NCBI GenBank assembly: GCA_016182795.1
Contig: JACPFW010000044.1
Location: 1-64,000, forward strand
Direction of reading: 5' to 3'
Length of the DNA stretch: 64,000 nucleotides
Source of the DNA: Gemmatimonadota bacterium
Lineage (GTDB): Bacteria; Gemmatimonadota; Gemmatimonadetes; Gemmatimonadales; Gemmatimonadaceae
Made by a program: the position numbers and the translations under genes
Notes under the pieces: generated by a model
What the model saw: only the letters and a program-made list of their open reading frames with translations
Told to the model about the DNA's origin: nothing
Database searches by the model: none
Shown: in pieces, positions 1 to 64,000 of the stretch
Layout: every line of letters starts with the position of its first letter
Position numbering within the stretch: position 1 is the stretch's first letter

Positions 1-186
1 GAGCATCTCATCGTACGAGGTGAACCACGGCACACCCCACTTCTCGCCCGCTTCGCGCGCCCTCGACTCCACGACGTCGCAGACGGCCGACAACGAGAGT
101 CCATCGAGCCCGGCGATGGCGTCGAAGTGGTTGTGCGCGATGCGGCCGCAGCCAACGAGCGCCACGCGAAACGCGCGGGCGCTCAC
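1..186 (-). CDS. Gfo/Idh/MocA-family NAD(P)-dependent sugar oxidoreductase, N-terminus only (gene runs off the window)
   Basis: The 62 visible residues start with GTG at 186 and read [20 protein letters not shown], then a stretch ending near SYDEML. The GCGRIA glycine-rich loop followed by AHNHFDAI is the dinucleotide-binding start of Gfo/Idh/MocA oxidoreductases. The GTG overlaps the TGA of the acetyltransferase gene (GTGA), so it is probably translated with it. In WbpB/WlbA-type pathways such an enzyme oxidises C3 of a UDP-sugar and sits beside the acetyltransferase found here, so a UDP-N-acetyl-glucosaminuronate 3-dehydrogenase role is a reasonable inference. The catalytic half is outside the window, so specificity cannot be judged. 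Confidence 0.75.
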
Positions 187-767
187 AGCTCGCCCGCCGG
201 CGAGGGCGACACCTTCTCCCCCTTGTGCTGGTACTGGCGGCCGCACGTCGGGCACTCGAGCGCCATGATGTCTTCGCGCAGCTTCACCCCGCACTCACAC
301 ATCCATCCGGTGCGCCGCGCGGGGACGCCCGTCACGAGCGCGTAGTCGGGGACGTCCTTAGCCACCACCGCCCCCGCTCCCACAAAGCAGTACCGCCCCA
401 GCGTGACGCCGCAGACAATGGTGGCGTTGGCGCCAATCGACGCCCCCCGCTTTACCAGCGTCCGCTTGTACTCATGCTTGCGCGACACGGCGCTGCGCGG
501 ATTGATGACGTTGGTAAAGACCATCGAGGGCCCGCAGAACACGTCGTCCTCGAGTTCCACGCCTTCATAGATCGAGACGTTGTTCTGGATCTTCACATTG
601 TCGCCAATCCTGGTGCCGGGCATCACGACGACGTTTTGCCCCAGCGAGCAGCCGGCGCCGATCACCGCGCCGGGCATTACGTGGCAGAAATGCCACACCT
701 TGGTGCCGGCGCCGAGTACGGCGCCGTCGTCCACGAACGCGGATGGGTGAACCCAGGCTTCAGTCAT
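183..767 (-). CDS. WbpD/WlbB-like UDP-sugar N-acetyltransferase (left-handed beta-helix)
   Basis: This 194-residue protein starts [16 protein letters not shown] and is made of hexapeptide repeats (for example [19 protein letters not shown] and [19 protein letters not shown]) typical of left-handed beta-helix acyltransferases. The segment around [14 protein letters not shown] and the late [19 protein letters not shown] match the WbpD/WlbB family, which acetylates the 3-amino group of a UDP-2-acetamido-3-amino-glucuronate. The C-terminus carries a small Cys-rich tail (CEC then CPTC), probably a zinc ribbon, as seen in some members of the family. The start ATG at 767 overlaps the end of the upstream FkbM gene by 8 nt. 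An in-frame upstream extension exists but would run deep into that gene. Role in O-antigen or capsule sugar synthesis is inferred from family and neighbours. Confidence 0.85.
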
Positions 768-1619
768 GGGCAGTAATCTCGGTAGGGCGCGGCGCCAGCG
801 CCACAAGGAAGAACCGTCGCGTCATGATGTCGTCCCCTGCCCCGATCGGAACAAACGGCGCGCCCTCTCCCGCGGACACGAGCAGCTCGTACCCTGACGG
901 CACCTGCGACAGCACGTCCGCCACGGTCCCGAAGCGGTGCAGTCCGACGTCGACGTGCACCTCAACGAACAGGTCCGGCCGGTGCGCGGCGAGCGTGCGC
1001 GCCGCGCCGCGCAGGGCGTGCGCCTCGAAGCCCTCGACATCGATAAACAGCACGTCGGGCGTGCCGTGTCGTTCCGTGAGCGTATCAATCGTCACGGCCT
1101 CGATGCACACCCCGTCGCCGGCCGCCTCGCTCACGGAACCGTTCCACGCGTCGTCAAACCAGATCGTGCCGTCGCGATCGCTGACCGCCGCTGGCACGAT
1201 GGCAACGTTCGTGCACCCGTTGACTGCCACGTTGCGCCGCGCCACGCGCACGTTGAACGGCGCCGCCTCAACCGCGACGACCTCGCCGCCCGGCTCGACG
1301 CTGCCCGCGAGCAACAGCGCGATGACCGCCTGGTGGGCACCGAGGTCGAACACGCGCGCGCCGGGGCGCAGCCGGCCGCGCTCACGCAACACCGCGACCT
1401 CTGCGGGCATGTCCATATCGCGGTCGTACCAGTCGCGCGACGTGGGGTCGGCGATGTGCACGACGAGCGCCCGCCCTCCATAGCGGTGCGTGACCTTGTA
1501 CGACCGGAACCGCAACTCGGCGTACTTCCGGCGCCAGCGCTCGAGGCGTCGGCGTGCGCGGCGCACGGCGATCCTCGCGCGATCCGGCGCGAGTCGACGC
1601 GCAAACTGCCAGAGCGCGC

Positions 1620-1623
<4 letters not shown>
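760..1623 (-). CDS. FkbM-family SAM-dependent methyltransferase
   Basis: The 287-residue product has a basic N-terminus ([14 protein letters not shown]) and then a Rossmann methyltransferase fold: [16 protein letters not shown] is the SAM-binding motif I (GAHQG-like), [10 protein letters not shown] the acidic loop, and [17 protein letters not shown] the strongly diagnostic FkbM motif (IDVEGxE). FkbM enzymes O-methylate sugars or other small molecules; here it lies in a surface-polysaccharide cluster, so methylation of a glycan is likely. The GTG start at 1623 overlaps the TGA of carB (GTGA). A much longer open frame upstream is a shadow of carB. Substrate cannot be told from sequence. Confidence 0.85.
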
Positions 1624-4830
<3,207 letters not shown>

Positions 4831-4847
<17 letters not shown>

Positions 4848-5796
4848 GCAGCAAGTCGTCGATGATGTCGGTACGCGTCCGGTGGGGAGTCCAACCGGTC
4901 GTGGAGCGGAGCTTCGAGTTGTCACCCACCAGCCACGGCACATCGACGGCGCGGCGGAGCGCCGGCTCGCTGATGATCTCGGCGTCCACGCCCGCGCGCG
5001 CGCAGACGTCGCGGGCGAGCGCTTCGACGGTCACGCCGATGCCGGAGCACACATTGTAGACCTCGCCGGGGACGCCGTGCGCCGCCAGCGAAAGATAGGC
5101 GCTGGCCACATCGGCCGCGTGCAGAAAATCGCGCGTCGTGTGGCCGTTGCCGATCGGCAGCGTGCGCGGCGCCGGCGCGCGCTGCGCTGACCGCACGCGC
5201 CCGACGAGCGCGGGAATCAGGAAATGCGGCGCCTGGCCGGGGCCCGAGTGGTTGAACGAGCGTGTGCAGACCACGCGCAGGCCGTCGGCGCGCGCCGCTT
5301 CGAGCGCGAAGACTTCCTGCGCCCCCTTGCTCGCGGCGTAAATGGTGCGCGGGCGGCAGACCGACTCCTCGGTCAGCAGCCCCTCGGAGGCGTCATGCAC
5401 GCCGTACTGCTCGGCGCTGCCGACAACGACAATGGCCGGGTCGATGGCGCCCGCGGCGCGGCGGCGGCGGATGTCGGCGAGCATCACCACCGCGCTCATC
5501 ACGTTGGTCTCGCACACGTTCACCGGCTCTTCGCGCGCCGTGGGGACGAACGAGATGCCGGCGAGATGAAAGACCGCGTCGGGGGCCGAGGCATCGAGCA
5601 CGTCGGTGACGGCGTCTTCGGCGCGCAGGTCGGCGAGCATCCACCGAACGGACGCGCGCTCGCTCTTCGACAGCGTGCCGTCGGGCGCGGGTCCGGTGAG
5701 CGACGCGCCGGTCACCTCCCATCCCGCCTCGAGGAGGGCCCGGCACAACCACTGTCCCGCAAATCCGGCCGCGCCGGTGACGAGGGCGCGCGACAC
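4831..5796 (-). CDS. rmd: NAD-dependent epimerase/dehydratase, probably GDP-6-deoxy-4-keto-D-mannose reductase
   Basis: The 321-residue extended SDR begins with GTG and reads [16 protein letters not shown], giving the TGxxGFxG nucleotide-binding motif. A catalytic triad is visible as VVGSAEQYG and YAASKGA (YxxxK). The segment [12 protein letters not shown] is typical of the GMD/RMD/FCL group (the N-H-x-GP-Q signature). It follows gmd by 1 nt, and Rmd reduces the GDP-4-keto-6-deoxy-mannose made by Gmd to GDP-D-rhamnose. A GDP-fucose synthase is the main alternative but those usually carry an extra epimerase His/Cys pair. The symbol is assigned on context as well as sequence. Confidence 0.8.
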
Positions 5797-5797
5797 G

Positions 5798-6844
<1,047 letters not shown>

Positions 6845-7066
6845 TCAGGCGACCGCCGCTTTGCCGCGCGGGGCCCGGCGCACCTTGTTGGCGTGCAGGC
6901 AGCGCGTGCAGACCTTCACCTTCGTGATCTTCCCTTCGTGAACCACGCGGACGACCTGGAGGTTCGGCTTCCAGGTGCGGCGGGTCTTGTTGTTGGCGTG
7001 CGAGACGTTGTTGCCGAAGGCAATGCCCTTGGCGCAGACGTAGCACTTATTGCGTTCGATGGCCAT
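6845..7066 (-). CDS. rpmB: 50S ribosomal protein L28 (bL28)
   Basis: The 73-residue protein [20 protein letters not shown] has the family's central [12 protein letters not shown] signature. Four cysteines at 8, 11, 53 and 56 form two CxxC pairs, the zinc-binding (C+) version of L28. It is the last gene of the rpoA operon, 3 nt after rplQ, an unusual but not unique place for rpmB. A clear terminator follows. Confidence 0.96.
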
Positions 7067-7069
7067 GGC

Positions 7070-7426
7070 TTAGTTCTCCACCAGCTCGATGCGAGCCATG
7101 TCCGCGCCGTCGCCCTTGCGCGCGCGCGTCTTGAGGATGCGGGTGTAGCCGCCGGCGCGCTTGGCGTTCTTGGGGCCGACTTCCTGGAACAGCTTGTCGG
7201 CGGCCTCGCGCTTGCGGACGTGCTTGCCGGCCTCGCGGCGCGCATGCAGCGTGCCGGCCTTGGCCTTGGTGATCAGCTTCTCGACGAACGGCCGCAGCTC
7301 CTTGGCCTTGGCTTCCGTCGTTTCAATGGCGCCCTGCTCGATGAGCGAGGTCGCGAGATTGCGCATCAAAGCGAGCTTCTGCTCGCTGGTCCGGCGCAGC
7401 TGCCGGCCTGCCTTACGGTGACGCAT
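7070..7426 (-). CDS. rplQ: 50S ribosomal protein L17 (bL17)
   Basis: The 118-residue product starts MRHRKAGRQLRRTSEQKLAL, the conserved L17 N-terminus, and continues with RNLATSLIEQGAIETTEAKAKELR, then ends with GGYTRILKTRARKGDGADMA. Length and sequence are canonical. It follows rpoA by 6 nt, the usual bacterial order rpoA-rplQ, and contributes to the large subunit near the exit tunnel. Confidence 0.98.
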   Translation of the reverse strand: MRHRKAGRQLRRTSEQKLALMRNLATSLIEQGAIETTEAKAKELRPFVEKLITKAKAGTLHARREAGKHVRKREAADKLFQEVGPKNAKRAGGYTRILKTRARKGDGADMARIELVEN

Positions 7427-7432
7427 CGGGTG

Positions 7433-8494
7433 TTACTCCTCTTCTTCGTCGTCGGGCGCGTTGGCCGCAGCCCGGCTCGGCGGCGTGCCCCAGTCCGTGA
7501 CCCGGACGCCGTCGCCACTGTCTTCAAACTTCATCCCGAAGTTCAGCCCTTCCCGTTCGAGCAGGTCGGCGATCTCCTGGAGCGACTTCTTGCCAAAGTT
7601 CTTGACCTGAATGATCTGCCCCTCCGTCTGCCGGACGAGATCGCCGAGCGAACGGATGTTGGAGTTCTTCAGGGAGTTGACCGACCGCACCGAGAGCTCG
7701 AGCGCGTCGATGGAGGTCGACAGCAGCTGGGCGAGGCGCTGGGCGTCGGTCGTGCCGTCGCCGGCAATGGCCGCGCTGTGCGACCCGAAACCGGCGAAGT
7801 ACTGGAAATGCGTCTGCGCGAGGGCGGCGGCATAGCTGACCGCCTCCTCGGGCGACACGGTGCCGTTCGTCTCGACCGTGAGGACGAGGCGATCGTAGTC
7901 CGTGCGCTGGCCGACGCGGGTCTCGCTGACGTGGAAGTTCACGCGGCGGACCGGTGAATAGATGGAGTCGATGCGGACGAGGTCCACCGGGAGCGAGCGG
8001 TCGGCCGGATGCTGCTCGGCCTCGACGTAGCCGCGGCCCTTGTTCACGTACAGTTCGACCGTGAGATCGCGGTCATCCTGCATGGTGAACAAGTGGTGCT
8101 TGGGGTTGACGACCTTCACGCCGCCCTGGTCCTCGATGTCGCCGGCGACAACCGCCCCCGCCTTGGTGCAGTTGATGCGCAGCACCGTCTCCTCGACGTC
8201 GCCGGCAAGCGACAGCGTGAGCGACTTGAGGTTGCCGATGATCTGGTGGACGTCCTCGACCACACCCTGGATGGTCTGGTGCTCGTGGAGGACGCCGTCG
8301 ATGCGGAAGCCCCACACCGCGGAGCCGCGCAGCGACGACAGCAGCATGCGCCGCATCGCGTTGCCGAGCGTGTGCCCGTAGCCGCGTTCCAGCGGCTGGA
8401 GGCGGAACTCGGCGATGTTCGGGTTGTCGTCGCGCTTCGTCATTTCGACGAGCTGCGGCCGCACCAACCCGCGCAAATCAATAGTCTGAGCCAT
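7433..8494 (-). CDS. rpoA: DNA-directed RNA polymerase subunit alpha
   Basis: The 353-residue protein has both alpha domains. The N-terminal dimerisation domain includes PLERGYGHTLGNAMRRMLL and VIGNLKSLTLSL. The C-terminal domain, from about residue 255, carries LELSVRSVNSLKNSNIRSLG, the helix-hairpin-helix region that contacts UP elements and activators, followed by KNFGKKSLQEI. An acidic tail (DDEEEE) ends the protein. It lies 178 nt after rpsD, with a long hairpin in between (8600-8671), which may let rpoA be expressed differently from the upstream ribosomal genes. Confidence 0.98.
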   Translation of the reverse strand: MAQTIDLRGLVRPQLVEMTKRDDNPNIAEFRLQPLERGYGHTLGNAMRRMLLSSLRGSAVWGFRIDGVLHEHQTIQGVVEDVHQIIGNLKSLTLSLAGDVEETVLRINCTKAGAVVAGDIEDQGGVKVVNPKHHLFTMQDDRDLTVELYVNKGRGYVEAEQHPADRSLPVDLVRIDSIYSPVRRVNFHVSETRVGQRTDYDRLVLTVETNGTVSPEEAVSYAAALAQTHFQYFAGFGSHSAAIAGDGTTDAQRLAQLLSTSIDALELSVRSVNSLKNSNIRSLGDLVRQTEGQIIQVKNFGKKSLQEIADLLEREGLNFGMKFEDSGDGVRVTDWGTPPSRAAANAPDDEEEE

Positions 8495-8599
8495 ACGTCG
8501 ATGAGATCCGTTTTGTGGTCAAGCCGCGACGGCGTCGCTGCCTACGCCCTGCCTCGCCCCTGACGCGCGGCAGGCCCGTGTGATAGTCAGGGTAGACCA

Positions 8600-8671
8600 G
8601 ATGGTAGATGGTAGAGGGTGGAGGGTAGATACAGCGCATCGTCTACCATCGACCATCTACCGCCTACCCTC
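8600..8671. repeat. Long imperfect hairpin of repeated GGTAGATGG-type words between rpsD and rpoA
   Basis: Two 31-nt arms (8600-8630 and 8641-8671) are reverse complements at 24 of 31 positions, with a 10-nt loop. One arm has no C and is built from GATGGTAG-like words; the other is its G-poor mirror. On the minus strand the hairpin begins directly after the rpsD stop codon. It could act as a terminator, attenuator or mRNA end stabiliser. Two similar hairpins are at 48583-48706 and 56880-56957. Confidence 0.75.
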
Positions 8672-9304
8672 TTACTTCGAATACAACTCCACGACCAGCT
8701 GCTCCTGCGCGGCGATCGGGATGGACGCGCGCTGCGGGCGCTCGAGCATGCGGCCGCTGAACGTGTCCTTGTCGACCGCGAGCCAGCTCGGCAGCTGACC
8801 GCGCGCCGACTGCTCCAGCGCGGCCTGAATGCCAACGTTCTCACGGGCGTGCTGACGGACCCGAATCTCCTGGCCCGGCTGGACCTGGAACGACGGGATG
8901 TCCACCGTCTTGCCGTTGATCTCGACATGGCGGTGCGCGATGAGCTGGCGCGCGGCCTTGCGGCTCGCGGCGAAGCCCATGCGATAGACCATGTTGTCGA
9001 GACGGCTCTCGAGCGCGGCCAGCAGATTGTGGCCGGTGATGCCGGGGAGCGACGACACCTTCTCGAAGGTGTTGCGGAACTGCCGCTCGCTCACGCCGTA
9101 CATGCGCTTGATCTTCTGCTTCTCACGCAGCTGCTTGGCGTATTCCGACACCTTGCGGCGGCGCGACGTGTTCTGCCCGTGCTGGCCCGGCGCGTACGGC
9201 CGGCGTTCCACGGGGCACTTCTCGGTGAAGCACTTCGTGCCCTTGAGGAACAGCTTGGTGCTCTCTCGCCGGCACTGCCGGCAGCTGGGACCCGTATACC
9301 GCAT
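8672..9304 (-). CDS. rpsD: 30S ribosomal protein S4 (uS4)
   Basis: The 210-residue protein starts MRYTGPSCRQCRRESTKLFL. Cysteines at 8, 11, 25 and 30 make the zinc-binding (C+) form of S4. The S4 RNA-binding domain is visible as LDNMVYRMGFAASRKAARQL followed by HRHVEINGKTVDIPSF. S4 nucleates assembly of the small subunit body and in many bacteria autoregulates this operon. It sits in the usual order rpsM-rpsK-rpsD-rpoA, 3 nt after rpsK. A long hairpin follows its stop codon directly. Confidence 0.98.
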   Translation of the reverse strand: MRYTGPSCRQCRRESTKLFLKGTKCFTEKCPVERRPYAPGQHGQNTSRRRKVSEYAKQLREKQKIKRMYGVSERQFRNTFEKVSSLPGITGHNLLAALESRLDNMVYRMGFAASRKAARQLIAHRHVEINGKTVDIPSFQVQPGQEIRVRQHARENVGIQAALEQSARGQLPSWLAVDKDTFSGRMLERPQRASIPIAAQEQLVVELYSK

Positions 9305-9307
9305 GGG

Positions 9308-9685
9308 TTAAACCCTCCGGCGCTTCGGCGGACGGCAGCCGTTGTGCGGAATCGGCGTGACGTCCTTGATCGACTTGACGGTGAGTCCGGCGGCAGCGAG
9401 CGCCTGGATCGCGGACTCACGCCCCGATCCCGGCCCCTGCACGCGGACGTGCACCTTGCGCACGCCGGCGGTCAACGCCTCGCGCGCGCACTGCTCAGCG
9501 GCGACCGTCGCCGCGAACGGGGTGCTCTTCTTCGAACCCTTGAATCCGGCCTTGCCGGCCGACCCCCACGACACCGCGTTCCCGTGGGAATCGGTGATCG
9601 TGATCAGGGTGTTATTGAACGTGGCGCTGACGTGGGCAATGCCCTCCGCCTCCACCACGCGCTTGGTCTTCTTGCCCGTAGCCAT
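9308..9685 (-). CDS. rpsK: 30S ribosomal protein S11 (uS11)
   Basis: The 125-residue product contains [19 protein letters not shown] near the start and [18 protein letters not shown], then [18 protein letters not shown] at the end, all strongly conserved in S11, which forms part of the platform near the decoding site. The first base of its ATG is shared with the rpsM stop codon (TAATG), so the two are likely coupled. Length is normal. Confidence 0.98.
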
Positions 9686-10062
9686 TACTTGGTCACCTTC
9701 TTCTTGCCGGCGATCGCGCGACGCGGACCCTTCTTGGTGCGCGCGTTAGTGTGCGTCCGCTGGCCGCGAACCGGCAGCCCACGGCGGTGGCGAATGCCGC
9801 GATACGACCCGATGTCCATCAAACGCTTGATGTTCATCGCGACCTCCGTGCGGAGGGCGCCCTCGACCCGGTACGTCTTTTCAATCTCCTGACGGAGCTT
9901 GTTGACGTCCGCGTCGCTGAGGTCCTTGACCCGGATGTCCGGGGCAACGCCAGCGGCTTCGAGAATGCGGCGCGCAACCGCGCGGCCGATGCCAAAGATG
10001 TACGTCAGGCCGATGTCCACGCGCTTTTCGCGCGGCAGGTCGACGCCAGAGATACGAGCCAT
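9685..10062 (-). CDS. rpsM: 30S ribosomal protein S13 (uS13)
   Basis: The 125-residue protein begins [20 protein letters not shown] and continues with [14 protein letters not shown], the conserved helix-two-turn-helix start of S13. The C-terminal [20 protein letters not shown] and TKKGPRRAI tail contacts tRNA in the P site. It follows rpmJ by 6 nt and overlaps rpsK by one base. Confidence 0.98.
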
Positions 10063-10068
10063 AGTCGG

Positions 10069-10185
10069 TTAACCCTGCCGCTGCTTGTGCTTGGGATTGC
10101 GCTTGCAGATGATGCGAGTCACGCCGTCGCGCTTCACGACCTTGCAGTGCTCACAAATCGGCTTCACGCTGCTTCGAACTTTCAC
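10069..10185 (-). CDS. rpmJ: 50S ribosomal protein L36 (bL36)
   Basis: The 38-residue protein is read from GTG at 10185 ([20 protein letters not shown]). The CxxC, a later Cys and a His (CEHC, C27, H32 region) form the zinc-ribbon version of L36. A good Shine-Dalgarno (GGAG, 6 nt before the GTG) decides this start; an in-frame open extension upstream has no such support. It is the first gene of the operon, with a promoter about 35 nt ahead, so the cluster is separated from the secY/infA part of the spc region. Confidence 0.95.
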
Positions 10186-10219
10186 GCGAAACTCCGGTGG
10201 TGATTTAGGACAGACACGA

Positions 10220-10248
10220 ACCCTAACCGCTTGAAACGCCGAATACAA
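10220..10248 (-). promoter_or_regulatory. Predicted sigma-70-type promoter of the rpmJ-rpoA operon
   Basis: On the minus strand TTGTAT (10248-10243) and TAGGGT (10225-10220) are separated by 17 nt. An eight-A tract lies just upstream (10270-10263), in UP-element position. The predicted start near 10213 gives a leader of about 28 nt with a GGAG Shine-Dalgarno before the rpmJ GTG. The spacing and the TTGnnn/TAnnnT pattern match other promoters in the window. Confidence 0.55.
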
Positions 10249-10304
10249 GCTCCCCTCTTGACTTTTTTTTGGGGCTGACGTGTACAAGACAGATTCGCGT
10301 GGCT

Positions 10305-10398
10305 TCGGCAAATCTTCGGGGTTCTGATTTAGGATTTGGACCTAGGATTGCGATTCAGGATGACGATTATGGATCGCGATTCCGATTGGCCCGCTTCG
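10305..10398. other. Low-complexity intergenic stretch between pyrF and the rpmJ promoter
   Basis: The stretch is built of short variants of GATT and GGATT words (for example GATTTAGGATTTGG and ATTGCGATTCAGGATG), with a partial GGATTGCGATTC / GATCGCGATTCC mirror. It directly follows the pyrF stop codon on the minus strand. It resembles one arm of the word-like hairpins elsewhere in the window but has no convincing second arm. No gene is visible here. Confidence 0.4.
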
Positions 10399-11109
10399 CT
10401 AGCCGCGCAGCTCGGCCAGCACGGCGCGCATCGCCGCGTGGGGATCATCGGCGGCGGTCACGGTGCGGCCGAGGATCACGTACGACGCGCCGGCCGCGGC
10501 CGCCTCGCGCGGGGTCATCACGCGCGCCTGGTCGTGCGCCGGCGTGCCGCCCAGCCGGATGCCGGGAACCAGCGTGCGCAGCACCGAGCCGTGCGCGGCG
10601 CGCACTGCCGCCACCTCCGTGCCCGCGCAGACAATCCCATGGGCGCCGGCCGCCGCCGCCGCCCCCGCCAAGCGCAGCACTTCGTCGGCCACTCTCGTCA
10701 CGGCATGGCCGCGCGCGGACTCGAGATCCTGTGCCGACATCGACGTCAGCACCGTCACCGCCAGAATGCCGGTCGCGCCGCCCCCCTCGACCGCGGCGCG
10801 CAGCATCGGCTCGCCGCCGATCGCGTGCACCGTCAGCAGCTGCACGTCCAGCGCCGACGCGCTCTGCGCCGCCCCGCGCACGGTGTTCGGAATGTCGTGC
10901 AGCTTGAGATCCAGAAAGACACGCTTCCCCGCCCCGCGCAGCCACTCCACCACGCGCGGCCCCTCGGCGGTGTAGAGTTGCAGACCCACCTTGTAGAAGT
11001 CGGCCGCGTTGCCCAAGCGGTCGACCAGCGCGTGCGCCGCTGTAATGGAGGGGACGTCGAGCGCCACGATGGGCGTGGGAGCGGGCATCGTGATGGCAGT
11101 CGACGTCAT
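10399..11109 (-). CDS. pyrF: Orotidine 5'-phosphate decarboxylase
   Basis: The 236-residue protein is a short class I OMP decarboxylase. PIVALDVPSITAAHALVDRL supplies the first catalytic Asp, VFLDLKLHDIPNTVRGAA contains the Lys/Asp/Asp catalytic tetrad, and LVPGIRLGG plus GASYVILGRTVTAADDP form the phosphate-binding end. It makes UMP, the last step of de novo pyrimidine synthesis. The ATG at 11109 overlaps the TGA of pyrD (ATGA), so they are co-translated. A second Met 7 codons in (11088) is a possible start. Confidence 0.95.
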   Translation of the reverse strand: MTSTAITMPAPTPIVALDVPSITAAHALVDRLGNAADFYKVGLQLYTAEGPRVVEWLRGAGKRVFLDLKLHDIPNTVRGAAQSASALDVQLLTVHAIGGEPMLRAAVEGGGATGILAVTVLTSMSAQDLESARGHAVTRVADEVLRLAGAAAAAGAHGIVCAGTEVAAVRAAHGSVLRTLVPGIRLGGTPAHDQARVMTPREAAAAGASYVILGRTVTAADDPHAAMRAVLAELRG

Positions 11110-12038
11110 GACGAGGGCCAGGTGAGGGTGCCGCGCACGTCGTCGAGCGAACGCACGCCGTGCTGCTCGCACCAGCAGGCGAGGTCGCGCACGACGCGCT
11201 CGGCGGTGCGCGGGTCGGCCATCGACGCGGCGCCGAGCGCGACGAGCGAGGCGCCGGCGATGATGAGCTGGAGGGCGTGATTGGCGGTGCTGACGCCGCC
11301 CGCGCCGATGACCGGCACGCCCGGCAGGGCGCGCGTCACGCGATGGACGGCGAGCGCGGCCACGGGAAGCAGGGCCGGGCTGCTGACGCCGCCGCTGCCG
11401 AAGCCAAGCACGGGGGCGCGCGCCTCCACATCGACGATCAGGCCGGGCATCGTGTTGAACAGCGTCACGCCGGTCGCGCCGCTCTCCACCGCGGCCCGCG
11501 CCGTGGCGACCACATCGGGGAGCGACGGCGACAGCTTGACGAAGAGCGCGCGATTGGTGGCGGCGCGCGCGCGCGTCACGAGCGCGCGCAGGGCGTCGGC
11601 GTCGGCCCCAAACTCGAGCCCACCCTTCTTGGTGTTCGGGCAGCTCACGTTCAGCTCGAAGCCATCCACGCCCGCCGCGGCGTCGAGGCCGGCCACCACC
11701 TCGGCATAGTCCTCGAGCACGCGACCGACCACGTTGACCAGCACGCGCGGCTGCTTGAGGTGTGCCGCGATCCACGGCAGCGCATCGGCGCGCACCGCCT
11801 CGACCCCGGGATTGGCGAGGCCGACGGCGTTGATCATCCCGCCGTCAAAATCCCAGACGCGCGGCGCGGCGTTGCCGTGGCGCGGCTCGACGCTCACGGC
11901 CTTGGTGACGAGGCCGCCGAGCGACTCGAGATCGACGATGCCGGCGAGCTCGCGCCCATACCCGGCGGTTCCCGACGCGAGCAGGACGGGATTGGCGAAT
12001 CTCAGTCCGGCGACCGTCGTCTGCAGCGCATCGTTCAC
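11106..12038 (-). CDS. pyrD: Dihydroorotate dehydrogenase, class 1 (type 1B-like)
   Basis: The 310-residue flavoprotein shows the class 1 pattern: FANPVLLASGTAGYG at the start, the INAVGLANPG segment, the catalytic-cysteine loop ELNVSCPNTKKGG, LFVKLSPSLPDV, and the FMN-phosphate motif VPVIGAGGVS. It oxidises dihydroorotate to orotate. The Cys base and length fit type 1B enzymes, which normally pair with the electron-transfer subunit PyrK; no pyrK is in the window. The GTG start at 12038 overlaps the TGA of the 54-codon gene upstream (GTGA). The longer open frame upstream is unsupported. Confidence 0.93.
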   Translation of the reverse strand: MNDALQTTVAGLRFANPVLLASGTAGYGRELAGIVDLESLGGLVTKAVSVEPRHGNAAPRVWDFDGGMINAVGLANPGVEAVRADALPWIAAHLKQPRVLVNVVGRVLEDYAEVVAGLDAAAGVDGFELNVSCPNTKKGGLEFGADADALRALVTRARAATNRALFVKLSPSLPDVVATARAAVESGATGVTLFNTMPGLIVDVEARAPVLGFGSGGVSSPALLPVAALAVHRVTRALPGVPVIGAGGVSTANHALQLIIAGASLVALGAASMADPRTAERVVRDLACWCEQHGVRSLDDVRGTLTWPSS

Positions 12039-12199
12039 GGCGCCGCCTCTGACACGGAGTGGTTGGGTGCGGCGTTCTTCACAAGTCGGGCAGGACGCAG
12101 GGCACAGTCGGTGGGCTCGATGGCGCGCGCACGCGCCGGGGCATCGGCAAACTGCAGCACCACGATCGTCCCCGCAACGCGCCGCCGCGTCGCGCTCAC
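12035..12199 (-). CDS. Candidate small protein, 54 residues, between amidase gene and pyrD
   Basis: Between the amidase stop and the pyrD start is an open frame that uses the space exactly: its GTG (12199) overlaps the amidase TGA and its own TGA (12037-12035) overlaps the pyrD GTG, two GTGA junctions of the kind used throughout this operon. The product begins VSATRRRVAGTIVVLQFADA and ends HSVSEAAP. It has no recognisable domain, signal or metal motif; a hydrophobic patch TIVVLQFA is too short for a membrane span. It could be a real small protein or a frame that only carries ribosomes to pyrD. The pyrD partner PyrK is far larger, so it is not that. Confidence 0.45.
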   Translation of the reverse strand: MSATRRRVAGTIVVLQFADAPARARAIEPTDCALRPARLVKNAAPNHSVSEAAP

Positions 12200-13425
12200 C
12201 GGCTGCCGCCGATGCCGACACGCTGCTCATAGCGCGCCAGGTATTCGCTGGCCGCGTCGGCGATGGCGCCGGCCAGGGTCTGCTGGCCTGCTCGCGAACT
12301 CATGAAGGCGGCATCGCTGCTGTTGGTGCCGAACCCGACTTCCACCAGCACCGCGGGCATATAGGCCTTCACGAGCACAAGAAATCCCGCCTGCTTCACG
12401 CCACGGCTCGGCCCCGGATGCACGCGGCGCAGGGCGTGCTGCACGCTCTCGGCGAGATCGTTGGACTCGCGCAGGTGTTCATTTTGCGCCATGTCGTTGA
12501 TGATGAAGCCGAGCGGATCATCCTTGGGGGCGTCGGCCTCGGTTTCGAAGCGCACGACCTCGTTTTCCATCTGCGCCACCCGGCGCTCGTCCTCGGTCTT
12601 GGCCTCGGCGAGGAAGTACGTCTCGAAGCCGCGCGCCGCGCGCGGGTTCTTCCAGTTGGGGTTGGCGGCGTTGACGTGCACCGAGATGAACAGGTCGCCC
12701 TTGCTGCGGTTGGCGATTCGCCCGCGGTCGGTGAGCGCGATCAGGGTATCGGTGCGGCGGGTCATGATGACGGCGTAACCGCGGCGCTCAAGTTCCTGCT
12801 CGAGTTGCAGCGCGACGCCGAGCGTAATGTCCTTCTCGCGAACCGGCGTCTGGTCCGCTCGCCATCCGCGCATGCCCGGATCACGGCCACCGTGACCGGC
12901 GTCGACCACGATGACGCGACGGCGCGCTGGGCGCGATGGCGCGGCCGGCGGCGCAGCGGCTGGCGCCGCGGGGTTCGCCGCGGGCGGCGTTTCGACCGGA
13001 GGAGCGGTCCGCGCGCGCGTGCCGCGCGCGACGGCCGCGGCGCTCGGGATCAACCGCCGGCGGGCGGCGTCCCAGCGCAGGCGCGCGCCGGCGCGCGGCG
13101 CAACATCGGTGAAGAACTGCACGGGCAGTTCCAGCGCACCGTCGCGTTCGCGCGCGGCGGCCACGAGCGAATAGAGACGCCCATCCGACACGGCATACGG
13201 CGTCCGGTCGGCGAGTTCAAAAGCCACGCCGGCTAGCGTGACGAGGTAGCGGTGGTTCGGCAGGCGCTGGACCTGGCCACCGAGCGCGCCGGCGACCGCC
13301 TGCGCCACCACGAAGCTTGACTGCCCCTCGGTGCGCGCGGGCACGGCGCTGTCTCGGCCGCTCACCACAAAGCGCAGCGAGTCGGCCGGCGCGAGTGACG
13401 CGACGGCGAGGAGCAGCGACAGCAT
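12196..13425 (-). CDS. N-acetylmuramoyl-L-alanine amidase (Amidase_3, AmiC-like), exported
   Basis: The 409-residue protein starts MLSLLLAVASLAPADSLRF, a short secretion signal. Residues up to about 120 form an AMIN-like/copper-amine-oxidase-like N-terminal region, then a Pro/Ala-rich linker (ETPPAANPAAPAAAPPAAP). The C-terminal catalytic domain has VIVVDAGHGGRDPGMRG (first zinc His), a Glu in VREKDITL, DLFISVHVNAA (second His) and PAVLVEVGFGTN with the catalytic Glu. It cleaves the MurNAc-L-Ala bond of peptidoglycan in the periplasm. The ATG shares one base with the smpB stop (TGATG). Co-transcription with smpB and pyrDF is unusual but common overlaps suggest one operon. Confidence 0.88.
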   Translation of the reverse strand: MLSLLLAVASLAPADSLRFVVSGRDSAVPARTEGQSSFVVAQAVAGALGGQVQRLPNHRYLVTLAGVAFELADRTPYAVSDGRLYSLVAAARERDGALELPVQFFTDVAPRAGARLRWDAARRRLIPSAAAVARGTRARTAPPVETPPAANPAAPAAAPPAAPSRPARRRVIVVDAGHGGRDPGMRGWRADQTPVREKDITLGVALQLEQELERRGYAVIMTRRTDTLIALTDRGRIANRSKGDLFISVHVNAANPNWKNPRAARGFETYFLAEAKTEDERRVAQMENEVVRFETEADAPKDDPLGFIINDMAQNEHLRESNDLAESVQHALRRVHPGPSRGVKQAGFLVLVKAYMPAVLVEVGFGTNSSDAAFMSSRAGQQTLAGAIADAASEYLARYEQRVGIGGSR

Positions 13426-13892
13426 CACTTGCTGCTCCGCAGGGCCCGCTCGAGATCGCGCTTGGCGTCGCGCTCCTTCAGGTCGGCGCGCTTGTCGTGC
13501 AGCTTCTTCCCGCGGCCCACGGCGATCACGACCTTGGCGCGCCCGCGCCGGAAGTGCATCTCGAGCGGCACGATGGTGAGCCCTTTGCGCTCCACCGCGC
13601 CGATCAGCCGGCGCAGTTCGCTCGATTTGAGCAGCAGCTTGCGCGTGCGGGTGGGCTCGTGGTTCCACGCCGTTCCCTTCTCATACGGCGCAATGTGCAG
13701 GTTGAGCAGCCACAGTTCGCCGTCCTTCACGACGCCATAGGCGTCGGTCAGGTTCGCCTTGCCGCCGCGGAGCGACTTGACCTCGGTGCCGAGCAGCACG
13801 AGCCCCGCCTCGTAGGTCTCGAGGATCTCGTAGTCGTGCCGCGCCCGCTTGTTGCGGGCGATCAGCTCGGTCTCGGCGGGTGGCTTGGACAA
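13425..13892 (-). CDS. smpB: SsrA-binding protein SmpB
   Basis: The 155-residue protein has the SmpB OB-fold: ARHDYEILETYEAGLVLLGT, EVKSLRGGKANLTDAY, and LHIAPYEKGTAWNHEPTRTR, followed by the basic C-terminal tail region KVVIAVGRGKKLHDKRADLK. It binds tmRNA and rescues stalled ribosomes. Upstream neighbours are on the other strand (tRNA-Leu), so smpB probably leads the smpB-amidase-orf-pyrD-pyrF operon, but no promoter matching the window's consensus was recognised. Confidence 0.97.
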   Translation of the reverse strand: MSKPPAETELIARNKRARHDYEILETYEAGLVLLGTEVKSLRGGKANLTDAYGVVKDGELWLLNLHIAPYEKGTAWNHEPTRTRKLLLKSSELRRLIGAVERKGLTIVPLEMHFRRGRAKVVIAVGRGKKLHDKRADLKERDAKRDLERALRSSK

Positions 13893-14048
13893 GGCGGTCG
13901 AATCGGAGAGGAAGGCGTGATACGCAATTTACACCGTGGTCATGGCGGGGTCCCGCGCGGCGGCGCGATTGTCCCGGAATTGGACGAGCGGCTCGAGCGC
14001 GGCGTCTCCTCGCAGCGCGAAAAAACGAGGCCGCGACCGGCGGACGAC

Positions 14049-14077
14049 TTGATTCACCCCGCCGCTCCCGATACGTT
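14049..14077 (+). promoter_or_regulatory. Predicted promoter of tRNA-Leu
   Basis: TTGATT (14049-14054) and TACGTT (14072-14077) are 17 nt apart. Transcription would begin about 3 nt before the mature tRNA 5' end at 14088. The match in spacing and pattern to the other promoters here makes this convincing. Confidence 0.7.
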
Positions 14078-14087
14078 TCCGTTCCTC

Positions 14088-14171
14088 GCCGAAGTGGTGG
14101 AATTGGTAGACGCGCTGCGTTCAGGGCGCAGTGGGCTTACGCCCGTCCGGGTTCGAGTCCCGGCTTCGGCA
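14088..14171 (+). tRNA. tRNA-Leu, anticodon CAG
   Basis: An 84-nt cloverleaf: acceptor stem GCCGAAG (14088-14094) pairs with CTTCGGC (14164-14170) with discriminator A at 14171. The anticodon stem CTGCG/CGCAG encloses TTCAGGG, so the anticodon is CAG (14122-14124). A long variable arm (class II) and the T loop GGTTCGAGTCC are present, as expected for leucine. CCA is not encoded. It has its own promoter and terminator. Confidence 0.97.
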
Positions 14172-14209
14172 CTGCAGGATCTGCGGTAAACACGATGTGA
14201 CGAATACAG

Positions 14210-14238
14210 AGGGCGGCGCCGCAAGGCGCCGCCCTTTC
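14210..14238 (+). terminator. Terminator of tRNA-Leu
   Basis: An 11-bp perfect stem (AGGGCGGCGCC, loop GCAA, GGCGCCGCCCT) is followed by TTTCGTT, 38 nt after the tRNA. It is GC-rich and the T tract is short, but the stem is strong. On the minus strand it also lies just downstream of the gene ending at 14279, so it could serve both directions. Confidence 0.85.
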
Positions 14239-14243
14239 GTTAT

Positions 14244-14272
14244 CCCCCTCCCCTGCACCACACCCTGCCTCT
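14244..14272. repeat. 29-nt repeat identical to 48664-48692
   Basis: This segment is identical base for base to 48664-48692 and has a near copy in reverse orientation at 48583-48620. It is G-poor on the plus strand (CCCTCCCCTGCACC type words). It sits 6 nt from the stop codon of the gene at 14279. Here only one arm is present; at 48.6 kb two arms form a hairpin. Confidence 0.85.
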
Positions 14273-14278
14273 TCCCCT

Positions 14279-14815
14279 TCACTCAAGCGTCGCGCCGCCA
14301 TACATCTGGTGCAGCACCTCCCCCGCCTCGGTGCGGTACGCCGCCATCAGCGCGATCGCGCGGGTCAGCGGCGTGCCGGCGGTGCGGGCCGAGTCGGACG
14401 CAAAGGCGAGGAGCATGCGGCCGAGCTTGTCCTCGGGGCCAATGGTGCCGCCGCGCGACTGCAGCGCCTCGCGGTAGGTGGTGACGCGGTCATTGAACTG
14501 CCGCTCGGCCAGCGCGCGCCGCTCAGGCGACACGTGCGGGTCGAAGGCGAAGGCGGCCGTGATGGCGGTGGCAATGTCGGACCCGATCTGATCATCGAGG
14601 GCGTCGCGCTGAGCGGCCAAGAGGCCGAGCGCGCGGCGAGCGTAGCGCAGCTCCCAGCGGGCGTGGTCGACGTCGCCGCCGGCGGCGGCGTCGGCCAGCC
14701 ACAGCACGTCGGCCTCGCGCGGTTCGGCGAAGAACCGCGCCACGACGGCCGCGGCGCGGCGGCGACGGCGGCGGCGCTGGATCAGCGCGCCAACAAAGGG
14801 AAGCCGGGACAGCAC
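14279..14815 (-). CDS. Hypothetical protein, alpha-helical, basic N-terminus
   Basis: I do not recognise this 178-residue protein. After VLSRLPFVGALIQ comes a run of arginines (QRRRRRRRAAAVVARFF), then a long Ala/Arg/Leu-rich helical region without a clear membrane span or metal motif. The GTG at 14815 begins 1 nt after the Rrf2 regulator stop codon, which suggests the same transcript. A TTG 8 codons earlier (14839) would overlap that gene; neither start has a clear Shine-Dalgarno. The polybasic segment might bind nucleic acid or membrane, but this is only a possibility. Confidence 0.65.
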   Translation of the reverse strand: MLSRLPFVGALIQRRRRRRRAAAVVARFFAEPREADVLWLADAAAGGDVDHARWELRYARRALGLLAAQRDALDDQIGSDIATAITAAFAFDPHVSPERRALAERQFNDRVTTYREALQSRGGTIGPEDKLGRMLLAFASDSARTAGTPLTRAIALMAAYRTEAGEVLHQMYGGATLE

Positions 14816-14816
14816 G

Positions 14817-15269
14817 CTACTGGAGGACCGGAAGGCCAACCTGCTCGCGGACGGCGCGCTCTTCGACGAGCAGATCGGCGAGCCGCACCCCCTCCAGCAC
14901 GTCGTCGATGCGCCGCTGCAGCATCTGCCAGACGGGCCGAATGGAGCAGTCGTGACCCGGCGCGCACCGCTCGTGGTTGAGCGGGTGCGCGTCGCAATGC
15001 ACCTCGAAGGTCACGAGTTCCGATGCGGCGAGTATTTCGCGCAGCGTGATGTCGGTCGCCGGCCGCGCGAGCGCGTAGCCGCCGCGCGATCCGCGCACGC
15101 TCGAGACAATGCCGGCGCGGCGCAGTCGCAGCAGGATCTGTTCCGCGTAGTCGGGCGGCAGATGCTCCCGCTCGGCGATCTCGCGCCCGCTCACGAGCTC
15201 GGCGTCAGCGCGCCGCGCCAGGTGCAGCGCGCAGATGACACCATACTCGGCCCAGGTCGTGATCCGCAT
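14817..15269 (-). CDS. Rrf2-family transcriptional regulator, probably Fe-S or redox sensing
   Basis: The 150-residue protein starts MRITTWAEYGVICALHLARR and has the Rrf2 winged helix, with SGREIAEREHLPPDYAEQIL as the recognition-helix region and SSVRGSRGGYALARP as the wing. Three cysteines (C92, C102, C108) lie in the sensor loop. IscR and NsrR use three Cys here to hold a cluster, usually spaced C-x5-C-x5-C; this protein has C-x9-C-x5-C. It could sense Fe-S status, NO or redox state. No Fe-S genes are next to it; an A-type carrier gene is 15 kb away. Confidence 0.9.
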   Translation of the reverse strand: MRITTWAEYGVICALHLARRADAELVSGREIAEREHLPPDYAEQILLRLRRAGIVSSVRGSRGGYALARPATDITLREILAASELVTFEVHCDAHPLNHERCAPGHDCSIRPVWQMLQRRIDDVLEGVRLADLLVEERAVREQVGLPVLQ

Positions 15270-15348
15270 GAGGGGAGATTACCGCGCAACTCGCGGCGCT
15301 GGAAGAGGGGCGCGGCGCAAGCCCGCGGGTCGCCGTGCCTGGCGGCGC

Positions 15349-16134
15349 CTAGGGCGTGGGCAGATCGAACGTCGAGATGAAGTCGAAGTAGCCGCCGCGC
15401 GCCACCGGCGCCACGTACGTGCGCACGCGCGAGATCGTCCACGACTTCACGGTGGCTTGTGTCCACGCGTCCATGTACCGCGCCGGAATCGAGCCGGCGC
15501 CGTCGTCCTTGAGCTGGCAGTAGATCTGCGCGTTCAGCGTGTCGGCGGAGAGCGCGCCGTACCGGAACGACACCGCGATGGCGCCGTTGAGATCCTGCCC
15601 GGCGTTCCAGCGCAGGTCGAGCCCCGAGCCCGCCGCCGGCGCGACGAACGGCGTGAGCGTCAGAACTTCGGCGGTCTTGGCCTTGAATGAGACCGCCGGA
15701 TAGCCGTCGCTGGTCCCGGGAATCACCACGGACACGGTGTCGCCCGGCACATAGGGCAGCGCCGCGCCCTTCAGGAGGTACTGCACCGCGTTGCCGACCG
15801 CGATTGGGAAGAGCGAGTCGGTGCGGCCGGTCAGGCGGACCTCGATGGCCGACCCGGCGTTGATGGACGGGTAGACGTCGCCGAGGCCGACGGTGGACCG
15901 GCTGTAGTTCTCCTGGCGGCACGAGTCCCACGGCGCGGCGGTGGACGGCACGCCAAGTCCGCCGGCATTGAAGAACGATCCAACAGGCGCGGTGGCGTAG
16001 CCGGCGCCGGCCTGCTGCGCGCCGAGCGTCAGGAACCCAAACGGCACCGACTTCGCGCGGGTCGACTCGAGGCAGGCGACGGAGACGCCGACGACGGCGG
16101 CGAGCGCGAGCGGGACCAGGCGGCGGGAGTTCAT
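15349..16134 (-). CDS. Putative lipoprotein of unknown function
   Basis: The 261-residue product starts MNSRRLVPLALAAVVGVSVA followed by C21, a lipoprotein signal peptide with a reasonable lipobox (SVAC). The rest is rich in small polar residues and beta-strand-like segments, without a known motif. Its ATG overlaps the stop codon of the DUF4149-like membrane protein upstream (ATGA), so the two are co-translated. I do not recognise a family; a cell-envelope location is inferred from the signal. Confidence 0.75.
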   Translation of the reverse strand: MNSRRLVPLALAAVVGVSVACLESTRAKSVPFGFLTLGAQQAGAGYATAPVGSFFNAGGLGVPSTAAPWDSCRQENYSRSTVGLGDVYPSINAGSAIEVRLTGRTDSLFPIAVGNAVQYLLKGAALPYVPGDTVSVVIPGTSDGYPAVSFKAKTAEVLTLTPFVAPAAGSGLDLRWNAGQDLNGAIAVSFRYGALSADTLNAQIYCQLKDDGAGSIPARYMDAWTQATVKSWTISRVRTYVAPVARGGYFDFISTFDLPTP

Positions 16135-16613
16135 CGGGAGGCTCCGGTGGACGTGGGGCGCCCGATGGCGGCGCGCGCGAGCAGCACAAGCAACACGGCC
16201 ATGCCGACCATCGCAAGGCCGAGCAGCACAACGGAGCCGGCGTGCAGCAGCCCAAAAAGGCTGCGCCGCGGATCGGCGGGCGCGAGCTGATCAATGGGGA
16301 CAACCACTGCGAGGCGCAGGGCGGCAATGCGTGGATTCACCAGAAACAGCGCGACCGCCGCGGCGCCGACCGCGGTTCCGCCCGCTGTCCAAGCGGCCGC
16401 CGAGCGCCGCACAACTGGCGTCAATGCATAGATGAGCACCGGCACCGCGATGGCTCCGACGAAGACCACGGGGAGCACTCGCCCCACCATTTCGCCGGCG
16501 AGCGCGCGCGTGGGAAGCACGGCGAACGCGCCGGGGGCGACCACTGTGACGGTGAGCAGGGCCGCGCCGATCCAGAGCGCGGCGAGCACTATCGCGGCGA
16601 GCGTACGGTTCAT
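16131..16613 (-). CDS. Small membrane protein, DUF4149/TMEM205-like
   Basis: The 160-residue protein has four likely membrane spans: TLAAIVLAALWIGAALLTV, VLPVVFVGAIAVPVLIYAL, an Ala/Val-rich third segment near WTAGGTAVGAAAVALFLV, and LGLAMVGMAVLLVLLARAAI. The G-R-V-LP-VF pattern and FGLLHAGS before the last span recall DUF4149 proteins. It overlaps its neighbours on both sides by ATGA junctions, linking it to the MBL hydrolase and the lipoprotein. Function is unknown. Confidence 0.75.
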   Translation of the reverse strand: MNRTLAAIVLAALWIGAALLTVTVVAPGAFAVLPTRALAGEMVGRVLPVVFVGAIAVPVLIYALTPVVRRSAAAWTAGGTAVGAAAVALFLVNPRIAALRLAVVVPIDQLAPADPRRSLFGLLHAGSVVLLGLAMVGMAVLLVLLARAAIGRPTSTGASR

Positions 16614-17251
16614 CGCTTGAGGACGCGCGCGGCGCCGGTCAGAAACGGATTCGTCTGGTTCTCCTCGCCAATCGTCGTGGTCGGACCGTGCCCGGGATAG
16701 ACCTCCGTCTCCGGCGGCAGGGCGGCGAACCGCTGCAGCGACTTCTCGAGCGCGCGGGGGTCCGACAGCGGCAGGTCGGTGCGCCCAATGGATCCGGCGA
16801 ACAGACAGTCTCCGCCGAAGACGACGCCGTGCCCCACAAACGCCACGTGCCCCGGCGCGTGCCCTGGCACATGCATCACGTCGAATCGGAGCGCACCGAC
16901 CGTCACCGTATCGCCGTCGGAGAGATCGACATCGGGTGGCGGCGGCGCGTCAATCTGGAGTCCGTACTTGCGCCCCTGCTCGACGACGCGGTCGTACAGC
17001 GGGCGGTCGGCCGGATGCAAATACACCGGCACGTTGTGCACCCGCTTCACCGCCGCGATGCCGCCGATGTGGTCAATGTGCGCGTGGGTGATCCAGAGCG
17101 CGCGCAGCGTAAAACCGCCTTCGGCCACGGCCACCAGCAGGCGCGCGCCCTCGTCGCCCGGATCCACCAGCACCGCATCGCCGGTGGATTCATCGGCCAC
17201 CAGGTAGCAGTTCTCCTGGAACGGACCGACGGTCAGCGCGCGCACGAACAT
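16610..17251 (-). CDS. Metallo-beta-lactamase-fold hydrolase (glyoxalase II-like)
   Basis: The 213-residue protein has the complete MBL metal set: THAHIDHIGG (HxHxDH), VPGHAPGHVAF carrying the third His, GGDCLFAGSIGRTDLP with the bridging Asp, and VYPGHGPTT with the last His. The short form with LVDPGDEG near the start is the common cytosolic thioesterase/glyoxalase II-like group, which hydrolyses thioesters of glutathione or other thiols. ATG at 17251 shares a base with the trxB stop codon (TGATG). Pairing with thioredoxin reductase suggests a thiol metabolism role, but the substrate is unknown. Confidence 0.88.
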   Translation of the reverse strand: MFVRALTVGPFQENCYLVADESTGDAVLVDPGDEGARLLVAVAEGGFTLRALWITHAHIDHIGGIAAVKRVHNVPVYLHPADRPLYDRVVEQGRKYGLQIDAPPPPDVDLSDGDTVTVGALRFDVMHVPGHAPGHVAFVGHGVVFGGDCLFAGSIGRTDLPLSDPRALEKSLQRFAALPPETEVYPGHGPTTTIGEENQTNPFLTGAARVLKR

Positions 17252-18231
17252 CAGCGCGCCAGCATGGGCATGGGGACGGGCGCCGGCTGCCCCGTGCGGC
17301 GCGCGGTGAGGTACTTCTCGACGGCGATCGCCGCCGTCGTCGCGTCGCCAACCGCGGTGGTGACCTGCCGCGTCAGCTGCACGCGCACATCGCCGGCGGC
17401 GAACAACCCCTCGATGGACGTCATCATGTTGGCATCGGTCAGGATGTAGCCGGCGCTGTCGTGCTCGAAGTGGCCGTCGATGACGCCGGTATTCGGACGG
17501 AAGCCGACGAAGACGAAGCACCCGGTGGCGGCCAGCTCGCTCGTCACGCCGGTGTGCACATTGCGAATCACCGCATGCGTCATCAGCCCCTGCGCGTCGC
17601 CGTGGATGGACTCCACCACGGTATCGAGCACGGTCTCGATCTTCGCATTCGCGAGCGCGCGCTTCTGCACGATCTTCGACGCGCGGAACTCGCCGCGCCG
17701 GTGCACCAGATAGACCTTGCTGGCATAGCGCGTGAGGAAGTCGGCTTCCTCGAGCGCGGCGTCGCCGCCGCCGACCACCATGATCGTGTGTCCCTTGTAG
17801 AACGCGCCGTCGCAGATGGCGCAGTAGCTCACGCCCTTGCCGGCGTACTCGATCTCACCGGGAATGCCCAGCTTCACCGGCGTGCCGCCGGCCGTCACGA
17901 TCACCGCCGGCGCGCGATACTCATCGCCGCCCTCGGCGGAGACGACGAACGTGCCGTCCGCCTGCTTGGCCACTTTCTCGACAGACACAAACGTGTGCAG
18001 GTCCATGCCGAACTTGACGGCATGCGCCTGGAACTTCTCGGCGAGCTCGGAGCCGAGGATGTGCTCGAAGCCCAGGTAGTCTTCGATGACCTCGGTGTTG
18101 AGCAGCTCGCCGCCGGGGAGACCGCGCTCGAGGACAGCGGTCTTCAGTTGCGAGCGGCCGGCGTACATGCCGGCGCAGAGGCCCGCGGGCCCCGCGCCAA
18201 TGATGATGACCTCGTATTCGTGCGTCGCCAC
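17251..18231 (-). CDS. trxB: Thioredoxin-disulfide reductase
   Basis: The 326-residue flavoprotein has IIIGAGPAGLCAGMYAGRSQ for FAD at residues 9-28, the redox-active CAIC (C137, C140) in YCAICDGAF, VVGGGDAALEEADFL for NADPH, and GLFAAGDVRVQLTRQV near the C-terminus. Low-molecular-weight TrxR passes electrons from NADPH to thioredoxin in the cytosol. It leads a chain trxB-MBL-DUF4149-lipoprotein joined by overlaps. The 128 nt before it hold only a weak GGCCGCA/TGCGGCC stem and no clear promoter. Confidence 0.95.
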   Translation of the reverse strand: MATHEYEVIIIGAGPAGLCAGMYAGRSQLKTAVLERGLPGGELLNTEVIEDYLGFEHILGSELAEKFQAHAVKFGMDLHTFVSVEKVAKQADGTFVVSAEGGDEYRAPAVIVTAGGTPVKLGIPGEIEYAGKGVSYCAICDGAFYKGHTIMVVGGGDAALEEADFLTRYASKVYLVHRRGEFRASKIVQKRALANAKIETVLDTVVESIHGDAQGLMTHAVIRNVHTGVTSELAATGCFVFVGFRPNTGVIDGHFEHDSAGYILTDANMMTSIEGLFAAGDVRVQLTRQVTTAVGDATTAAIAVEKYLTARRTGQPAPVPMPMLAR

Positions 18232-18359
18232 GTGTCGTTCCGAATAGGGGAGCGGGGCCGACCTGCCGCCCCGTGACTCCCTGAAAGATCGCTAGGGCCG
18301 CAAGGGGCCTGCAGGGGGTGCGGCCGGGGTGGGCGCCCCCGTTCCGGGCGCGCCGCGAC

Positions 18360-19091
18360 TCAGCGCAGGCGCCGCCCGCCGTCGACGAAGTGCACCTGGC
18401 CGGTCACATACGGCGCCGAGGCGAGGTACACCACGGCCTGCGCGACGTCGTCGGGCGTGCCGAGCCGGCGCAGCGGCGTTTCGTCCTCAAATCGCTTCCG
18501 CGCGGCCGCGGGCCAGCCCTCTGGCGCAAGCACGGCACCCGGCGCCACGGCGTTGACGCGCACGTGGGGTGCCAACTGGACGGCGAGCTGACGCGTGATG
18601 ACCTCGATGGCCCCCTTGCTCACCGCATGCGGCACGAGCATCGGCCACGATTCATGCGCCAGGTGGTCGGCGATGTTCACAATCGCGCCGCCCCGCTCGC
18701 CCATTGCGCGCGCGGCGGCCAGCGAAAGGAAGAACGGCGCGCGCGCGTTGAGCGCAAAGGTTTCGTCCCACAGCGCCGGCGTCACCTCGTCGAGCGCGAT
18801 GCGTCGCATCACGGCCGCCGAGTTCACGAGCAGATCGAGCCGTCCAAAGTGCGCGGCGACGTCGCCGACGAGCCGGTTTGGCGCATCGGGGTCGACCAGA
18901 TCGGCGGCGAACGTTGCGGACTCAACGCCCAGGCCGCGCAACGCCGCCGCCGTGCGCCGCGCGCCGTCGGCCGACGCCCGATGATGCACGGCGACGCGCA
19001 TTCCCTCGGCGCCAAGCGCCAGCGCGATGGCCTGCCCCACGCGCTGGCCGGCGCCGGTGACCAGCGCCACACCGCCGCGCAGCACGCTCAT
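18360..19091 (-). CDS. SDR-family oxidoreductase, pteridine reductase (PTR1/FolM)-like, with His in place of the catalytic Tyr
   Basis: The 243-residue protein has TGAGQRVGQAIALAL (12-27) with the Arg of NADPH-using PTR1/FolM types, LLVNSAAVM, and IVNIADHLAHESW, where an Asp (D142) stands at the PTR1-type catalytic position. The canonical YxxxK motif reads H155-AVSK: the DNA codon is CAT, one base from TAT. PTR1 enzymes use Asp-Tyr-Lys, so the enzyme may be altered, inactive or use His. The C-terminal YVTGQVHFVDGGRRL is normal. The ATG overlaps the PHP-domain gene stop (ATGA). FolM-like dihydromonapterin reductase is the nearest role. Confidence 0.8.
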   Translation of the reverse strand: MSVLRGGVALVTGAGQRVGQAIALALGAEGMRVAVHHRASADGARRTAAALRGLGVESATFAADLVDPDAPNRLVGDVAAHFGRLDLLVNSAAVMRRIALDEVTPALWDETFALNARAPFFLSLAAARAMGERGGAIVNIADHLAHESWPMLVPHAVSKGAIEVITRQLAVQLAPHVRVNAVAPGAVLAPEGWPAAARKRFEDETPLRRLGTPDDVAQAVVYLASAPYVTGQVHFVDGGRRLR

Positions 19092-19930
19092 GGTTCGCGC
19101 ACCGGCACCGCGCGTCGGCGGATCGCCAACCGCTCCTCGTGCCGCTCGAGCCACTCCGACGGCACCTGCACCGATCCGAGCACACGCGGACCGCCCATCG
19201 CGCCGTGCCAGTCGGAGCCGCCGCTCGGCACGAGGTTGAAGAACTCCACCAGCGCGCCGATGCGCGACTGGTCCGACGCGCTGTGCCCGGGGTGCCGCAC
19301 TTCGGCGCCGTCAATGCCGGCGGCGACCATGCGTTCGAAGCGCGCGCGGCGGCCGTCGTCGCCGGGATGCGCCCAAATGGCGAGGCCGCCGGCCTTGTGC
19401 ACGAGCGACACGCCGTCCGCCACCTCGAGGCGCGGCTTTTCGACGTAGGCCGGCTTGCCCGCGCCAAGCCACCGGTCGAAGGCATCGCGCAAGTCGGTCG
19501 CCCACCCGCCGCTCACGAGGGCGCGCGCCACGTGCGGACGCCCGACGGCTCCGCCCGCGGCCTCGGTCAGCACGGCGTCGAGCGTCACCGGCACACCGAG
19601 CGCGTTCAGCGCCGACACAATCGCGCCGGCGCGCGTCGTGCGGCCGTCGCGAAAGTCGGCCAGCGCGTCGGCGATGGCGCGGACGTCGGTGAGATGGAGT
19701 CCGAGCAAGTGCACCTCTTCCTTGCCGTCCATCACGCTGAGTTCCACGCCCGGCACCACGCGCACGCCGAGCGGCTCCGCCGCGGCCATGGCTTCGGGCA
19801 CGCCGGCAACCGTGTCGTGGTCGGTGAGGGCCACGACATTGAGTCCCGCGCGCGCGGCCGTCTCGACAAAGAGCGTTGGCGACGCCGTGCCATCGGAGGC
19901 CGTGCTGTGGGCGTGCAGGTCGATGCGCAT
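19088..19930 (-). CDS. PHP-domain phosphoesterase (RNase AM / nucleotide 3'-phosphatase-like)
   Basis: The 280-residue protein has the PHP metal motifs: DLHAHSTASDGT (first HxH), ALTDHDTVAG, VVPGVELSV with the metal Glu, WAHPGDDG, and PSGGSDWHG at the end. Length and the order fit the YciV/RNase AM group, which trims RNA 5' ends or removes 3' phosphates from nucleotides such as pAp. Start ATG at 19930 was chosen because the PHP motif begins immediately; a GTG 12 codons earlier is possible. Confidence 0.85.
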   Translation of the reverse strand: MRIDLHAHSTASDGTASPTLFVETAARAGLNVVALTDHDTVAGVPEAMAAAEPLGVRVVPGVELSVMDGKEEVHLLGLHLTDVRAIADALADFRDGRTTRAGAIVSALNALGVPVTLDAVLTEAAGGAVGRPHVARALVSGGWATDLRDAFDRWLGAGKPAYVEKPRLEVADGVSLVHKAGGLAIWAHPGDDGRRARFERMVAAGIDGAEVRHPGHSASDQSRIGALVEFFNLVPSGGSDWHGAMGGPRVLGSVQVPSEWLERHEERLAIRRRAVPVREP

Positions 19931-19991
19931 CGCGCCTCCGGCGGCGGAGGGTGTGGGCGTCGTCACGCGCCGGCCCCGGGGACGCGCGGCG

Positions 19992-20237
19992 TCATTCGGG
20001 GAGATCCATCTGCGTGTAGATGCGCCCCGGGTCGAGCGGCGGTTCCGGCGCGGTGGCGTGCGCGCGCTTGAGCGTGTCGACATCGCGTGCTTCGGTGAAC
20101 TCCATGAACGCGCCGGCGAGGGCCGCTTCCTCGAAAAGCCAGAACTGGCACCCCGCCCCCGTGTAGTGGAGCTCGCGTGCCTTCGCGCGCTCGAGAAACT
20201 TCGCGCGTTCGCCCGGAGGGACTACGGTGCGTTGCAT
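19992..20237 (-). CDS. Small conserved-looking hypothetical protein, 81 residues
   Basis: The product begins MQRTVVPPGERAKFLERAKA and contains YTGAGCQFWLFEEAALAGAF, followed by MEFTEARDVDTLKRAHATAP. The pattern (substrate-like aromatic patch, then an acidic region) looks like a small alpha/beta ferredoxin-like barrel protein, but I cannot name a family. An upstream start at 20255 adds six residues. It lies 61 nt before the PHP gene and 93 nt after the E2 gene, separated from the latter by a strong hairpin. Confidence 0.6.
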   Translation of the reverse strand: MQRTVVPPGERAKFLERAKARELHYTGAGCQFWLFEEAALAGAFMEFTEARDVDTLKRAHATAPEPPLDPGRIYTQMDLPE

Positions 20238-20287
20238 GCTCAAGGCACGGGGCATCGGTGGGGGGGCGAGGGGCGAAATGCAGAAGT

Positions 20288-20326
20288 GGCCGTCAGCGGC
20301 GTCCGACGCGCGGACGCCGCACGGCC
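20288..20326 (-). terminator. Strong hairpin after the E2 gene
   Basis: A perfect 10-bp stem GCGGCGTCCG/CGGACGCCGC (20296-20305 with 20311-20320, loop ACGCG) is extended by GGCCGT/ACGGCC across a two-base bulge. It lies just after the E2 stop codon on the minus strand. No T tract follows, so it may need Rho or act as an mRNA end stabiliser. Confidence 0.65.
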
Positions 20327-20330
20327 GCGG

Positions 20331-21662
20331 CTAGAATCCCTGATCAGGCACGGTCTCCAGCGTCTTGCGCAGGTCAGCCATGAAGCGGTCCGCGTCGGCG
20401 CCGTCCACGACCTTGTGATCGAACGAGTACGAGAAGTAGGCGCACGTGCGGATCGCGATCGTGTCTTCGCCGTCAGGTCCGGCCACCACCTTGGGTCGCT
20501 TTTCAATGGCGCCCAGCCCCAGGATGGCGGTCGTGCCCACCGGGATGATTGGCGTGCCGAAGATCGAACCGAAGGTGCCGTAGTTGCTGATCGTGAACGT
20601 CGCGTCCTGCACCTCGGCGGGATTGAGCCGCTTGGTGCGGGCGCGCAGCGCCAGGTCGTTGGACGCCTTGGTGAGCCCCGAGAGCGAGAGGTCTTCGGCG
20701 TTCTTGATGACCGGCACGATGAGCCCCGTGGGCTCGAGCGCCACGGCAATGCCGATGTTGTACCGCTTGCGGTAGATGATGTCGCCGCCGCTGACCACCG
20801 CGTTCATGATCGGATGTCGCTTGAGCGTCGCCACCACCGCGTGGATGATGAACGGCAGGTAGCTGAGCTTCTGGCCGGTGGCGGCCTCGAACTCGGCACG
20901 CAGCTTGGCTCGCACACGCGCGAGCCGCGTGAGGTCGACCTCATGCACGGTGGTGACGTGCGTGGCCACGCGGATGGCGAGCGCCATATGGTCGGACGTC
21001 AGCCGACGGATCTTGCTCATCGGCTCCACAACGTCGCCCGGCCACGGGGTGGCGAGCGGCGCCTGCGCATGCGAATCCGGCACCAGCAGCGTGGCGGGTG
21101 GCGCCGATGGGGCTGGCGCCATCGTCGGGGCGCCGCCGTTGTCGAGGTAGGCGACGAGGTCCTTCTTCGTGACGCGGCCGGCGATCCCCGATCCACTGAG
21201 CGCGGCGATCTCAACGCCGTGCTCGGCGGCCATGCGGCGCACTAACGGTGAGGAGCGCGTGCGAACGCGCTCCTCAAACGAGTGCGGAAGTGGCGCCTTT
21301 GGTGCAACGGGCAGCGCAGCTGGGGCCGGGCGGGCCGGCGCGGTCGGCGTCGGCGCGACGGCCACGGCGGGTGCGGCGGGCGCCGCAGGCGCGGCGGGGG
21401 CCACCGTTGCCGACGCGATCGACGCCCCCTTCTCGGTCTCGATGCGCGCCACCACCGTCTCCACGGCGACGGTCTGGCCCTCGGCCACGAGAATCTCGGC
21501 GAGCACACCACTGATGGGAGACGGAATCTCGGCGTCCACCTTGTCGGTGGAGATCTCGAAGATCGGCTCGTCGCGCTTCACCTCGTCGCCGACCTTCTTG
21601 AGCCACCGCGAGAGCGTGCCCTCGGCGATCGACTCCCCCATCTGGGGCATTGCGACATCCAT
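20331..21662 (-). CDS. 2-oxo acid dehydrogenase E2 (dihydrolipoyl acyltransferase)
   Basis: The 443-residue protein has one lipoyl domain at 1-80 with lipoyl-lysine K41 in EISTDKVDAE, an Ala/Pro-rich linker (about 82-125), a peripheral-subunit-binding domain at about 134-173 (SSPLVRRMAAEHGVEIAAL, then GRVTKKDL), and a catalytic core ending with FDHKVVDGADADRFM, where H416 and D420 form the HxxxDG active site. It transfers acyl groups to CoA in a pyruvate, branched-chain or 2-oxoglutarate complex. No E1 or E3 is nearby, and the MPQMGESIAEG start fits branched-chain or generic 2-oxoacid E2 rather than a specific type. Confidence 0.92.
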   Translation of the reverse strand: MDVAMPQMGESIAEGTLSRWLKKVGDEVKRDEPIFEISTDKVDAEIPSPISGVLAEILVAEGQTVAVETVVARIETEKGASIASATVAPAAPAAPAAPAVAVAPTPTAPARPAPAALPVAPKAPLPHSFEERVRTRSSPLVRRMAAEHGVEIAALSGSGIAGRVTKKDLVAYLDNGGAPTMAPAPSAPPATLLVPDSHAQAPLATPWPGDVVEPMSKIRRLTSDHMALAIRVATHVTTVHEVDLTRLARVRAKLRAEFEAATGQKLSYLPFIIHAVVATLKRHPIMNAVVSGGDIIYRKRYNIGIAVALEPTGLIVPVIKNAEDLSLSGLTKASNDLALRARTKRLNPAEVQDATFTISNYGTFGSIFGTPIIPVGTTAILGLGAIEKRPKVVAGPDGEDTIAIRTCAYFSYSFDHKVVDGADADRFMADLRKTLETVPDQGF

Positions 21663-21682
21663 ACGGGCCAAGGGGGCCTCCT

Positions 21683-21961
21683 CTATTGGTCCGAACGCTT
21701 CGGCGTGCGAAGCGCCCACATCACTAACCACGGAAGGGTGACCGCGCCAAGGGCCGCGCCCACCAGCATGTATTCCAGCCAGTTGCACGTCGGCACGCCA
21801 TCACACGCCGGCGCGCGCGTCACGTACGCCACAATCTTGGAGACAAACACCGCGATCATGCCACCCGAGAAGAACCCGAGCGGCACCATAAAACATCCAA
21901 TGGCCGCCGTGCGCGACCACGGCGCGCCCTTCTTCGGCGGCGCGTCGGGAGCTTCCTGCAT
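21683..21961 (-). CDS. Small two-span membrane protein
   Basis: The 92-residue product has a short polar N-terminus (MQEAPDAPPKKGAPWSR) and two hydrophobic segments, IGCFMVPLGFFSGGMIAVFV and YMLVGAALGAVTLPWLVMWA, joined by a loop with two cysteines (APACDGVPTC). The paired Cys in the loop could form a disulfide outside the cytoplasm. No family is recognised. It is 20 nt upstream of the E2 gene and may share its transcript. Confidence 0.65.
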   Translation of the reverse strand: MQEAPDAPPKKGAPWSRTAAIGCFMVPLGFFSGGMIAVFVSKIVAYVTRAPACDGVPTCNWLEYMLVGAALGAVTLPWLVMWALRTPKRSDQ

Positions 21962-22009
21962 ACTAGCGACCTCCCCGGCGCGCCGGGGGTGTGGCGTGGC
22001 CGGCCATGC

Positions 22010-22321
22010 CTAGAACGACGAGATCAACTCGTACCGCGCATCGGTCTGGCGGTGCAGCTGGACGAAGAACTTCTTGACGTTGCGATCCAGCCGGCTCTCG
22101 CCGATCTGGTCGGTGTTCGCCTCGACGAAGGTGTAGTGCCCGCCTTCCATCTTCACGGAGAGGCTGAGCGTGGCCGGCACCTCGGGCGTGCCGACGACGC
22201 CCTGGTACGTGCGCGACCGGGCAGTCGTGTGCGTGAGCTTGAGGCCGATCGTCGGGAAGAATGCGTCGGCCTCAGCCAGAACAGTGTCGGGGGCTACGGA
22301 GGTGCGGTGAAAGAGCTTCAT
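22010..22321 (-). CDS. Small hypothetical protein, 103 residues
   Basis: The protein starts MKLFHRTSVAPDTVLAEADA and is predicted alpha/beta: FFPTIGLKLTHTTARSRTYQ, then TLSLSVKMEGGHYTFVEANT, ending with KKFFVQLHRQTDARYEL. The pattern is like a small START/SRPBCC-type or dodecin-like fold, but I do not recognise it. It begins 6 nt after the lipoprotein gene and is the last gene of the inositol-lipid transcript. Confidence 0.65.
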   Translation of the reverse strand: MKLFHRTSVAPDTVLAEADAFFPTIGLKLTHTTARSRTYQGVVGTPEVPATLSLSVKMEGGHYTFVEANTDQIGESRLDRNVKKFFVQLHRQTDARYELISSF

Positions 22322-22327
22322 GGTGCC

Positions 22328-22789
22328 TCAAGGCTTGACGGGCGTGGACGGCGTGGCGCTCGGGCCGAAGTCCTCACCCACGTAGACGGTTTGCCGCCAG
22401 TCTTCAACGGTCTTCTGCAAGAGCTGCGTGGAGTCGCGCCGGAACTGTATGCCGAGGGCCCATTCTCCGGCCGCCGGAAACATCAGCGTGGCGTGGTACG
22501 TGCCGACTTCGGGTCCGTACTTGAACCCGTCCCACTTGGTGATGCCATCGGCATTCGTAACGTAGATGCGTCCCTGCCCGTCGGCGATGGGTTCCTTGGT
22601 CTTCTTGTCACGGACGACGATCGTGTAGTGGATCGGGTCCAGCGAGACGGGCGGGGTCACGTCGCTCCAGGCCCGGATCTCGAAGTCCTGCGTCCACAGG
22701 CGGATGTCCGTGTTCGGCCGGTCGGGCGGCGAACAGGCGGCCGTCGCGGCGGCAAGTCCGATCAGGGCGAAGCGACGCAGGGGAGTCAT
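22328..22789 (-). CDS. Lipoprotein with FixH/YtkA-like beta domain
   Basis: The 153-residue product has a lipoprotein signal, MTPLRRFALIGLAAATAAC, with cysteine 19 after TAA. The body reads PVSLDPIHYTIVVRDKKTKE, then GTYHATLMFPAAGEWALGIQF, a beta-sandwich pattern found in FixH and YtkA-like proteins. It is envelope-anchored. ATG overlaps the TGA of ino1 (ATGA). Whether it works with inositol lipids or only shares the transcript is not known. Confidence 0.7.
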   Translation of the reverse strand: MTPLRRFALIGLAAATAACSPPDRPNTDIRLWTQDFEIRAWSDVTPPVSLDPIHYTIVVRDKKTKEPIADGQGRIYVTNADGITKWDGFKYGPEVGTYHATLMFPAAGEWALGIQFRRDSTQLLQKTVEDWRQTVYVGEDFGPSATPSTPVKP

Positions 22790-24102
22790 GGATAGTACTC
22801 GAGCCCGAGGTGAGTGATCTGCTCCTCCCCCATCAGGTGGCGGAGCGTGTTCTTCAGCTTGGTCTGCTGAATGAAAAGATCATGCTCCGGATGCAGGCCC
22901 GCACCAGCCATCGGCGACTTGTAATAGAAGCTTAACCATTCCTGAATCCCCTTCATACCCGCGCGATGCGCGAGGTCGCTGAACAGCGCGAGGTCGAGCA
23001 CGATGGGGGCGGCGAGGATGGAATCGCGGCAGAGGAAGTTGACCTTGATCTGCATCGGATACCCCATCCACCCGACGATGTCGATGTTGTCCCACCCTTC
23101 CTTGTTGTCGCCGCGCGGCGGGTAGTAGTTGATGCGCACGACGTGCGAGAATCCCTCGTACAGGTCGGGGTACATCTCGGGCTGCAAGATCGTGTGGAGG
23201 ACGCTCAGCTTCGACGCCTCCTTGGTCTTGAACGACGCCGGATCGTCGAGCACCTCGCCGTCGCGGTTGCCCAGGATGTTGGTGGAGTACCAGCCGGCGA
23301 GGCCGAGCATGCGCGCCTTGAGCGCCGGCGCGATGACCGTCTTCATCCACGTCTGGCCGGTCTTGAAGTCCTTGCCGGAAATCGGCACGCCTTCGCGCAG
23401 GGCGAGCGCCTGCAGGGCCGGCGTGTCGACCGCCAGGTTGGGCGCGCCGTTGTTGTACGGCACGCCTTCCATGATGCAGGCCCACGCGTAGAGCATGGAC
23501 GGTGCGATGTCGGGGTGGTTGTCGGCCATCCCCTTCTCGAACGACTCGATGGTAGCGTGCACCGCCGACGGCTCAATGAAGATCTCCGTGGAGCCGCACC
23601 ACACGGCGACGAGCCGGTCGCACTTGTGCTGCGCCTTGAAGTTCCGAATGTCCTGCCGCAGCTGCTCGGCGAGGTCGCGCTTGTTCTTGCCGGTCTTCAC
23701 GTGCGTGCCGTGGATGCGCGTCACGTAGTGCTGGTCGAAGACGGCCGGCATCGGCTTGATGGACTGCAGGAACTCCTTGAGCGGCTCGAGGTGCGCGTCC
23801 TCGAGCACGCCGGCGTTCTTGGCCGAGGCATACGCATCGTCGGGGATCGGGTCCCACGCGCCAAAGACGATGTCGTCGAGTCCGGCCAACGGCACGAAAT
23901 CGCGAATGAGCGGCGAGCGCTTCTGAGTGCGCTGCCCAAGACGGATGGTGCTCATCTGCGTGAGCGAGCCGATGGGCTTGCTCAGGCCGCGGCGAATGCT
24001 CTCGACGCCGGCGATGAACGTGGTGGCGACGGCGCCGAGGCCGGGCGTAAGGATTCCGAGTCGGCCAGTGGCCGGGCGAATGGAGTCGGGGGAGGGAGTC
24101 AC
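22786..24102 (-). CDS. ino1: Inositol-3-phosphate synthase (myo-inositol-1-phosphate synthase)
   Basis: The 438-residue protein has the N-terminal NAD-binding LGILTPGLGAVATTFIAGVE, then a catalytic core: VAVWCGSTEIF, PYNNGAPNLAVDTPALQALA, VPISGKDFKTGQTWMKTVIA, STNILGNRDGEVL and KVNFLCRDSILAAPIVLDLA. These match MIPS/Ino1. It turns glucose-6-phosphate into inositol-3-phosphate. Its ATG overlaps the TGA of the CDP-alcohol phosphatidyltransferase gene (ATGA), so both are made together. It is of the long, NAD-dependent type seen in bacteria and archaea that make inositol lipids. Confidence 0.95.
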   Translation of the reverse strand: MTPSPDSIRPATGRLGILTPGLGAVATTFIAGVESIRRGLSKPIGSLTQMSTIRLGQRTQKRSPLIRDFVPLAGLDDIVFGAWDPIPDDAYASAKNAGVLEDAHLEPLKEFLQSIKPMPAVFDQHYVTRIHGTHVKTGKNKRDLAEQLRQDIRNFKAQHKCDRLVAVWCGSTEIFIEPSAVHATIESFEKGMADNHPDIAPSMLYAWACIMEGVPYNNGAPNLAVDTPALQALALREGVPISGKDFKTGQTWMKTVIAPALKARMLGLAGWYSTNILGNRDGEVLDDPASFKTKEASKLSVLHTILQPEMYPDLYEGFSHVVRINYYPPRGDNKEGWDNIDIVGWMGYPMQIKVNFLCRDSILAAPIVLDLALFSDLAHRAGMKGIQEWLSFYYKSPMAGAGLHPEHDLFIQQTKLKNTLRHLMGEEQITHLGLEYYP

Positions 24103-24794
24103 GATGTTTCCGATTGAGAATCGATATCAAGCCGCGCAACCACCGGCTCTGAGCCGGTGGTCGGCGGCGGCGAAGCCGCGGGCTGCGTTGCCCAGCGAAC
24201 ATGCGCGATGCGCTGCACGGCGGTCACCAGGGCGGTGGCCGAGAGTACAGACAGGACGAACCGCAGCACCAAGCCGTCGAGCGCCAGCCCAAACAAGGCC
24301 TGCGGCGCGGCGAGCAGGGTGATACGCTCGGCGCGCTCCATCATCCCGACGCCTTTCATCGTGATGCCGAGCGCCTCGGCTCGGGAGCGCGCGTACGAAA
24401 CCGTAAACGTCGAGATCAAGCCGAGCAGGCCGACGGCCACCATCGGGAGCGAGCGATGCCACGGATCGGCGGCGAAGAAGAAGATCAGTCCGCCAAAGAG
24501 AAATCCGTCAGCCACGCGGTCGAGCGTGGAATCGTAGAACGCGCCGAAGACTGTACTCTGCCCCGTGCGCCGAGCGACGGCTCCATCGGCGAGATCAAAG
24601 ACCGCGGTGATGCCGAGCACCCAGCCGCCAATGCTGATGTGCCCCGCGCCAAACGCGATGCCGGCCGTGCAGGTGCAGAGCGTGCCAAGCGTCGTGAGCG
24701 CGTTGGGACTGACGCGACGCCGGACGAGGAGGCCAATGAATGGCTCCACCACCCGCAGATAACCGGCCACGATCGAATCCCAGAGCGAACGCAT
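24099..24794 (-). CDS. CDP-alcohol phosphatidyltransferase, probably phosphatidylinositol-phosphate synthase
   Basis: The 231-residue membrane protein carries the full CDP-alcohol motif, DLADGAVARRTGQSTVFGAF then YDSTLD, i.e. D67, D70, G71, A74, R75, G84, D88 and D92. About six spans surround it. Since the next gene makes inositol-3-phosphate, the acceptor is most likely that compound, giving phosphatidylinositol phosphate. Start: ATG at 24794 (MRSLWDSIVAGYL) rather than an upstream TTG (24875), because a strong promoter places the transcript start at about 24872, after the TTG. Confidence 0.85.
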   Translation of the reverse strand: MRSLWDSIVAGYLRVVEPFIGLLVRRRVSPNALTTLGTLCTCTAGIAFGAGHISIGGWVLGITAVFDLADGAVARRTGQSTVFGAFYDSTLDRVADGFLFGGLIFFFAADPWHRSLPMVAVGLLGLISTFTVSYARSRAEALGITMKGVGMMERAERITLLAAPQALFGLALDGLVLRFVLSVLSATALVTAVQRIAHVRWATQPAASPPPTTGSEPVVARLDIDSQSETS

Positions 24795-24878
24795 CAAATA
24801 GTGGGGTGGGCGCAGCAGTCGCAACGCGGAACTCCGCGTTGACCACGCCGCGCGGTGCTTCAGAACGGCAATCAAATG

Positions 24879-24907
24879 ATTGTAAGTCGCGGCGACCGAG
24901 GTATCAA
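24879..24907 (-). promoter_or_regulatory. Promoter of the inositol-lipid operon, with a hairpin in the leader
   Basis: TTGATA (24907-24902) and TACAAT (24884-24879) are exactly 17 nt apart on the minus strand, one of the best matches to consensus in the window. The leader of about 78 nt contains the palindrome AACGCGGA-AC-TCCGCGTT (24823-24840), a possible regulatory hairpin. Confidence 0.75.
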
Positions 24908-24947
24908 CCGAGCGCGGGGGATTGCGCCCGGCCGAAGCACCTGTACG

Positions 24948-26099
24948 TCAGCGGTAGAGCTGTATGGTGCGCGCCTTCTTCTGGAACGCCACGAGCGCCG
25001 GAAGGGACGCATCGACCAGCGAGTCGGGGTCGGCGCCGCGCGCCACGAGAGCGAGCGCCGCGCCCAGGCCAGGAGCGGCGCCGGCGCCTGTGAGGCGCAG
25101 CGAGTCGCCGTGCACCTTCCAGACGGCCCACGCCAGATCGAGCGTCAGGCGTCCCGTCTGCACACTTTCGCGGTCGAGCACCTCAATGCGGATGCCCGGC
25201 ACGCTCACGCCATCGTACTTGCCGTCGGTCGGCGAGTGCGGCGTAAAGCGCTCCTCGGTGAAACGGACACCGGGCAACGGGCGATCGGCAAGCTCGTCGA
25301 GCACGCGCTTGGGGTTCAGCCACGGCGCCCCGACCTGCGTGAACGGATACGCGGTGCCTCGCCCAAGCGAGAGGGCGGTGCCCTCGAGCGGAAGGAGCGA
25401 CGCGGCGAGCAGGATATCGTCCACCGACTTCACTTCGTCCACCGGCGAGGCCCACGGCAGCTTGCTCTCGTTCCCCCAGAAGCGTTCGCGCCGGACCCCG
25501 CGCGCGGGGACGACGTGCAGGTCGGCGCCGTCCGGCAGGCTCGCCGAGTACAGGCGCAGCACCTCGCCGACCGACAGGCCGTAGCGCACGGGGATCGCCA
25601 CATCGCTCCCCGTCACTGGACGCCACATCGGGCCGTTGTTCTGCTCTCCGCCGAGCGACGGGGGATGGTCGAGAATCACCACGCGCGCCTTGTGCCGGGC
25701 CGCCTGGGCCACGATGCCGTGCAGCTTGGCGATGGACGACCGCGCGGCGAAGCCGCCGTCGGCGATGTCGATCACGGCGCCGTTGACGCCGCGCCAGGAC
25801 GCGTCGTTGAGCGCCGAGTCGGGCGAGATGACCGCGAGGAGATGGACATTCATGCGCCGTACGCGGCCGTCGTCGCGCAGGTCGGACGGGCTGGGCAGTC
25901 CGCCGCGCGGTCCCGGGTGCTCCGTGATCCAGACAACCCCGCGCCCGGCCAGCAGGCGCAGGCTGTCCTCGACGAGCACGGTCATGCTCGCCCGGACTTT
26001 CTCTGGGCGCCCCCGTCCCGCATCTTCTCTGGGGCGCCCAGAAGACGCACAGGCCGCCAGCAGTGCCACTCCGAACATCCACGCCAAGGTCCGATGCAC
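24948..26099 (-). CDS. namZ: NamZ-like exo-beta-N-acetylmuramidase (DUF1343), lipoprotein
   Basis: The 383-residue product starts with GTG and VHRTLAWMFGVALLAA followed by C17, a lipoprotein signal (LAAC lipobox). The DUF1343/NamZ body includes VWITEHPGPRG, GVNGAVIDIADGGFAARSSI, VVILDHPPSLGGEQNNGPMW, LPLEGTALSLGRGTAYPFTQ and FTPHSPTDGKYDGV. NamZ removes MurNAc from the non-reducing end of peptidoglycan fragments. It diverges from a NagZ fusion gene with the start codons overlapping. Location at the outer side of a membrane fits hydrolysis of turnover fragments. The symbol is by family resemblance. Confidence 0.85.
   Translation of the reverse strand: MHRTLAWMFGVALLAACASSGRPREDAGRGRPEKVRASMTVLVEDSLRLLAGRGVVWITEHPGPRGGLPSPSDLRDDGRVRRMNVHLLAVISPDSALNDASWRGVNGAVIDIADGGFAARSSIAKLHGIVAQAARHKARVVILDHPPSLGGEQNNGPMWRPVTGSDVAIPVRYGLSVGEVLRLYSASLPDGADLHVVPARGVRRERFWGNESKLPWASPVDEVKSVDDILLAASLLPLEGTALSLGRGTAYPFTQVGAPWLNPKRVLDELADRPLPGVRFTEERFTPHSPTDGKYDGVSVPGIRIEVLDRESVQTGRLTLDLAWAVWKVHGDSLRLTGAGAAPGLGAALALVARGADPDSLVDASLPALVAFQKKARTIQLYR
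26023..26045. promoter_or_regulatory. Near-palindrome with an upstream direct repeat in the namZ-nagZ start region
   Basis: Bases 26023-26045 form a 23-bp near-palindrome around CTGGGGCGCCCAG, and a partial copy (TTCTCTGGGCGCCC) lies at 25998-26011. Both are inside the first codons of namZ and 49-96 nt before the nagZ start. The position suits an operator for the divergent genes, or a repeat arising from the coding of GRPR/GRPE. Confidence 0.35.
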
Positions 26100-28994
26100 G
26101 CTCGTCGTCTCGCCTCGTTGATGGCTTTTGCCGCGCTCGCCGCGGCGTCGTGCGGCCGCCTTCGTTCGACGGCCGCCGTAGTTCCTGATGTAACCCGCCC
26201 GACGGCTCCAAAGTTCACGCCGTCGCTGACCGCGCCGCTGAACGATGTCGCGAGGACATGGATCGAGCAAACCCTCGCCAGTCTGACGCTCCGCCAGAAG
26301 GTCGCTCAGATGACCTCCGCCTGGGTGCTCGGCGACTACACCAGCACCAGCGACCCCAGTTACGTCGAGGTGCGGGAGTGGGTGGAGAAAGACGAAGTCG
26401 GCGGCATCACGATGTCGCTCGGCACGCCGATCGAGGTGGCCGCCAAGCTGAACGACCTGCAGAAGCTGGCGCGCATCCCGATGCTCGTGCACTCCGACCT
26501 CGAGCCCAACCTCGGCCGGCTCGAGGGCGGCATCTTCGCCCCGTATACGTACGGCGCCGGCTCGGCGACGGTGATCCCCGCCAACATGGCGATCGGCGCG
26601 ACCGGCGACACGTCGCTGGCGCGCCGCGCCGGCGAGATCACCGGACGCGAGGCGATGGCCATTGGCATCAATACGGTGTTTGCGCCGACGGTGGACGTGA
26701 ACAACAACCCCGCCAACCCGGTGATCAACACCCGCTCGTTCGGCGAGGACCCCGCCGCGGTGGCGGCGATGTCGGCGGCGTTCGTGCGCGGCGTGCAGTC
26801 GGCGGGCGCGGTGGCCACCGCCAAGCATTTCCCGGGACATGGCGACACCGACACGGATTCGCATCTCGCGCTGCCGGTGGTGAAGAGCGATCGCGCGCGG
26901 CTCGATAAGGTGGAGCTGATGCCGTTCCGGGCGGCGATCCAGGCCGGCGTGCAGGCGGTGATGTCGGCGCACATCGCGCTCCCGGCGATCGGACAGGACA
27001 ACACGCCGGCAACGCTACGCAAGGATGTCATCACCGGCTTGCTGCGCGACACGCTCGGGTTCAAGGGCGTGGCCTACACCGACGCGCTGTCGATGGAAGG
27101 CATCGGCGCCGGATTCACCGTGGAAAAGAGCGCGGTGGCGGCGGTCAAGGCCGGCGCCGACGTGCTGCTCAAGCCCACCGACATCCGGCGCGCCATCAAT
27201 GCCGTAGTGGCCGCGGTGGAGAGCGGCGAGATCCCAATGGCCCGCATCGACGCGTCGGTGCGCCGCCTCCTCGAAATGAAGCTGCGCGTGGGCGTCATCC
27301 AGCGTCCGTTTGTCTCGCTCGAGGCGCTGCGCGATTCCGTGGGCGCCGCCGGACACCGCAAGCTCGCCGCGGAGATCGCGGAGAAGGCCATCACACTCGT
27401 GCGCGACCGTCGCGGCCTCGTGCCGCTGGCCCGGGGCGTGCCGACGCTGATCCTCACCTACGCGCCCGAGCAGGACATCGCCGCCGGTCGCACGTTTGGC
27501 GGCACGCTCCGCGGCGCGCTGGGCGCCGGCACACGGGTGCAGCGCATTGGGCCGCGCACGCCGCGCAGCGAACTCGATTCGCTCGGCCAGGGGATGCAGC
27601 GGGTCGTGTTCAGCACGCACGGCCGCACCATCGAAGGCGAGGGCAAGCTGGCGATCGCGCCGCAGGTGGCGCAGTGGATCGACTCGGTGGCCGCCCAGCT
27701 TCCGGTGGTGATGGTGTCGCACGGCAACCCGTATGTCATTCGCCAGTTCCGCCACGTCGGCACGTACGCCATGGCGTATGGCACCGGCGCTACGATGGAA
27801 ACCGCGTCGGCGCTGGCAATGGCCGGACGCCGCGCGATCAGCGGCCATTCGCCCATTTCGCTTCCCGGCTTCTACTCGCGCGGAGACGGCATTCCGCGCG
27901 TCCTCCCGTTCCCGAGCCAGACGCTCCCGACCGTCATGAAGGACTCGCTACAGCACATTCTCGACCGCGCGGTGCGCGATTCGGCGTTCCCGGGCGCGGT
28001 GGCGATCATCGGCCGCAAGGACCGGGTGCTGGCGACGATCAGCGCCGGACGCACCGACTGGCGCGCGGGCTTCCCCGCCCCGGACGATCGCACGCTGTGG
28101 GACATGGCGTCGCTCACCAAGGTGACGGCCACGACCTCCGCCATCATGCAGCTCGTCGACGCCGGCAAGGTAGACATCAACGCGCCGGTGCAGAAATACC
28201 TCCCCGACTGGCAGGGGCCCGGCAAGGAGAAGGTGCTGATTCGTCACCTGCTCACGCACTCGTCGGGTCTCGTGGCTTGGCGGCCGCTGTACAAGGAGGC
28301 GACGACGCCGCAGCAGGCGATGCAAATCGTCTTTCAGGCCCCGCTCGACACGCTCCCCGGCGCCCGGATGCTCTACAGCGACCTCAACTTCATTCTGCTG
28401 GGCCAGGTTGTGCAGCGCGTGAGCGGCATGACGCTCGACGCGTACGTGGCGGCCAACATCTTTGGTCCGCTCAAGATGACGGACACCCAGTTCAATCCGC
28501 CCAAGTCGCTGATGGCGCGCATCGCGCCCACCGAAGTGGACCCGTGGCGCCAGCGCCACATCCAGGGTGAGGTGCACGACGAGAACGCCTTCGTGCTGGG
28601 CGGCGTCTCCGGACATGCCGGCCTGTTCTCCACCGCGCACGACGTGTCGCGCCTCTGCCAGGCCTATCTGAACGGCGGCACGCTCGATGGGGTGAAAATC
28701 TGGTCGCCCGAGACCGTGAAGCTGTTCACGACGGTGCAGGACTCGACCTTCTCCAACCGCGCGCTTGGCTGGGAGACGCCCAACGGGGCCAACTCGGCGG
28801 GGCGCGTAATGCGGCGGCCGGCCTTTGGACACACCGGGTTTACGGGAACCTCCATCTGGGTCGACCCGGCCAACGACCTGTTCGTCGTGCTCCTCACCAA
28901 CCGCGTGAACCCCACGCGGCAGAACAGCAAGATTGGCGGGGTACGACAGGCGGTGGCGGATATGGCCGAGGCGGTGCTCACGGCCGCGCGCTAG
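26094..28994 (+). CDS. Bifunctional lipoprotein: NagZ-like GH3 beta-N-acetylglucosaminidase fused to a class C beta-lactamase-like serine hydrolase
   Basis: The 966-residue protein has a lipoprotein signal (MHARRLASLMAFAALAAAS, C20). GH3 N-domain: AKHFPGHGDTDTDSHLALP (dyad His/Asp at 244-256) and YTDALSMEG with nucleophile D330. A GH3 C-like domain follows (LVRDRRGLVPLARGVPTLIL). From about 620 comes a penicillin-recognising serine hydrolase with S673-LTK (SxxK), Y761-SD and H913-TG. NagZ cuts GlcNAc from peptidoglycan turnover products; the serine hydrolase may act on stem peptides or amides. The YxN motif is YSD here. ATG at 26094 overlaps the divergent namZ GTG by 6 bp; a shorter start at 26121 would lose the basic signal n-region. 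Confidence 0.92.
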   Translation: MHARRLASLMAFAALAAASCGRLRSTAAVVPDVTRPTAPKFTPSLTAPLNDVARTWIEQTLASLTLRQKVAQMTSAWVLGDYTSTSDPSYVEVREWVEKDEVGGITMSLGTPIEVAAKLNDLQKLARIPMLVHSDLEPNLGRLEGGIFAPYTYGAGSATVIPANMAIGATGDTSLARRAGEITGREAMAIGINTVFAPTVDVNNNPANPVINTRSFGEDPAAVAAMSAAFVRGVQSAGAVATAKHFPGHGDTDTDSHLALPVVKSDRARLDKVELMPFRAAIQAGVQAVMSAHIALPAIGQDNTPATLRKDVITGLLRDTLGFKGVAYTDALSMEGIGAGFTVEKSAVAAVKAGADVLLKPTDIRRAINAVVAAVESGEIPMARIDASVRRLLEMKLRVGVIQRPFVSLEALRDSVGAAGHRKLAAEIAEKAITLVRDRRGLVPLARGVPTLILTYAPEQDIAAGRTFGGTLRGALGAGTRVQRIGPRTPRSELDSLGQGMQRVVFSTHGRTIEGEGKLAIAPQVAQWIDSVAAQLPVVMVSHGNPYVIRQFRHVGTYAMAYGTGATMETASALAMAGRRAISGHSPISLPGFYSRGDGIPRVLPFPSQTLPTVMKDSLQHILDRAVRDSAFPGAVAIIGRKDRVLATISAGRTDWRAGFPAPDDRTLWDMASLTKVTATTSAIMQLVDAGKVDINAPVQKYLPDWQGPGKEKVLIRHLLTHSSGLVAWRPLYKEATTPQQAMQIVFQAPLDTLPGARMLYSDLNFILLGQVVQRVSGMTLDAYVAANIFGPLKMTDTQFNPPKSLMARIAPTEVDPWRQRHIQGEVHDENAFVLGGVSGHAGLFSTAHDVSRLCQAYLNGGTLDGVKIWSPETVKLFTTVQDSTFSNRALGWETPNGANSAGRVMRRPAFGHTGFTGTSIWVDPANDLFVVLLTNRVNPTRQNSKIGGVRQAVADMAEAVLTAAR

Positions 28995-28997
28995 CTC

Positions 28998-30125
28998 GTG
29001 TCGGACGCGCCGGACCGATCGGCTCCGCGTCATCTTGAGTCTCTCACGGGGCTCCGCTTCGTTGCGGCTCTCTGGGTGCTCGTCTACCATGCGATGCCAC
29101 GGACGGCGCTGCCGAAGCCGGCGGCCGCAGTCGCGGCCACCGGGTATCTCGGTGTTGGCGTGTTCTTCGTGCTGTCGGGCTTCATTCTCACGTACGTCTA
29201 TGGGTTGGCCGCCGAGGATGGTACACTCGTACGGCGAGACTTCTGGCGGGCCCGATTAGCACGGATCTACCCGGCGTACGCGGCGGCGCTGGTGTTCACT
29301 ATTCAGCTGCTCGTGCGCAATCTGCTCGTGGCACCTGGCCCCTCGGGCGCGACGCTGCTTGGCATAGCAGCCACCACCATTTCGCTGACGCAGGCATGGA
29401 TTCCCGGATGGGGTGTTTGGTGGAACACGCCGGGCTGGTCACTCTCAGCTGAGGTGTTCTTCTATCTCGTCTTCCCGCTGCTCGCGCCGTGGGTGCTTCG
29501 TCGCGGCTTGCGTGCGTCAATCGTGCTGGGGCTCTCCTGCGCCGGCGTGACGGCGGCGCTCGGCCTGCTGCTGGACGGCGCCGCCGGCGGCGACGCCGGC
29601 AGGCTTAGCGTTGCGATGCTCGGGTGGATCACCGCGTGGACGCCGATGGTGCGGCTTCCGGAGTTCGTTCTGGGCATGTTCGCCGGGCACCTGTACCTGC
29701 GCGGTGTCAGGCTGCCCCAGATCGCCGGCACCCTTGCGGCTGCGGCGCTCGTCGGCGTTGCGATGTCCACGAGCACGAAATCCGGGTCCGTTGCGCGCCT
29801 CGCCGCGGTCGGACTGTGCATTGCCGTCTTTATCGGCGCGCGCGCGTCGTCAACGGCGCGCGGCGTGTTGGGAGCGCCGTGGATGGTGCGCCTCGGCAAT
29901 GCGTCCTATGCCCTCTATCTCTTCCACGGGACGACGCACTCGTATTTTCTGGCGGTCGCCAACCGCACGCTGGGCCGCGAGTGGGCGCAGGGCTACACCG
30001 CTTTCTTTGTATACACCCTCATCGCGGCAGGAATCGCCCTGCTGGTGCACGACCGGCTGGAGCTGCCGGCGCGGCGCTTCCTGCGCGGCGGGCCGCGCGG
30101 CGCAGTCCCCCGCCCGTTTTGGTAG
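28998..30125 (+). CDS. Acyltransferase family 3 (OafA/NodX-like) membrane protein
   Basis: The 375-residue protein starts with GTG at 28998, 3 nt after the NagZ fusion. It has the acyltransferase-3 signature ESLTGLRFVAALWVLVYHAM with the catalytic-type His, FFVLSGFILTYVY, and RARLARIYPAYAAAL, then about ten spans ending with a cytoplasmic basic tail. These enzymes O-acylate sugars in the envelope. Peptidoglycan or amino-sugar O-acetylation fits the neighbours but is only inferred. A Shine-Dalgarno is not obvious. Confidence 0.85.
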   Translation: MSDAPDRSAPRHLESLTGLRFVAALWVLVYHAMPRTALPKPAAAVAATGYLGVGVFFVLSGFILTYVYGLAAEDGTLVRRDFWRARLARIYPAYAAALVFTIQLLVRNLLVAPGPSGATLLGIAATTISLTQAWIPGWGVWWNTPGWSLSAEVFFYLVFPLLAPWVLRRGLRASIVLGLSCAGVTAALGLLLDGAAGGDAGRLSVAMLGWITAWTPMVRLPEFVLGMFAGHLYLRGVRLPQIAGTLAAAALVGVAMSTSTKSGSVARLAAVGLCIAVFIGARASSTARGVLGAPWMVRLGNASYALYLFHGTTHSYFLAVANRTLGREWAQGYTAFFVYTLIAAGIALLVHDRLELPARRFLRGGPRGAVPRPFW

Positions 30126-30188
30126 CCGGGCTGGCAGTCTGGGCGGACCGTCCCGGACAGCGGAGCATTAATGGGTTGTTCAGAACCG

Positions 30189-30217
30189 TTGAACCGCCCC
30201 CCACCATTCGCTAGATT
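30189..30217 (+). promoter_or_regulatory. Predicted promoter of the A-type carrier gene
   Basis: TTGAAC (30189-30194) and TAGATT (30212-30217) are 17 nt apart. Start of transcription is expected near 30224, giving a leader of about 43 nt with GGAG 8 nt before the ATG at 30267. It fits the window's consensus. Confidence 0.7.
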
Positions 30218-30266
30218 TCGCGTATGTGAGATGGCGGTTCGCCGCCCCCCAACCATGGAGTCACAC

Positions 30267-30623
30267 ATGAGCACAACGAACACACCCGAAATCGCCCTGT
30301 CGATTTCTTCGAACGCCAGCGCCGAAGTGAAGAAGTTCATGGCTGCTGAAGGCGTGTCGCCCGAGGTGGGCGGCCTGCGCGTGAGCGTGCAGCCCGGCGG
30401 CTGCTCGGGCTTTAAGTACAGCCTGCTGATTGAAGACCAGGCGGCCGACGACGACACGGTGCTGTCGCAGGAAGGCTACCGCGTCTTCGTCGACCCGTTC
30501 TCGATGCAGTACCTCAACGGCGTCCAGATCGACTACGTCACGTCGATGCAGGGCTCCGGATTCACGTTCAAGAACCCGAACTCCACCGGCGGCTGCGGCT
30601 GCGGTAGTTCGTTCTCGGCATAA
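30267..30623 (+). CDS. A-type iron-sulfur carrier (ErpA/IscA/HesB family)
   Basis: The 118-residue protein has the fold LRVSVQPGGCSGFKYSLLI with C46, and the C-terminal GGCGCG pair C110 and C112; these three cysteines bind an Fe-S cluster for delivery to apoproteins. FVDPFSMQYLNGVQIDYV is also typical. ErpA, IscA and SufA cannot be told apart from this alone. It has its own promoter and a GGAG Shine-Dalgarno. It is inserted between the acyltransferase and the NagB fusion and may be unrelated to them. Confidence 0.92.
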   Translation: MSTTNTPEIALSISSNASAEVKKFMAAEGVSPEVGGLRVSVQPGGCSGFKYSLLIEDQAADDDTVLSQEGYRVFVDPFSMQYLNGVQIDYVTSMQGSGFTFKNPNSTGGCGCGSSFSA

Positions 30624-30639
30624 CCACGAGAGTAATGCG

Positions 30640-32631
30640 ATGACGTCTGGCAATCGCCACGACGCCGCAGATGCCCCGAAGGCCCGCGAGACCGCCCAAG
30701 CGGCCCCCCGCGGGCCTTCGAGTGTCTCAGGCGCCCTTCTTGCGCTCGAACGCATCCCCACGGTCGTCCTGGCCGACCATCACGAGATCGCCGTGCAGGT
30801 GGCGCGGCGCATCGCCGACACGATCCGCCGCCGCAACGCCGAGGGGCACCACGCGGTGCTCGGTCTGGCGACGGGGTCGACGCCGATTGGCGTGTATCGC
30901 GAGCTGATCCGGATGCACCGGGAGGAGGGGCTGAGCTTCCAGCGCGTCGTCTCGTTCAACCTGGACGAGTACTACCCGATGGGCCCGGACAACATCCACT
31001 CGTACCACCGGTTCATGTGGGAGAACCTGTTCTCGCACGTCGACATCGCGCGCGCGAACGTACACATCCCCGACGGCACGGTGCCGCGCGACCAGCTCGA
31101 GGCGTGGTGCGCGGCGTACGAGCAGGCCGTCCGCGACGCCGGCGGCATCGACGTGCAGCTGCTCGGCATCGGCAAGACGGGGCATATCGGCTTCAACGAG
31201 CCCGGCTCCGGTGAGCAGAGCCGCACGCGCATGGTGCATCTCGACGCCGTCACGCGCCGCGACGCGGCCGCCGATTTCTTTGGCGAGGAGTTTGTGCCGC
31301 GCGAGGCGGTGACGATGGGCGTGGCCTCGATCTTCGAGGCGCGCGAGATCATCATCATCGCCACCGGCGAGCACAAGGCGCGCGTGGTGCGCCGCGCCGT
31401 CGAGGGGACGGTGAACATCGAGGTCGCCGCCACATTCCTGCAACGCCACCCGTCGACCACGTTCTTCGTGGACGCCGCCGCGGCCGGCGACCTGACCCGC
31501 ATCGCCACCCCGTGGCTGCTCGACGAGGTCGAGTGGACGCTTCCGCTGACGCTCGAGGCCGTCACCTGGCTGTCGCGGACGGTCAACAAGGCGATCCTCA
31601 AGCTGACCCAGCAGGACTACGCCGAGCACAAGCTGTCGTCGCTGGTGGCCCGCCACGGCAGCCCCGGCGCCGTCAACGGCCTCGTCTTCAACCAGCTGGG
31701 CGCCAAGATCCGCGGCAAGAGCAAGCTGCCTCACGGCAAGCGCGTCGTCTGCTTCTCGCCGCACCCCGACGACGATGTGATCTCGATGGGCGGCATCCTG
31801 CGCAAGCTCACCGAGAACGGCAATCAGATCACCGTGGCGTACATGACGAGCGGCAACATTGCCGTCTTCGACTACGACGTGCGGCGCCACGTGGATTTCC
31901 TCCTGCGCATGCACCGCGACCATGGCATCGGCGGCGCCGAGGTGGAGACGCTGGCGGCCAAGGTGCACGCGTTTCTGGCGGCCAAACAGCCGGGCGACGT
32001 GGATATTCCCGAGGTCGGCGAAATCAAGCGTCTGATCCGCGAGGCGGAGGCGATCAGCGGGCTCGAGACGGTGGGCTTGCCGGCGTCGAGCGGGCGCTTT
32101 CTGAACCTTCCGTTCTATCAGACGGGCAAGGTCAAGAAGGATCCCATCGGCCCCGCCGACGTGCAGATCGTCAAGCAGCTGCTGGCGGAACAGAAGCCCG
32201 AGTACATCTTTGTCGCCGGCGATCTCTCGGACCCGCACGGCACGCACCGGATGTGCAAGGAAGCGATCGATGCCGCCATCGCGGAGCTGTGGCCCAATCG
32301 GACGCACGGACCACAGACTGACCTCGCGCGCCGCATCGACGATGCGCCGCCGCTGCTCCAGACCCCGGAGGTGTGGCTGTACCGCGGCGCGTGGCAGGAA
32401 TGGCCGGTGACGGAGGCCACGTGGCTGGTGCCGATGTCGCAGGAGGAGTTGCGCTACAAGATTCAGGCCATCTTCAAGCATCAAAGCCAGAAGGACTCGA
32501 TGCCGTTCCCGGGGCAGGATGACCGCGAGTTCTGGCAGCGGGTGGAGCAGCGCAACAAGGATACCGCCGCGATTCTCGATCAGCTCGGCCTCGCCGAGTA
32601 TTTCGCCATGGAGGCGTATGTCGTCGACTAG
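30640..32631 (+). CDS. NagB-like glucosamine-6-phosphate deaminase fused to a PIG-L/LmbE deacetylase domain
   Basis: The 663-residue protein joins two enzymes. Residues about 40-300 are NagB-like: VLGLATGSTPIGVYRELI, SFNLDEYYPM and LLGIGKTGHIGFNEPGSG. Escherichia coli NagB has a catalytic DGH at this point; here it is TGH, a change shared, as I recall, with Bacteroidetes fusions. Residues about 360-640 are PIG-L/LmbE, with the metal motif SPHPDDD (H375, D377, D378) and DPHGTHRM. The combination suggests deacetylation plus deamination of an amino-sugar phosphate. It is 16 nt after the A-type carrier gene and just before the symporter. Confidence 0.88.
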   Translation: MTSGNRHDAADAPKARETAQAAPRGPSSVSGALLALERIPTVVLADHHEIAVQVARRIADTIRRRNAEGHHAVLGLATGSTPIGVYRELIRMHREEGLSFQRVVSFNLDEYYPMGPDNIHSYHRFMWENLFSHVDIARANVHIPDGTVPRDQLEAWCAAYEQAVRDAGGIDVQLLGIGKTGHIGFNEPGSGEQSRTRMVHLDAVTRRDAAADFFGEEFVPREAVTMGVASIFEAREIIIIATGEHKARVVRRAVEGTVNIEVAATFLQRHPSTTFFVDAAAAGDLTRIATPWLLDEVEWTLPLTLEAVTWLSRTVNKAILKLTQQDYAEHKLSSLVARHGSPGAVNGLVFNQLGAKIRGKSKLPHGKRVVCFSPHPDDDVISMGGILRKLTENGNQITVAYMTSGNIAVFDYDVRRHVDFLLRMHRDHGIGGAEVETLAAKVHAFLAAKQPGDVDIPEVGEIKRLIREAEAISGLETVGLPASSGRFLNLPFYQTGKVKKDPIGPADVQIVKQLLAEQKPEYIFVAGDLSDPHGTHRMCKEAIDAAIAELWPNRTHGPQTDLARRIDDAPPLLQTPEVWLYRGAWQEWPVTEATWLVPMSQEELRYKIQAIFKHQSQKDSMPFPGQDDREFWQRVEQRNKDTAAILDQLGLAEYFAMEAYVVD

Positions 32632-32652
32632 CCGCACTTGTGGGTGCACGCC

Positions 32653-34161
32653 GTGACGGACAGCCGATTCGGCCTCATTGACCTCCTCGTCCTCGTCATT
32701 TACCTCGGCGGCACCACAGCGCTGGGGATGTGGCTGGGGCGCAATCAGAAGAACTCGACAGACTACTTTGTCGCCGGCCGCAACATTCCATGGTGGGCGG
32801 TGATGTTCTCGATTGTGGCCGCCGAGACGAGCGCGCTGACGTTCATCTCGGTGCCGGGGCTGGCCGTGATCGGCGACTTCGGGTTCCTGCAGGTCTGCAT
32901 GGGCTACGTGCTCGGGCGTATCGTCGTGGCGTACGTGCTGCTGCCGCGCTACTTCGAGGGCGAGCTGGTGACGGCGTACGCGCTGCTCGAGACGCGGTTC
33001 GGCCCGCAGGCGAGGCGGTTCACGTCGGTGGTCTTCATGGTGACGCGCGGCATGGCCGACTCGGTGCGCGTGTTCGCGTCGGCGATCCCCATCGCCATCG
33101 TCATTGGCCCCGTCCTGCCGCGCGAGTGGGTGATGCCGGCGGCCATCATCGTGCTCGGCGTCCTGACGATCATCTACACGTACAAGGGCGGGATGCGCGC
33201 GGTCGTGTGGACCGAACTGCTGCAGGCCGGCGTGTACGCGACGGGCGGACTGGCGGCCGCATACATCGTCGGCAACGCAGTGGACGGCGGCTGGAGCGCG
33301 ATCCTCGCGTCGGCCACCGCGGAGAACAAGCTGCGCGTCCTCGACTTCTACACCGGCTTCGACCGGCCGCACACGGTCTTCGCCGGCATCATCGGCGGCG
33401 CGGTGCTGACCATGGCGTCGCACGGCGCCGACCAGACGATCGTGCAGCGCATGCTGTCGGCGCGCACCCTGCGCGATGCGCAGAAGGCGATCATCGGCAG
33501 CGGCATTGCGGTGCTCATCCTGATGACGCTGTTCCTAACGGTCGGCATTGGGCTGTGGAAGTACTATCCGGGCACGACGGCGGCGCCCGACACGATCTTC
33601 CCGACGTTCATTTTCGAGCGGATGCCGCACGGGCTCATTGGCCTGCTCGTGGCATCGATTCTCGCGGCGACGATGAGCACGCACTCAGGGGCCATCAACT
33701 CGCTGGCGGCAACGACGACGCACGACATCTATGTCCCGCTCAGCAAGAAGGCGCCGACCGATGCGGCGACGTTCAAGGCGGGACGCTGGTTCGCGCTGAT
33801 GTGGGGCTGCGTGCTGACGTTCGGCGCCCTGCTCTTCCCCGAAGGCAAGACGCCGGTGGTGGTGATCGCGCTGTCGATCGCGTCGTTCACGCAGGGGGCG
33901 CTGCTCGGCGCCTTCTTCCTCGGCATCTTCGTCAACCGCGCGCGGCAGCGCGACGCGATCGTGGGCATGACCGTGGGCATCGCGGTGATGGCGTTCGTGG
34001 TGTTTGCCAAGCCGCTGTCGGCCGCCTATCCGTCGCTGGCGGTCGCGCTCGGCCCGTTCGCCAACGTCGCGTGGCCGTGGTACGTGCTCATCGGCACCAC
34101 GATCACGGTCAGCGCCGGCACCATCAGTTCGTACTTCAGGACGCGACCCGCGGCGGCGTAA
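32653..34161 (+). CDS. Sodium:solute symporter (SSS family)
   Basis: The 502-residue protein has about 13 spans and SSS features: DYFVAGRNIPWWAVMFSIVA near the start (the conserved FxAGRxxP), ETSALTFISVPG, and MSTHSGAINSLAATTTHDIY with the Na+ binding site. GTG at 32653 is used because the first span follows at once; TTG at 32638 would add residues without support. Placed between a NagB fusion and a sugar kinase, it likely imports an amino sugar such as GlcNAc or MurNAc. Sialic acid or other sugars remain possible. Confidence 0.9.
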   Translation: MTDSRFGLIDLLVLVIYLGGTTALGMWLGRNQKNSTDYFVAGRNIPWWAVMFSIVAAETSALTFISVPGLAVIGDFGFLQVCMGYVLGRIVVAYVLLPRYFEGELVTAYALLETRFGPQARRFTSVVFMVTRGMADSVRVFASAIPIAIVIGPVLPREWVMPAAIIVLGVLTIIYTYKGGMRAVVWTELLQAGVYATGGLAAAYIVGNAVDGGWSAILASATAENKLRVLDFYTGFDRPHTVFAGIIGGAVLTMASHGADQTIVQRMLSARTLRDAQKAIIGSGIAVLILMTLFLTVGIGLWKYYPGTTAAPDTIFPTFIFERMPHGLIGLLVASILAATMSTHSGAINSLAATTTHDIYVPLSKKAPTDAATFKAGRWFALMWGCVLTFGALLFPEGKTPVVVIALSIASFTQGALLGAFFLGIFVNRARQRDAIVGMTVGIAVMAFVVFAKPLSAAYPSLAVALGPFANVAWPWYVLIGTTITVSAGTISSYFRTRPAAA

Positions 34162-34215
34162 TGCCGCGCTCCGCCCCTTGATCGCACCGCGACACACGGC
34201 CAATCTCCGGACCTC

Positions 34216-35145
34216 ATGAGCTTTCTTATCGTTGGCGTAGACGGCGGCGGCACGAAGACCAAGGTCATCGTTGCCGACGAGCAGGGACAGGAACTCGCGA
34301 CCGCCACAGGCGGCGGCAGTGCGGCGCGCCCCGGCGAGACGACACAGGCCGCCGAGGTGATCGCGGCCACGGTGGCCGAGGCGCTGGCGTCGTGCGAACG
34401 GACGGGCGAGGTGCCGCGGGTGCTGTGCGCCGGGCTCGCCGGCGCCGGACGTGAACCCGAGCGGCAGGCGGTGCGCGAGGCGCTCGTGCGACTCGAAGTC
34501 GCCGACCACATCATCATCGAGCCCGACGCGACGGTCGCGCTCGAGGACGCCTTCGGCGACGGTCCCGGAATCTTGCTGGTGAGCGGCACCGGCTCGTCGT
34601 GCTTCGGCCGATCGCCGACCGGCCAGTTCAACCGTTGCGGCGGCTGGGGATTGAATATCGGCGACGAAGGCAGCGGCGCATGGATTGGCCGCAGAACGCT
34701 GAGCATCGTGGCGGCCGCAGCCGACGGTCGAGAGCCCGATACGGCCCTGCTCCCCGCGGTGCTCGCCGCGCTCGAGCTCGAGAGCAGCGACGGACTGGTC
34801 TTCTGGGCGGCGCACGCCGACCCGGCCACGCTTGCCAAGCTCGCCGGCACCGTGGTGACGGTGGCGGCGACCGGCGACCTGCGCGCCAACTCTCTGCTCG
34901 CGCTCGCGGCCGAGGAACTGGTGACGCACGTGCGGGCGTTGGCGCGCCAACTGTTCAATGACGAGCGCGCGGCCATCCCCGTGGCCCTCGCCGGCGGGCT
35001 GATGGAGCGCGGATCGTTCCTCAGGAAGCTCGTGGAGACGCGCCTCAAGAGCGCGGTACCCGGCGCCGTCGTGCGCGCCGAGCCCGTGGTTCCCGTGCGC
35101 GGTGCGGTACGGATGGCGCTCGCCGCGGCGAAGGCGCGCCGCTAA
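34216..35145 (+). CDS. N-acetylglucosamine kinase-like, BadF/BadG/BcrA/BcrD ATPase family
   Basis: The 309-residue protein starts MSFLIVGVDGGGTKTKVIVA, the ATP-phosphate loop DGGGTKT of the ASKHA fold. LLVSGTGSSCFGRSPTG and GWGLNIGDEGSGAWIGR are the GlcNAc kinase-type sugar and ATP signatures (GDEGSG). It would phosphorylate N-acetylglucosamine to GlcNAc-6-phosphate after import by the symporter 54 nt upstream. An N-acetylmuramate-type sugar is also possible. A strong hairpin ends the run of genes. Confidence 0.88.
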   Translation: MSFLIVGVDGGGTKTKVIVADEQGQELATATGGGSAARPGETTQAAEVIAATVAEALASCERTGEVPRVLCAGLAGAGREPERQAVREALVRLEVADHIIIEPDATVALEDAFGDGPGILLVSGTGSSCFGRSPTGQFNRCGGWGLNIGDEGSGAWIGRRTLSIVAAAADGREPDTALLPAVLAALELESSDGLVFWAAHADPATLAKLAGTVVTVAATGDLRANSLLALAAEELVTHVRALARQLFNDERAAIPVALAGGLMERGSFLRKLVETRLKSAVPGAVVRAEPVVPVRGAVRMALAAAKARR

Positions 35146-35174
35146 GCCGAGCGGACTGGGCAGTTGAGACTGAG

Positions 35175-35207
35175 GGAGCCGCGCGCGCCAACGGCGCGCG
35201 CGGCTCC
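35175..35207 (+). terminator. Perfect 15-bp hairpin after the kinase gene
   Basis: GGAGCCGCGCGCGCC (35175-35189) pairs without mismatch with GGCGCGCGCGGCTCC (35193-35207), loop AAC. The T tract is weak (TTCGT). It likely ends the amino-sugar transcript and separates it from the peptidase gene. Function may depend on Rho. Confidence 0.75.
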
Positions 35208-35264
35208 TTCGTACATTCTGTGATCCCGCCGGCTCTGCTCGTCACCGTCCGCATTCGAGGCCGT

Positions 35265-37565
35265 ATGTCGCGTCTCACCCGCTGGCTGCCCGTGGTCGCG
35301 GCCGCCGTCGCCGCCGCTCCGCTCGGCGCCCAGCGCACCGATCAGCTGACGAACACCAAGTTCGAAGCGTACTTCAACGTCGCCTCGCCATTGTCGCTGA
35401 CAGCGGCGGGCAAGACCGACCGCGTCGTCTGGAAGACGTACGAGAAGGGGATGCGCAATGTGTACACCGCGGCCGCCCCATCGTGGAAGCCGGTGAACCT
35501 CACGAAGTTCACCGCCGACGACGGCCTCGACATCTCCGACATCGCCATCTCCGACGACGGCTCGATTATCACCTTCGTGCGCGGCTCGGCGACGAACAAC
35601 CGCGACTGGGTGGCCAATCCCTCGCACAACCCCAACGGCCCGGAGCGTGCCATCTGGGCGGTGCAATCCACCGGCGGCGCGCCGTGGAAGGTGGCGGTGG
35701 GCGCCGCGCCGGTGCTGTCGCCCGACGGCAAGGCGGTGCTGTACGTGAAGAACGCGCAGATCTACCGCGCGCCGGTCTCCCCCGTGCAGCCGGCATCGGC
35801 GATGGACCGCGGCGAGAAGCCGTTCATCACGGCTTGGGGACGGCAGAGCAACCCCAGCTGGTCGCCCGATGGCAAGAAGATCTCTTTCGTCAGTGATCGC
35901 GAGAACCACGCATTCATCGCCGTCTACGACCTGAAGAGCCGCACGATGGCGTATCTGGATCCGAGCGTGGATTGCGACGGCAACCCCGTGTGGACCGCGG
36001 ATTCCAAGCACATTCTGTTCACCCGGCGCCCCGGCACGCCGTTTGGCGCGCAGAATCAGGACGGCAACGGTGTGGGGAGTTCGGCGGGAGCGCCAACGAA
36101 TCTTGGCGCCGCGCTGCAGCGGCTGCGCAACGGCGGCTTTGGTCCGCCGTGCGGCGGCGGCTTCCGCTTTGGCGGCGGTGGACGCGGCGCCGCCGCACCC
36201 GTGAATCCGCAGGCGGCGACGCGGCCCGGCTTCTTCGCCGCACGTTTCCCGGGCGGCTATACGCTGTCGCTGATGATGGCCGACGTGAACACGCGTATCG
36301 CCACGGAAGTCTGGCACAACCAGCCGAACGACCGGACGTTCACCACGCTTAACGGTCTGCGCGTCGCGGCCGGACACGTGGTGTTTCCGGCGACGGTGCC
36401 CGGCGACGAGTGGGACCGGTGGTTCTCGATCAACCTCGCGAATCCGGCCAAGGAGCCGGTGCTGCTGACAACCACCGACGGCCTCATCGAGGGAGCCGGC
36501 TCGGCTGAGCTCTCGACTGACGGCAAGGCGCTGTACTACTGCACGAATGCCAAGGACATCGAGCGACGGCACATCTGGTCGGTGCCGGTGAGCGGCGGCA
36601 CGCCGGTGCAGATCACGACCGGCGAGGGCATTGAGACGTCGCCGGTTCATCTCCCGTCGGGCAAGGCGCTCGCGGTGCTCTACTTCGACTGGAACACGCC
36701 GGCTTCGGTGGGACTCGTGGCCGCCGGCACTGACAAGGCCAAGACGATCTTCCCGGTGCTGGGCAAGGCGTTCCCGCGCGACGCGCACGTGAAGCCGCAG
36801 ATCGTATGGACGAAGGCGGCTGACGGTCAGGCGATCAGCAACCAGATCTTCCTGCCCAAGGACCTGAAGCCGGGGGAGAAGCGTCCGGCGCTCGTGTTCG
36901 TGCACGGTGGCCCGATGCGGCAGATGCTGGCCGCCTACCACTACATGGAGTTCTACCACTGGGCGTACGCCTACAACCAGTGGCTCGCGGCGCAGGGTTA
37001 CGTGGTGCTGTCCATCAACTATCGCCGCGGCATCGGCTACGGACGCTCGTTCCAGAACGCGCCCGGCGCGCAGGCGGCAGGCAACAGCGAGTATCAGGAT
37101 GTCCTCGCCGGCGGCAAGTATCTACAGAGCCGCGACGATGTGGATCCAACGCGCGTCGGTATCTGGGGGCTGTCGTACGGCGGCCTCCTGACCGCCCAGG
37201 CGCTGGCGCGCAACAGCGACATCTTCGTCGCCGGCGTGGACTACGCCGGCGTGCACCTCTACGGCAGCAGCGTCGACACCGCCGCGCTCTCGTTCCGGTC
37301 GTCGGCGGTCGGCGCTATCGACTCGTGGAAGTCGCCCGTGCTGCTCGTGCACGGAGACGACGACCGCAACGTGGACTTCGCGCAGACGGTGGGGCTCGTG
37401 CAGCTGCTGCGGGCGCGCAACATCTACCACGAGATGATCATCATCCCCGACGACCTCCACGAGTCGATGCTCCATCGCAACTGGGTAGACACGTGGGAGC
37501 GCACCGACCGGTTCCTGAAGCGGTTCGTGTGGAACCGCGAGACGCCTCCGTCGATGGTTCGCTGA
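35265..37565 (+). CDS. S9-family (prolyl oligopeptidase / DPP-like) serine peptidase, exported
   Basis: The 766-residue protein has a signal peptide (MSRLTRWLPVVAAAVAAAPL then GAQRT). Residues about 40-530 form WD40-like beta-propeller blades (PSWSPDGKKISFVSDRENH is typical), with a Gly-rich insert near 300 (GGGFRFGGGGRGAAA). The C-terminal hydrolase has VFVHGGPMR, LSYGG with S637, D700 in HGDDDRNV, and H732. It trims peptides in the periplasm. It shares a base with the next gene (TGATG). Confidence 0.92.
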   Translation: MSRLTRWLPVVAAAVAAAPLGAQRTDQLTNTKFEAYFNVASPLSLTAAGKTDRVVWKTYEKGMRNVYTAAAPSWKPVNLTKFTADDGLDISDIAISDDGSIITFVRGSATNNRDWVANPSHNPNGPERAIWAVQSTGGAPWKVAVGAAPVLSPDGKAVLYVKNAQIYRAPVSPVQPASAMDRGEKPFITAWGRQSNPSWSPDGKKISFVSDRENHAFIAVYDLKSRTMAYLDPSVDCDGNPVWTADSKHILFTRRPGTPFGAQNQDGNGVGSSAGAPTNLGAALQRLRNGGFGPPCGGGFRFGGGGRGAAAPVNPQAATRPGFFAARFPGGYTLSLMMADVNTRIATEVWHNQPNDRTFTTLNGLRVAAGHVVFPATVPGDEWDRWFSINLANPAKEPVLLTTTDGLIEGAGSAELSTDGKALYYCTNAKDIERRHIWSVPVSGGTPVQITTGEGIETSPVHLPSGKALAVLYFDWNTPASVGLVAAGTDKAKTIFPVLGKAFPRDAHVKPQIVWTKAADGQAISNQIFLPKDLKPGEKRPALVFVHGGPMRQMLAAYHYMEFYHWAYAYNQWLAAQGYVVLSINYRRGIGYGRSFQNAPGAQAAGNSEYQDVLAGGKYLQSRDDVDPTRVGIWGLSYGGLLTAQALARNSDIFVAGVDYAGVHLYGSSVDTAALSFRSSAVGAIDSWKSPVLLVHGDDDRNVDFAQTVGLVQLLRARNIYHEMIIIPDDLHESMLHRNWVDTWERTDRFLKRFVWNRETPPSMVR

Positions 37566-38512
37566 TGACGGTCTCCGTCGTTCGGATGGTCTGGACAGGT
37601 CTGCCGCTCCTTGCGGCGGGCCTGTCCGGTTGGCCGCTCGCCGCGCAGCAGGTGGCGGACTCGGCGTTCTCCGCGCCGATTGTCGCGCCCGCATACCGCG
37701 CGAACGGTCCCCTCGTACTGCTCGACGAGGCGCATACGAACTTCCACACTCTCAACGGACGCTACCTGGTGTTCGGCAGGGTGCTGCAGCAGGACGGCTA
37801 TACGGTACGTCCCACCCGTGTGCCGTTCTCGTCCGAGTCGCTGGCCGGCGCACGCATACTCGTGATCGCCAACGCGCTGCACGCCAGCAATGCCGGCCGC
37901 TGGGAACTGCCGACGCCATCGGCATTCACGCCGGCTGAAATCGACGCCGTGAAGAAGTGGGTGCGCGCCGGCGGGTCTCTTCTGCTCATCGCCGACCACA
38001 TGCCGTTCCCCGGCGCCGCGGGCACCCTGGCGGAGGCGTTCGGCGTGCATATGCGCAATGGCTTCGCGTACGACTCCACGCGCGCCGTCAGCCGGTTCAC
38101 GTATTCGCGCGCCAGTGGGCGCTTGGCCTCTCACCCCGTCACCGATGGCCGCGGCCCGTCGGAGCGCGTGGACAGCGTCGTCGCCTTTACGGGACAGGCG
38201 TTCGCCATAGACGCGCCGGGGCGTCCGCTGATGACGCTGGCGACGGGAACCGTGGTGCTCGAACCGCGCGTCGCGTGGCAGTTCAGCGACGCCACGCCGG
38301 TCACGCCGGGTGCGGGTCTGCTGCAGGGCGCGGTGACCACCGTCGGACGCGGGCGCGTGGCGGTCTTTGGCGAAGCGGCGATGTTCTCAGCGCAGGTGGC
38401 CGGACCGAGGCGCAACCCGATGGGGATGAACGATCCCACCGCGCCACAGAACGCGCAGTTCCTGCTGAACGTGATGCATTGGCTCAGCGGTCTGCTGCCG
38501 GAACGGCCCTAG
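37565..38512 (+). CDS. Exported protein with DUF4350/GldG-like (GATase1-like) domain
   Basis: The 315-residue protein begins with a signal peptide (MTVSVVRMVWTGLPLLAAGL, then SGWPLAAQ). The body has LVLLDEAHTNFHTLNGRY, ARILVIANALHASN, EIDAVKKWVRAGGSLLLIAD and GRVAVFGEAAMFSAQ, a flavodoxin/GATase1-like fold as in DUF4350 and GldG-type proteins. No catalytic Cys is obvious. It may be a binding domain in the periplasm. The ATG overlaps the S9 peptidase stop by one base, so the two are co-expressed. Confidence 0.7.
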   Translation: MTVSVVRMVWTGLPLLAAGLSGWPLAAQQVADSAFSAPIVAPAYRANGPLVLLDEAHTNFHTLNGRYLVFGRVLQQDGYTVRPTRVPFSSESLAGARILVIANALHASNAGRWELPTPSAFTPAEIDAVKKWVRAGGSLLLIADHMPFPGAAGTLAEAFGVHMRNGFAYDSTRAVSRFTYSRASGRLASHPVTDGRGPSERVDSVVAFTGQAFAIDAPGRPLMTLATGTVVLEPRVAWQFSDATPVTPGAGLLQGAVTTVGRGRVAVFGEAAMFSAQVAGPRRNPMGMNDPTAPQNAQFLLNVMHWLSGLLPERP

Positions 38513-38928
38513 CGCGTCTCGCCAGCCCCGGTGCAGTTGACGGCGAACCACTCGTCGGTGCCGGTCTCACGGGCGCGCTCGACGGCCGAGGGCGCCGTGC
38601 GCGTGTCCGTGGCGGGCTCCGAGGCCGCCACCCAAGCGCACGGCCGACTGCCGAGTCCGAGGTCAGGCATATCGTTGACCAAGGCGCGCTGCCCACCCGC
38701 GGTGCTCGACGACCCACCGCCATACGACGCGCCGGAGGTACCGCCGAGGCTGCGCAGCAACGGCGCCCCTGCCCCGCGATGCGTGGCCAACTCGCTGTGA
38801 AACGCGATGCCGGCGTCGCCCTGCGTAATGGTCGATCCTGGCACGCGCTCGGGCGCGCACGCGACCGTCGCCGCGCCACACAACAACAGTACGGCGGCGC
38901 ACCGCCAGCGTCGGCAGGTCGCGATCAA
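38509..38928 (-). CDS. Small putative lipoprotein with a TTG start
   Basis: The 139-residue frame reads LIATCRRWRCAAVLLLCGA, then ATVAC (C24) as a lipobox, followed by a Gly/Ser-rich polar region (GGTSGASYGGGSSSTAGG) and an acidic end. The start codon is TTG. Support comes from a good promoter at 38972-38999 on the same strand about 37 nt ahead, and the signal-like N-terminus. It is convergent with the upstream-strand gene and overlaps it by 4 nt. No family is recognised. Confidence 0.55.
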   Translation of the reverse strand: MIATCRRWRCAAVLLLCGAATVACAPERVPGSTITQGDAGIAFHSELATHRGAGAPLLRSLGGTSGASYGGGSSSTAGGQRALVNDMPDLGLGSRPCAWVAASEPATDTRTAPSAVERARETGTDEWFAVNCTGAGETR

Positions 38929-38971
38929 AGACGCAGAAATTGGTCGGGCCTCGTGAAAGTAACGAGACTGT

Positions 38972-38999
38972 AAAATAGGCAGGCGCCGCTGGGCGTCAA
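38972..38999 (-). promoter_or_regulatory. Predicted promoter for the TTG-start lipoprotein gene
   Basis: On the minus strand TTGACG (38999-38994) and TATTTT (38977-38972) are 16 nt apart. The predicted transcript start is near 38965. It lies between two minus-strand genes, just after the sulfatase stop codon at 39018 is not crossed, so it could serve only the small gene at 38509-38928. Confidence 0.6.
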
Positions 39000-39017
39000 T
39001 GAACGGACGATCGACCG

Positions 39018-41357
39018 CTACCGTGCATCACGAAGCGCGGGCACCGCGGACCGCCGCACTTCAAAGCGCTCCGTGGCCAGCCGGTCGCCGCGCGCCCAGA
39101 TGCTGACCTCCCATACGCCCTCCTCCTTCGCTTCGTCGATACCGGGGTGGTACCAGCTGATTTCCCAGTCGGCGGAGATGTGGAAGTCGTACTCGTATAC
39201 CGCGCGGCGCGGCGAAACGAGCCGAATGCGCACCGTGATGTCGTCGGGCAGGAACGACCACCGGTTGAGAATGTACACCGGCGCGTTGGGCGCCATCACC
39301 GGCGTCTCAACAAAGCCGCCGCCTTCGCCGCGGGTGAAATGCCCGACGCGCAGATCGGGCGGCTCCGGCCGCGCATAGTTGGCGATCGTCACGACGCGGC
39401 GCGCCGTGGTGTCGTAGCCGACGAGGCGGCGCGCATAATCGTAGTTCGCCCACACGTACCAGTTGGCCGCCAGTTCGCGGTACAGGCGCACGCGCTCGGC
39501 GTTGCGCGGGGCGAGATTCTGCTGCTCGGTCGGATCGCGCGTCATGTCGTACAGCTCGGGCTGTCGTCCGTCGAGCTGAGCGATGTACTTCCACCGTCCG
39601 TCGCGCAGTCCGAACTGCGCCGGGCGCGCATCTTTGTGGAAGTAGGCGATGCGCGTGCGGTAGTCCTTGGCCGTGAGATCCTGGCCGGGCACGGCGACCG
39701 GCGGCAGGCCGCGCAGCGACAGCATCGTGGGCATGATGTCGCCATGCTGCCCAAGGCGATGCGACACCACCGCTCCCCCGCCAACGCCCGGCGCGGCGAT
39801 GAACATGAAGTTGCGCATGTTCTCGTCGTAGAGCCGGTTGCGATGCACCCAGTTGCCTTCGTGCAGGTCGGCGAACGCCTCGCCGTGATCGCCGGTCACG
39901 ACCACCAGCGTCTGCTCGAGCAGGCCTCGAACGCGGAGATCATCGAGCAGCCGGCCGATCGCCGCGTCGGTGTAGTGGAGCGCGTTGGCGTAGCGGGACG
40001 CGTCATCCTCGCCGCGCGCCGGTCCGCGGTGCCCACCCCACGTGCCGTACGGGTGGTGCGTCGCGATCGTGTGCACCTCGAGGAAGAACGGTTTCCCGCT
40101 CGTCGCGGTTCGCTCCATCCAGCGCATCGCCGGCGCGCGCACCGCGTCCTCGTTCACGCCCCAGGAGTGGATTTCCTGCTCGGGATCGAGCGTGGTCGTG
40201 CCGTCCTGATAATGCACCATCGTGTCCCACGGCATGGTGCGATAGAACTCCCGCACGTAGCCGAAGCGCAGGTCCGGCGCGGCAAACAGCGCGGTGCGAT
40301 ACCCGGCGTCGCGGAAGGCGCTGACCATCGTCGGCGCCGTCAGCGGCAGGGTGAGTTCGTCGCCCACGCTCCCCCACGTGATCGCGCGCCCCCCGGTCAT
40401 GATCGGCACGTGGGCGCGCGTCGTCGCCGGATACACGCCATAGACGTCCGGAAAGATCAGCGCGTCGTCGGCAAGCCGCGCGAAGTTTGGCGTCGCCACC
40501 GGATCGGGCCGGCCGCCCGGCAGCAGTTGATGCGCGGCCACCGACTCGAGGACAATGAACAGCACATTGCGGCGCTGCGCGCCGCGCAGCCGTTCGGCCC
40601 GCGCGCGCATCGCGCTGTCGGCGGCGGGATCGGCCTTCCACGTCTCATCGCGCAGGGCAAACAGCTCCGGGCCGCGCGGGAGCTGCACCCGCGGCACGGC
40701 GACGGGATCCGGCGGCGACCAAATGATGCCGTTGAGCGGGAAGCGGTCCAGTTCATAGCGGTCGCGCACGTTGCGCACGACCGGCACGCTGAGCGCAACG
40801 TAGGCGCCGAGCGCGACGAAGAGCGGCGTCGTGCGCGGCGGCACAGCCGCCGGCGAGTACGCGCGCAACACAAGCCGGCGGTACAGCACGGTCAGCAGAA
40901 CCGCTAGCATCGCGAAGTTGACGTACGTCATCCAGTCGGCGTCGCTGGCCGCGGAGCCAAGCAGGCGCGGAATGGCGACGCCAAGGTCCATCATGCCGCC
41001 ATCCGTCTGGGCGATGGCCATGTGGTCATGGAACCGCTTGAACGTCAGCTGATCGAACGCGACGAGCACGAGCACCAGCGTGACGAAAAACCAGGCGACC
41101 GCCGCCCCGGCTCGGCGTCGCGCGCCGAAGAAAACCGCGGCCCCGACCGCCAGCGCGGCGAAGAGCGTCTGCCACTGCAGAAATGGGAGGGCCAACAGGA
41201 ACGCGGCCAGCGGGCGCTCCATGTTGCCCATCGGCGCGACGTAGCGCACGTAGAGCTGCGCTTGCACCATCGTGGTGAAGCCGAAGATGAGCACCACGAC
41301 CTGCACCGCCAGGTGCAGGCGCGTCACGCGCGTGCGATGATCGGGCGGCGGCGTCAC
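39018..41357 (-). CDS. Membrane sulfatase / phosphoglycerol transferase-like (LTA synthase family) protein
   Basis: The 779-residue protein has about five N-terminal spans (for example LHLAVQVVVLIFGFTTMVQA and LFAALAVGAAVFFGA) followed by an extracytoplasmic alkaline-phosphatase-fold sulfatase. VLFIVLESVAAHQLL gives the first metal site, PATTRAHVPIMTG the nucleophile Thr region, VVVTGDHGEAF the later metal Asp-His, and ADLHEGNWVHRNR. The C-terminal beta domain begins near EPPDLRVGHFTRG. Enzymes of this type transfer or cut phosphoglycerol or other head groups. GTG at 41357 is 2 nt after the SpeE-like gene. Substrate unknown. Confidence 0.87.
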   Translation of the reverse strand: MTPPPDHRTRVTRLHLAVQVVVLIFGFTTMVQAQLYVRYVAPMGNMERPLAAFLLALPFLQWQTLFAALAVGAAVFFGARRRAGAAVAWFFVTLVLVLVAFDQLTFKRFHDHMAIAQTDGGMMDLGVAIPRLLGSAASDADWMTYVNFAMLAVLLTVLYRRLVLRAYSPAAVPPRTTPLFVALGAYVALSVPVVRNVRDRYELDRFPLNGIIWSPPDPVAVPRVQLPRGPELFALRDETWKADPAADSAMRARAERLRGAQRRNVLFIVLESVAAHQLLPGGRPDPVATPNFARLADDALIFPDVYGVYPATTRAHVPIMTGGRAITWGSVGDELTLPLTAPTMVSAFRDAGYRTALFAAPDLRFGYVREFYRTMPWDTMVHYQDGTTTLDPEQEIHSWGVNEDAVRAPAMRWMERTATSGKPFFLEVHTIATHHPYGTWGGHRGPARGEDDASRYANALHYTDAAIGRLLDDLRVRGLLEQTLVVVTGDHGEAFADLHEGNWVHRNRLYDENMRNFMFIAAPGVGGGAVVSHRLGQHGDIMPTMLSLRGLPPVAVPGQDLTAKDYRTRIAYFHKDARPAQFGLRDGRWKYIAQLDGRQPELYDMTRDPTEQQNLAPRNAERVRLYRELAANWYVWANYDYARRLVGYDTTARRVVTIANYARPEPPDLRVGHFTRGEGGGFVETPVMAPNAPVYILNRWSFLPDDITVRIRLVSPRRAVYEYDFHISADWEISWYHPGIDEAKEEGVWEVSIWARGDRLATERFEVRRSAVPALRDAR

Positions 41358-41359
41358 GG

Positions 41360-42946
41360 TCAGAACAGCACCGTCGGCCACGCGCGGTCGGGGCGCCAGA
41401 CACGGGCGGGCAGCGTGCGCCACCACGCGCCGGCCCCGGCGGCCTTGAACTCCGGCGCCAGGTTGTCGTCGGTGATGTTCCACAGGTCGTTGGCGCGCCG
41501 CAGGGCGGGCGCCAGGTCGCCGCTCGCCTGATCGAGCATCGCCTCGAGCGTCTGCGCGGCCTGCGGACCGGCGATGCGCGGCCCACCGCTGCTGTCGACA
41601 ACGGACAGCAGTGCCGCGCGGCGCTCCTCTCGCGACTGGTCGAACGGCGCATCGCTCGCCGCCACGCTGGTCGCCACGCGCATCACGTGGCGCCATACCC
41701 CGGCCGCGGTGTATAGCGCGTCAAGCGAACCGCTCGCATTGAAGTAGACCACGCCGCCGGCGTCGAGGCGGCCCTTGAGCAGCTGCAGATACTCGGCCGA
41801 CAGTTGATGCGTGGCTCCGGCGCGCCAATGCCACGGGCCGTTCGACACAATGACGTCGTAGCGCGCGTCGGGGTGCCGGCGCAGCCAAAGTCGCGGGTCG
41901 CCGACGTGCAGCTTGACGCGCGGATCATCCAGCACGCCGGCAATCGCCGGGTACCGCCAGAGCGCGTCGATAAGGGCGGGGTTCGGTTCGACGATCGTCA
42001 GGGAGTCGACACTGCGCAGATCGGCGAGGACGCGAGACCACGCGCCCGTGCCGAGCCCCAACTGCAGGACGCGGCGCGGCGAGCGATGCAGCGCCGGCAC
42101 GAAATACGCGCGACTAATGAGGTTGGTATTGCGACGGACATCGAGCGAGTACGCCCCCAGGTACAGTCCGTCGGCGTACGCTTCCCCATCGGCCGTCACG
42201 CCCACGGCACCGTCGCGCCGCTCGACGAGTGCCGCGTAACGGCGCTCGTTGGCCTGCGGACCGAAGTGCACGCGCTCCAGAAAGCCATCGTACAACCGCC
42301 CCTGCGCCACCAGCGCGAACAGCGCCGCCAGTGAGAACGCCGTGACACCCGTGCGGCGTCGGCGGTCCGGCGCGGAAAGCCACAACGCCTGCGCGAGTCC
42401 GAGGCCGGCCAGCGTCACGATGAGAATGGCGTGGGCGAGCGACTCCGAGTCCAGAAGCCAATAGCCGAGCGCGGGCACGCCGACCGCGGCGCCGAGGAGA
42501 TGCACGGCGGACACGCGCGCGCCCGGCAGCATCTGCGCCCCGGTCGTAGCCGCTATCAGCAACGCGGTGAACAACGCGCCGAGGGCAGCGGCCGAGAGCG
42601 CCGCCGCGACGAAGAGCATCAGGCGACCGCCGCCGACGCCATGACGCATCACCGCCGCGCCGATTGGCATCCCCGCATATAGGAGGGCCGCCGACGCCGC
42701 CGCGTACAGCGAAGCGGAACGCAGCGCGCCGTGTCCGGGGCGCGTGCACGTGGTCCAGGTCAGGCACGCGCCCGCGGCCGCGGCCAGGAGCACGAGCGCC
42801 CATGTATGCAGTGTGACCTCGGGACGCTGCTGGCTGGCGCCTCCGAGCACGCGCATCCACAGCAGCGCCTGCGCGCCCGCGAGGATACCGGCACCGCCGA
42901 TCAGCGCGTCGAGCGCACGCTTCGGCAAGACGGGACGCGATGTCAC
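41360..42946 (-). CDS. Spermidine synthase-like protein with N-terminal membrane region
   Basis: The 528-residue protein has about seven spans in the first 270 residues (LLAAAAGACLTW, LYAAASAALLYAGMPI, LMLFVAAALSAAALGALFTA), then a SpeE-like Rossmann domain: RVLQLGLGTGAWSRVLADL (GxGxG), LTIVEPNPALIDALWRYPAI and YDVIVSNGPWHWRAG. The polyamine-binding Asp/Glu set is not intact as far as I can see, so it may bind SAM-like ligands without making spermidine. GTG overlaps the neighbour's TGA (GTGA). With the next gene it could be a split form of the longer membrane SpeE-like fusions. Confidence 0.8.
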   Translation of the reverse strand: MTSRPVLPKRALDALIGGAGILAGAQALLWMRVLGGASQQRPEVTLHTWALVLLAAAAGACLTWTTCTRPGHGALRSASLYAAASAALLYAGMPIGAAVMRHGVGGGRLMLFVAAALSAAALGALFTALLIAATTGAQMLPGARVSAVHLLGAAVGVPALGYWLLDSESLAHAILIVTLAGLGLAQALWLSAPDRRRRTGVTAFSLAALFALVAQGRLYDGFLERVHFGPQANERRYAALVERRDGAVGVTADGEAYADGLYLGAYSLDVRRNTNLISRAYFVPALHRSPRRVLQLGLGTGAWSRVLADLRSVDSLTIVEPNPALIDALWRYPAIAGVLDDPRVKLHVGDPRLWLRRHPDARYDVIVSNGPWHWRAGATHQLSAEYLQLLKGRLDAGGVVYFNASGSLDALYTAAGVWRHVMRVATSVAASDAPFDQSREERRAALLSVVDSSGGPRIAGPQAAQTLEAMLDQASGDLAPALRRANDLWNITDDNLAPEFKAAGAGAWWRTLPARVWRPDRAWPTVLF

Positions 42947-44055
42947 GCGGTGGTCCGCAGCTTGGGAGTCCACAGCGTGAGCATGAGCGCCGCGGCGGAC
43001 GCCAGCAAATTGCACGCCGCGCCGGCCCACACCGCCACACGCAGTCCGTCGAATGCGAAGAGCACGTCGGCGGCGAGGCAGGCCGCGGCGGCGGCGCCGA
43101 AGGTGGCCGCGCCGAGCAGCGAGAGATCGCGCCGCGCGCGCTCGCGGGGCGCGATTCCCGCGGCGTGGTGCAGCGGAAGCGACGCCGACATCGCCATCAT
43201 CGGCAACGCCGTCATCAGCGCGACCACGGTCGACGCCAGCCACGGCGCCGCGCCAACGAGTGACTCGGCGAAGCCGGGGACCAGCGTGGCGCTGGCGAGA
43301 CCCCACGCCCCAGACGCGGCCAGCAGCACGATGGGTGCCGCTTGCATGCGGCCACCGAGCGCGCGGGCAAGCGCCGATCCTCCGAGCAGGCCAACGGCGA
43401 GACCGCCGAGCACCGCCGCCATCACGAGCGTCGCCACTCCCGCCGTGGCGCCCAACTCCTGCTCAATAAGACGGAGCCAACTCACGGCGTAGAGCACCGA
43501 CGCGGCGCCCGCCATCGCCGTCATCACAAGTCGCATCGTAGCGGCGTGTGCCTGCACGCCGTTCAGCGGCACGGCCACGATTGGTCGCACGGAGACGGGA
43601 CGCACGCGCGCCCGCAACGCCCGGCGCACCACCGTCCACTGCGCCGCGGCGAACAGGGCGAACGGCAGCCAGACCACCGCCGCGATCAGCTGCACGCCGA
43701 CCGCCGTCGCCAGACTCAGGAGAAAGACCACGTAGGTGGACGTGTCGTCGCGCCGGTAGGCGTCGAGCGCGGCATGCGAACCGGTCGTTCGCCCCACCAA
43801 CCAGCGCAGCGCGGCCCGCGTCACCCAGAGCAGGGCGGCCCCGCCTTGCGCCGCCACCGTGACTTCGAGGAGGACCATCAGCCAGGAGGTCCCGTCCACG
43901 CCGGTCGCCGACGCCAGCCGCGCGAGCGCCACGCACGCACCGGTCACCACGCCGATCACGACCAGCAAGCGATCGTCGTGCGACGCGTCGGAGGAGGCAG
44001 AGGAGGACATCACCGAGTCGGAAGCTAAACGGAGGCCGCGCGGGTCGTCAGGCAT
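42943..44055 (-). CDS. Polytopic membrane protein, partner of the spermidine synthase-like gene
   Basis: The 370-residue protein has about ten spans (for example VVFLLSLATAVGVQLIAAVV and GVATLVMAAVLGGLAVGLL). The GG-x-AVGLLGGSALARALGG segment is like the transport-type N-terminal half of SpeE-like membrane fusions. It overlaps that gene by GTGA, so they likely form one unit. Start ATG at 44055 is used; ATG at 44010 (MSSSASSDASHDD) is equally good. No enzymatic motif is seen. Confidence 0.7.
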   Translation of the reverse strand: MPDDPRGLRLASDSVMSSSASSDASHDDRLLVVIGVVTGACVALARLASATGVDGTSWLMVLLEVTVAAQGGAALLWVTRAALRWLVGRTTGSHAALDAYRRDDTSTYVVFLLSLATAVGVQLIAAVVWLPFALFAAAQWTVVRRALRARVRPVSVRPIVAVPLNGVQAHAATMRLVMTAMAGAASVLYAVSWLRLIEQELGATAGVATLVMAAVLGGLAVGLLGGSALARALGGRMQAAPIVLLAASGAWGLASATLVPGFAESLVGAAPWLASTVVALMTALPMMAMSASLPLHHAAGIAPRERARRDLSLLGAATFGAAAAACLAADVLFAFDGLRVAVWAGAACNLLASAAALMLTLWTPKLRTTA

Positions 44056-44106
44056 CGCGCGGTGCGAGGCAGTCGCCCCGCACCGCGCGTAATGGCCCGA
44101 GCCTGT

Positions 44107-45381
44107 TCAGGCCGCCGCGTCGACCGGCGGCTCGTCGGGGAACTCACCCTCCCAACGCGCCATCACCGCCGTCGCCAGGCAGTTGCCCACGAGATTGATC
44201 GAGGTGCGCGCCATGTCCATGATGGCGTCCACGCCAAGGATGACGGCCACCGCCTCGAGCGGGAGCCCGAACATCGTCAGCGCACCGGAGAGAATCACCA
44301 GCGACGCTCGCGGCACCGCGGCGACTCCCTTGGAGGTCAGCATCAGCGTCAGCATCATCAGCAGCTGCTGTCCGAACGACATGTCGATGCCAGCCGCCTG
44401 CGCCGCGAACACCGACGCCATCGCCAGATAGAGCGTCGAGCCGTCGAGGTTGAACGAGTAGCCGGTGGGGAGCACAAACGCGACGATGCGCTTGGGCAGT
44501 CCAAACTTCTCCAGCTCCTCAAAGGCGAGCGGCAGGGCGGCCTCGGAGGACGCCGTGGAGAACGCGATGAGCCACGGTTCCTTGATGTGATTCCAGAACC
44601 GGCGGATGGGAACGCGCGCCAGCAGCGCGATGGGAATCAAGACACCGAGAATGAAGACGGCGAGCGCGCCATAGAGCGTCGCAACGAGCAGGCCGAGGCT
44701 CTTGAGCACCGCGAGTCCGCTGGTGCCCACCGTGACCGCGATCGCCGCGCCGATACCGTACGGCGCGAAGGACATCACCAGCGCGGTGAACTTGAACATT
44801 ACCTCGCTGAGCGATTCGCAGAAATTGAGCATCACCTCCTTCGGCTTGCCCTTCACGCGCGACAGTCCGACGGCGAACAGGATGGCGAAGAAGACGATCT
44901 GCAGCACCTCGTTCTTGGACGCCGCCTCGAAGAACGAGGCCGGCACCATGTGCTCGATCACACCGCTGAAGGTCACTTTCGTCTGCGCGAGTTCGGCTGC
45001 CTTCTCCGTGGACGCTCCCGCCAGTGAAATCCCCGCGCCGGGCTTCACCAGGTTGACAGCGCCAAGTCCGATGAACAAAGCGATCGTCGTGACGAGCTCG
45101 AAGTAGACGATGGAACGGAAGGCCAGGCGTCCCACCTTCTTCATGTCGTCGCCGTGCCCGGCGATGCCCACGACCAGCGTGGAGAAGATCAGCGGGACGA
45201 TCAGCGACTTGATCATCCGCAGGAACACGGATGAAACCGCCTTGAAGAACGTCGCCAGTCCGGGGTACTCGGCCGCCGGGAAAACGGAACCGAGCACGAT
45301 GCCAATGACCATCGACAGAAGAATGGCCTGCGTCGGGCCGATCAGCGGCTTCTTCGCCGGAACGGTTGCTGATGCTGTCAT
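44107..45381 (-). CDS. Dicarboxylate/amino acid:cation symporter (DAACS, GltP/DctA-like)
   Basis: The 424-residue protein has the DAACS features: about eight spans, SSVFLRMIKSLIVPLIFSTL, the re-entrant SSEAALPLAFEELEKFG, the substrate-coordinating YSFNLDGSTLYLAMASVF (NLDG-S), and MDMARTSINLVGNCLA. It transports glutamate/aspartate or C4-dicarboxylates with H+ or Na+. It is followed by the SpeE-like unit on the same strand and preceded by the two APC permeases, making a transporter run. Confidence 0.93.
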   Translation of the reverse strand: MTASATVPAKKPLIGPTQAILLSMVIGIVLGSVFPAAEYPGLATFFKAVSSVFLRMIKSLIVPLIFSTLVVGIAGHGDDMKKVGRLAFRSIVYFELVTTIALFIGLGAVNLVKPGAGISLAGASTEKAAELAQTKVTFSGVIEHMVPASFFEAASKNEVLQIVFFAILFAVGLSRVKGKPKEVMLNFCESLSEVMFKFTALVMSFAPYGIGAAIAVTVGTSGLAVLKSLGLLVATLYGALAVFILGVLIPIALLARVPIRRFWNHIKEPWLIAFSTASSEAALPLAFEELEKFGLPKRIVAFVLPTGYSFNLDGSTLYLAMASVFAAQAAGIDMSFGQQLLMMLTLMLTSKGVAAVPRASLVILSGALTMFGLPLEAVAVILGVDAIMDMARTSINLVGNCLATAVMARWEGEFPDEPPVDAAA

Positions 45382-45436
45382 TGCGGTAGATCTCGCACGA
45401 TGTGCTGCAACCGCGGCCGCGCGGTCCTGGTAGGTG

Positions 45437-46942
45437 TTACGGGGTGTTGCGGGAATCGGCGTTGCGTCGCAGCACCGAGTGACGCACCCCGTACGTGAAA
45501 TACAGAATGAGCCCCAGCGTCATCCATACGGCGAACCCGATCCACGCGCTGATCGGGAGCCCCTTCATCACGAACAGGCACGACGCCGCCCCGCCCAGCG
45601 TCACGGCCCAGACGAACGGCACGCGGAACGGCCGCGGCCGGTTGGGCTCCTGAATGCGCAGCGCGAGCACGCCGACGCAGACGACGGCGAACGCCGCCAG
45701 CGTGCCGATGTTCGTGAGGTCGTAGGTCGCCGCATCGTTCGCCACCAGCGAACCGAGCGCGACAACCACGCCGGTAATCAGCGTCGTGACCCATGGCACC
45801 TGCGTCTTGGGATGGATCTTGGCCGCCCACGGGGGCAGCAGCCCGTCGCGCGCCATGGCGTAGAAGATGCGCGGCTGGCCGTACTGGAAGACGAGCAGCA
45901 CCGCCGCCATCGAGACCACGGCGCCGGCGGAGACGATCCAGCTCACGGTGGACAGACCGGCGACCTCAAGGGCCCGCGCCAGCGGATCGCTGGCCCGCAG
46001 CTGCTCGTACGGCACGAGGCCGGTCGCCACGAACCCGACGACGACGTAGATCAGCGTGCACACCGCCAGCCCGCCGAGAATGCCGCGCGGCATCGTGCGT
46101 TGGGGGTCCTTGGTCTCTTCGGCCGCGGTCGATATTGCGTCGAATCCGATGTACGCGAAGAAGACGATGGCCGCGCCCTGATGGATGCCGCGGAAACCGT
46201 TGGGCGCAAACGGATGGTAGTTGGCGGGATTGATGTGCATCGCACCAACCACCACGAACAGCGTCAGCACCGCCAGCTTGACGATGACCATGATGTTGTT
46301 CGCGCGGGCGCTCTCCTTCACGCCAAGCATCAGCAGCCAGGTGATGGCCGCGACGATCGCAAAGGCCGGAATGTTCACCAGCACCGGAATCCCGAACAGG
46401 CGCGGCGCCGTGTCCATCAGCGCCAGCACCTTGGGGTCGGCGGATGCCTTGACCACCCAGTACCCGTGCGTCATCCAGCCGGGCAGGTCGACGCCGAATC
46501 CGGAGATCAGCGAATCGAAGTAGCCGCCCCACGCGATCGCCACGGCGATGTTGCCGATGGCATACTCGAGCACGAGCGCCCATCCGACGATCCACGCGAC
46601 AATCTCGCCCAGCGTGGCGTACGAGTAGGCGTACGCGCTGCCGGCCTGCGGAATCATCGACGCCAGTTCGGCGTAGCAGAGCGCGGCGAGACCGCAGACG
46701 GCCGCGAGCAGCACAAACGACACAATCAGCGCCGGCCCCGCGCCGTAGCGCACCACGGTGCCATCGGCGAGAATCTCGCCGGCGGCCGCGGTGCCCAGCG
46801 ACGAGAAGATGCCGGCACCGATTACCGCGCCGATCGAGAGCATCAACAGGTCGGAGGTGCCGAGCGCGCGCCGCATGTGCGGCTCGCTCCCCTCCACCTC
46901 GGCCTCAGCGGCCACGATCGGCTTGCGTCTGAACAGACTCAT
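45437..46942 (-). CDS. APC-superfamily amino acid permease (CAT-type, YfnA-like)
   Basis: The 501-residue protein starts MSLFRRKPIVAAEAEVEGSE and contains LGTSDLLMLSIGAVIGAGIF, the APC substrate loop, then QAGSAYAYSYATLGEIVAWI and about 13 spans ending LGLILYFTYGVRHS. FFAYIGFDAISTAAEETKDP is characteristic of cationic amino acid transporter types. It moves amino acids, possibly cationic ones. It follows the next permease by 1 nt. Confidence 0.9.
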   Translation of the reverse strand: MSLFRRKPIVAAEAEVEGSEPHMRRALGTSDLLMLSIGAVIGAGIFSSLGTAAAGEILADGTVVRYGAGPALIVSFVLLAAVCGLAALCYAELASMIPQAGSAYAYSYATLGEIVAWIVGWALVLEYAIGNIAVAIAWGGYFDSLISGFGVDLPGWMTHGYWVVKASADPKVLALMDTAPRLFGIPVLVNIPAFAIVAAITWLLMLGVKESARANNIMVIVKLAVLTLFVVVGAMHINPANYHPFAPNGFRGIHQGAAIVFFAYIGFDAISTAAEETKDPQRTMPRGILGGLAVCTLIYVVVGFVATGLVPYEQLRASDPLARALEVAGLSTVSWIVSAGAVVSMAAVLLVFQYGQPRIFYAMARDGLLPPWAAKIHPKTQVPWVTTLITGVVVALGSLVANDAATYDLTNIGTLAAFAVVCVGVLALRIQEPNRPRPFRVPFVWAVTLGGAASCLFVMKGLPISAWIGFAVWMTLGLILYFTYGVRHSVLRRNADSRNTP

Positions 46943-46943
46943 C

Positions 46944-48431
46944 TCAAACCCTCGGCTGGCTTCGCATGCCGCGATGCCACCAGTAGTAGACAGGAATGCC
47001 CAACAGGACGATCACCAGCCCCGACAGCGCCTGCGCGCGCGTCTTGTCGGCGACCAGCAGCGTGACCGCCACGCCGGACGCGGCGAGCACATAGAACGCC
47101 GGGAGCACCGGATAGCCGATCGCGCGGTACGGACGCGGCTCGTCGGGGCGCTGGCGGCGCAGCAGGAAGAGCCCGACCGTCGTCAGCGCATAGAAGATGA
47201 GTGCCGCGAAAATCACGTAGTCGAGGAGCTGGTTATACGAGCCGGTGAGGCAAAGCAGGCTGGTCCACACCGACTGCACCACGAGCGCGAACGACGGCAC
47301 GCCATGGCGGCTCAGCACGCCGGCGCGCGCAAAGAACGAGCCATCTTTGGCCATCGCGTAGTACACGCGCGCGCCGGAGAGGATCAGGCCGTTGTTGCAG
47401 CCAAGCACCGAGATGATGATGGCGCCGGCCATGATCAGCGCGCCGCTGGGGCCGAAGATGCTCTCCATCATCGCCGTCGCCACGCGGTCCTGCGTCGCAT
47501 AGTCGATACCGCGCGCCAGAATGGTCGCGCCGTCCGCCGACCCGTGGAGCGGGAGCGCCGCCAGGTACGACACGTTGGCGAGCACGTAGAGCACCGTCAC
47601 CATGACGGTGCCGATTACCAGCGCGCGCGGCAGGTTCTTGGCCGGGTCCTGCACCTCGGCCGCCGCAAACGTCGGCGCATGCCACGAGTCGGACGAGAAG
47701 AGCGAGCCGACGAGCGCCGAGCCGAACGTCACGACAAACAGCATGCCAACGTCCGGCGTGCCGGCAAAGAAGTTGCCGCCGGTGAAGTTGGCGGCGATCG
47801 CCTCGGCGTTTCGACCGATCGTGAGGCCGAGTACGATGAGCACAACCAGCAGCGCGGTCTTGAGGAACGTGAGCACGGTTTGCACCCACTTGCCTTCCTT
47901 GACGCCGCGCAGGTTCACCCAGGTCAGCACCCAGATGGAGATCAGTGCCGCGACGCGCTGCCACGAGAGGCCGAACTCTAGGGTGGTCCGGCCGAGGTTG
48001 ATGTCGATCGCCATCAACCAGCGATCAGCGCTCACCCCGGGGAACAGCACGCCGAGGAATTTTCCAAATGCCACCGCCACCGCGGCGATCGTGCCGGTCT
48101 GGATGACGATGAACAGCGTCCATCCATACAGGAACCCCATCAAGGGTCCCATCGACTCGCGGAGGAACGTGTACATGCCGCCGGCGCGCGGATACATCGC
48201 CGCCAGTTCGCCGAACGCAAGCGCGCCGCAGACGGTAATGATGCCGGTGACGATCCAGGCAAGCAGCAGCCAGCCTGGCGAGCCGAGCGTGCGACCGATG
48301 TCGGCGGAGACGATGAAGATGCCTGAGCCGATCATCGACCCCGCCACGAGCATCGTGGCATCGGTGAGCGTCAGGGCCTTCACGAACTCCGAATGGTGCT
48401 GCGATCCGTGGGGGGCGGACTGGTCGCTCAT
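46944..48431 (-). CDS. APC-superfamily amino acid permease
   Basis: The 495-residue protein has LTLTDATMLVAGSMIGSGIF, FGELAAMYPRAGGMYTFLRE and SDSWHAPTFAAAEVQDPAKN, with about 12 spans and RVYYAMAKDGSFFARAGVLS, all typical of APC permeases of the LAT/PotE side. It is 1 nt upstream of the second permease, so the two are one transcript. Upstream are 276 nt holding a long hairpin but no certain promoter. Confidence 0.9.
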   Translation of the reverse strand: MSDQSAPHGSQHHSEFVKALTLTDATMLVAGSMIGSGIFIVSADIGRTLGSPGWLLLAWIVTGIITVCGALAFGELAAMYPRAGGMYTFLRESMGPLMGFLYGWTLFIVIQTGTIAAVAVAFGKFLGVLFPGVSADRWLMAIDINLGRTTLEFGLSWQRVAALISIWVLTWVNLRGVKEGKWVQTVLTFLKTALLVVLIVLGLTIGRNAEAIAANFTGGNFFAGTPDVGMLFVVTFGSALVGSLFSSDSWHAPTFAAAEVQDPAKNLPRALVIGTVMVTVLYVLANVSYLAALPLHGSADGATILARGIDYATQDRVATAMMESIFGPSGALIMAGAIIISVLGCNNGLILSGARVYYAMAKDGSFFARAGVLSRHGVPSFALVVQSVWTSLLCLTGSYNQLLDYVIFAALIFYALTTVGLFLLRRQRPDEPRPYRAIGYPVLPAFYVLAASGVAVTLLVADKTRAQALSGLVIVLLGIPVYYWWHRGMRSQPRV

Positions 48432-48582
48432 GCAATGCCTCGCCGACGAGGAGCAAGCGATGCCACAGGGGACGGTTAGAACCCGCGTAACTTAGGCGCG
48501 GGACTGGAGTTGGGCCAGAGGTTTTTGGTCGGGCTCTAATGTTTGTCCAAAGGGTGCTGGGAAAGGGGAAGAAGCAGAGTGT

Positions 48583-48706
48583 GGGGCAGGGTGCAGGGGC
48601 AGAGTGTGGTGCGGGGGAAGTGATGGGTACGTGGAACGACGAAGGGGAGGCGGCGCCATCGCGCCCCCTCCCCTGCACCACACCCTGCCTCTGCACCCTG
48701 CACCCC
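48583..48706. repeat. Long imperfect hairpin of repeated GCAGGGTG/CACCCTGC words before the permease operon
   Basis: Arm 48583-48620 (C-poor) is the near reverse complement of 48664-48706 (G-poor). Between them is a small GC stem (GGCGC-CATC-GCGCC). The segment 48664-48692 is identical to 14244-14272. On the minus strand the element begins 1 nt after the stop codon of the TonB-like gene, so it may end that transcript. The remaining 48432-48582 shows no gene. Confidence 0.8.
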
Positions 48707-48707
48707 G

Positions 48708-49523
48708 CTAGGGTGCCTCCGCCGATATCCACGTCGTGTCGCGCACCGGTGTTCCGTCGGCGCGCACCGCCGGCCGGAAGCGGAACTCGAGCAGCATGTC
48801 GCGAATCTTCCGGTTGTAACCGGAATCCTTGGACGGGTTGAACGAGATCAGCGTCGTGTTGCCGCGTTCATCGACGTCGAAGTAGGCCACCAGTTTGTAC
48901 GGACGGACCTTGGCGGGGACGGGAATCGGCAGGATCACCAGATTCGTCGGCGTCGGAGGATACACCTTGCCCGTGCCGCCGCCGGTGCCGGGGCCGATTC
49001 CACTGCCGCGCCCGGTGCCGATGCCCGAGCCCACGCCGCCGCCAGTACCGGGGCCCGAACCGGCGGTGCCGTCGCTCCCTGTGCCGCCGCCCACCCCCGA
49101 CACCTGGCTCGCGTCCTTCGCGTCGGGGTGCACCGGCGCCGCGGGCGTGGGCGTCGGCTCTGGCTTAGGTTGCGGCGGAGGGGGCACCAGCGGCTTCACC
49201 ACCGGCTCGACCGGCTTGGGGACCGGCACCACGGCCGCCGCGGGGGCCGGCGCCACGCGGATGAAGCGCACCCGCTCCTGCACCACTCCGCCCGTCCCGC
49301 GCGTTCCACCCCCACCGCCACCGGCCGGTCCCGGCCCGCCCGCCCCCTCGCGCATCGGCAGGGTGACCGTCCGCACGAAGATCGGCCCCGCGACCAGGAA
49401 CAGAATGAGCGCGTGGAAGAGGATCGACGCCGCCAGGCCGCGCGCCTTCCCTTCCTCACGGATAGGCAGGCCAACAGGCGGGCGCAGCGGCGGTCGAACG
49501 CGAGGGGCAGTCACGTCAGGCAT
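48708..49523 (-). CDS. TonB-like energy transducer with long Gly-rich linker
   Basis: The 271-residue protein has one span near residues 28-50 (AASILFHALILFLVAGPIFV), a Pro-rich stretch (KPLVPPPPQPKPEPTPTPAA) and a Gly-rich run (about residues 150-185) typical of TonB spacers, then a TonB_C-like end: YKLVAYFDVDERGNTTLISF and MLLEFRFRPAVRADGTPV. It would couple the inner-membrane motor to outer-membrane receptors. It is separated from the ExbB/ExbD genes by a terminator and could be expressed apart from them. Confidence 0.8.
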   Translation of the reverse strand: MPDVTAPRVRPPLRPPVGLPIREEGKARGLAASILFHALILFLVAGPIFVRTVTLPMREGAGGPGPAGGGGGGTRGTGGVVQERVRFIRVAPAPAAAVVPVPKPVEPVVKPLVPPPPQPKPEPTPTPAAPVHPDAKDASQVSGVGGGTGSDGTAGSGPGTGGGVGSGIGTGRGSGIGPGTGGGTGKVYPPTPTNLVILPIPVPAKVRPYKLVAYFDVDERGNTTLISFNPSKDSGYNRKIRDMLLEFRFRPAVRADGTPVRDTTWISAEAP

Positions 49524-49548
49524 CTGTGGGCTGAGGTTTACCTACGCG

Positions 49549-49568
49549 TGGGTGCCGCGGCACCCACT
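49549..49568. promoter_or_regulatory. 20-bp perfect palindrome before the second TonB-like gene
   Basis: GTGGGTGCCG joined to CGGCACCCAC is a perfect inverted repeat, 26 nt before the TonB-like start codon. Its position suits an operator, or a short hairpin in the leader. Confidence 0.4.
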
Positions 49569-49583
49569 CTACAACCTATAACG

Positions 49584-49603
49584 AAAAATACCCGCGAGCG
49601 GGT
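49584..49603 (-). terminator. Intrinsic terminator after the ExbD genes
   Basis: On the minus strand ACCCG-CTCG-CGGGT is followed by ATTTTT. A stronger GCGGCGGG/CCCGCCGC hairpin (49635-49666) lies upstream. Together they likely end the TonB-ExbB-ExbD-ExbD transcript before the second TonB-like gene. Confidence 0.65.
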
Positions 49604-49634
49604 TTCGCCCGCACACCGCCGGGGACAAGACAGC

Positions 49635-49666
49635 GCGGCGGGGGCCCCAAAGGGACCACCCGCCGC
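49635..49666 (-). terminator. GC-rich hairpin after the second exbD
   Basis: GCGGCGGG (49635-49642) pairs with CCCGCCGC (49659-49666), with inner GGCCCC/GGGACC pairing. It lies 29 nt after the ExbD stop codon on the minus strand and backs the terminator at 49584-49603. Confidence 0.6.
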
Positions 49667-49695
49667 CTAATACCCGCCTTCGAGATGTTCGAGCC

Positions 49696-50127
49696 TTACT
49701 TCGCCGGCTCTTCGGGCGCCGCCTTGGGCGGCACACCGATGACCTTGACGCCAGCGCCGCGCGCCTGGTCCATCCCGAAAATGACATCCTGATACAGCAC
49801 GTTGGGATCGCCCTTCACGAAGATGATCTTATCCGGACGCGGATCGTAGATCTCCTTCAGCCGCTTGAACAACTCGGCCTTCGCAACGGGTCCCTTGTTG
49901 ATGGCATACGTCCCACCCGGCAGCACTTCCAGCACGATCTGGTCCGGATTGGGCTTCACGTCCTTGTCCGACGGCGTCGGATCCGGAAGCTGCACGTCCA
50001 ATGCCTTCCGGCTCATCGGGATGATCATCATGAAGATCACGAGGAGCACGAGCAGCACGTCGATCATCGGGGTCAGGTTGGGCTCCGAATTCAGCCCACC
50101 GCCACCGCCACCCACGGACATACTCAT
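49696..50127 (-). CDS. exbD: ExbD/TolR-family biopolymer transport protein
   Basis: The 143-residue protein has one N-terminal span (LTPMIDVLLVLLVIFMMIIP), where the Asp in PMID is the proton-path residue of ExbD/TolR. The periplasmic domain ends GVKVIGVPPKAAPEEPAK. It pairs with ExbB to power TonB. Its ATG overlaps the other exbD (ATGA). Two ExbD proteins per operon is a common arrangement in Bacteroidetes and Gemmatimonadota. Confidence 0.9.
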   Translation of the reverse strand: MSMSVGGGGGGLNSEPNLTPMIDVLLVLLVIFMMIIPMSRKALDVQLPDPTPSDKDVKPNPDQIVLEVLPGGTYAINKGPVAKAELFKRLKEIYDPRPDKIIFVKGDPNVLYQDVIFGMDQARGAGVKVIGVPPKAAPEEPAK

Positions 50128-50600
50128 GGCGTGCCTCCCGGGGTCTTCATCGCCGACAGATTGTCCGACTCGACCAGAGAACGCGAACCAGGAATCTGAT
50201 CGGTGATCATGCCCGTCACGCGCACGCCGTTCTTGGCGGCGATGTCGATGGCGTCGATCACCTTCTCATACTTCAGCTGGTTGTGCGCCTTGAGGAACAT
50301 GATCTTGTCCTCCGTGCGCGCCTCGTAGATCGCCTTGAGCAGCGCTCCGAGGTCCTCGTTCTTGATCTGCTTCTTGTTCAGATAGTACTGTCCCGACGCG
50401 TCGATGCCGAGGACCTGGTCCGCATCCTCTTCAGGATGCGGCTTCAGGTTCTGGCCCTGCGGCGGCACCGCGTTGAAGCCCGCGTTGATGGCCGGGATGA
50501 CGAGCATGAAGATGATCAGGAGAACGAGCATCACGTCAATCATCGGCGTGACATTCGGTTCCGCCTTGACATCACTTTTCCCGCTGACTGCCATTGACAT
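50124..50600 (-). CDS. exbD: ExbD/TolR-family biopolymer transport protein (first copy)
   Basis: The 158-residue protein has the same layout as its neighbour: NVTPMIDVMLVLLIIFMLVI as the span with its Asp, and a periplasmic domain with LGALLKAIYEARTEDKIMFL. It overlaps the next exbD by 4 nt (ATGA). The two ExbDs differ enough to suggest a heteromeric motor. Confidence 0.92.
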   Translation of the reverse strand: MSMAVSGKSDVKAEPNVTPMIDVMLVLLIIFMLVIPAINAGFNAVPPQGQNLKPHPEEDADQVLGIDASGQYYLNKKQIKNEDLGALLKAIYEARTEDKIMFLKAHNQLKYEKVIDAIDIAAKNGVRVTGMITDQIPGSRSLVESDNLSAMKTPGGTP

Positions 50601-50632
50601 GGCCGTCCTCCTATAAAGGATGGGAGGTCAGG

Positions 50633-51364
50633 TCAGACCGGCGACTTGCCGGCGTTCTGCGCGGCCGTGTTGAACTCACGGGTGAAGCGCGAACGGCCAA
50701 ACTCGCCCGAGACGCCCTTGATGAGGTAGTCGATCATTTCCTTCGACGAGTACGTCATCTCGGCCGTGATGTTGTCGATCTTGGTCTGGAAGTAGTTGAA
50801 CGCCCACACCGCCGGGATGGCCACGAGCAGGCCGAACGCCGTCGTGATAAGGGCTTCCGAGATACCAGCCGCGATCGAGCTGATGCCACCGCCGCCGCCG
50901 GCGGCCATGCCCTGGAACGCGTTCACCACGCCCATCGTCGTGCCGAGCAGGCCGACGAACGGCGCCGTGGCGCCCGTCGTCGCCAGCATGGCCAGCGAGC
51001 GCTTCATGAGCACGATCTGCATCAGCATTTCACGCTCGACCGCGCGTTCGGCCGAGTTGATGTCCGACACCGTCACCGAGCCGTCCTGGATCAGCGGCTT
51101 GATCTCGGCGAGCGCGCCGCCGAGCACCTTGGCGACGTGCGACTTCTTGTAGTTCTCGGCGAGGTTGATCGCCTCGGTCAGGTTGTCCTCTTCGAGGAAC
51201 TGCGAGAACTCAGGGGCGAACTTGCGCGTCTGCGACTGCGCGCTGCGCAGGTACCACCACTTCTGCACCATGATGGACAGCGACCACACCGACATGATGA
51301 GCAGGGTGTAGACGATGCCCTTGGCGAAAGGACCCATGGACTGCCAGAGTTCGATCAATGACAT
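50633..51364 (-). CDS. exbB: ExbB/TolQ/MotA proton channel subunit
   Basis: The 243-residue protein has three spans: MGPFAKGIVYTLLIMSVWSL, LAMLATTGATAPFVGLLGTT and ITTAFGLLVAIPAVWAFNYF. GATAPFVGLLGTTMGVVNAF is the ExbB/TolQ core signature. With ExbD it uses the proton gradient to energise TonB. It lies 42 nt after the tonB gene and has a GGGAG Shine-Dalgarno. Confidence 0.94.
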   Translation of the reverse strand: MSLIELWQSMGPFAKGIVYTLLIMSVWSLSIMVQKWWYLRSAQSQTRKFAPEFSQFLEEDNLTEAINLAENYKKSHVAKVLGGALAEIKPLIQDGSVTVSDINSAERAVEREMLMQIVLMKRSLAMLATTGATAPFVGLLGTTMGVVNAFQGMAAGGGGGISSIAAGISEALITTAFGLLVAIPAVWAFNYFQTKIDNITAEMTYSSKEMIDYLIKGVSGEFGRSRFTREFNTAAQNAGKSPV

Positions 51365-51406
51365 AGAAAAAGGCTCCCGCGGTTCGGTGGTTCTGTGGTG
51401 GAGACG

Positions 51407-52108
51407 CTACTTCTGGATGGCGAAGACGAATGGCTGCTGGACGAGCTGCTTGACCTTCTTGCCGCCGACTTCTGCCGGAAGGAATCGCATGCCCGGCAGG
51501 GCGTTCTTCACGGCGAGGGCGAAGAGTTCGTGCGAGGTCTTGAGGACCTTGAACGACCCGAGCTCCGCGCGGCCCGTCGTGTCGACCGTGAACTGGGCGA
51601 GCACCTCGCCTTCCACGCCGGCCGACTTGAGAATTTCCGGATAGCGGGGCGCCGCCGACCCGGGCGCCTGTACCACCGGCTTCTCCACCTGAAACTCAAA
51701 GTACGTCTGTGTCTGGTCGGTCGGGACGATGCCGCCAACCTTGCCGTTGGCGATACCGCCCTGGACGCCCTTGCCCGAGAAGTCCGCCTCGTTCGTCACC
51801 GAACGCGACAGGTCGATCTCAGGAATGACATCCGGGATGTTGATGGGCGCCGTCAGCACTTGGAAGCCTTTGACCACGGGCGCGACCTGCACGTCCTTGG
51901 GCTGCTCCTTGGGCGCTTCCTTCGGCTTCTCCTTCTTTACTTCGACGAAGTCGACCTTCTGCTCCTTCGCCTCGCGCAGCTTTTCGCCGGCATTGGCGGT
52001 GGCGACGACCGCGCCCCAAACCAACAAGACGTGAGCGACGCCGGAGAAGAATCCTCCGCCGAAGAACGGCTGTTTCTGCGCTTGTGACTCAAGCAGGTTG
52101 TTGAACAC
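51407..52108 (-). CDS. tonB: TonB-family energy transducer
   Basis: The 233-residue protein starts with GTG (MFNNLLESQAQKQPFFGGGF), has a hydrophobic segment (SGVAHVLLVWGAVVATANA), then a Lys/Glu-rich spacer (EVKKEKPKEAPKEQPKDVQV) and a C-terminal TonB domain: GVEGEVLAQFTVDTTGRAEL and NALPGMRFLPAEVGGKKVKQ. GGGGTG is the likely Shine-Dalgarno. It leads the motor operon. Confidence 0.9.
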   Translation of the reverse strand: MFNNLLESQAQKQPFFGGGFFSGVAHVLLVWGAVVATANAGEKLREAKEQKVDFVEVKKEKPKEAPKEQPKDVQVAPVVKGFQVLTAPINIPDVIPEIDLSRSVTNEADFSGKGVQGGIANGKVGGIVPTDQTQTYFEFQVEKPVVQAPGSAAPRYPEILKSAGVEGEVLAQFTVDTTGRAELGSFKVLKTSHELFALAVKNALPGMRFLPAEVGGKKVKQLVQQPFVFAIQK

Positions 52109-52161
52109 TACGCACCCCGTGTGTGGCTGCGGTGAATCTGGTACGGCGGTTCGTGTACAAG

Positions 52162-52190
52162 ATTCTAGACGCCGTCGATGAAGGCAGTAA
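52162..52190 (-). promoter_or_regulatory. Possible promoter of the tonB-exbBDD operon
   Basis: TTACTG (52190-52185) and TAGAAT (52167-52162) are 17 nt apart on the minus strand; the -10 is good, the -35 weak. A start near 52155 would give a 47-nt leader. Nearby, TTAAG-N5-CTTAA (52203-52217) could be a regulator site or the end hairpin of the kinase gene. Confidence 0.4.
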
Positions 52191-52223
52191 CTGCGGGAAC
52201 ATTAAGATTCGCTTAACGCGAAG

Positions 52224-53714
52224 TTAGGCTTTGCTCTCCGGCGCGGGCACGCTCTCGGGCCGCGCCGCGGCCGCCGACTCGTCGCCGCGCACCGGCAGCG
52301 ACACCGTGAAGGTCGAGCCGCGCCCCAGCCGCGACGCCACGGTGATCGATCCGCCATGCGCATGCGCGATGTACTGGCTGATCGCGAGCCCGAGCCCCAC
52401 GCCCGCGCGGTCCGACGAGCGCGAGCGCGCGCGGTCGGCGCGCCAGAAGCGGTCGAACACATACGGCAGGTCGGCCCCCGCAATGCCGACGCCGGTGTCG
52501 CGCACCGCGAACTCGACCATCTCGCCGCGTCGCTCGAGTGACAGATCCACGCGCCCCCCGCGCGACGTGTACTTCACGGCGTTCGTCACGAGGTTCAGGA
52601 AGAGTTGGCGCAGGCTGCGCGCATCGCCCATCACCGTCGCGGCCGTCAGCGGACCGACGGTCACTTTCTGCCCCGCTTCCTCGCCGAGGATCTGAGCGGT
52701 CTCGGCGACATCCAGCACCAGCGGCGCCATCTCCACCGGCTCGCGGTGCAGGTCAAACCGTCCCTCGTCGGCGCGCGCCAGCGTCAGCAGCGATTCCACG
52801 AGATCGGCCATCCGCGTCGTTTCCTGCAGCGCCTCCTCGAGCGCCACCAACCCTTCCGTCGAGCGCGGCCCGGCCGACATCGCGCGTTCGATGTCGGCAC
52901 GCAGCACCGTCAGCGGCGTCTTGAGCTCGTGGCTCGCGTCGGCGGTGAAGCGGCGCAGTCCGGAGAACGACTGCTCGAGCCGCGCGATCATCGCATTGAG
53001 CGTCGCCGACAGGCGCGCGAGCTCGTCGTCGCCGGCGGCCTGCGGCAGGCGCCGGTGCAGCGACCGGCCGTCGGTGATGGCCGACACGTCGCCGATGATC
53101 TCGTCCACCGGCCGCAGGGCGCGCCCCGCGATCGTGTACGCGAGGATCACCGACACGAGCACGATGAGCGGCGCGATCAGCACGAACACGCCAAACTGCT
53201 CACTGCCAAAGAACTCGGCCGACGCCACCGAGCTGGCGGCCACTACCCGCCGCACCGGTCCGGCCTCGCCGGTCTCGAAGCGCGCGACCATCAGCAGCTT
53301 ATCGCTCGACAACGTCACCGTCGCCGCGGAGGTGTCTGGCGTGAGCAGCATCGCGGCGCTCATGAGCGCCGCGATGTCGTCGGGGTTGAGCGCGCGCACC
53401 GCCGCCGACAGGTAGAGCGCCCGCAGGGAGTCGGTGACGACGAGGTACTCGGGGACGGCGTCGAGCCGGGCGCGCAGTCCGCGCTGCAACTCGGGGCCGC
53501 GCAGGGAGTCGTTGGTCACCACCACCGGCGTGTTCTGCATGCCCGCCTGCGTGAGCACGAGGTGGCCGATGTCGGCGAGCGTCGAGACCCGCACCTGCAG
53601 GTCGCGCAGCACCGAGGCGCGGCGCGCGGTCCACAGCGCGACCGAGAAGACGAGCATCGTCCCGCCCAGCGCCAGCGCGTACGCCGTGGTGACTCGGGAG
53701 CGGATCGACGCCAC
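52224..53714 (-). CDS. Sensor histidine kinase (EnvZ/QseC type)
   Basis: The 496-residue protein has two spans (VTTAYALALGGTMLVFSVAL near the start and FVLIAPLIVLVSVILAYTIA at about 180) around a periplasmic sensor, a HAMP region (GRALRPVDEIIGDVSAITDG), the H-box FTADASHELKTPLTVLRADI, and ATP-binding N, G1 and G2 boxes (NLVTNAVKYTSRGG, VRDTGVGIAG, GVGLGLAIS). It probably phosphorylates the OmpR-type regulator 6 nt upstream. Confidence 0.93.
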   Translation of the reverse strand: MASIRSRVTTAYALALGGTMLVFSVALWTARRASVLRDLQVRVSTLADIGHLVLTQAGMQNTPVVVTNDSLRGPELQRGLRARLDAVPEYLVVTDSLRALYLSAAVRALNPDDIAALMSAAMLLTPDTSAATVTLSSDKLLMVARFETGEAGPVRRVVAASSVASAEFFGSEQFGVFVLIAPLIVLVSVILAYTIAGRALRPVDEIIGDVSAITDGRSLHRRLPQAAGDDELARLSATLNAMIARLEQSFSGLRRFTADASHELKTPLTVLRADIERAMSAGPRSTEGLVALEEALQETTRMADLVESLLTLARADEGRFDLHREPVEMAPLVLDVAETAQILGEEAGQKVTVGPLTAATVMGDARSLRQLFLNLVTNAVKYTSRGGRVDLSLERRGEMVEFAVRDTGVGIAGADLPYVFDRFWRADRARSRSSDRAGVGLGLAISQYIAHAHGGSITVASRLGRGSTFTVSLPVRGDESAAAARPESVPAPESKA

Positions 53715-53720
53715 GGGTCG

Positions 53721-54389
53721 CTATCCCTTCACCACGTACCCGACGCCGCGTACGGTGGTGATGAGCTTCTTCTCCTCGGGAGCGTCCACCTTCTTGCGCA
53801 GGTGGTTGATCACCACATCGACGATGTTGGTCCCGGGATCGAAATGGTACCCCCACGCGTACTCGGTGATGAGCGTGCGGCTCATCACCCGCCCGGCGTG
53901 GCGCATGAGGTACTCGAGCACGAGAAACTCCTTGGGCGTAAGCTCCACGAGCCGGCCGCCGCGGCGCACCTCACGGGTGTCGAGATCGAGGCTCAAGTCG
54001 CCCACGGTGAGGACCGGCGTCGCGATCGCGCGCGGCCGGCGCGCCAGCGCCTCGACCCGCGCCAACAGCTCCTCGAACGCGAACGGCTTGGTGACGTAGT
54101 CGTCGGCGCCGGCACGGAGCGTCGTCACCTTGGCGTCCACCGCGTCCTGCGCCGTCAGCACGAGCACCGGACGCTCAAATCCCCACGCCCGCAGGTCGCG
54201 CAGCACGTCGAGCCCCTGCTTGCCGGGCAGTCGCATGTCGAGCACCACCACATCGTACGGCTGCGAGCGCGCCAGCCGCTCGCCCTCGATGCCGTCGGCG
54301 ACGAGGTCCACGCTCCAGCGCTGCTGCTCGAGCCCTCGCTTGACGAACTGCCCGACCGTCTTGTCGTCCTCGATGACCAGGACTTTCAT
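53721..54389 (-). CDS. OmpR/PhoB-family response regulator
   Basis: The 222-residue protein has a receiver domain with D51 (VVVLDMRLPGKQGLD), VLTAQDAVDAKVTTLRAGAD and DDYVTKPF, then a winged-helix DNA-binding domain ending IVDVVINHLRKKVDAPEEKK, LITTVRGVGYVVKG. Its ATG overlaps the Fis-like gene stop (ATGA). It is between the two kinase genes and could take phosphate from either. Confidence 0.95.
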   Translation of the reverse strand: MKVLVIEDDKTVGQFVKRGLEQQRWSVDLVADGIEGERLARSQPYDVVVLDMRLPGKQGLDVLRDLRAWGFERPVLVLTAQDAVDAKVTTLRAGADDYVTKPFAFEELLARVEALARRPRAIATPVLTVGDLSLDLDTREVRRGGRLVELTPKEFLVLEYLMRHAGRVMSRTLITEYAWGYHFDPGTNIVDVVINHLRKKVDAPEEKKLITTVRGVGYVVKG

Positions 54390-54640
54390 GGCGTCTGCTC
54401 CCCGGCGCCGCGTGCGGCCGGGCCCCCGGCACGCCCGCCGGGGCGCTGCAGACCGTACGATCGAATCTTGCGGTACAGCGTCTTGACGGAAATGCCGAGC
54501 GCGCCGGCGGCGCGCCCCTGATGCCAGCCGGAGCGTTCGAGCACAGCCGCGATGTGCCGCCGTTCGAGTTCGGCGAGCGTCAGCGGCGCGCCGGGAGCGG
54601 CGGCCACGCCGGTCGGGGTGTGCGATGCGGCAGCTACCAT
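54386..54640 (-). CDS. Stand-alone Fis-type helix-turn-helix (HTH_8) protein, 84 residues
   Basis: The 84-residue protein is only a disordered N-terminus (MVAAASHTPTGVAAAPGAP) and the C-terminal helix-turn-helix of NtrC-type regulators: LTLAELERRHIAAVLERSGW, then HQGRAAGALGISVKTLYRKI. There is no receiver and no AAA+ domain. It overlaps both neighbours by 4 and 7 nt. It may bind DNA as a Fis-like dimer. Its DNA target is not known, but the sigma-54-type hsp20 promoter diverges from this operon. Confidence 0.85.
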   Translation of the reverse strand: MVAAASHTPTGVAAAPGAPLTLAELERRHIAAVLERSGWHQGRAAGALGISVKTLYRKIRSYGLQRPGGRAGGPAARGAGEQTP

Positions 54641-56193
54641 TCGACCGTCGGCAGCAGCACGCGGAAGGTGCTCCCCTTGCCCACCACGCTGTCCACCTCG
54701 ATGCGGCCGCGGTGGTCCTGCACGATGCCGTAGCAGATGGCGAGCCCGAGACCAGTCCCCGTCCCCGGCGCCTTCGTGGTATAGAACGGCTCGAAGATCT
54801 TCGACAGCTCGGCGCGCGCGATGCCGTGTCCGGTGTCGGTGACCTCAACGATCGCGCCATCGGTCGGCGTCGGACCGGTGCGCGTGCGCAGCGTGATGGT
54901 GCCGTGGCCGCCGGTTGCATCGGTGGCGTTGATGATCAGCGCCATCAGCACCTGCACCAGCTGCTCGGCATTGCCGCGGGGCACGACCGGCAGGTTGGGC
55001 TCGAGTTCCTTGACGAGGTTCATCTTCTTGAAGCCGCCGTGATGCTTCATCAGGAAGAGCATCTTCTCGACGACTTCGTTGAGGTCGACCGGCGACTTGG
55101 CGAGCTGCTTAGGCCGGCTGAAGTCGAGCAGCTGGTCGACAATCTGCTTGCAGCGCAGGACCTCGTTCTCGACGATCTCGATATAGTCGAACAGATCCTT
55201 GCCGATTTCCACGCCCTTGCGCTGGAGATCCTCCAGCCGGTAGCCGAGGCCGTCGCCGCAGGCGGCGATGGTGGCCAGCGGGTTGTTGATCTCGTGCATC
55301 ACGCCGGCGGCCAGCGTCCCGATGGCCGCCAGCTTCTCGGCCTGCGCGTAGCGCTGCTGTCCCTCGCGCCAGTCGGTCACGTCTTCGCCGATGGTGATGA
55401 CGTGCGTCACCGCCGAGTCGCCAAGTCGCATCGGCACCTTGGTGATGCGGTAGGTGCGCTGATCGCCGCTCGCCGTCGACTCCATCTGGTATTCCTGGAT
55501 GCGGCCAGTGGCGAAGACCTCGTCGAACTCGCGGCGCAGCATCTCAAACGGCTGGCGATGCAACACGTCGAAGATGGTGCGCCCCAGCGCCTCATCGCGC
55601 GCGATGCCCTGCATGCCGGTCTCGCGCTTGCGATTCCACGCCTGAATGCGATACTGCCTGTCGATGACGTACAGCCCGACGGGCATCGAGTCGATGATCT
55701 TCTCGGTGAACCGCCGCTCGCGATCGATCTCCGCGGTGCGCGCCGCCACCTCCACCTCGAGCTGACGCGAGCGTTCGGCGTGCGCGAGCTCCGGGGCCAG
55801 CAGGTTGGCGACGGCATGCAGGAGCGTCGTATCCTCGGCCAGCAGGGGCCGGTCAACGCGGACCACGAGCGCGCCCACGTGGCGATTGGCGCCGAGCACG
55901 CGCACCGTGCACAGGTCGCTGGCCGCGCCATCGGCGGCGAGCGCGGCCTGCACCGCGCTCTCCGAGGCGAGCGCCTCGCCCGCGGCCCACGTGCGCACCA
56001 GTCCGTCGGCGGCGTGCAGCCACAGGGAGCACTCGTGGGCATCCAGCGACCGCCGCACGGCCTCCAGCGCCAGCGCGATGCTCGTTTCCAACGGCCGATC
56101 GGCGTTGAACTCGGCGATCACGGCCGCCAGGGCGTCCAGGGCGCGCGGGGCCGAGGACGTGGGCGAAGGCTGGTCAGTCACAATGGGATCCAT
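54634..56193 (-). CDS. PAS/GAF sensor histidine kinase, NtrB-like
   Basis: The 519-residue cytosolic protein has a GAF-like region (about 20-140: LDALAAVIAEFNADRPLETS), a PAS domain (about 165-275: IIDSMPVGLYVIDRQYRIQA), the H-box GTLAAGVMHEINNPLATIAA with H300, and an HATPase ending (VLMALIINATDATGGHG, VTDTGHGIA, GTGTGLGLAICYGI). This is an NtrB-type kinase, usually paired with an NtrC-type activator. None is next to it, only an HTH-only protein. The ATG is at 56193; a longer frame exists, but the promoter suggests this start. Confidence 0.9.
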   Translation of the reverse strand: MDPIVTDQPSPTSSAPRALDALAAVIAEFNADRPLETSIALALEAVRRSLDAHECSLWLHAADGLVRTWAAGEALASESAVQAALAADGAASDLCTVRVLGANRHVGALVVRVDRPLLAEDTTLLHAVANLLAPELAHAERSRQLEVEVAARTAEIDRERRFTEKIIDSMPVGLYVIDRQYRIQAWNRKRETGMQGIARDEALGRTIFDVLHRQPFEMLRREFDEVFATGRIQEYQMESTASGDQRTYRITKVPMRLGDSAVTHVITIGEDVTDWREGQQRYAQAEKLAAIGTLAAGVMHEINNPLATIAACGDGLGYRLEDLQRKGVEIGKDLFDYIEIVENEVLRCKQIVDQLLDFSRPKQLAKSPVDLNEVVEKMLFLMKHHGGFKKMNLVKELEPNLPVVPRGNAEQLVQVLMALIINATDATGGHGTITLRTRTGPTPTDGAIVEVTDTGHGIARAELSKIFEPFYTTKAPGTGTGLGLAICYGIVQDHRGRIEVDSVVGKGSTFRVLLPTVEW

Positions 56194-56206
56194 AGTCCGG
56201 ATCGCG

Positions 56207-56235
56207 AAGCTACGCCTCGGCGCCGAAGCAGACAA
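56207..56235 (-). promoter_or_regulatory. Predicted promoter of the kinase-Fis-regulator-kinase operon
   Basis: TTGTCT (56235-56230) and TAGCTT (56212-56207) are 17 nt apart on the minus strand. A start near 56200 leaves only about 7 nt before the ATG, so the mRNA may be nearly leaderless. No Shine-Dalgarno is visible. Confidence 0.5.
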
Positions 56236-56266
56236 GATGACCGATCCGCCCATCCGCCGCGCCGCG

Positions 56267-56321
56267 TGCCCCGCTGGCAGGCTGGCCGCTCAAGCTGACA
56301 GACACGCGTGCCGAGGTGGCA
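56267..56321 (+). promoter_or_regulatory. Two matching TGCC-N5-GGCA palindromes, likely enhancer (UAS) for hsp20
   Basis: TGCCCCGCTGGCA (56267-56279) and TGCCGAGGTGGCA (56309-56321) have the same arms and centre spacing of 42 nt, about four helical turns, so both lie on the same face. The second ends 9 nt before the -24 element of the sigma-54 promoter. This is the usual plan for binding sites of NtrC-type activators. Confidence 0.65.
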
Positions 56322-56330
56322 AATCCGGCT

Positions 56331-56346
56331 TGGCACGCTCGTTGCT
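56331..56346 (+). promoter_or_regulatory. Sigma-54 (-24/-12) promoter of hsp20
   Basis: TGGCACG-CTCG-TTGCT is a full match to the sigma-54 consensus (TGGCACG-N4-TTGCW) with correct spacing. Transcription would start near 56358, giving a leader of about 74 nt to the hsp20 ATG at 56432. No sigma-70-type promoter for hsp20 was recognised in the same region. Confidence 0.8.
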
Positions 56347-56431
56347 CGAATATGGGGACAGACGCGGCGCCCCATGCGCCGCCCATTGACCCTTCAACCC
56401 ATCACTAATGCGTTTGCTCATCGGAGGCCCT

Positions 56432-56878
56432 ATGGTCCGCACGACCCGGTTCACCGCTCCCATCTTTGGCCTGCGCCACGAGATCGACAAGCTGTTCGAA
56501 GACACCTTCGGCAACATGGGCACACCGGCGCTCGGCACCAGCGCCTGGCTCCCCGCGGTTGACGTCAAGGAGACGAACGACGCGCTGCTGTTCGACCTCG
56601 AGATGCCCGGCGTCGATGAAGACAAGCTCGAGATCACCTGCCAGAGCGGCGTGCTGATGGTCGCCGGCGAGAAGTCGAGCGCCCGCAAGGAAGGCGAGGA
56701 CGGCAAGTGGCACATCGTGGAGCGCAGCTTCGGCTCGTTCCGTCGGTCGTTCCAGCTCCCCGCCAACGTGCAGGACGACAAGATCGAAGCCACGCTCACG
56801 AACGGCGTCCTGCGGCTCCGCGTGCCCAAGATGGAGCAGCCCAAGCCGACGCGGATCGAGATCAGAGCGGCGAAGTAA
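56432..56878 (+). CDS. Small heat shock protein Hsp20 (alpha-crystallin family)
   Basis: The 148-residue protein has an N-terminal arm (MVRTTRFTAPIFGLRHEIDK), an alpha-crystallin domain from about 45 (WLPAVDVKETNDALLFDLEM, then GVLMVAGEKSSARKE, FGSFRRSFQLPANVQDDKIE), and the NGVLRLRVPK strand. A GGAGG Shine-Dalgarno 4 nt before the ATG at 56432 decides the start over an in-frame ATG at 56408. It is a holdase chaperone. Expression from a sigma-54 promoter means dependence on an NtrC-type activator. Confidence 0.95.
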   Translation: MVRTTRFTAPIFGLRHEIDKLFEDTFGNMGTPALGTSAWLPAVDVKETNDALLFDLEMPGVDEDKLEITCQSGVLMVAGEKSSARKEGEDGKWHIVERSFGSFRRSFQLPANVQDDKIEATLTNGVLRLRVPKMEQPKPTRIEIRAAK

Positions 56879-56879
56879 C

Positions 56880-56957
56880 GACGGTTGCGAGACGTAAGAT
56901 GTGGGATGCGGGAGGTGGGCCGATCCCACATCCCACATCCCACGTCTCACATCCGTC
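56880..56957. repeat. Long hairpin of GATGTGGGA words filling the gap between convergent genes
   Basis: Arms 56880-56919 and 56925-56957 pair with a few mismatches around the loop CCGAT. One arm repeats GATGTGGGATGCGGGA type words, the other the mirror CCCACATCCCACATC. It fills the 80 nt between the hsp20 stop (56878) and the permease stop (56959) almost completely, so it may end both transcripts. Confidence 0.8.
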
Positions 56958-56958
56958 T

Positions 56959-57780
56959 TTACTTGATTCCGCCGAACGCGAGTCCGCGCAGGAACGCTTT
57001 CTGGGCGACGAGGAAGACGACGAGCACCGGCACAAGCGCGGCAACAGCGGCGGCCATCTGCCACGGCCAGTTGGCGAAGTACATCCCGTGGAATGACGCG
57101 ACCCCGGCTTCGACCACGCGAAGGTCGGGGGAGCGCGCGATCACCAGCGGCCAGAGCAGCGCCTTCCACGCGTCGATGAACGCGAAGAGCGCCACGGTGG
57201 CGAGCGCTGGCCGCGCCAGCGGAACAGCGACGTGCCAGAAGACCTGCCACTCGCCGGCGCCGTCGAGCCGCGCGGCGTCTTCCATGTCGCGCGGCAGCGA
57301 CAGGAAGTACTGTCGCATGAGGAAGATGCCCCAGGCCGCCACCAGTTCCACGCTCACGAGGCCGGCGACGGTGTCGACGAGGCCCATGGCGTCGACCAGC
57401 AGGAAGCGCGGCACGAGCAGCGCAATGCCGGGAATCATCAGCGTGCCGAGATAGACGGCGAACAGCGGCGTGCGTCCGGCGAACCGATGGCGCGCGAAGG
57501 CGTAGCCCGCCATCGCCGCCGTCACCACCTGCCCGGTGACGGTCGCGGCGGCAAGAATGAGCGAGTTCCGGAAGTACAGGGCGAACGGCAGCGCAGTGAG
57601 CGCCTCCGTGAAGTTCGCGAACCGCGGCACGGTGGGGAGCAACGGCGGCGGCGCCTGATACACCTCGAACTCATCCATCAACGCCGTCGAGAGCATCCAC
57701 AGGAACGGCGCCACCATGACGAGCGCGAGGGTGAGCGCGGCGCCGTAGCCGAGGGCGCGCCGCAGGAGCCGGTCAGACAT
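56959..57780 (-). CDS. Sugar ABC transporter permease, MalG-like
   Basis: The 273-residue protein has six spans and the EAA motif of binding-protein-dependent permeases (EDAARLDGAGEWQVFWHVAV, then PLARPALATVALFAF). The N-terminus (LGYGAALTLALVMVAPFLWM) and C-terminus (VLVVFLVAQKAFLRGLAFGG) are typical of MalG/UgpE. It starts 8 nt inside the MalF-like gene. Last gene of the sugar importer operon. Confidence 0.93.
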   Translation of the reverse strand: MSDRLLRRALGYGAALTLALVMVAPFLWMLSTALMDEFEVYQAPPPLLPTVPRFANFTEALTALPFALYFRNSLILAAATVTGQVVTAAMAGYAFARHRFAGRTPLFAVYLGTLMIPGIALLVPRFLLVDAMGLVDTVAGLVSVELVAAWGIFLMRQYFLSLPRDMEDAARLDGAGEWQVFWHVAVPLARPALATVALFAFIDAWKALLWPLVIARSPDLRVVEAGVASFHGMYFANWPWQMAAAVAALVPVLVVFLVAQKAFLRGLAFGGIK

Positions 57781-59305
57781 CGGCGGCCTCCCCCTTGACG
57801 GTGCGCCACTGCAGCGCCGTCAACGCGAGCAGCACCGCGCAGAGCACGACGCTCATGGCCGCGGCCACGTCGAAGCGGCGGAACTCCCACGCCGTCTGGA
57901 AGATCCGGTAGACGAGCACGTCGGTGGCGTGCGCCGGGCCGCCCTCGGTCATCACGTACACGAGCGTGAAGCCGTGAAACGACCAGATGATCCCCGTGAG
58001 CAGGAGATACGTGGACACCGGGCGCAGCAGCGGCCACCGAATAAGTCGAAACCGCTGCCATGCGCTGGCGCCGTCGAGCCGCGCCGCCTCGAGCAGCGAC
58101 GTGGGAATGGCCTGCAGTCCCGCGAGATAGATCACCATCATGTAACCGAGCTGACTCCACGCGCTCACGAGCATGAGCGCGGGGAGCGCGGTCGCCGGAC
58201 TGCCCAGCCAGTCCACGCGCGGCAGATGCATGGCGGCCAACGCCACATTGAGCAGGCCGAAATCGCGGTGGAGCAACCACTGCCAGACGAGCGCGATGGC
58301 CACCGTGGACGCCACGAACGGCAGGAAGACGACGACGCGGAGCAGCTTGATGCCCCGCAGCGGCTGATCGAGCACGACGGCGGCAGCGAGCGCCGCGATC
58401 ATCGTCGCCGGCACGTAGAGCGCGTACACGAGGCCATTGCGCAGCGCCCGCCAGAACAGCGGGTCGGCGCCGATCTCGCGGAAGTGCGCGAGGCCGACGA
58501 AGGGGCGGTCGGTGGCGAGCAGATCCCAGTCGTGCACGGAGATCCAGAAGAGGAACCCGACCGGCGCGATGGTGAAGACCACGAGATGCAGCAGGCTGGG
58601 CGCGATGAACGCCCACGCGCCCAACGTCTCCTGCACGCGCGCCGGACGACCGGCGGCCGCGGCGTGCCAGTGCACCGCCGACAGCGCGAGCGCCCCGCCG
58701 ACGGCGAGGCAAACGAGCAGCAGGGTCGCGAACGCCAGCGAGGGCGGCGGCAGGGCCAGCCGTGAGAGCGACGCGGGTAGTTCGGCGTGCGACGCGAGCG
58801 CCGGCACCGACGCCCGCAACTGAACGGCCGTCGCGGCCGCCGCCGCGCCGAAGAGCGCCAGGCCGCCAACCGCCGCCGCTCGAGGGCTCGCGTCGCGCAC
58901 CGGGCGGACGCCGGCGAACATTCCCACGCCAAGGAGGAGAGCCGCCACCGCCGGCCACGCCGTGGCAAACGCGCGCTCGCGCCACCGGCCGTACAGCCCG
59001 ACCGCGCCGATGATGTCCCAGTCGTCCGCGTCCTTCACCGCGGCGGTCACGATCTCGGAGCCATCGGGGTCATCGACGACCAGCGGCCGTTCCTCCTTAT
59101 GCAACGCGGCCAGCTCGCTGACGTCGAGATCGCGCGGGAACGCCGGCGTCGGTACGCGCCCCCGCAAGGCGTGGGCGCGCGCCAGCGCGTCGCGGCTCCG
59201 CGCGCCGTAGTCGATCCCCCGCAGCGTGTGCCACGCGACGCCGATGCTCGCCACCGTCCACACGATGATCGCGAGCATCACCACGCGAGTTTCTGCGCGC
59301 GTCAT
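57773..59305 (-). CDS. Sugar ABC transporter permease, MalF-like, with a long N-terminal extension
   Basis: The 510-residue protein has the usual permease from about residue 235 (LGAWAFIAPSLLHLVVFTIA, then the EAA loop EAARLDGASAWQRFRLIRWP). The first 230 residues are extra: a span near the start (MLAIIVWTVASIGVAWHTL), a polar domain (about 30-105, PTPAFPRDLDVSELAALHKE) and three further spans. Canonical MalF-like permeases are near 300 residues, so this is a fusion. GTG/ATG overlaps join it to its neighbours. Confidence 0.88.
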   Translation of the reverse strand: MTRAETRVVMLAIIVWTVASIGVAWHTLRGIDYGARSRDALARAHALRGRVPTPAFPRDLDVSELAALHKEERPLVVDDPDGSEIVTAAVKDADDWDIIGAVGLYGRWRERAFATAWPAVAALLLGVGMFAGVRPVRDASPRAAAVGGLALFGAAAAATAVQLRASVPALASHAELPASLSRLALPPPSLAFATLLLVCLAVGGALALSAVHWHAAAAGRPARVQETLGAWAFIAPSLLHLVVFTIAPVGFLFWISVHDWDLLATDRPFVGLAHFREIGADPLFWRALRNGLVYALYVPATMIAALAAAVVLDQPLRGIKLLRVVVFLPFVASTVAIALVWQWLLHRDFGLLNVALAAMHLPRVDWLGSPATALPALMLVSAWSQLGYMMVIYLAGLQAIPTSLLEAARLDGASAWQRFRLIRWPLLRPVSTYLLLTGIIWSFHGFTLVYVMTEGGPAHATDVLVYRIFQTAWEFRRFDVAAAMSVVLCAVLLALTALQWRTVKGEAADV

Positions 59306-60579
59306 CGGGCGAGGGCGCGATCCACGACGACTGACGCGTCGCGCACGGCCCGTTGCACAGGCACGCGATCAACGACGATGCGATCAATCAGATCCAGCAT
59401 GGCCGCTTCGATTTCGCGATACGGCGCCACCCGCGCCCCCCACGGCACGCCGCCGTACGGCACCTGCCACAGGAAATCCATCTCCATCCCGGTCGTATCC
59501 TTGCTGGCCGATTCGTACGCCACCGTCATCAGCGTCGGAATTTCCAGCCCGGAGGCGGCGCGCCGACGCTGGGCATCGGCGCGCACCATCCACGCCGCGA
59601 GTTCCACGGCAAGCTTGCGGTGCGGCGTGTTGTACGGCACGGCCCAGCCACTCGCGAACAGCGGCGTCCTCACCTGGTGCCCCTCGGTGCGCGGCACCGA
59701 CACCACGCCCAACTGCACGCGCCCTTCCTCGAGATAGCGCCGGATCCGCGGGATCATCCAGTGGCCGCTCGTCAGCAGCGCCAGCTTTCCGCTGTAGAAG
59801 AGCCGCTGCTCGAAGCCGAGCGCCCCGCCGGTGGTGCTCGGCGGCGGCGCATAGCCGAGCCGAGGGAGATCGGTGAGCAGGGTCAGGGTGCGCTCGACCT
59901 CCGGCTGGTCGAGCGCGCCGGAAGCGCGTCGGCCGTCCGGCGTGAGGATGTCCGCCCCCGCGCCCCAGATCCACGCCTGCCAGGCATAGAGCCGCCGATC
60001 GAGCACCGTCCCCCACTGGTCCACCACGCCGTCGCCATTGCTGTCGCGCGTCAGCGCGCGCACCGTCGCGAGAAACTCCTCCTGCGTCCAGCCCTGCTTG
60101 GGCGGCGCCACGCCGGCCTTCGCGAACAGCGCGCGATTGTAGTAGTAGACCATCGGCGTGAATCCCTTGGGAAACGCCACCAGCTTGTCGCCCGCCCGGA
60201 ACGGCTCGAGTACCTGCGGGAAGAACAGCCCCACCTGCACGCCAACGCGCTCGGCGAAGGGCTGCAGGTCGAGCACGACGTTGCGCTGCGCGAAGGCGGC
60301 CACGTCGATGCCGTCCAACAGGAACACGTCGGGCGGCGACCCGGCGCCGATGGACGTGAGCACGATTTCGCGGTACTCGCTGCTGTTGGAGACCGGGTCA
60401 TTGACGATGCGCACCCCGGGATGCTCGGCCTCGAACGCGCGATACTCCACGGCGTCGATGGCGTTTTCCTCGGGACTCTGCCACGAGGTGATGCGCAGCG
60501 TCACGCCCTCGTCGCGGCGGCAGGCCGACAGGCCAATTGCCAGCGCCGCCGCGAGAGTCACCACGCCACGGGGCGTCAT
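59302..60579 (-). CDS. Extracellular sugar-binding lipoprotein of an ABC importer
   Basis: The 425-residue protein has a lipoprotein signal ([20 protein letters not shown]20 in LSAC) and a family 1 solute-binding fold: VTLRITSWQSPEENAIDAVE, PDVFLLDGIDVAAFAQRN, KGFTPMVYYYNRALFAKAGV. D179-SNGDG-V-V-D187 is an EF-hand-like Ca2+ loop. It catches the sugar for the permeases. Its ATG overlaps the MalF gene (ATGA). Confidence 0.93.
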   Translation of the reverse strand: MTPRGVVTLAAALAIGLSACRRDEGVTLRITSWQSPEENAIDAVEYRAFEAEHPGVRIVNDPVSNSSEYREIVLTSIGAGSPPDVFLLDGIDVAAFAQRNVVLDLQPFAERVGVQVGLFFPQVLEPFRAGDKLVAFPKGFTPMVYYYNRALFAKAGVAPPKQGWTQEEFLATVRALTRDSNGDGVVDQWGTVLDRRLYAWQAWIWGAGADILTPDGRRASGALDQPEVERTLTLLTDLPRLGYAPPPSTTGGALGFEQRLFYSGKLALLTSGHWMIPRIRRYLEEGRVQLGVVSVPRTEGHQVRTPLFASGWAVPYNTPHRKLAVELAAWMVRADAQRRRAASGLEIPTLMTVAYESASKDTTGMEMDFLWQVPYGGVPWGARVAPYREIEAAMLDLIDRIVVDRVPVQRAVRDASVVVDRALAR

Positions 60580-61625
60580 GTGAGCCTCGTGCCGTCACCG
60601 GCGCGGAAGCAGTGCCCCTCCCCAGCGGCCACGCGCACGCCGACGTCATCTCCCATGCGGCACGTCGCCTCGCCCGCCACCCGCGCCACCACCACGTCGC
60701 CGCTGCGCAGCCGCAGTCGCACGAGCGACTCGGGGCCCAGCGGTTCGACCAGCAGCACCGTCGCCGGCGCGGCGTCGATGGCGGTCCCCAGCACCAGGTG
60801 CTCCGGGCGCACCGCGAGCACGACATCTCCGTGCGGCGCGGCCGTCGTTGTGCACGTAAGGGCTCCCTCGAAGCGCTCACCGGTTGTTCGCCCGACGAGC
60901 GTGTTGATCGAGGGCGACCCGATGAGCCGGGCGACCGCCAGCGTCTGGGGCTCGCGATACAACGCCATCGGCGGCGCCTCCTGCAGCACGCGACCCTGCG
61001 CCATCACCGCGACCGACTGCGCCATGGTCATCGCCTCCACCTGATCGTGCGTCACAAACAACATCGTCGCCCCCAGCCGCCGGTGGAGGGCCACGAGTTC
61101 GGCGCGCGTCTGCGCGCGCACCTGAGCATCGAGATTGGAGAGCGGTTCGTCAAACAGGAAGAGCGCCGGCTCGCGCACGATCGCGCGCGCCAGCGCGACC
61201 CGCTGCCGCTGGCCGCCCGAGAGTTGGGCGGGCTTGCGGTCAAGCAGCGCGCCAATCTCAAGCAGTTCCGCCGCGTGCGCCACGCGCCGCGCGACCTCGG
61301 CGCCCTGCGTCTTCCGCACCTTCAACGGAAAGCCAATGTTCTCGCGCACCGTCAGGTGCGGATAGAGCGCGTAGTTCTGAAAGACCATCGCCACGTCGCG
61401 GGCGGCGGGCGGCAGGTGCGTGACCTCGCGCCCGCCAATCACCACCGCGCCGCTCGTGGGCTCTTCGAGCCCCGCCACCATCCGCAGGATCGTCGTCTTG
61501 CCGCACCCCGACGGTCCGACGAGCGCGGTGAACGCCCCGTCCCCGACCGTCAGCGTGACGTCATCGACGCCGACCACGCCGCCGGCGAAGCGCTTGATGA
61601 GGTGCCGCAGTTCGAGCGCGGCCAC
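60576..61625 (-). CDS. Sugar ABC transporter ATP-binding protein (MalK/UgpC/MsmX-like)
   Basis: The 349-residue protein has Walker A ([20 protein letters not shown]), Q-loop ([16 protein letters not shown]), signature [15 protein letters not shown], Walker B ([17 protein letters not shown]), H-loop ([14 protein letters not shown]), and a C-terminal regulatory OB domain ([12 protein letters not shown]). GTG at 61625 is 2 nt after the glycosidase stop. It powers the importer and may serve other systems too. Confidence 0.94.
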
Positions 61626-61627
61626 GG

Positions 61628-63835
61628 TTAGTCCGACAGCTCCACCGCCTCGCCGAGCGCCGACTCCCACCGGTCGCCGCCCGAGATCACGGTAAACTTG
61701 TCGCCCACAATGCGCACCTCGAGCGTGCGGCCGCGCACGCGCACCCCCGTCAGCGTGAGCTGCTCGAGCCCCAGCGGAAACGGATCGATCGTGACCCCGT
61801 GATCATGCGGCCGAACGCCGGCGGCGTACTGCAGAATGAGGTCGGCGACCCACGAATGCTGGTAGTCGTCGATGCCGCGGTAGACCGACGCGTGCCCGGT
61901 AAACGGGTTGTAGTGCTCAAAGCAGTTTGGACGCCGCAGGTCGCCGTCGTGGAACATCATTCGCACAAAGCGTTTGATCAGCTCGCCAGCCTGCTCGCGC
62001 AGGCTGTGGGCGCCGAGCCGCGAGGCGGCGGCCAACGCCTCCACCAGATGGCTGTTGGTCATCGGCCAGGTGCGTCCGTTCCACGGGCAGACGTGGCGTT
62101 TCCCCTTCCACTCGGCTTCGGCGCTGAACAGCGGGTCGTCGAGCGCCGACGACGGCACCGGAAACGGCGTCCAGAACTGCTGCGCGTCGAGCAGCGTCTG
62201 CCGCAGGCCGCGCACGTGCGATTCGTCGACGATGTCCGTGAAGTACGGGTAGAAGCAGACCGCCGCCTTCACCCCGGTGCGCTGGCCGGTGGCGGGGTTC
62301 ACGTCGGAGAACATCTCGCGCGCCGGATCCCACATCTCGTCGCGCACGGCGTCGCGGGTCCGCGTCGCCAGCGACTTCCAGCGGGCCGCGTCACCGCCGC
62401 CGCGCGCCGCGTACTTCTCGAGCGTGCGGAACAGCACGTACGCGTACACGGTGACGTCAATGCCCTTGAGCCGCAGGCGATTCTCCCAGCCGTATCGGTC
62501 GGCTTCAGGATCGACCGCCTGATAGCGGCTCATGTACTCCTGCCCCGTCTCGTACTGATCGACGACGTCGAACATCCCGCTGCCAGTGGCGTCGCGCGTG
62601 CGCACGAGCCACTCGGCGAACCGCGCCATCGCCGGATACAGCTCGGCGAGAAAGGCGTCGTCGGGCCACGCCGCATCGAGCGCCATCAGCGCGCCGCCCC
62701 AGTCGGCGTGGTAGTAATCGGTGCCGGTCAGGTGATTGGCGTAGAGGCGGCCGTGGAGCGACCCGTCATCTTTCTGGTGGCCGAAAAAGGTGCGGAGCAC
62801 GCCGCGGGCGTGATCGGGCGTGTCGAGCCAGCGCAGTTCGCGCGCGTGGCACTGCGCCGAGTACGAGATCGGCTGGTGGAAGAAGCCGATCCCCTCGCAC
62901 ATCGACGGCCATCGGTGATGACCGTGCCCGCCGTCGGTGGCGTTCAGGTGCAACCCGTACCAGCGATACCAATAGTAGGTCTCGATATACGGGTCGGAGC
63001 AGCGCAGCTGCGGCACGCGCTCAAACCAGGCGTGCCACCGTCGGCGGCTCGCGCCGGCGATGGTGCCGTGCGACGGGCGCGCGCTGCGCGCCGGCGCGCT
63101 CACGGGCAACGCCGGGTCGTCGGCGCGCACCTTCATCGCGAACGCGGCGGATGCGCCCTGATACCCAACGTCGATGGCGCGATGCACCGCGGCGTAGAAG
63201 AGACCGTCGGGCGAGATCCCTTCGTCGCGCACGGTGCGCGGCAGGCCGCCCGCTCGCCACTGCTCCACGAACGGTGTGTGGCGCCACAACGGCTGGGGCG
63301 CGCTGCGCTCGCTGCGCGAGGCAGCCCAGCTCGCCACGTCGCCCACGCACGCGAGTTCGGCGCGCACGCGCAGCGGCTGCTGCCGGCGGTCGGTGAGTGT
63401 GCGCGCGAAACTCAGCGCCCCGTCCTTCCACGCTGCCTCACCCAGCGGCACCGCGGCGCCGTCCTGCGCCGTCCACGCCACCAAGTGCACCCGCGCCGGC
63501 TCGAAGGCGGCAAACCGCCACTCCGACACAAACACACCCCCGGGATGCACGGTGCGCACTTCGGTGGCCGTCAGCCCGCCGTCGAGGCGATACGTGACGG
63601 TGAGGTCGGCCGGCGTCCACCGGCGCGACACGGCGCGCATCGCGATCTCCCGCCCGCCGACGTCGAGCGCCGTGACGGTAAAGAGCGGGGCGAACGCGTA
63701 CTGGTACACGGTGGCCTCGTCCCAGAAGCCCGGCGTGTCGAGCCACGCCGGGTAGGTGGGAGCGAACAGGGTGCCGTCCCCGGCGCCGAGGTACCACTTG
63801 TCGTCGCGCGCGAGGTGTTCGATGGGATCGAGCAT
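61628..63835 (-). CDS. MGH1-like / GH63-type (alpha/alpha)6-barrel glycoside hydrolase
   Basis: The 735-residue protein has a beta-rich N-terminal half and a six-hairpin catalytic domain: ETYYWYRWYGLHLNATDGGH, YHADWGGALMALDAAWPDD, MFDVVDQYETGQEYMSRYQA, and CPWNGRTWPMTNSHLVEALA. These resemble MGH1/GH63 glucosidase-type enzymes. No signal peptide is seen (MLDPIEHLARDDKWYLGAGD), so it acts in the cytosol on imported oligosaccharide. It leads the ABC importer operon. Exact linkage is unknown. Confidence 0.83.
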   Translation of the reverse strand: MLDPIEHLARDDKWYLGAGDGTLFAPTYPAWLDTPGFWDEATVYQYAFAPLFTVTALDVGGREIAMRAVSRRWTPADLTVTYRLDGGLTATEVRTVHPGGVFVSEWRFAAFEPARVHLVAWTAQDGAAVPLGEAAWKDGALSFARTLTDRRQQPLRVRAELACVGDVASWAASRSERSAPQPLWRHTPFVEQWRAGGLPRTVRDEGISPDGLFYAAVHRAIDVGYQGASAAFAMKVRADDPALPVSAPARSARPSHGTIAGASRRRWHAWFERVPQLRCSDPYIETYYWYRWYGLHLNATDGGHGHHRWPSMCEGIGFFHQPISYSAQCHARELRWLDTPDHARGVLRTFFGHQKDDGSLHGRLYANHLTGTDYYHADWGGALMALDAAWPDDAFLAELYPAMARFAEWLVRTRDATGSGMFDVVDQYETGQEYMSRYQAVDPEADRYGWENRLRLKGIDVTVYAYVLFRTLEKYAARGGGDAARWKSLATRTRDAVRDEMWDPAREMFSDVNPATGQRTGVKAAVCFYPYFTDIVDESHVRGLRQTLLDAQQFWTPFPVPSSALDDPLFSAEAEWKGKRHVCPWNGRTWPMTNSHLVEALAAASRLGAHSLREQAGELIKRFVRMMFHDGDLRRPNCFEHYNPFTGHASVYRGIDDYQHSWVADLILQYAAGVRPHDHGVTIDPFPLGLEQLTLTGVRVRGRTLEVRIVGDKFTVISGGDRWESALGEAVELSD

Positions 63836-63894
63836 CAGCCGTCGTGGTGGGGACGGCTCAAAGGTCGCACGCGGCGCGGCGGGTCACAATGCAT

Positions 63895-64000
63895 TTAGCG
63901 CAGTACGCTGAGCAGCCCGCCGGCCGCCGCGCCTCCCAGCACGAGCCAGGCACTATTGATCCGATACTGAATGAGCAGCAGCGCACCCAGCGCGGCGAGG
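63895..64000 (-). CDS. C-terminal end of a membrane protein, possibly chromate transporter ChrA
   Basis: Only 34 residues are visible: LAALGALLLIQYRINSAWLV, then LGGAAAGGLLSVLR and a TAA stop at 63897. Two short hydrophobic segments around YRINSAWLVLGG match the final part of ChrA-type transporters, in my recollection. Identification rests on very little sequence. It precedes the glycosidase operon on the same strand by 59 nt. Confidence 0.4.
   Translation of the reverse strand, partial: LAALGALLLIQYRINSAWLVLGGAAAGGLLSVLR

Follow-up and report, generated by a model that had tools for sequence, protein, structure and literature searches.

Sigma-54 is usually associated with nitrogen, motility and envelope functions. 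Chaperone genes have been placed under it in several lineages: in Flavobacterium psychrophilum, sigma-54 promoters (motif SM4) with mapped 5′ ends lie at groES/EL, dnaK, grpE/dnaJ, htpG, lon and clpB (PMC9723704); in the Planctomycetota and Bacteroidota, GroEL, IbpA-type Hsp20, GroES, GrpE, DnaJ and DnaK are enriched among predicted sigma-54 genes (PMC12316311); and a sigma-54 promoter serves ibpB of E. coli, within an operon that sigma-32 controls (cited in PMC4316790). On the side of the regulators, the kinase and NtrC-like regulator of the HsfBA system of Myxococcus xanthus directly control the heat-shock gene lonD (PMC9109919), and NtrC-type proteins that lack the GAFTGA motif (NtrC of Caulobacter and of R. 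capsulatus, and VspR) have been reported at sigma-70 promoters (PMC10274813).

The locus described here lies in a 64,000-nucleotide stretch of a Gemmatimonadota genome, referred to below as the window. Like F. psychrophilum, the window genome has sigma-54-type promoter words at chaperone genes, clpB and groES among them; hsp20 and activator sites are not among the features given in the accessible parts of that paper (PMC9723704), and the window genome differs in having three sites phased by 21 bp and a decayed activator gene. The predicted cluster of the Planctomycetota and Bacteroidota contains chaperones including Hsp20, as here; its accessible text describes no activator sites, and its main text nowhere uses the word "Gemmatimonad" (PMC12316311). 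E. coli ibpB resembles the hsp20 gene studied here in being a small heat-shock gene whose promoter is of the sigma-54 type; the accessible part of the citing paper mentions no such sites (PMC4316790). Given ibpB and F. psychrophilum, the assertion in the earlier note on this DNA that an Hsp20 gene under an NtrC-type activator is uncommon appears overstated, as far as the accessible parts of these sources go. As to the regulators, HsfBA includes an NtrC-like protein (PMC9109919), whereas the protein encoded beside our hsp20 lacks both REC and AAA+ domains. The NtrC proteins of Caulobacter and R. capsulatus and VspR have, in the accessible account, lost the sigma-54-contacting loop and kept DNA binding (PMC10274813); the series reported below goes further, in that REC and AAA+ are gone and only ~72-84 aa are left. 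A search of titles found no paper on a sigma-54 chaperone set in the Gemmatimonadota, the subscription literature being mostly outside its reach.

Table 1. Coordinates in the window of the hsp20 promoter region and the divergent kinase operon.
Feature	Position	Strand	Remarks
Second histidine kinase, HAMP-HisKA-HATPase; next gene in same direction	52224..53714	-	Pfam
OmpR-type response regulator; next gene in same direction	53721..54401	-	Pfam
HTH-only Fis-type protein, 84 aa	54386..54640	-	PF02954, 1.2e-14
PAS-HisKA-HATPase histidine kinase	54634..56253	-	Pfam; true start probably near 56193
Conserved element of divergent kinase promoter, GACAAGATGACCGA	56231..56244		Only exact copy in genome
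Upstream palindrome 1, TGCC-N5-GGCA, TGCCCCGCTGGCA	56267..56279		Starts 64 nt 5′ of sigma-54 word
Upstream palindrome 2 (weak left half), GCTC-N5-GACA, GCTCAAGCTGACA	56288..56300		Starts 43 nt 5′ of sigma-54 word
Upstream palindrome 3, TGCC-N5-GGCA, TGCCGAGGTGGCA	56309..56321		Starts 22 nt 5′ of sigma-54 word
hsp20 sigma-54 (-24/-12) promoter word, TGGCACG-CTCG-TTGCT, TGGCACGCTCGTTGCT	56331..56346	+	GG-N10-GC in 7/7 readable genus promoters
Inverted repeat GCGGCGC-N5-GCGCCGC, predicted hsp20 5′ leader	56364..56382	+
hsp20, 148 aa	56432..56878	+	PF00011, 8.3e-24; GGAGG before start codon

The sigma-54 word and the two identical-arm palindromes that the earlier note had picked out upstream of hsp20 are both present where it placed them (Table 1), and between the palindromes lies a third, weaker site that it had missed. 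Palindromes 1 and 3 are 42 nt apart and the middle site sits at the exact 21-bp phase between them, so that the pair becomes a triplet phased by 21 bp. The NtrC operator is TGCACC-N5-GGTGCA; the hsp20 sites do not fit it, in agreement with the earlier note that the enhancer word is of another kind. The hsp20 transcript is predicted to start near 56357, which would give a leader of ~75 nt up to the start codon at 56432; this start is preferred, the alternative ORF start at 56408 being less likely. In the inverted repeat of the predicted leader, 12 of the 14 stem columns are invariant among seven genus members and the loop is variable. We considered an RNA thermometer in this leader and found no case for one, the folding z-score being only -0.98. 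Beyond hsp20, at 56959-63835, come the genes of an ABC sugar transporter and that of a large protein (61628-63835) on the minus strand; all are named by sight from their translations.

The explanation that we favor, and consider quite probable as a whole, is a sigma-54 chaperone regulon activated in trans, combined with an HTH remnant that acts on its own operon. It builds on what is observed directly, namely the sequences, their geometry and conservation, the domain loss and the co-occurrence of genes and sites. According to this model, sigma-54 RNA polymerase would transcribe hsp20, and an enhancer-binding protein encoded elsewhere would activate it from phased TG(C/T)C-N5-G(G/A)CA sites just upstream; the same protein would serve clpB, groESL and perhaps dnaK, with HrcA and CIRCE added on groESL. 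The divergent operon would once have coded for a full NtrC-type regulator, which shrank to a Fis-type DNA-binding domain in most of the genus. The earlier note had taken the locus for a sigma-54 promoter with paired palindromes upstream of it, tied to a local kinase-to-hsp20 circuit; the analysis bears out a promoter of the sigma-54 type with phased sites and lends no support to the circuit.

Judged singly, the elements of the hsp20 promoter are not exceptional. TGGCACNNNNNTTGCW, with at most one mismatch, matched once in the window, against 1.64 matches expected. Genome-wide, TGGCAC-N5-TTGC with at most one mismatch gave 79 + 92 matches, four of them exact, versus 144 + 131 in the reversed control, and the spaced palindrome pair with at most three mismatches occurred at 34 places versus 149 for the reversed control, the hsp20 place being the only exact one among the matches listed for the window genome. 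Neither the promoter word alone nor the palindrome pair alone stands out genome-wide, but the combination does. We scanned for it in ~158 kb of the window genome, a chosen rather than random sample that included the clpB stretch, counting as sigma-54-like any word with at least 8 of 11 positions and allowing a palindrome at most one mismatch. This sample held 251 sigma-54-like words, three of which had a palindrome at -22; only hsp20 and clpB had at least two palindromes at -22/-43/-64.

The arrangement is conserved. The hsp20 gene is divergent from the kinase gene in 7 of the 11 genomes of the window's genus, and all seven retain the sigma-54 word, with GG-N10-GC constant and the spacer variable. 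Palindrome 1 is found at the same offset in each of them (six exact, one with one mismatch), the middle site reads G-N-TC-N5-GACA throughout, and palindrome 3 is likewise present in all seven (five exact, two with one mismatch). The conservation of the palindromes in relatives, which the earlier note had proposed as a check, thus extends together with the promoter word to six other genus genomes and, more loosely, across the family. There, a sigma-54-like word (at least 8 of 11) was found at 47 of 51 hsp20-divergent loci, the chance level being roughly one in four at the rate of such words in the ~158-kb sample. Family-wide, palindromes upstream of hsp20 (at most one mismatch) peaked at offsets 22, 43 and 64, in five, five and four genera, respectively, versus at most two genera at any offset in 50 shuffled controls; a second register was seen at offsets 54 and 74, in three and four genera. 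In the set of loci placed on the kinase tree, phased sites plus a sigma-54 word occurred at 27 of 47 hsp20-divergent loci and at none of 59 loci without hsp20. The other 20 of the 47 failed this test, which weighs against the model. When the link between hsp20 and the sites was counted as independent events, 10 pairs were available, of which a mean of 4.1 agreed and none opposed (median p 0.125). Two further loci (L097 and L109) have hsp20 and the sites and fall outside the test because the kinase tree kept 109 of 118 loci.

The same promoter and sites recur at a further chaperone gene. In the window genome, clpB shares the geometry of hsp20, TGCCGCGGCGGCA lying at -64 and TGCCGGAACGGCG at -22 relative to TGGCATCACCATTGC. 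This geometry is kept in six of nine genus members (five of eight besides the window genome), mostly with one mismatch per palindrome, and it occurs in other genera too; the sites are missing in the remaining three genus members (L211-L213), which weighs against the model. A sigma-54-like word was present at 25 of 29 placeable clpB loci (30 fetched), from nine genera, and the -22 palindrome accompanied it in four of these nine genera, versus at most two in 50 shuffles.

CIRCE, the element of the HrcA regulon, has the form TTAGCACTC-N9-GAGTGCTAA. For groES, we sampled 15 stretches from eight other genomes, found the gene in five of the eight, and read a set made up of five genus members, the window genome included, and one member of genus g23 (L295, L378, L381, L383, L386 and L391). 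Upstream of groES, all six genomes have CIRCE with one or two mismatches (one in the window genome), and all six have a sigma-54-like word at -105 to -109 that scores 8 to 10 of 11, with two or three palindrome-like sites, the nearest lying 75-85 nt 5′ of the word. The evidence is weaker in the window genome than in its relatives: its word is the lowest of the six (8/11) and its sites have one mismatch each, which weighs against the model. This arrangement suggests that groES is under double control, by CIRCE and by a sigma-54-like promoter with sites further upstream. At dnaK of the window genome (L296, contig 9), a 9-of-11 sigma-54 word is preceded, 22 nt upstream, by one palindrome with one mismatch, which is suggestive of a possible further regulon member in this genome only; CIRCE was not found there, the best match having seven mismatches. 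Since clpB shares the geometry and groES has similar sites and a similar word, hsp20 is probably one of a small group of chaperone genes under sigma-54.

We then turn to the genes divergent from hsp20. The earlier note had assigned to the kinase a PAS/GAF sensor; PAS is present, with HisKA and HATPase, but no GAF domain was detected (Pfam, E 0.001). The HTH-only protein encoded next to it is, on the evidence of alignment, a remnant of an NtrC-type response regulator: it aligns to the C terminus of full-length REC-AAA+-HTH regulators encoded at the same locus in many relatives, and of four solved chains that match it weakly, three are named as NtrC-family or sigma-54-dependent. Of the features of an enhancer-binding protein it has the Fis-type HTH (HTH_8) and lacks the AAA+ domain with GAFTGA. 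Purifying selection acts on its HTH core (median dN/dS 0.09; 28 pairs, 43 residues). Opening of the sigma-54 complex requires an AAA+ domain, and by this established mechanism the HTH-only protein cannot perform it. With the motor part of the adjacent regulator gone and its DNA-binding tip kept, the activator of hsp20 is probably made elsewhere.

The decay of this regulator can be followed across the family. We used 118 of 130 kinase loci, leaving out 11 of genus g22 and one of g30; 121 fetched loci were reduced to 118 by removal of L049 and L052, which have no kinase, and L056, in which the kinase is paralogous. Among the 109 loci of the kinase tree, the neighboring regulator has GAFTGA at 6, GAF[A/P/S/V]GA at 31 and neither at 37, this last class being defined by the lack of a GAF[T/A/P/S/V]GA match and including genes cut by contig ends; 12 loci are HTH-only, 20 are without the gene and 3 are unresolved. 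The HTH-only form is found in 8 of the 11 genomes of the window's genus; of the others, G146 lacks the gene, the G149 locus is cut by a contig end, and G150 (L100) has a full-length degenerate regulator with VLGIGLT in place of the receiver motif LLDIVMP. Genus g29, which stands apart in the kinase tree, has HTH-only forms too.

Retention of GAFTGA at six loci (L046, L050, L051, L054, L138 and L142), four of them divergent from hsp20, raises the question of whether an intact neighbor is the ancestral, local activator of hsp20, with control handed over to another protein in other genera. At L050 there are two perfect palindromes with a spacing of 52 nt, and this spacing recurs at L046 for two palindromes with one mismatch. 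None of the four hsp20-divergent GAFTGA loci passes the phased-site test, however; the sigma-54 words at these loci are weak or have no GG-N10-GC, and L138 and L142 have no hsp20 neighbor. We regard ancestral local control as unlikely, though worth keeping in view.

The HTH gene tracks a different element, GACAAGATGACCGA, located at the kinase promoter. With at most two mismatches, this element was found at 76 of the 81 loci that have the HTH gene and at none of the 20 that lack it, after removal of 5 loci whose upstream sequence was shorter than 400 nt and of 12 ambiguous loci (the motif being present at 8 and absent at 4); in shuffled windows it was found in 0 of 595. Five HTH loci (L107, L128, L132, L153 and L155) have no copy within two mismatches, which weighs against the model, and a single genus supplies 13 of the 20 loci that lack the gene. 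The element is lost in G146, which is without the HTH gene, and in L113, where the HTH is damaged. Counted as independent events, the link between gene and element gave five pairs, of which a mean of 3.8 agreed and none opposed (p 0.125). The GACAA of GACAAGATGACCGA is likely to be the -35 element (TTGTC) of the kinase promoter on the minus strand, with a TA..TT box ~17 bp further on. The HTH remnant thus likely regulates its own kinase operon, most likely by binding GACAAGATGACCGA over the -35 element, and would not activate hsp20. At one locus (L044, in G012), GACAAGATGACCGA upstream of the kinase is followed by repeated copies of TGACCGATCGAG.

The hsp20 sites behave otherwise. They are kept at 10 of 10 hsp20-divergent loci without the HTH gene (nine of genus g23 and one of g3) versus 15 of 33 with it. 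The local circuit that the earlier note had proposed, from a PAS/GAF sensor through the HTH-only protein to hsp20, is not supported, in view of this persistence, of the missing AAA+ domain, and of the association of the HTH gene with GACAAGATGACCGA at the kinase promoter instead; we also set aside the HTH-only protein as the binder of the hsp20 sites, given the association with GACAAGATGACCGA and the 10 loci. In a weaker version, the protein would be a passive remnant of an ancestral activator that still binds these sites and, by competing or bending, tunes a separate activator. Fis-type HTH domains bind palindromes like the hsp20 sites, the gene is divergent from hsp20 and under the purifying selection noted above, and the sites are retained in all seven readable genus members with hsp20. 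Yet the two independent pairs in the comparison of loci with and without the gene both go against a link, HTH-only and full-length forms are present at loci that have neither hsp20 nor such sites, and it is GACAAGATGACCGA, not the hsp20 palindromes, that the gene follows. We consider such binding distinctly unlikely.

Activation in trans at a sigma-54 promoter also depends on the rest of the genome. The rpoN gene, whose presence the earlier note had asked to be checked, was found in the window genome, in 95 of 99 family genomes and in 73 of 73 good ones. Five proteins of the window genome combine GAFTGA or GSFTGA with an HTH and are candidate hsp20 activators encoded elsewhere; by their neighborhoods, the one on contig 46 belongs to a flagellar cluster, the one on contig 30 lies behind a membrane kinase, the one on contig 13 is near an NtrY-like kinase, and those on contigs 42 and 7 are orphans. 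We set aside the contig 42 orphan, a pseudo-receiver activator not found in three of the 11 genus genomes, where genome gaps are possible; two genomes without it keep the sites (G081 at hsp20 and clpB, G062 with two groES sites). Self-control sites of the activator genes were likewise set aside: the one palindrome seen, at -84 of the contig 13 activator in three of four copies, apparently lies inside the preceding gene.

Two observations concern the NtrC-type proteins themselves. Compared with its G040 relative (L408), the contig 7 activator (L202:3294-4595) is shorter by ~21 residues in the segment from Walker B to sensor I, which could be either a real deletion or an assembly fault. Another NtrC-like response regulator of the genus, 450 aa long and without GAFTGA, was read at L393, L395 and L402, with matches of the same frame length at the other loci from L393 to L402; it is absent among the PF00158 matches listed for the window genome.

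An enhancer as near as ~-41, the position of the proximal hsp20 site, is unusually close, which weighs against the model. The same feature fits a reading in which the palindromes are repressor operators, the -24/-12 word is a relic and hsp20 uses another promoter; decay or loss of the adjoining NtrC-type gene at most loci fits it as well. Against it stand the conservation of GG-N10-GC despite a variable spacer, the fixed offset between site and promoter at two unlinked genes, and the retention of both rpoN and GAFTGA activators. Repression from these sites therefore strikes us as very unlikely, and activation in trans remains the preferred reading.

For the family as a whole, there is about an even chance that hsp20, clpB and groESL are controlled through sigma-54 and one enhancer word, and that the linked NtrC-type regulator repeatedly lost first its sigma-54 loop and then its ATPase and receiver, leaving a stand-alone DNA-binding domain whose own target site persists. 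A further group with a chaperone regulon of this kind and a defined enhancer word would broaden the case for sigma-54 at heat-shock genes in some lineages. Moreover, the states of the neighbor gene form a graded series, from GAFTGA through GAFxGA, degenerate AAA+ and HTH-only to absence, which allows the loss of activator function to be compared with the fate of the target sites. If this reading is true, the series would be a step-by-step natural record of the passage from an activator to a simple regulator.
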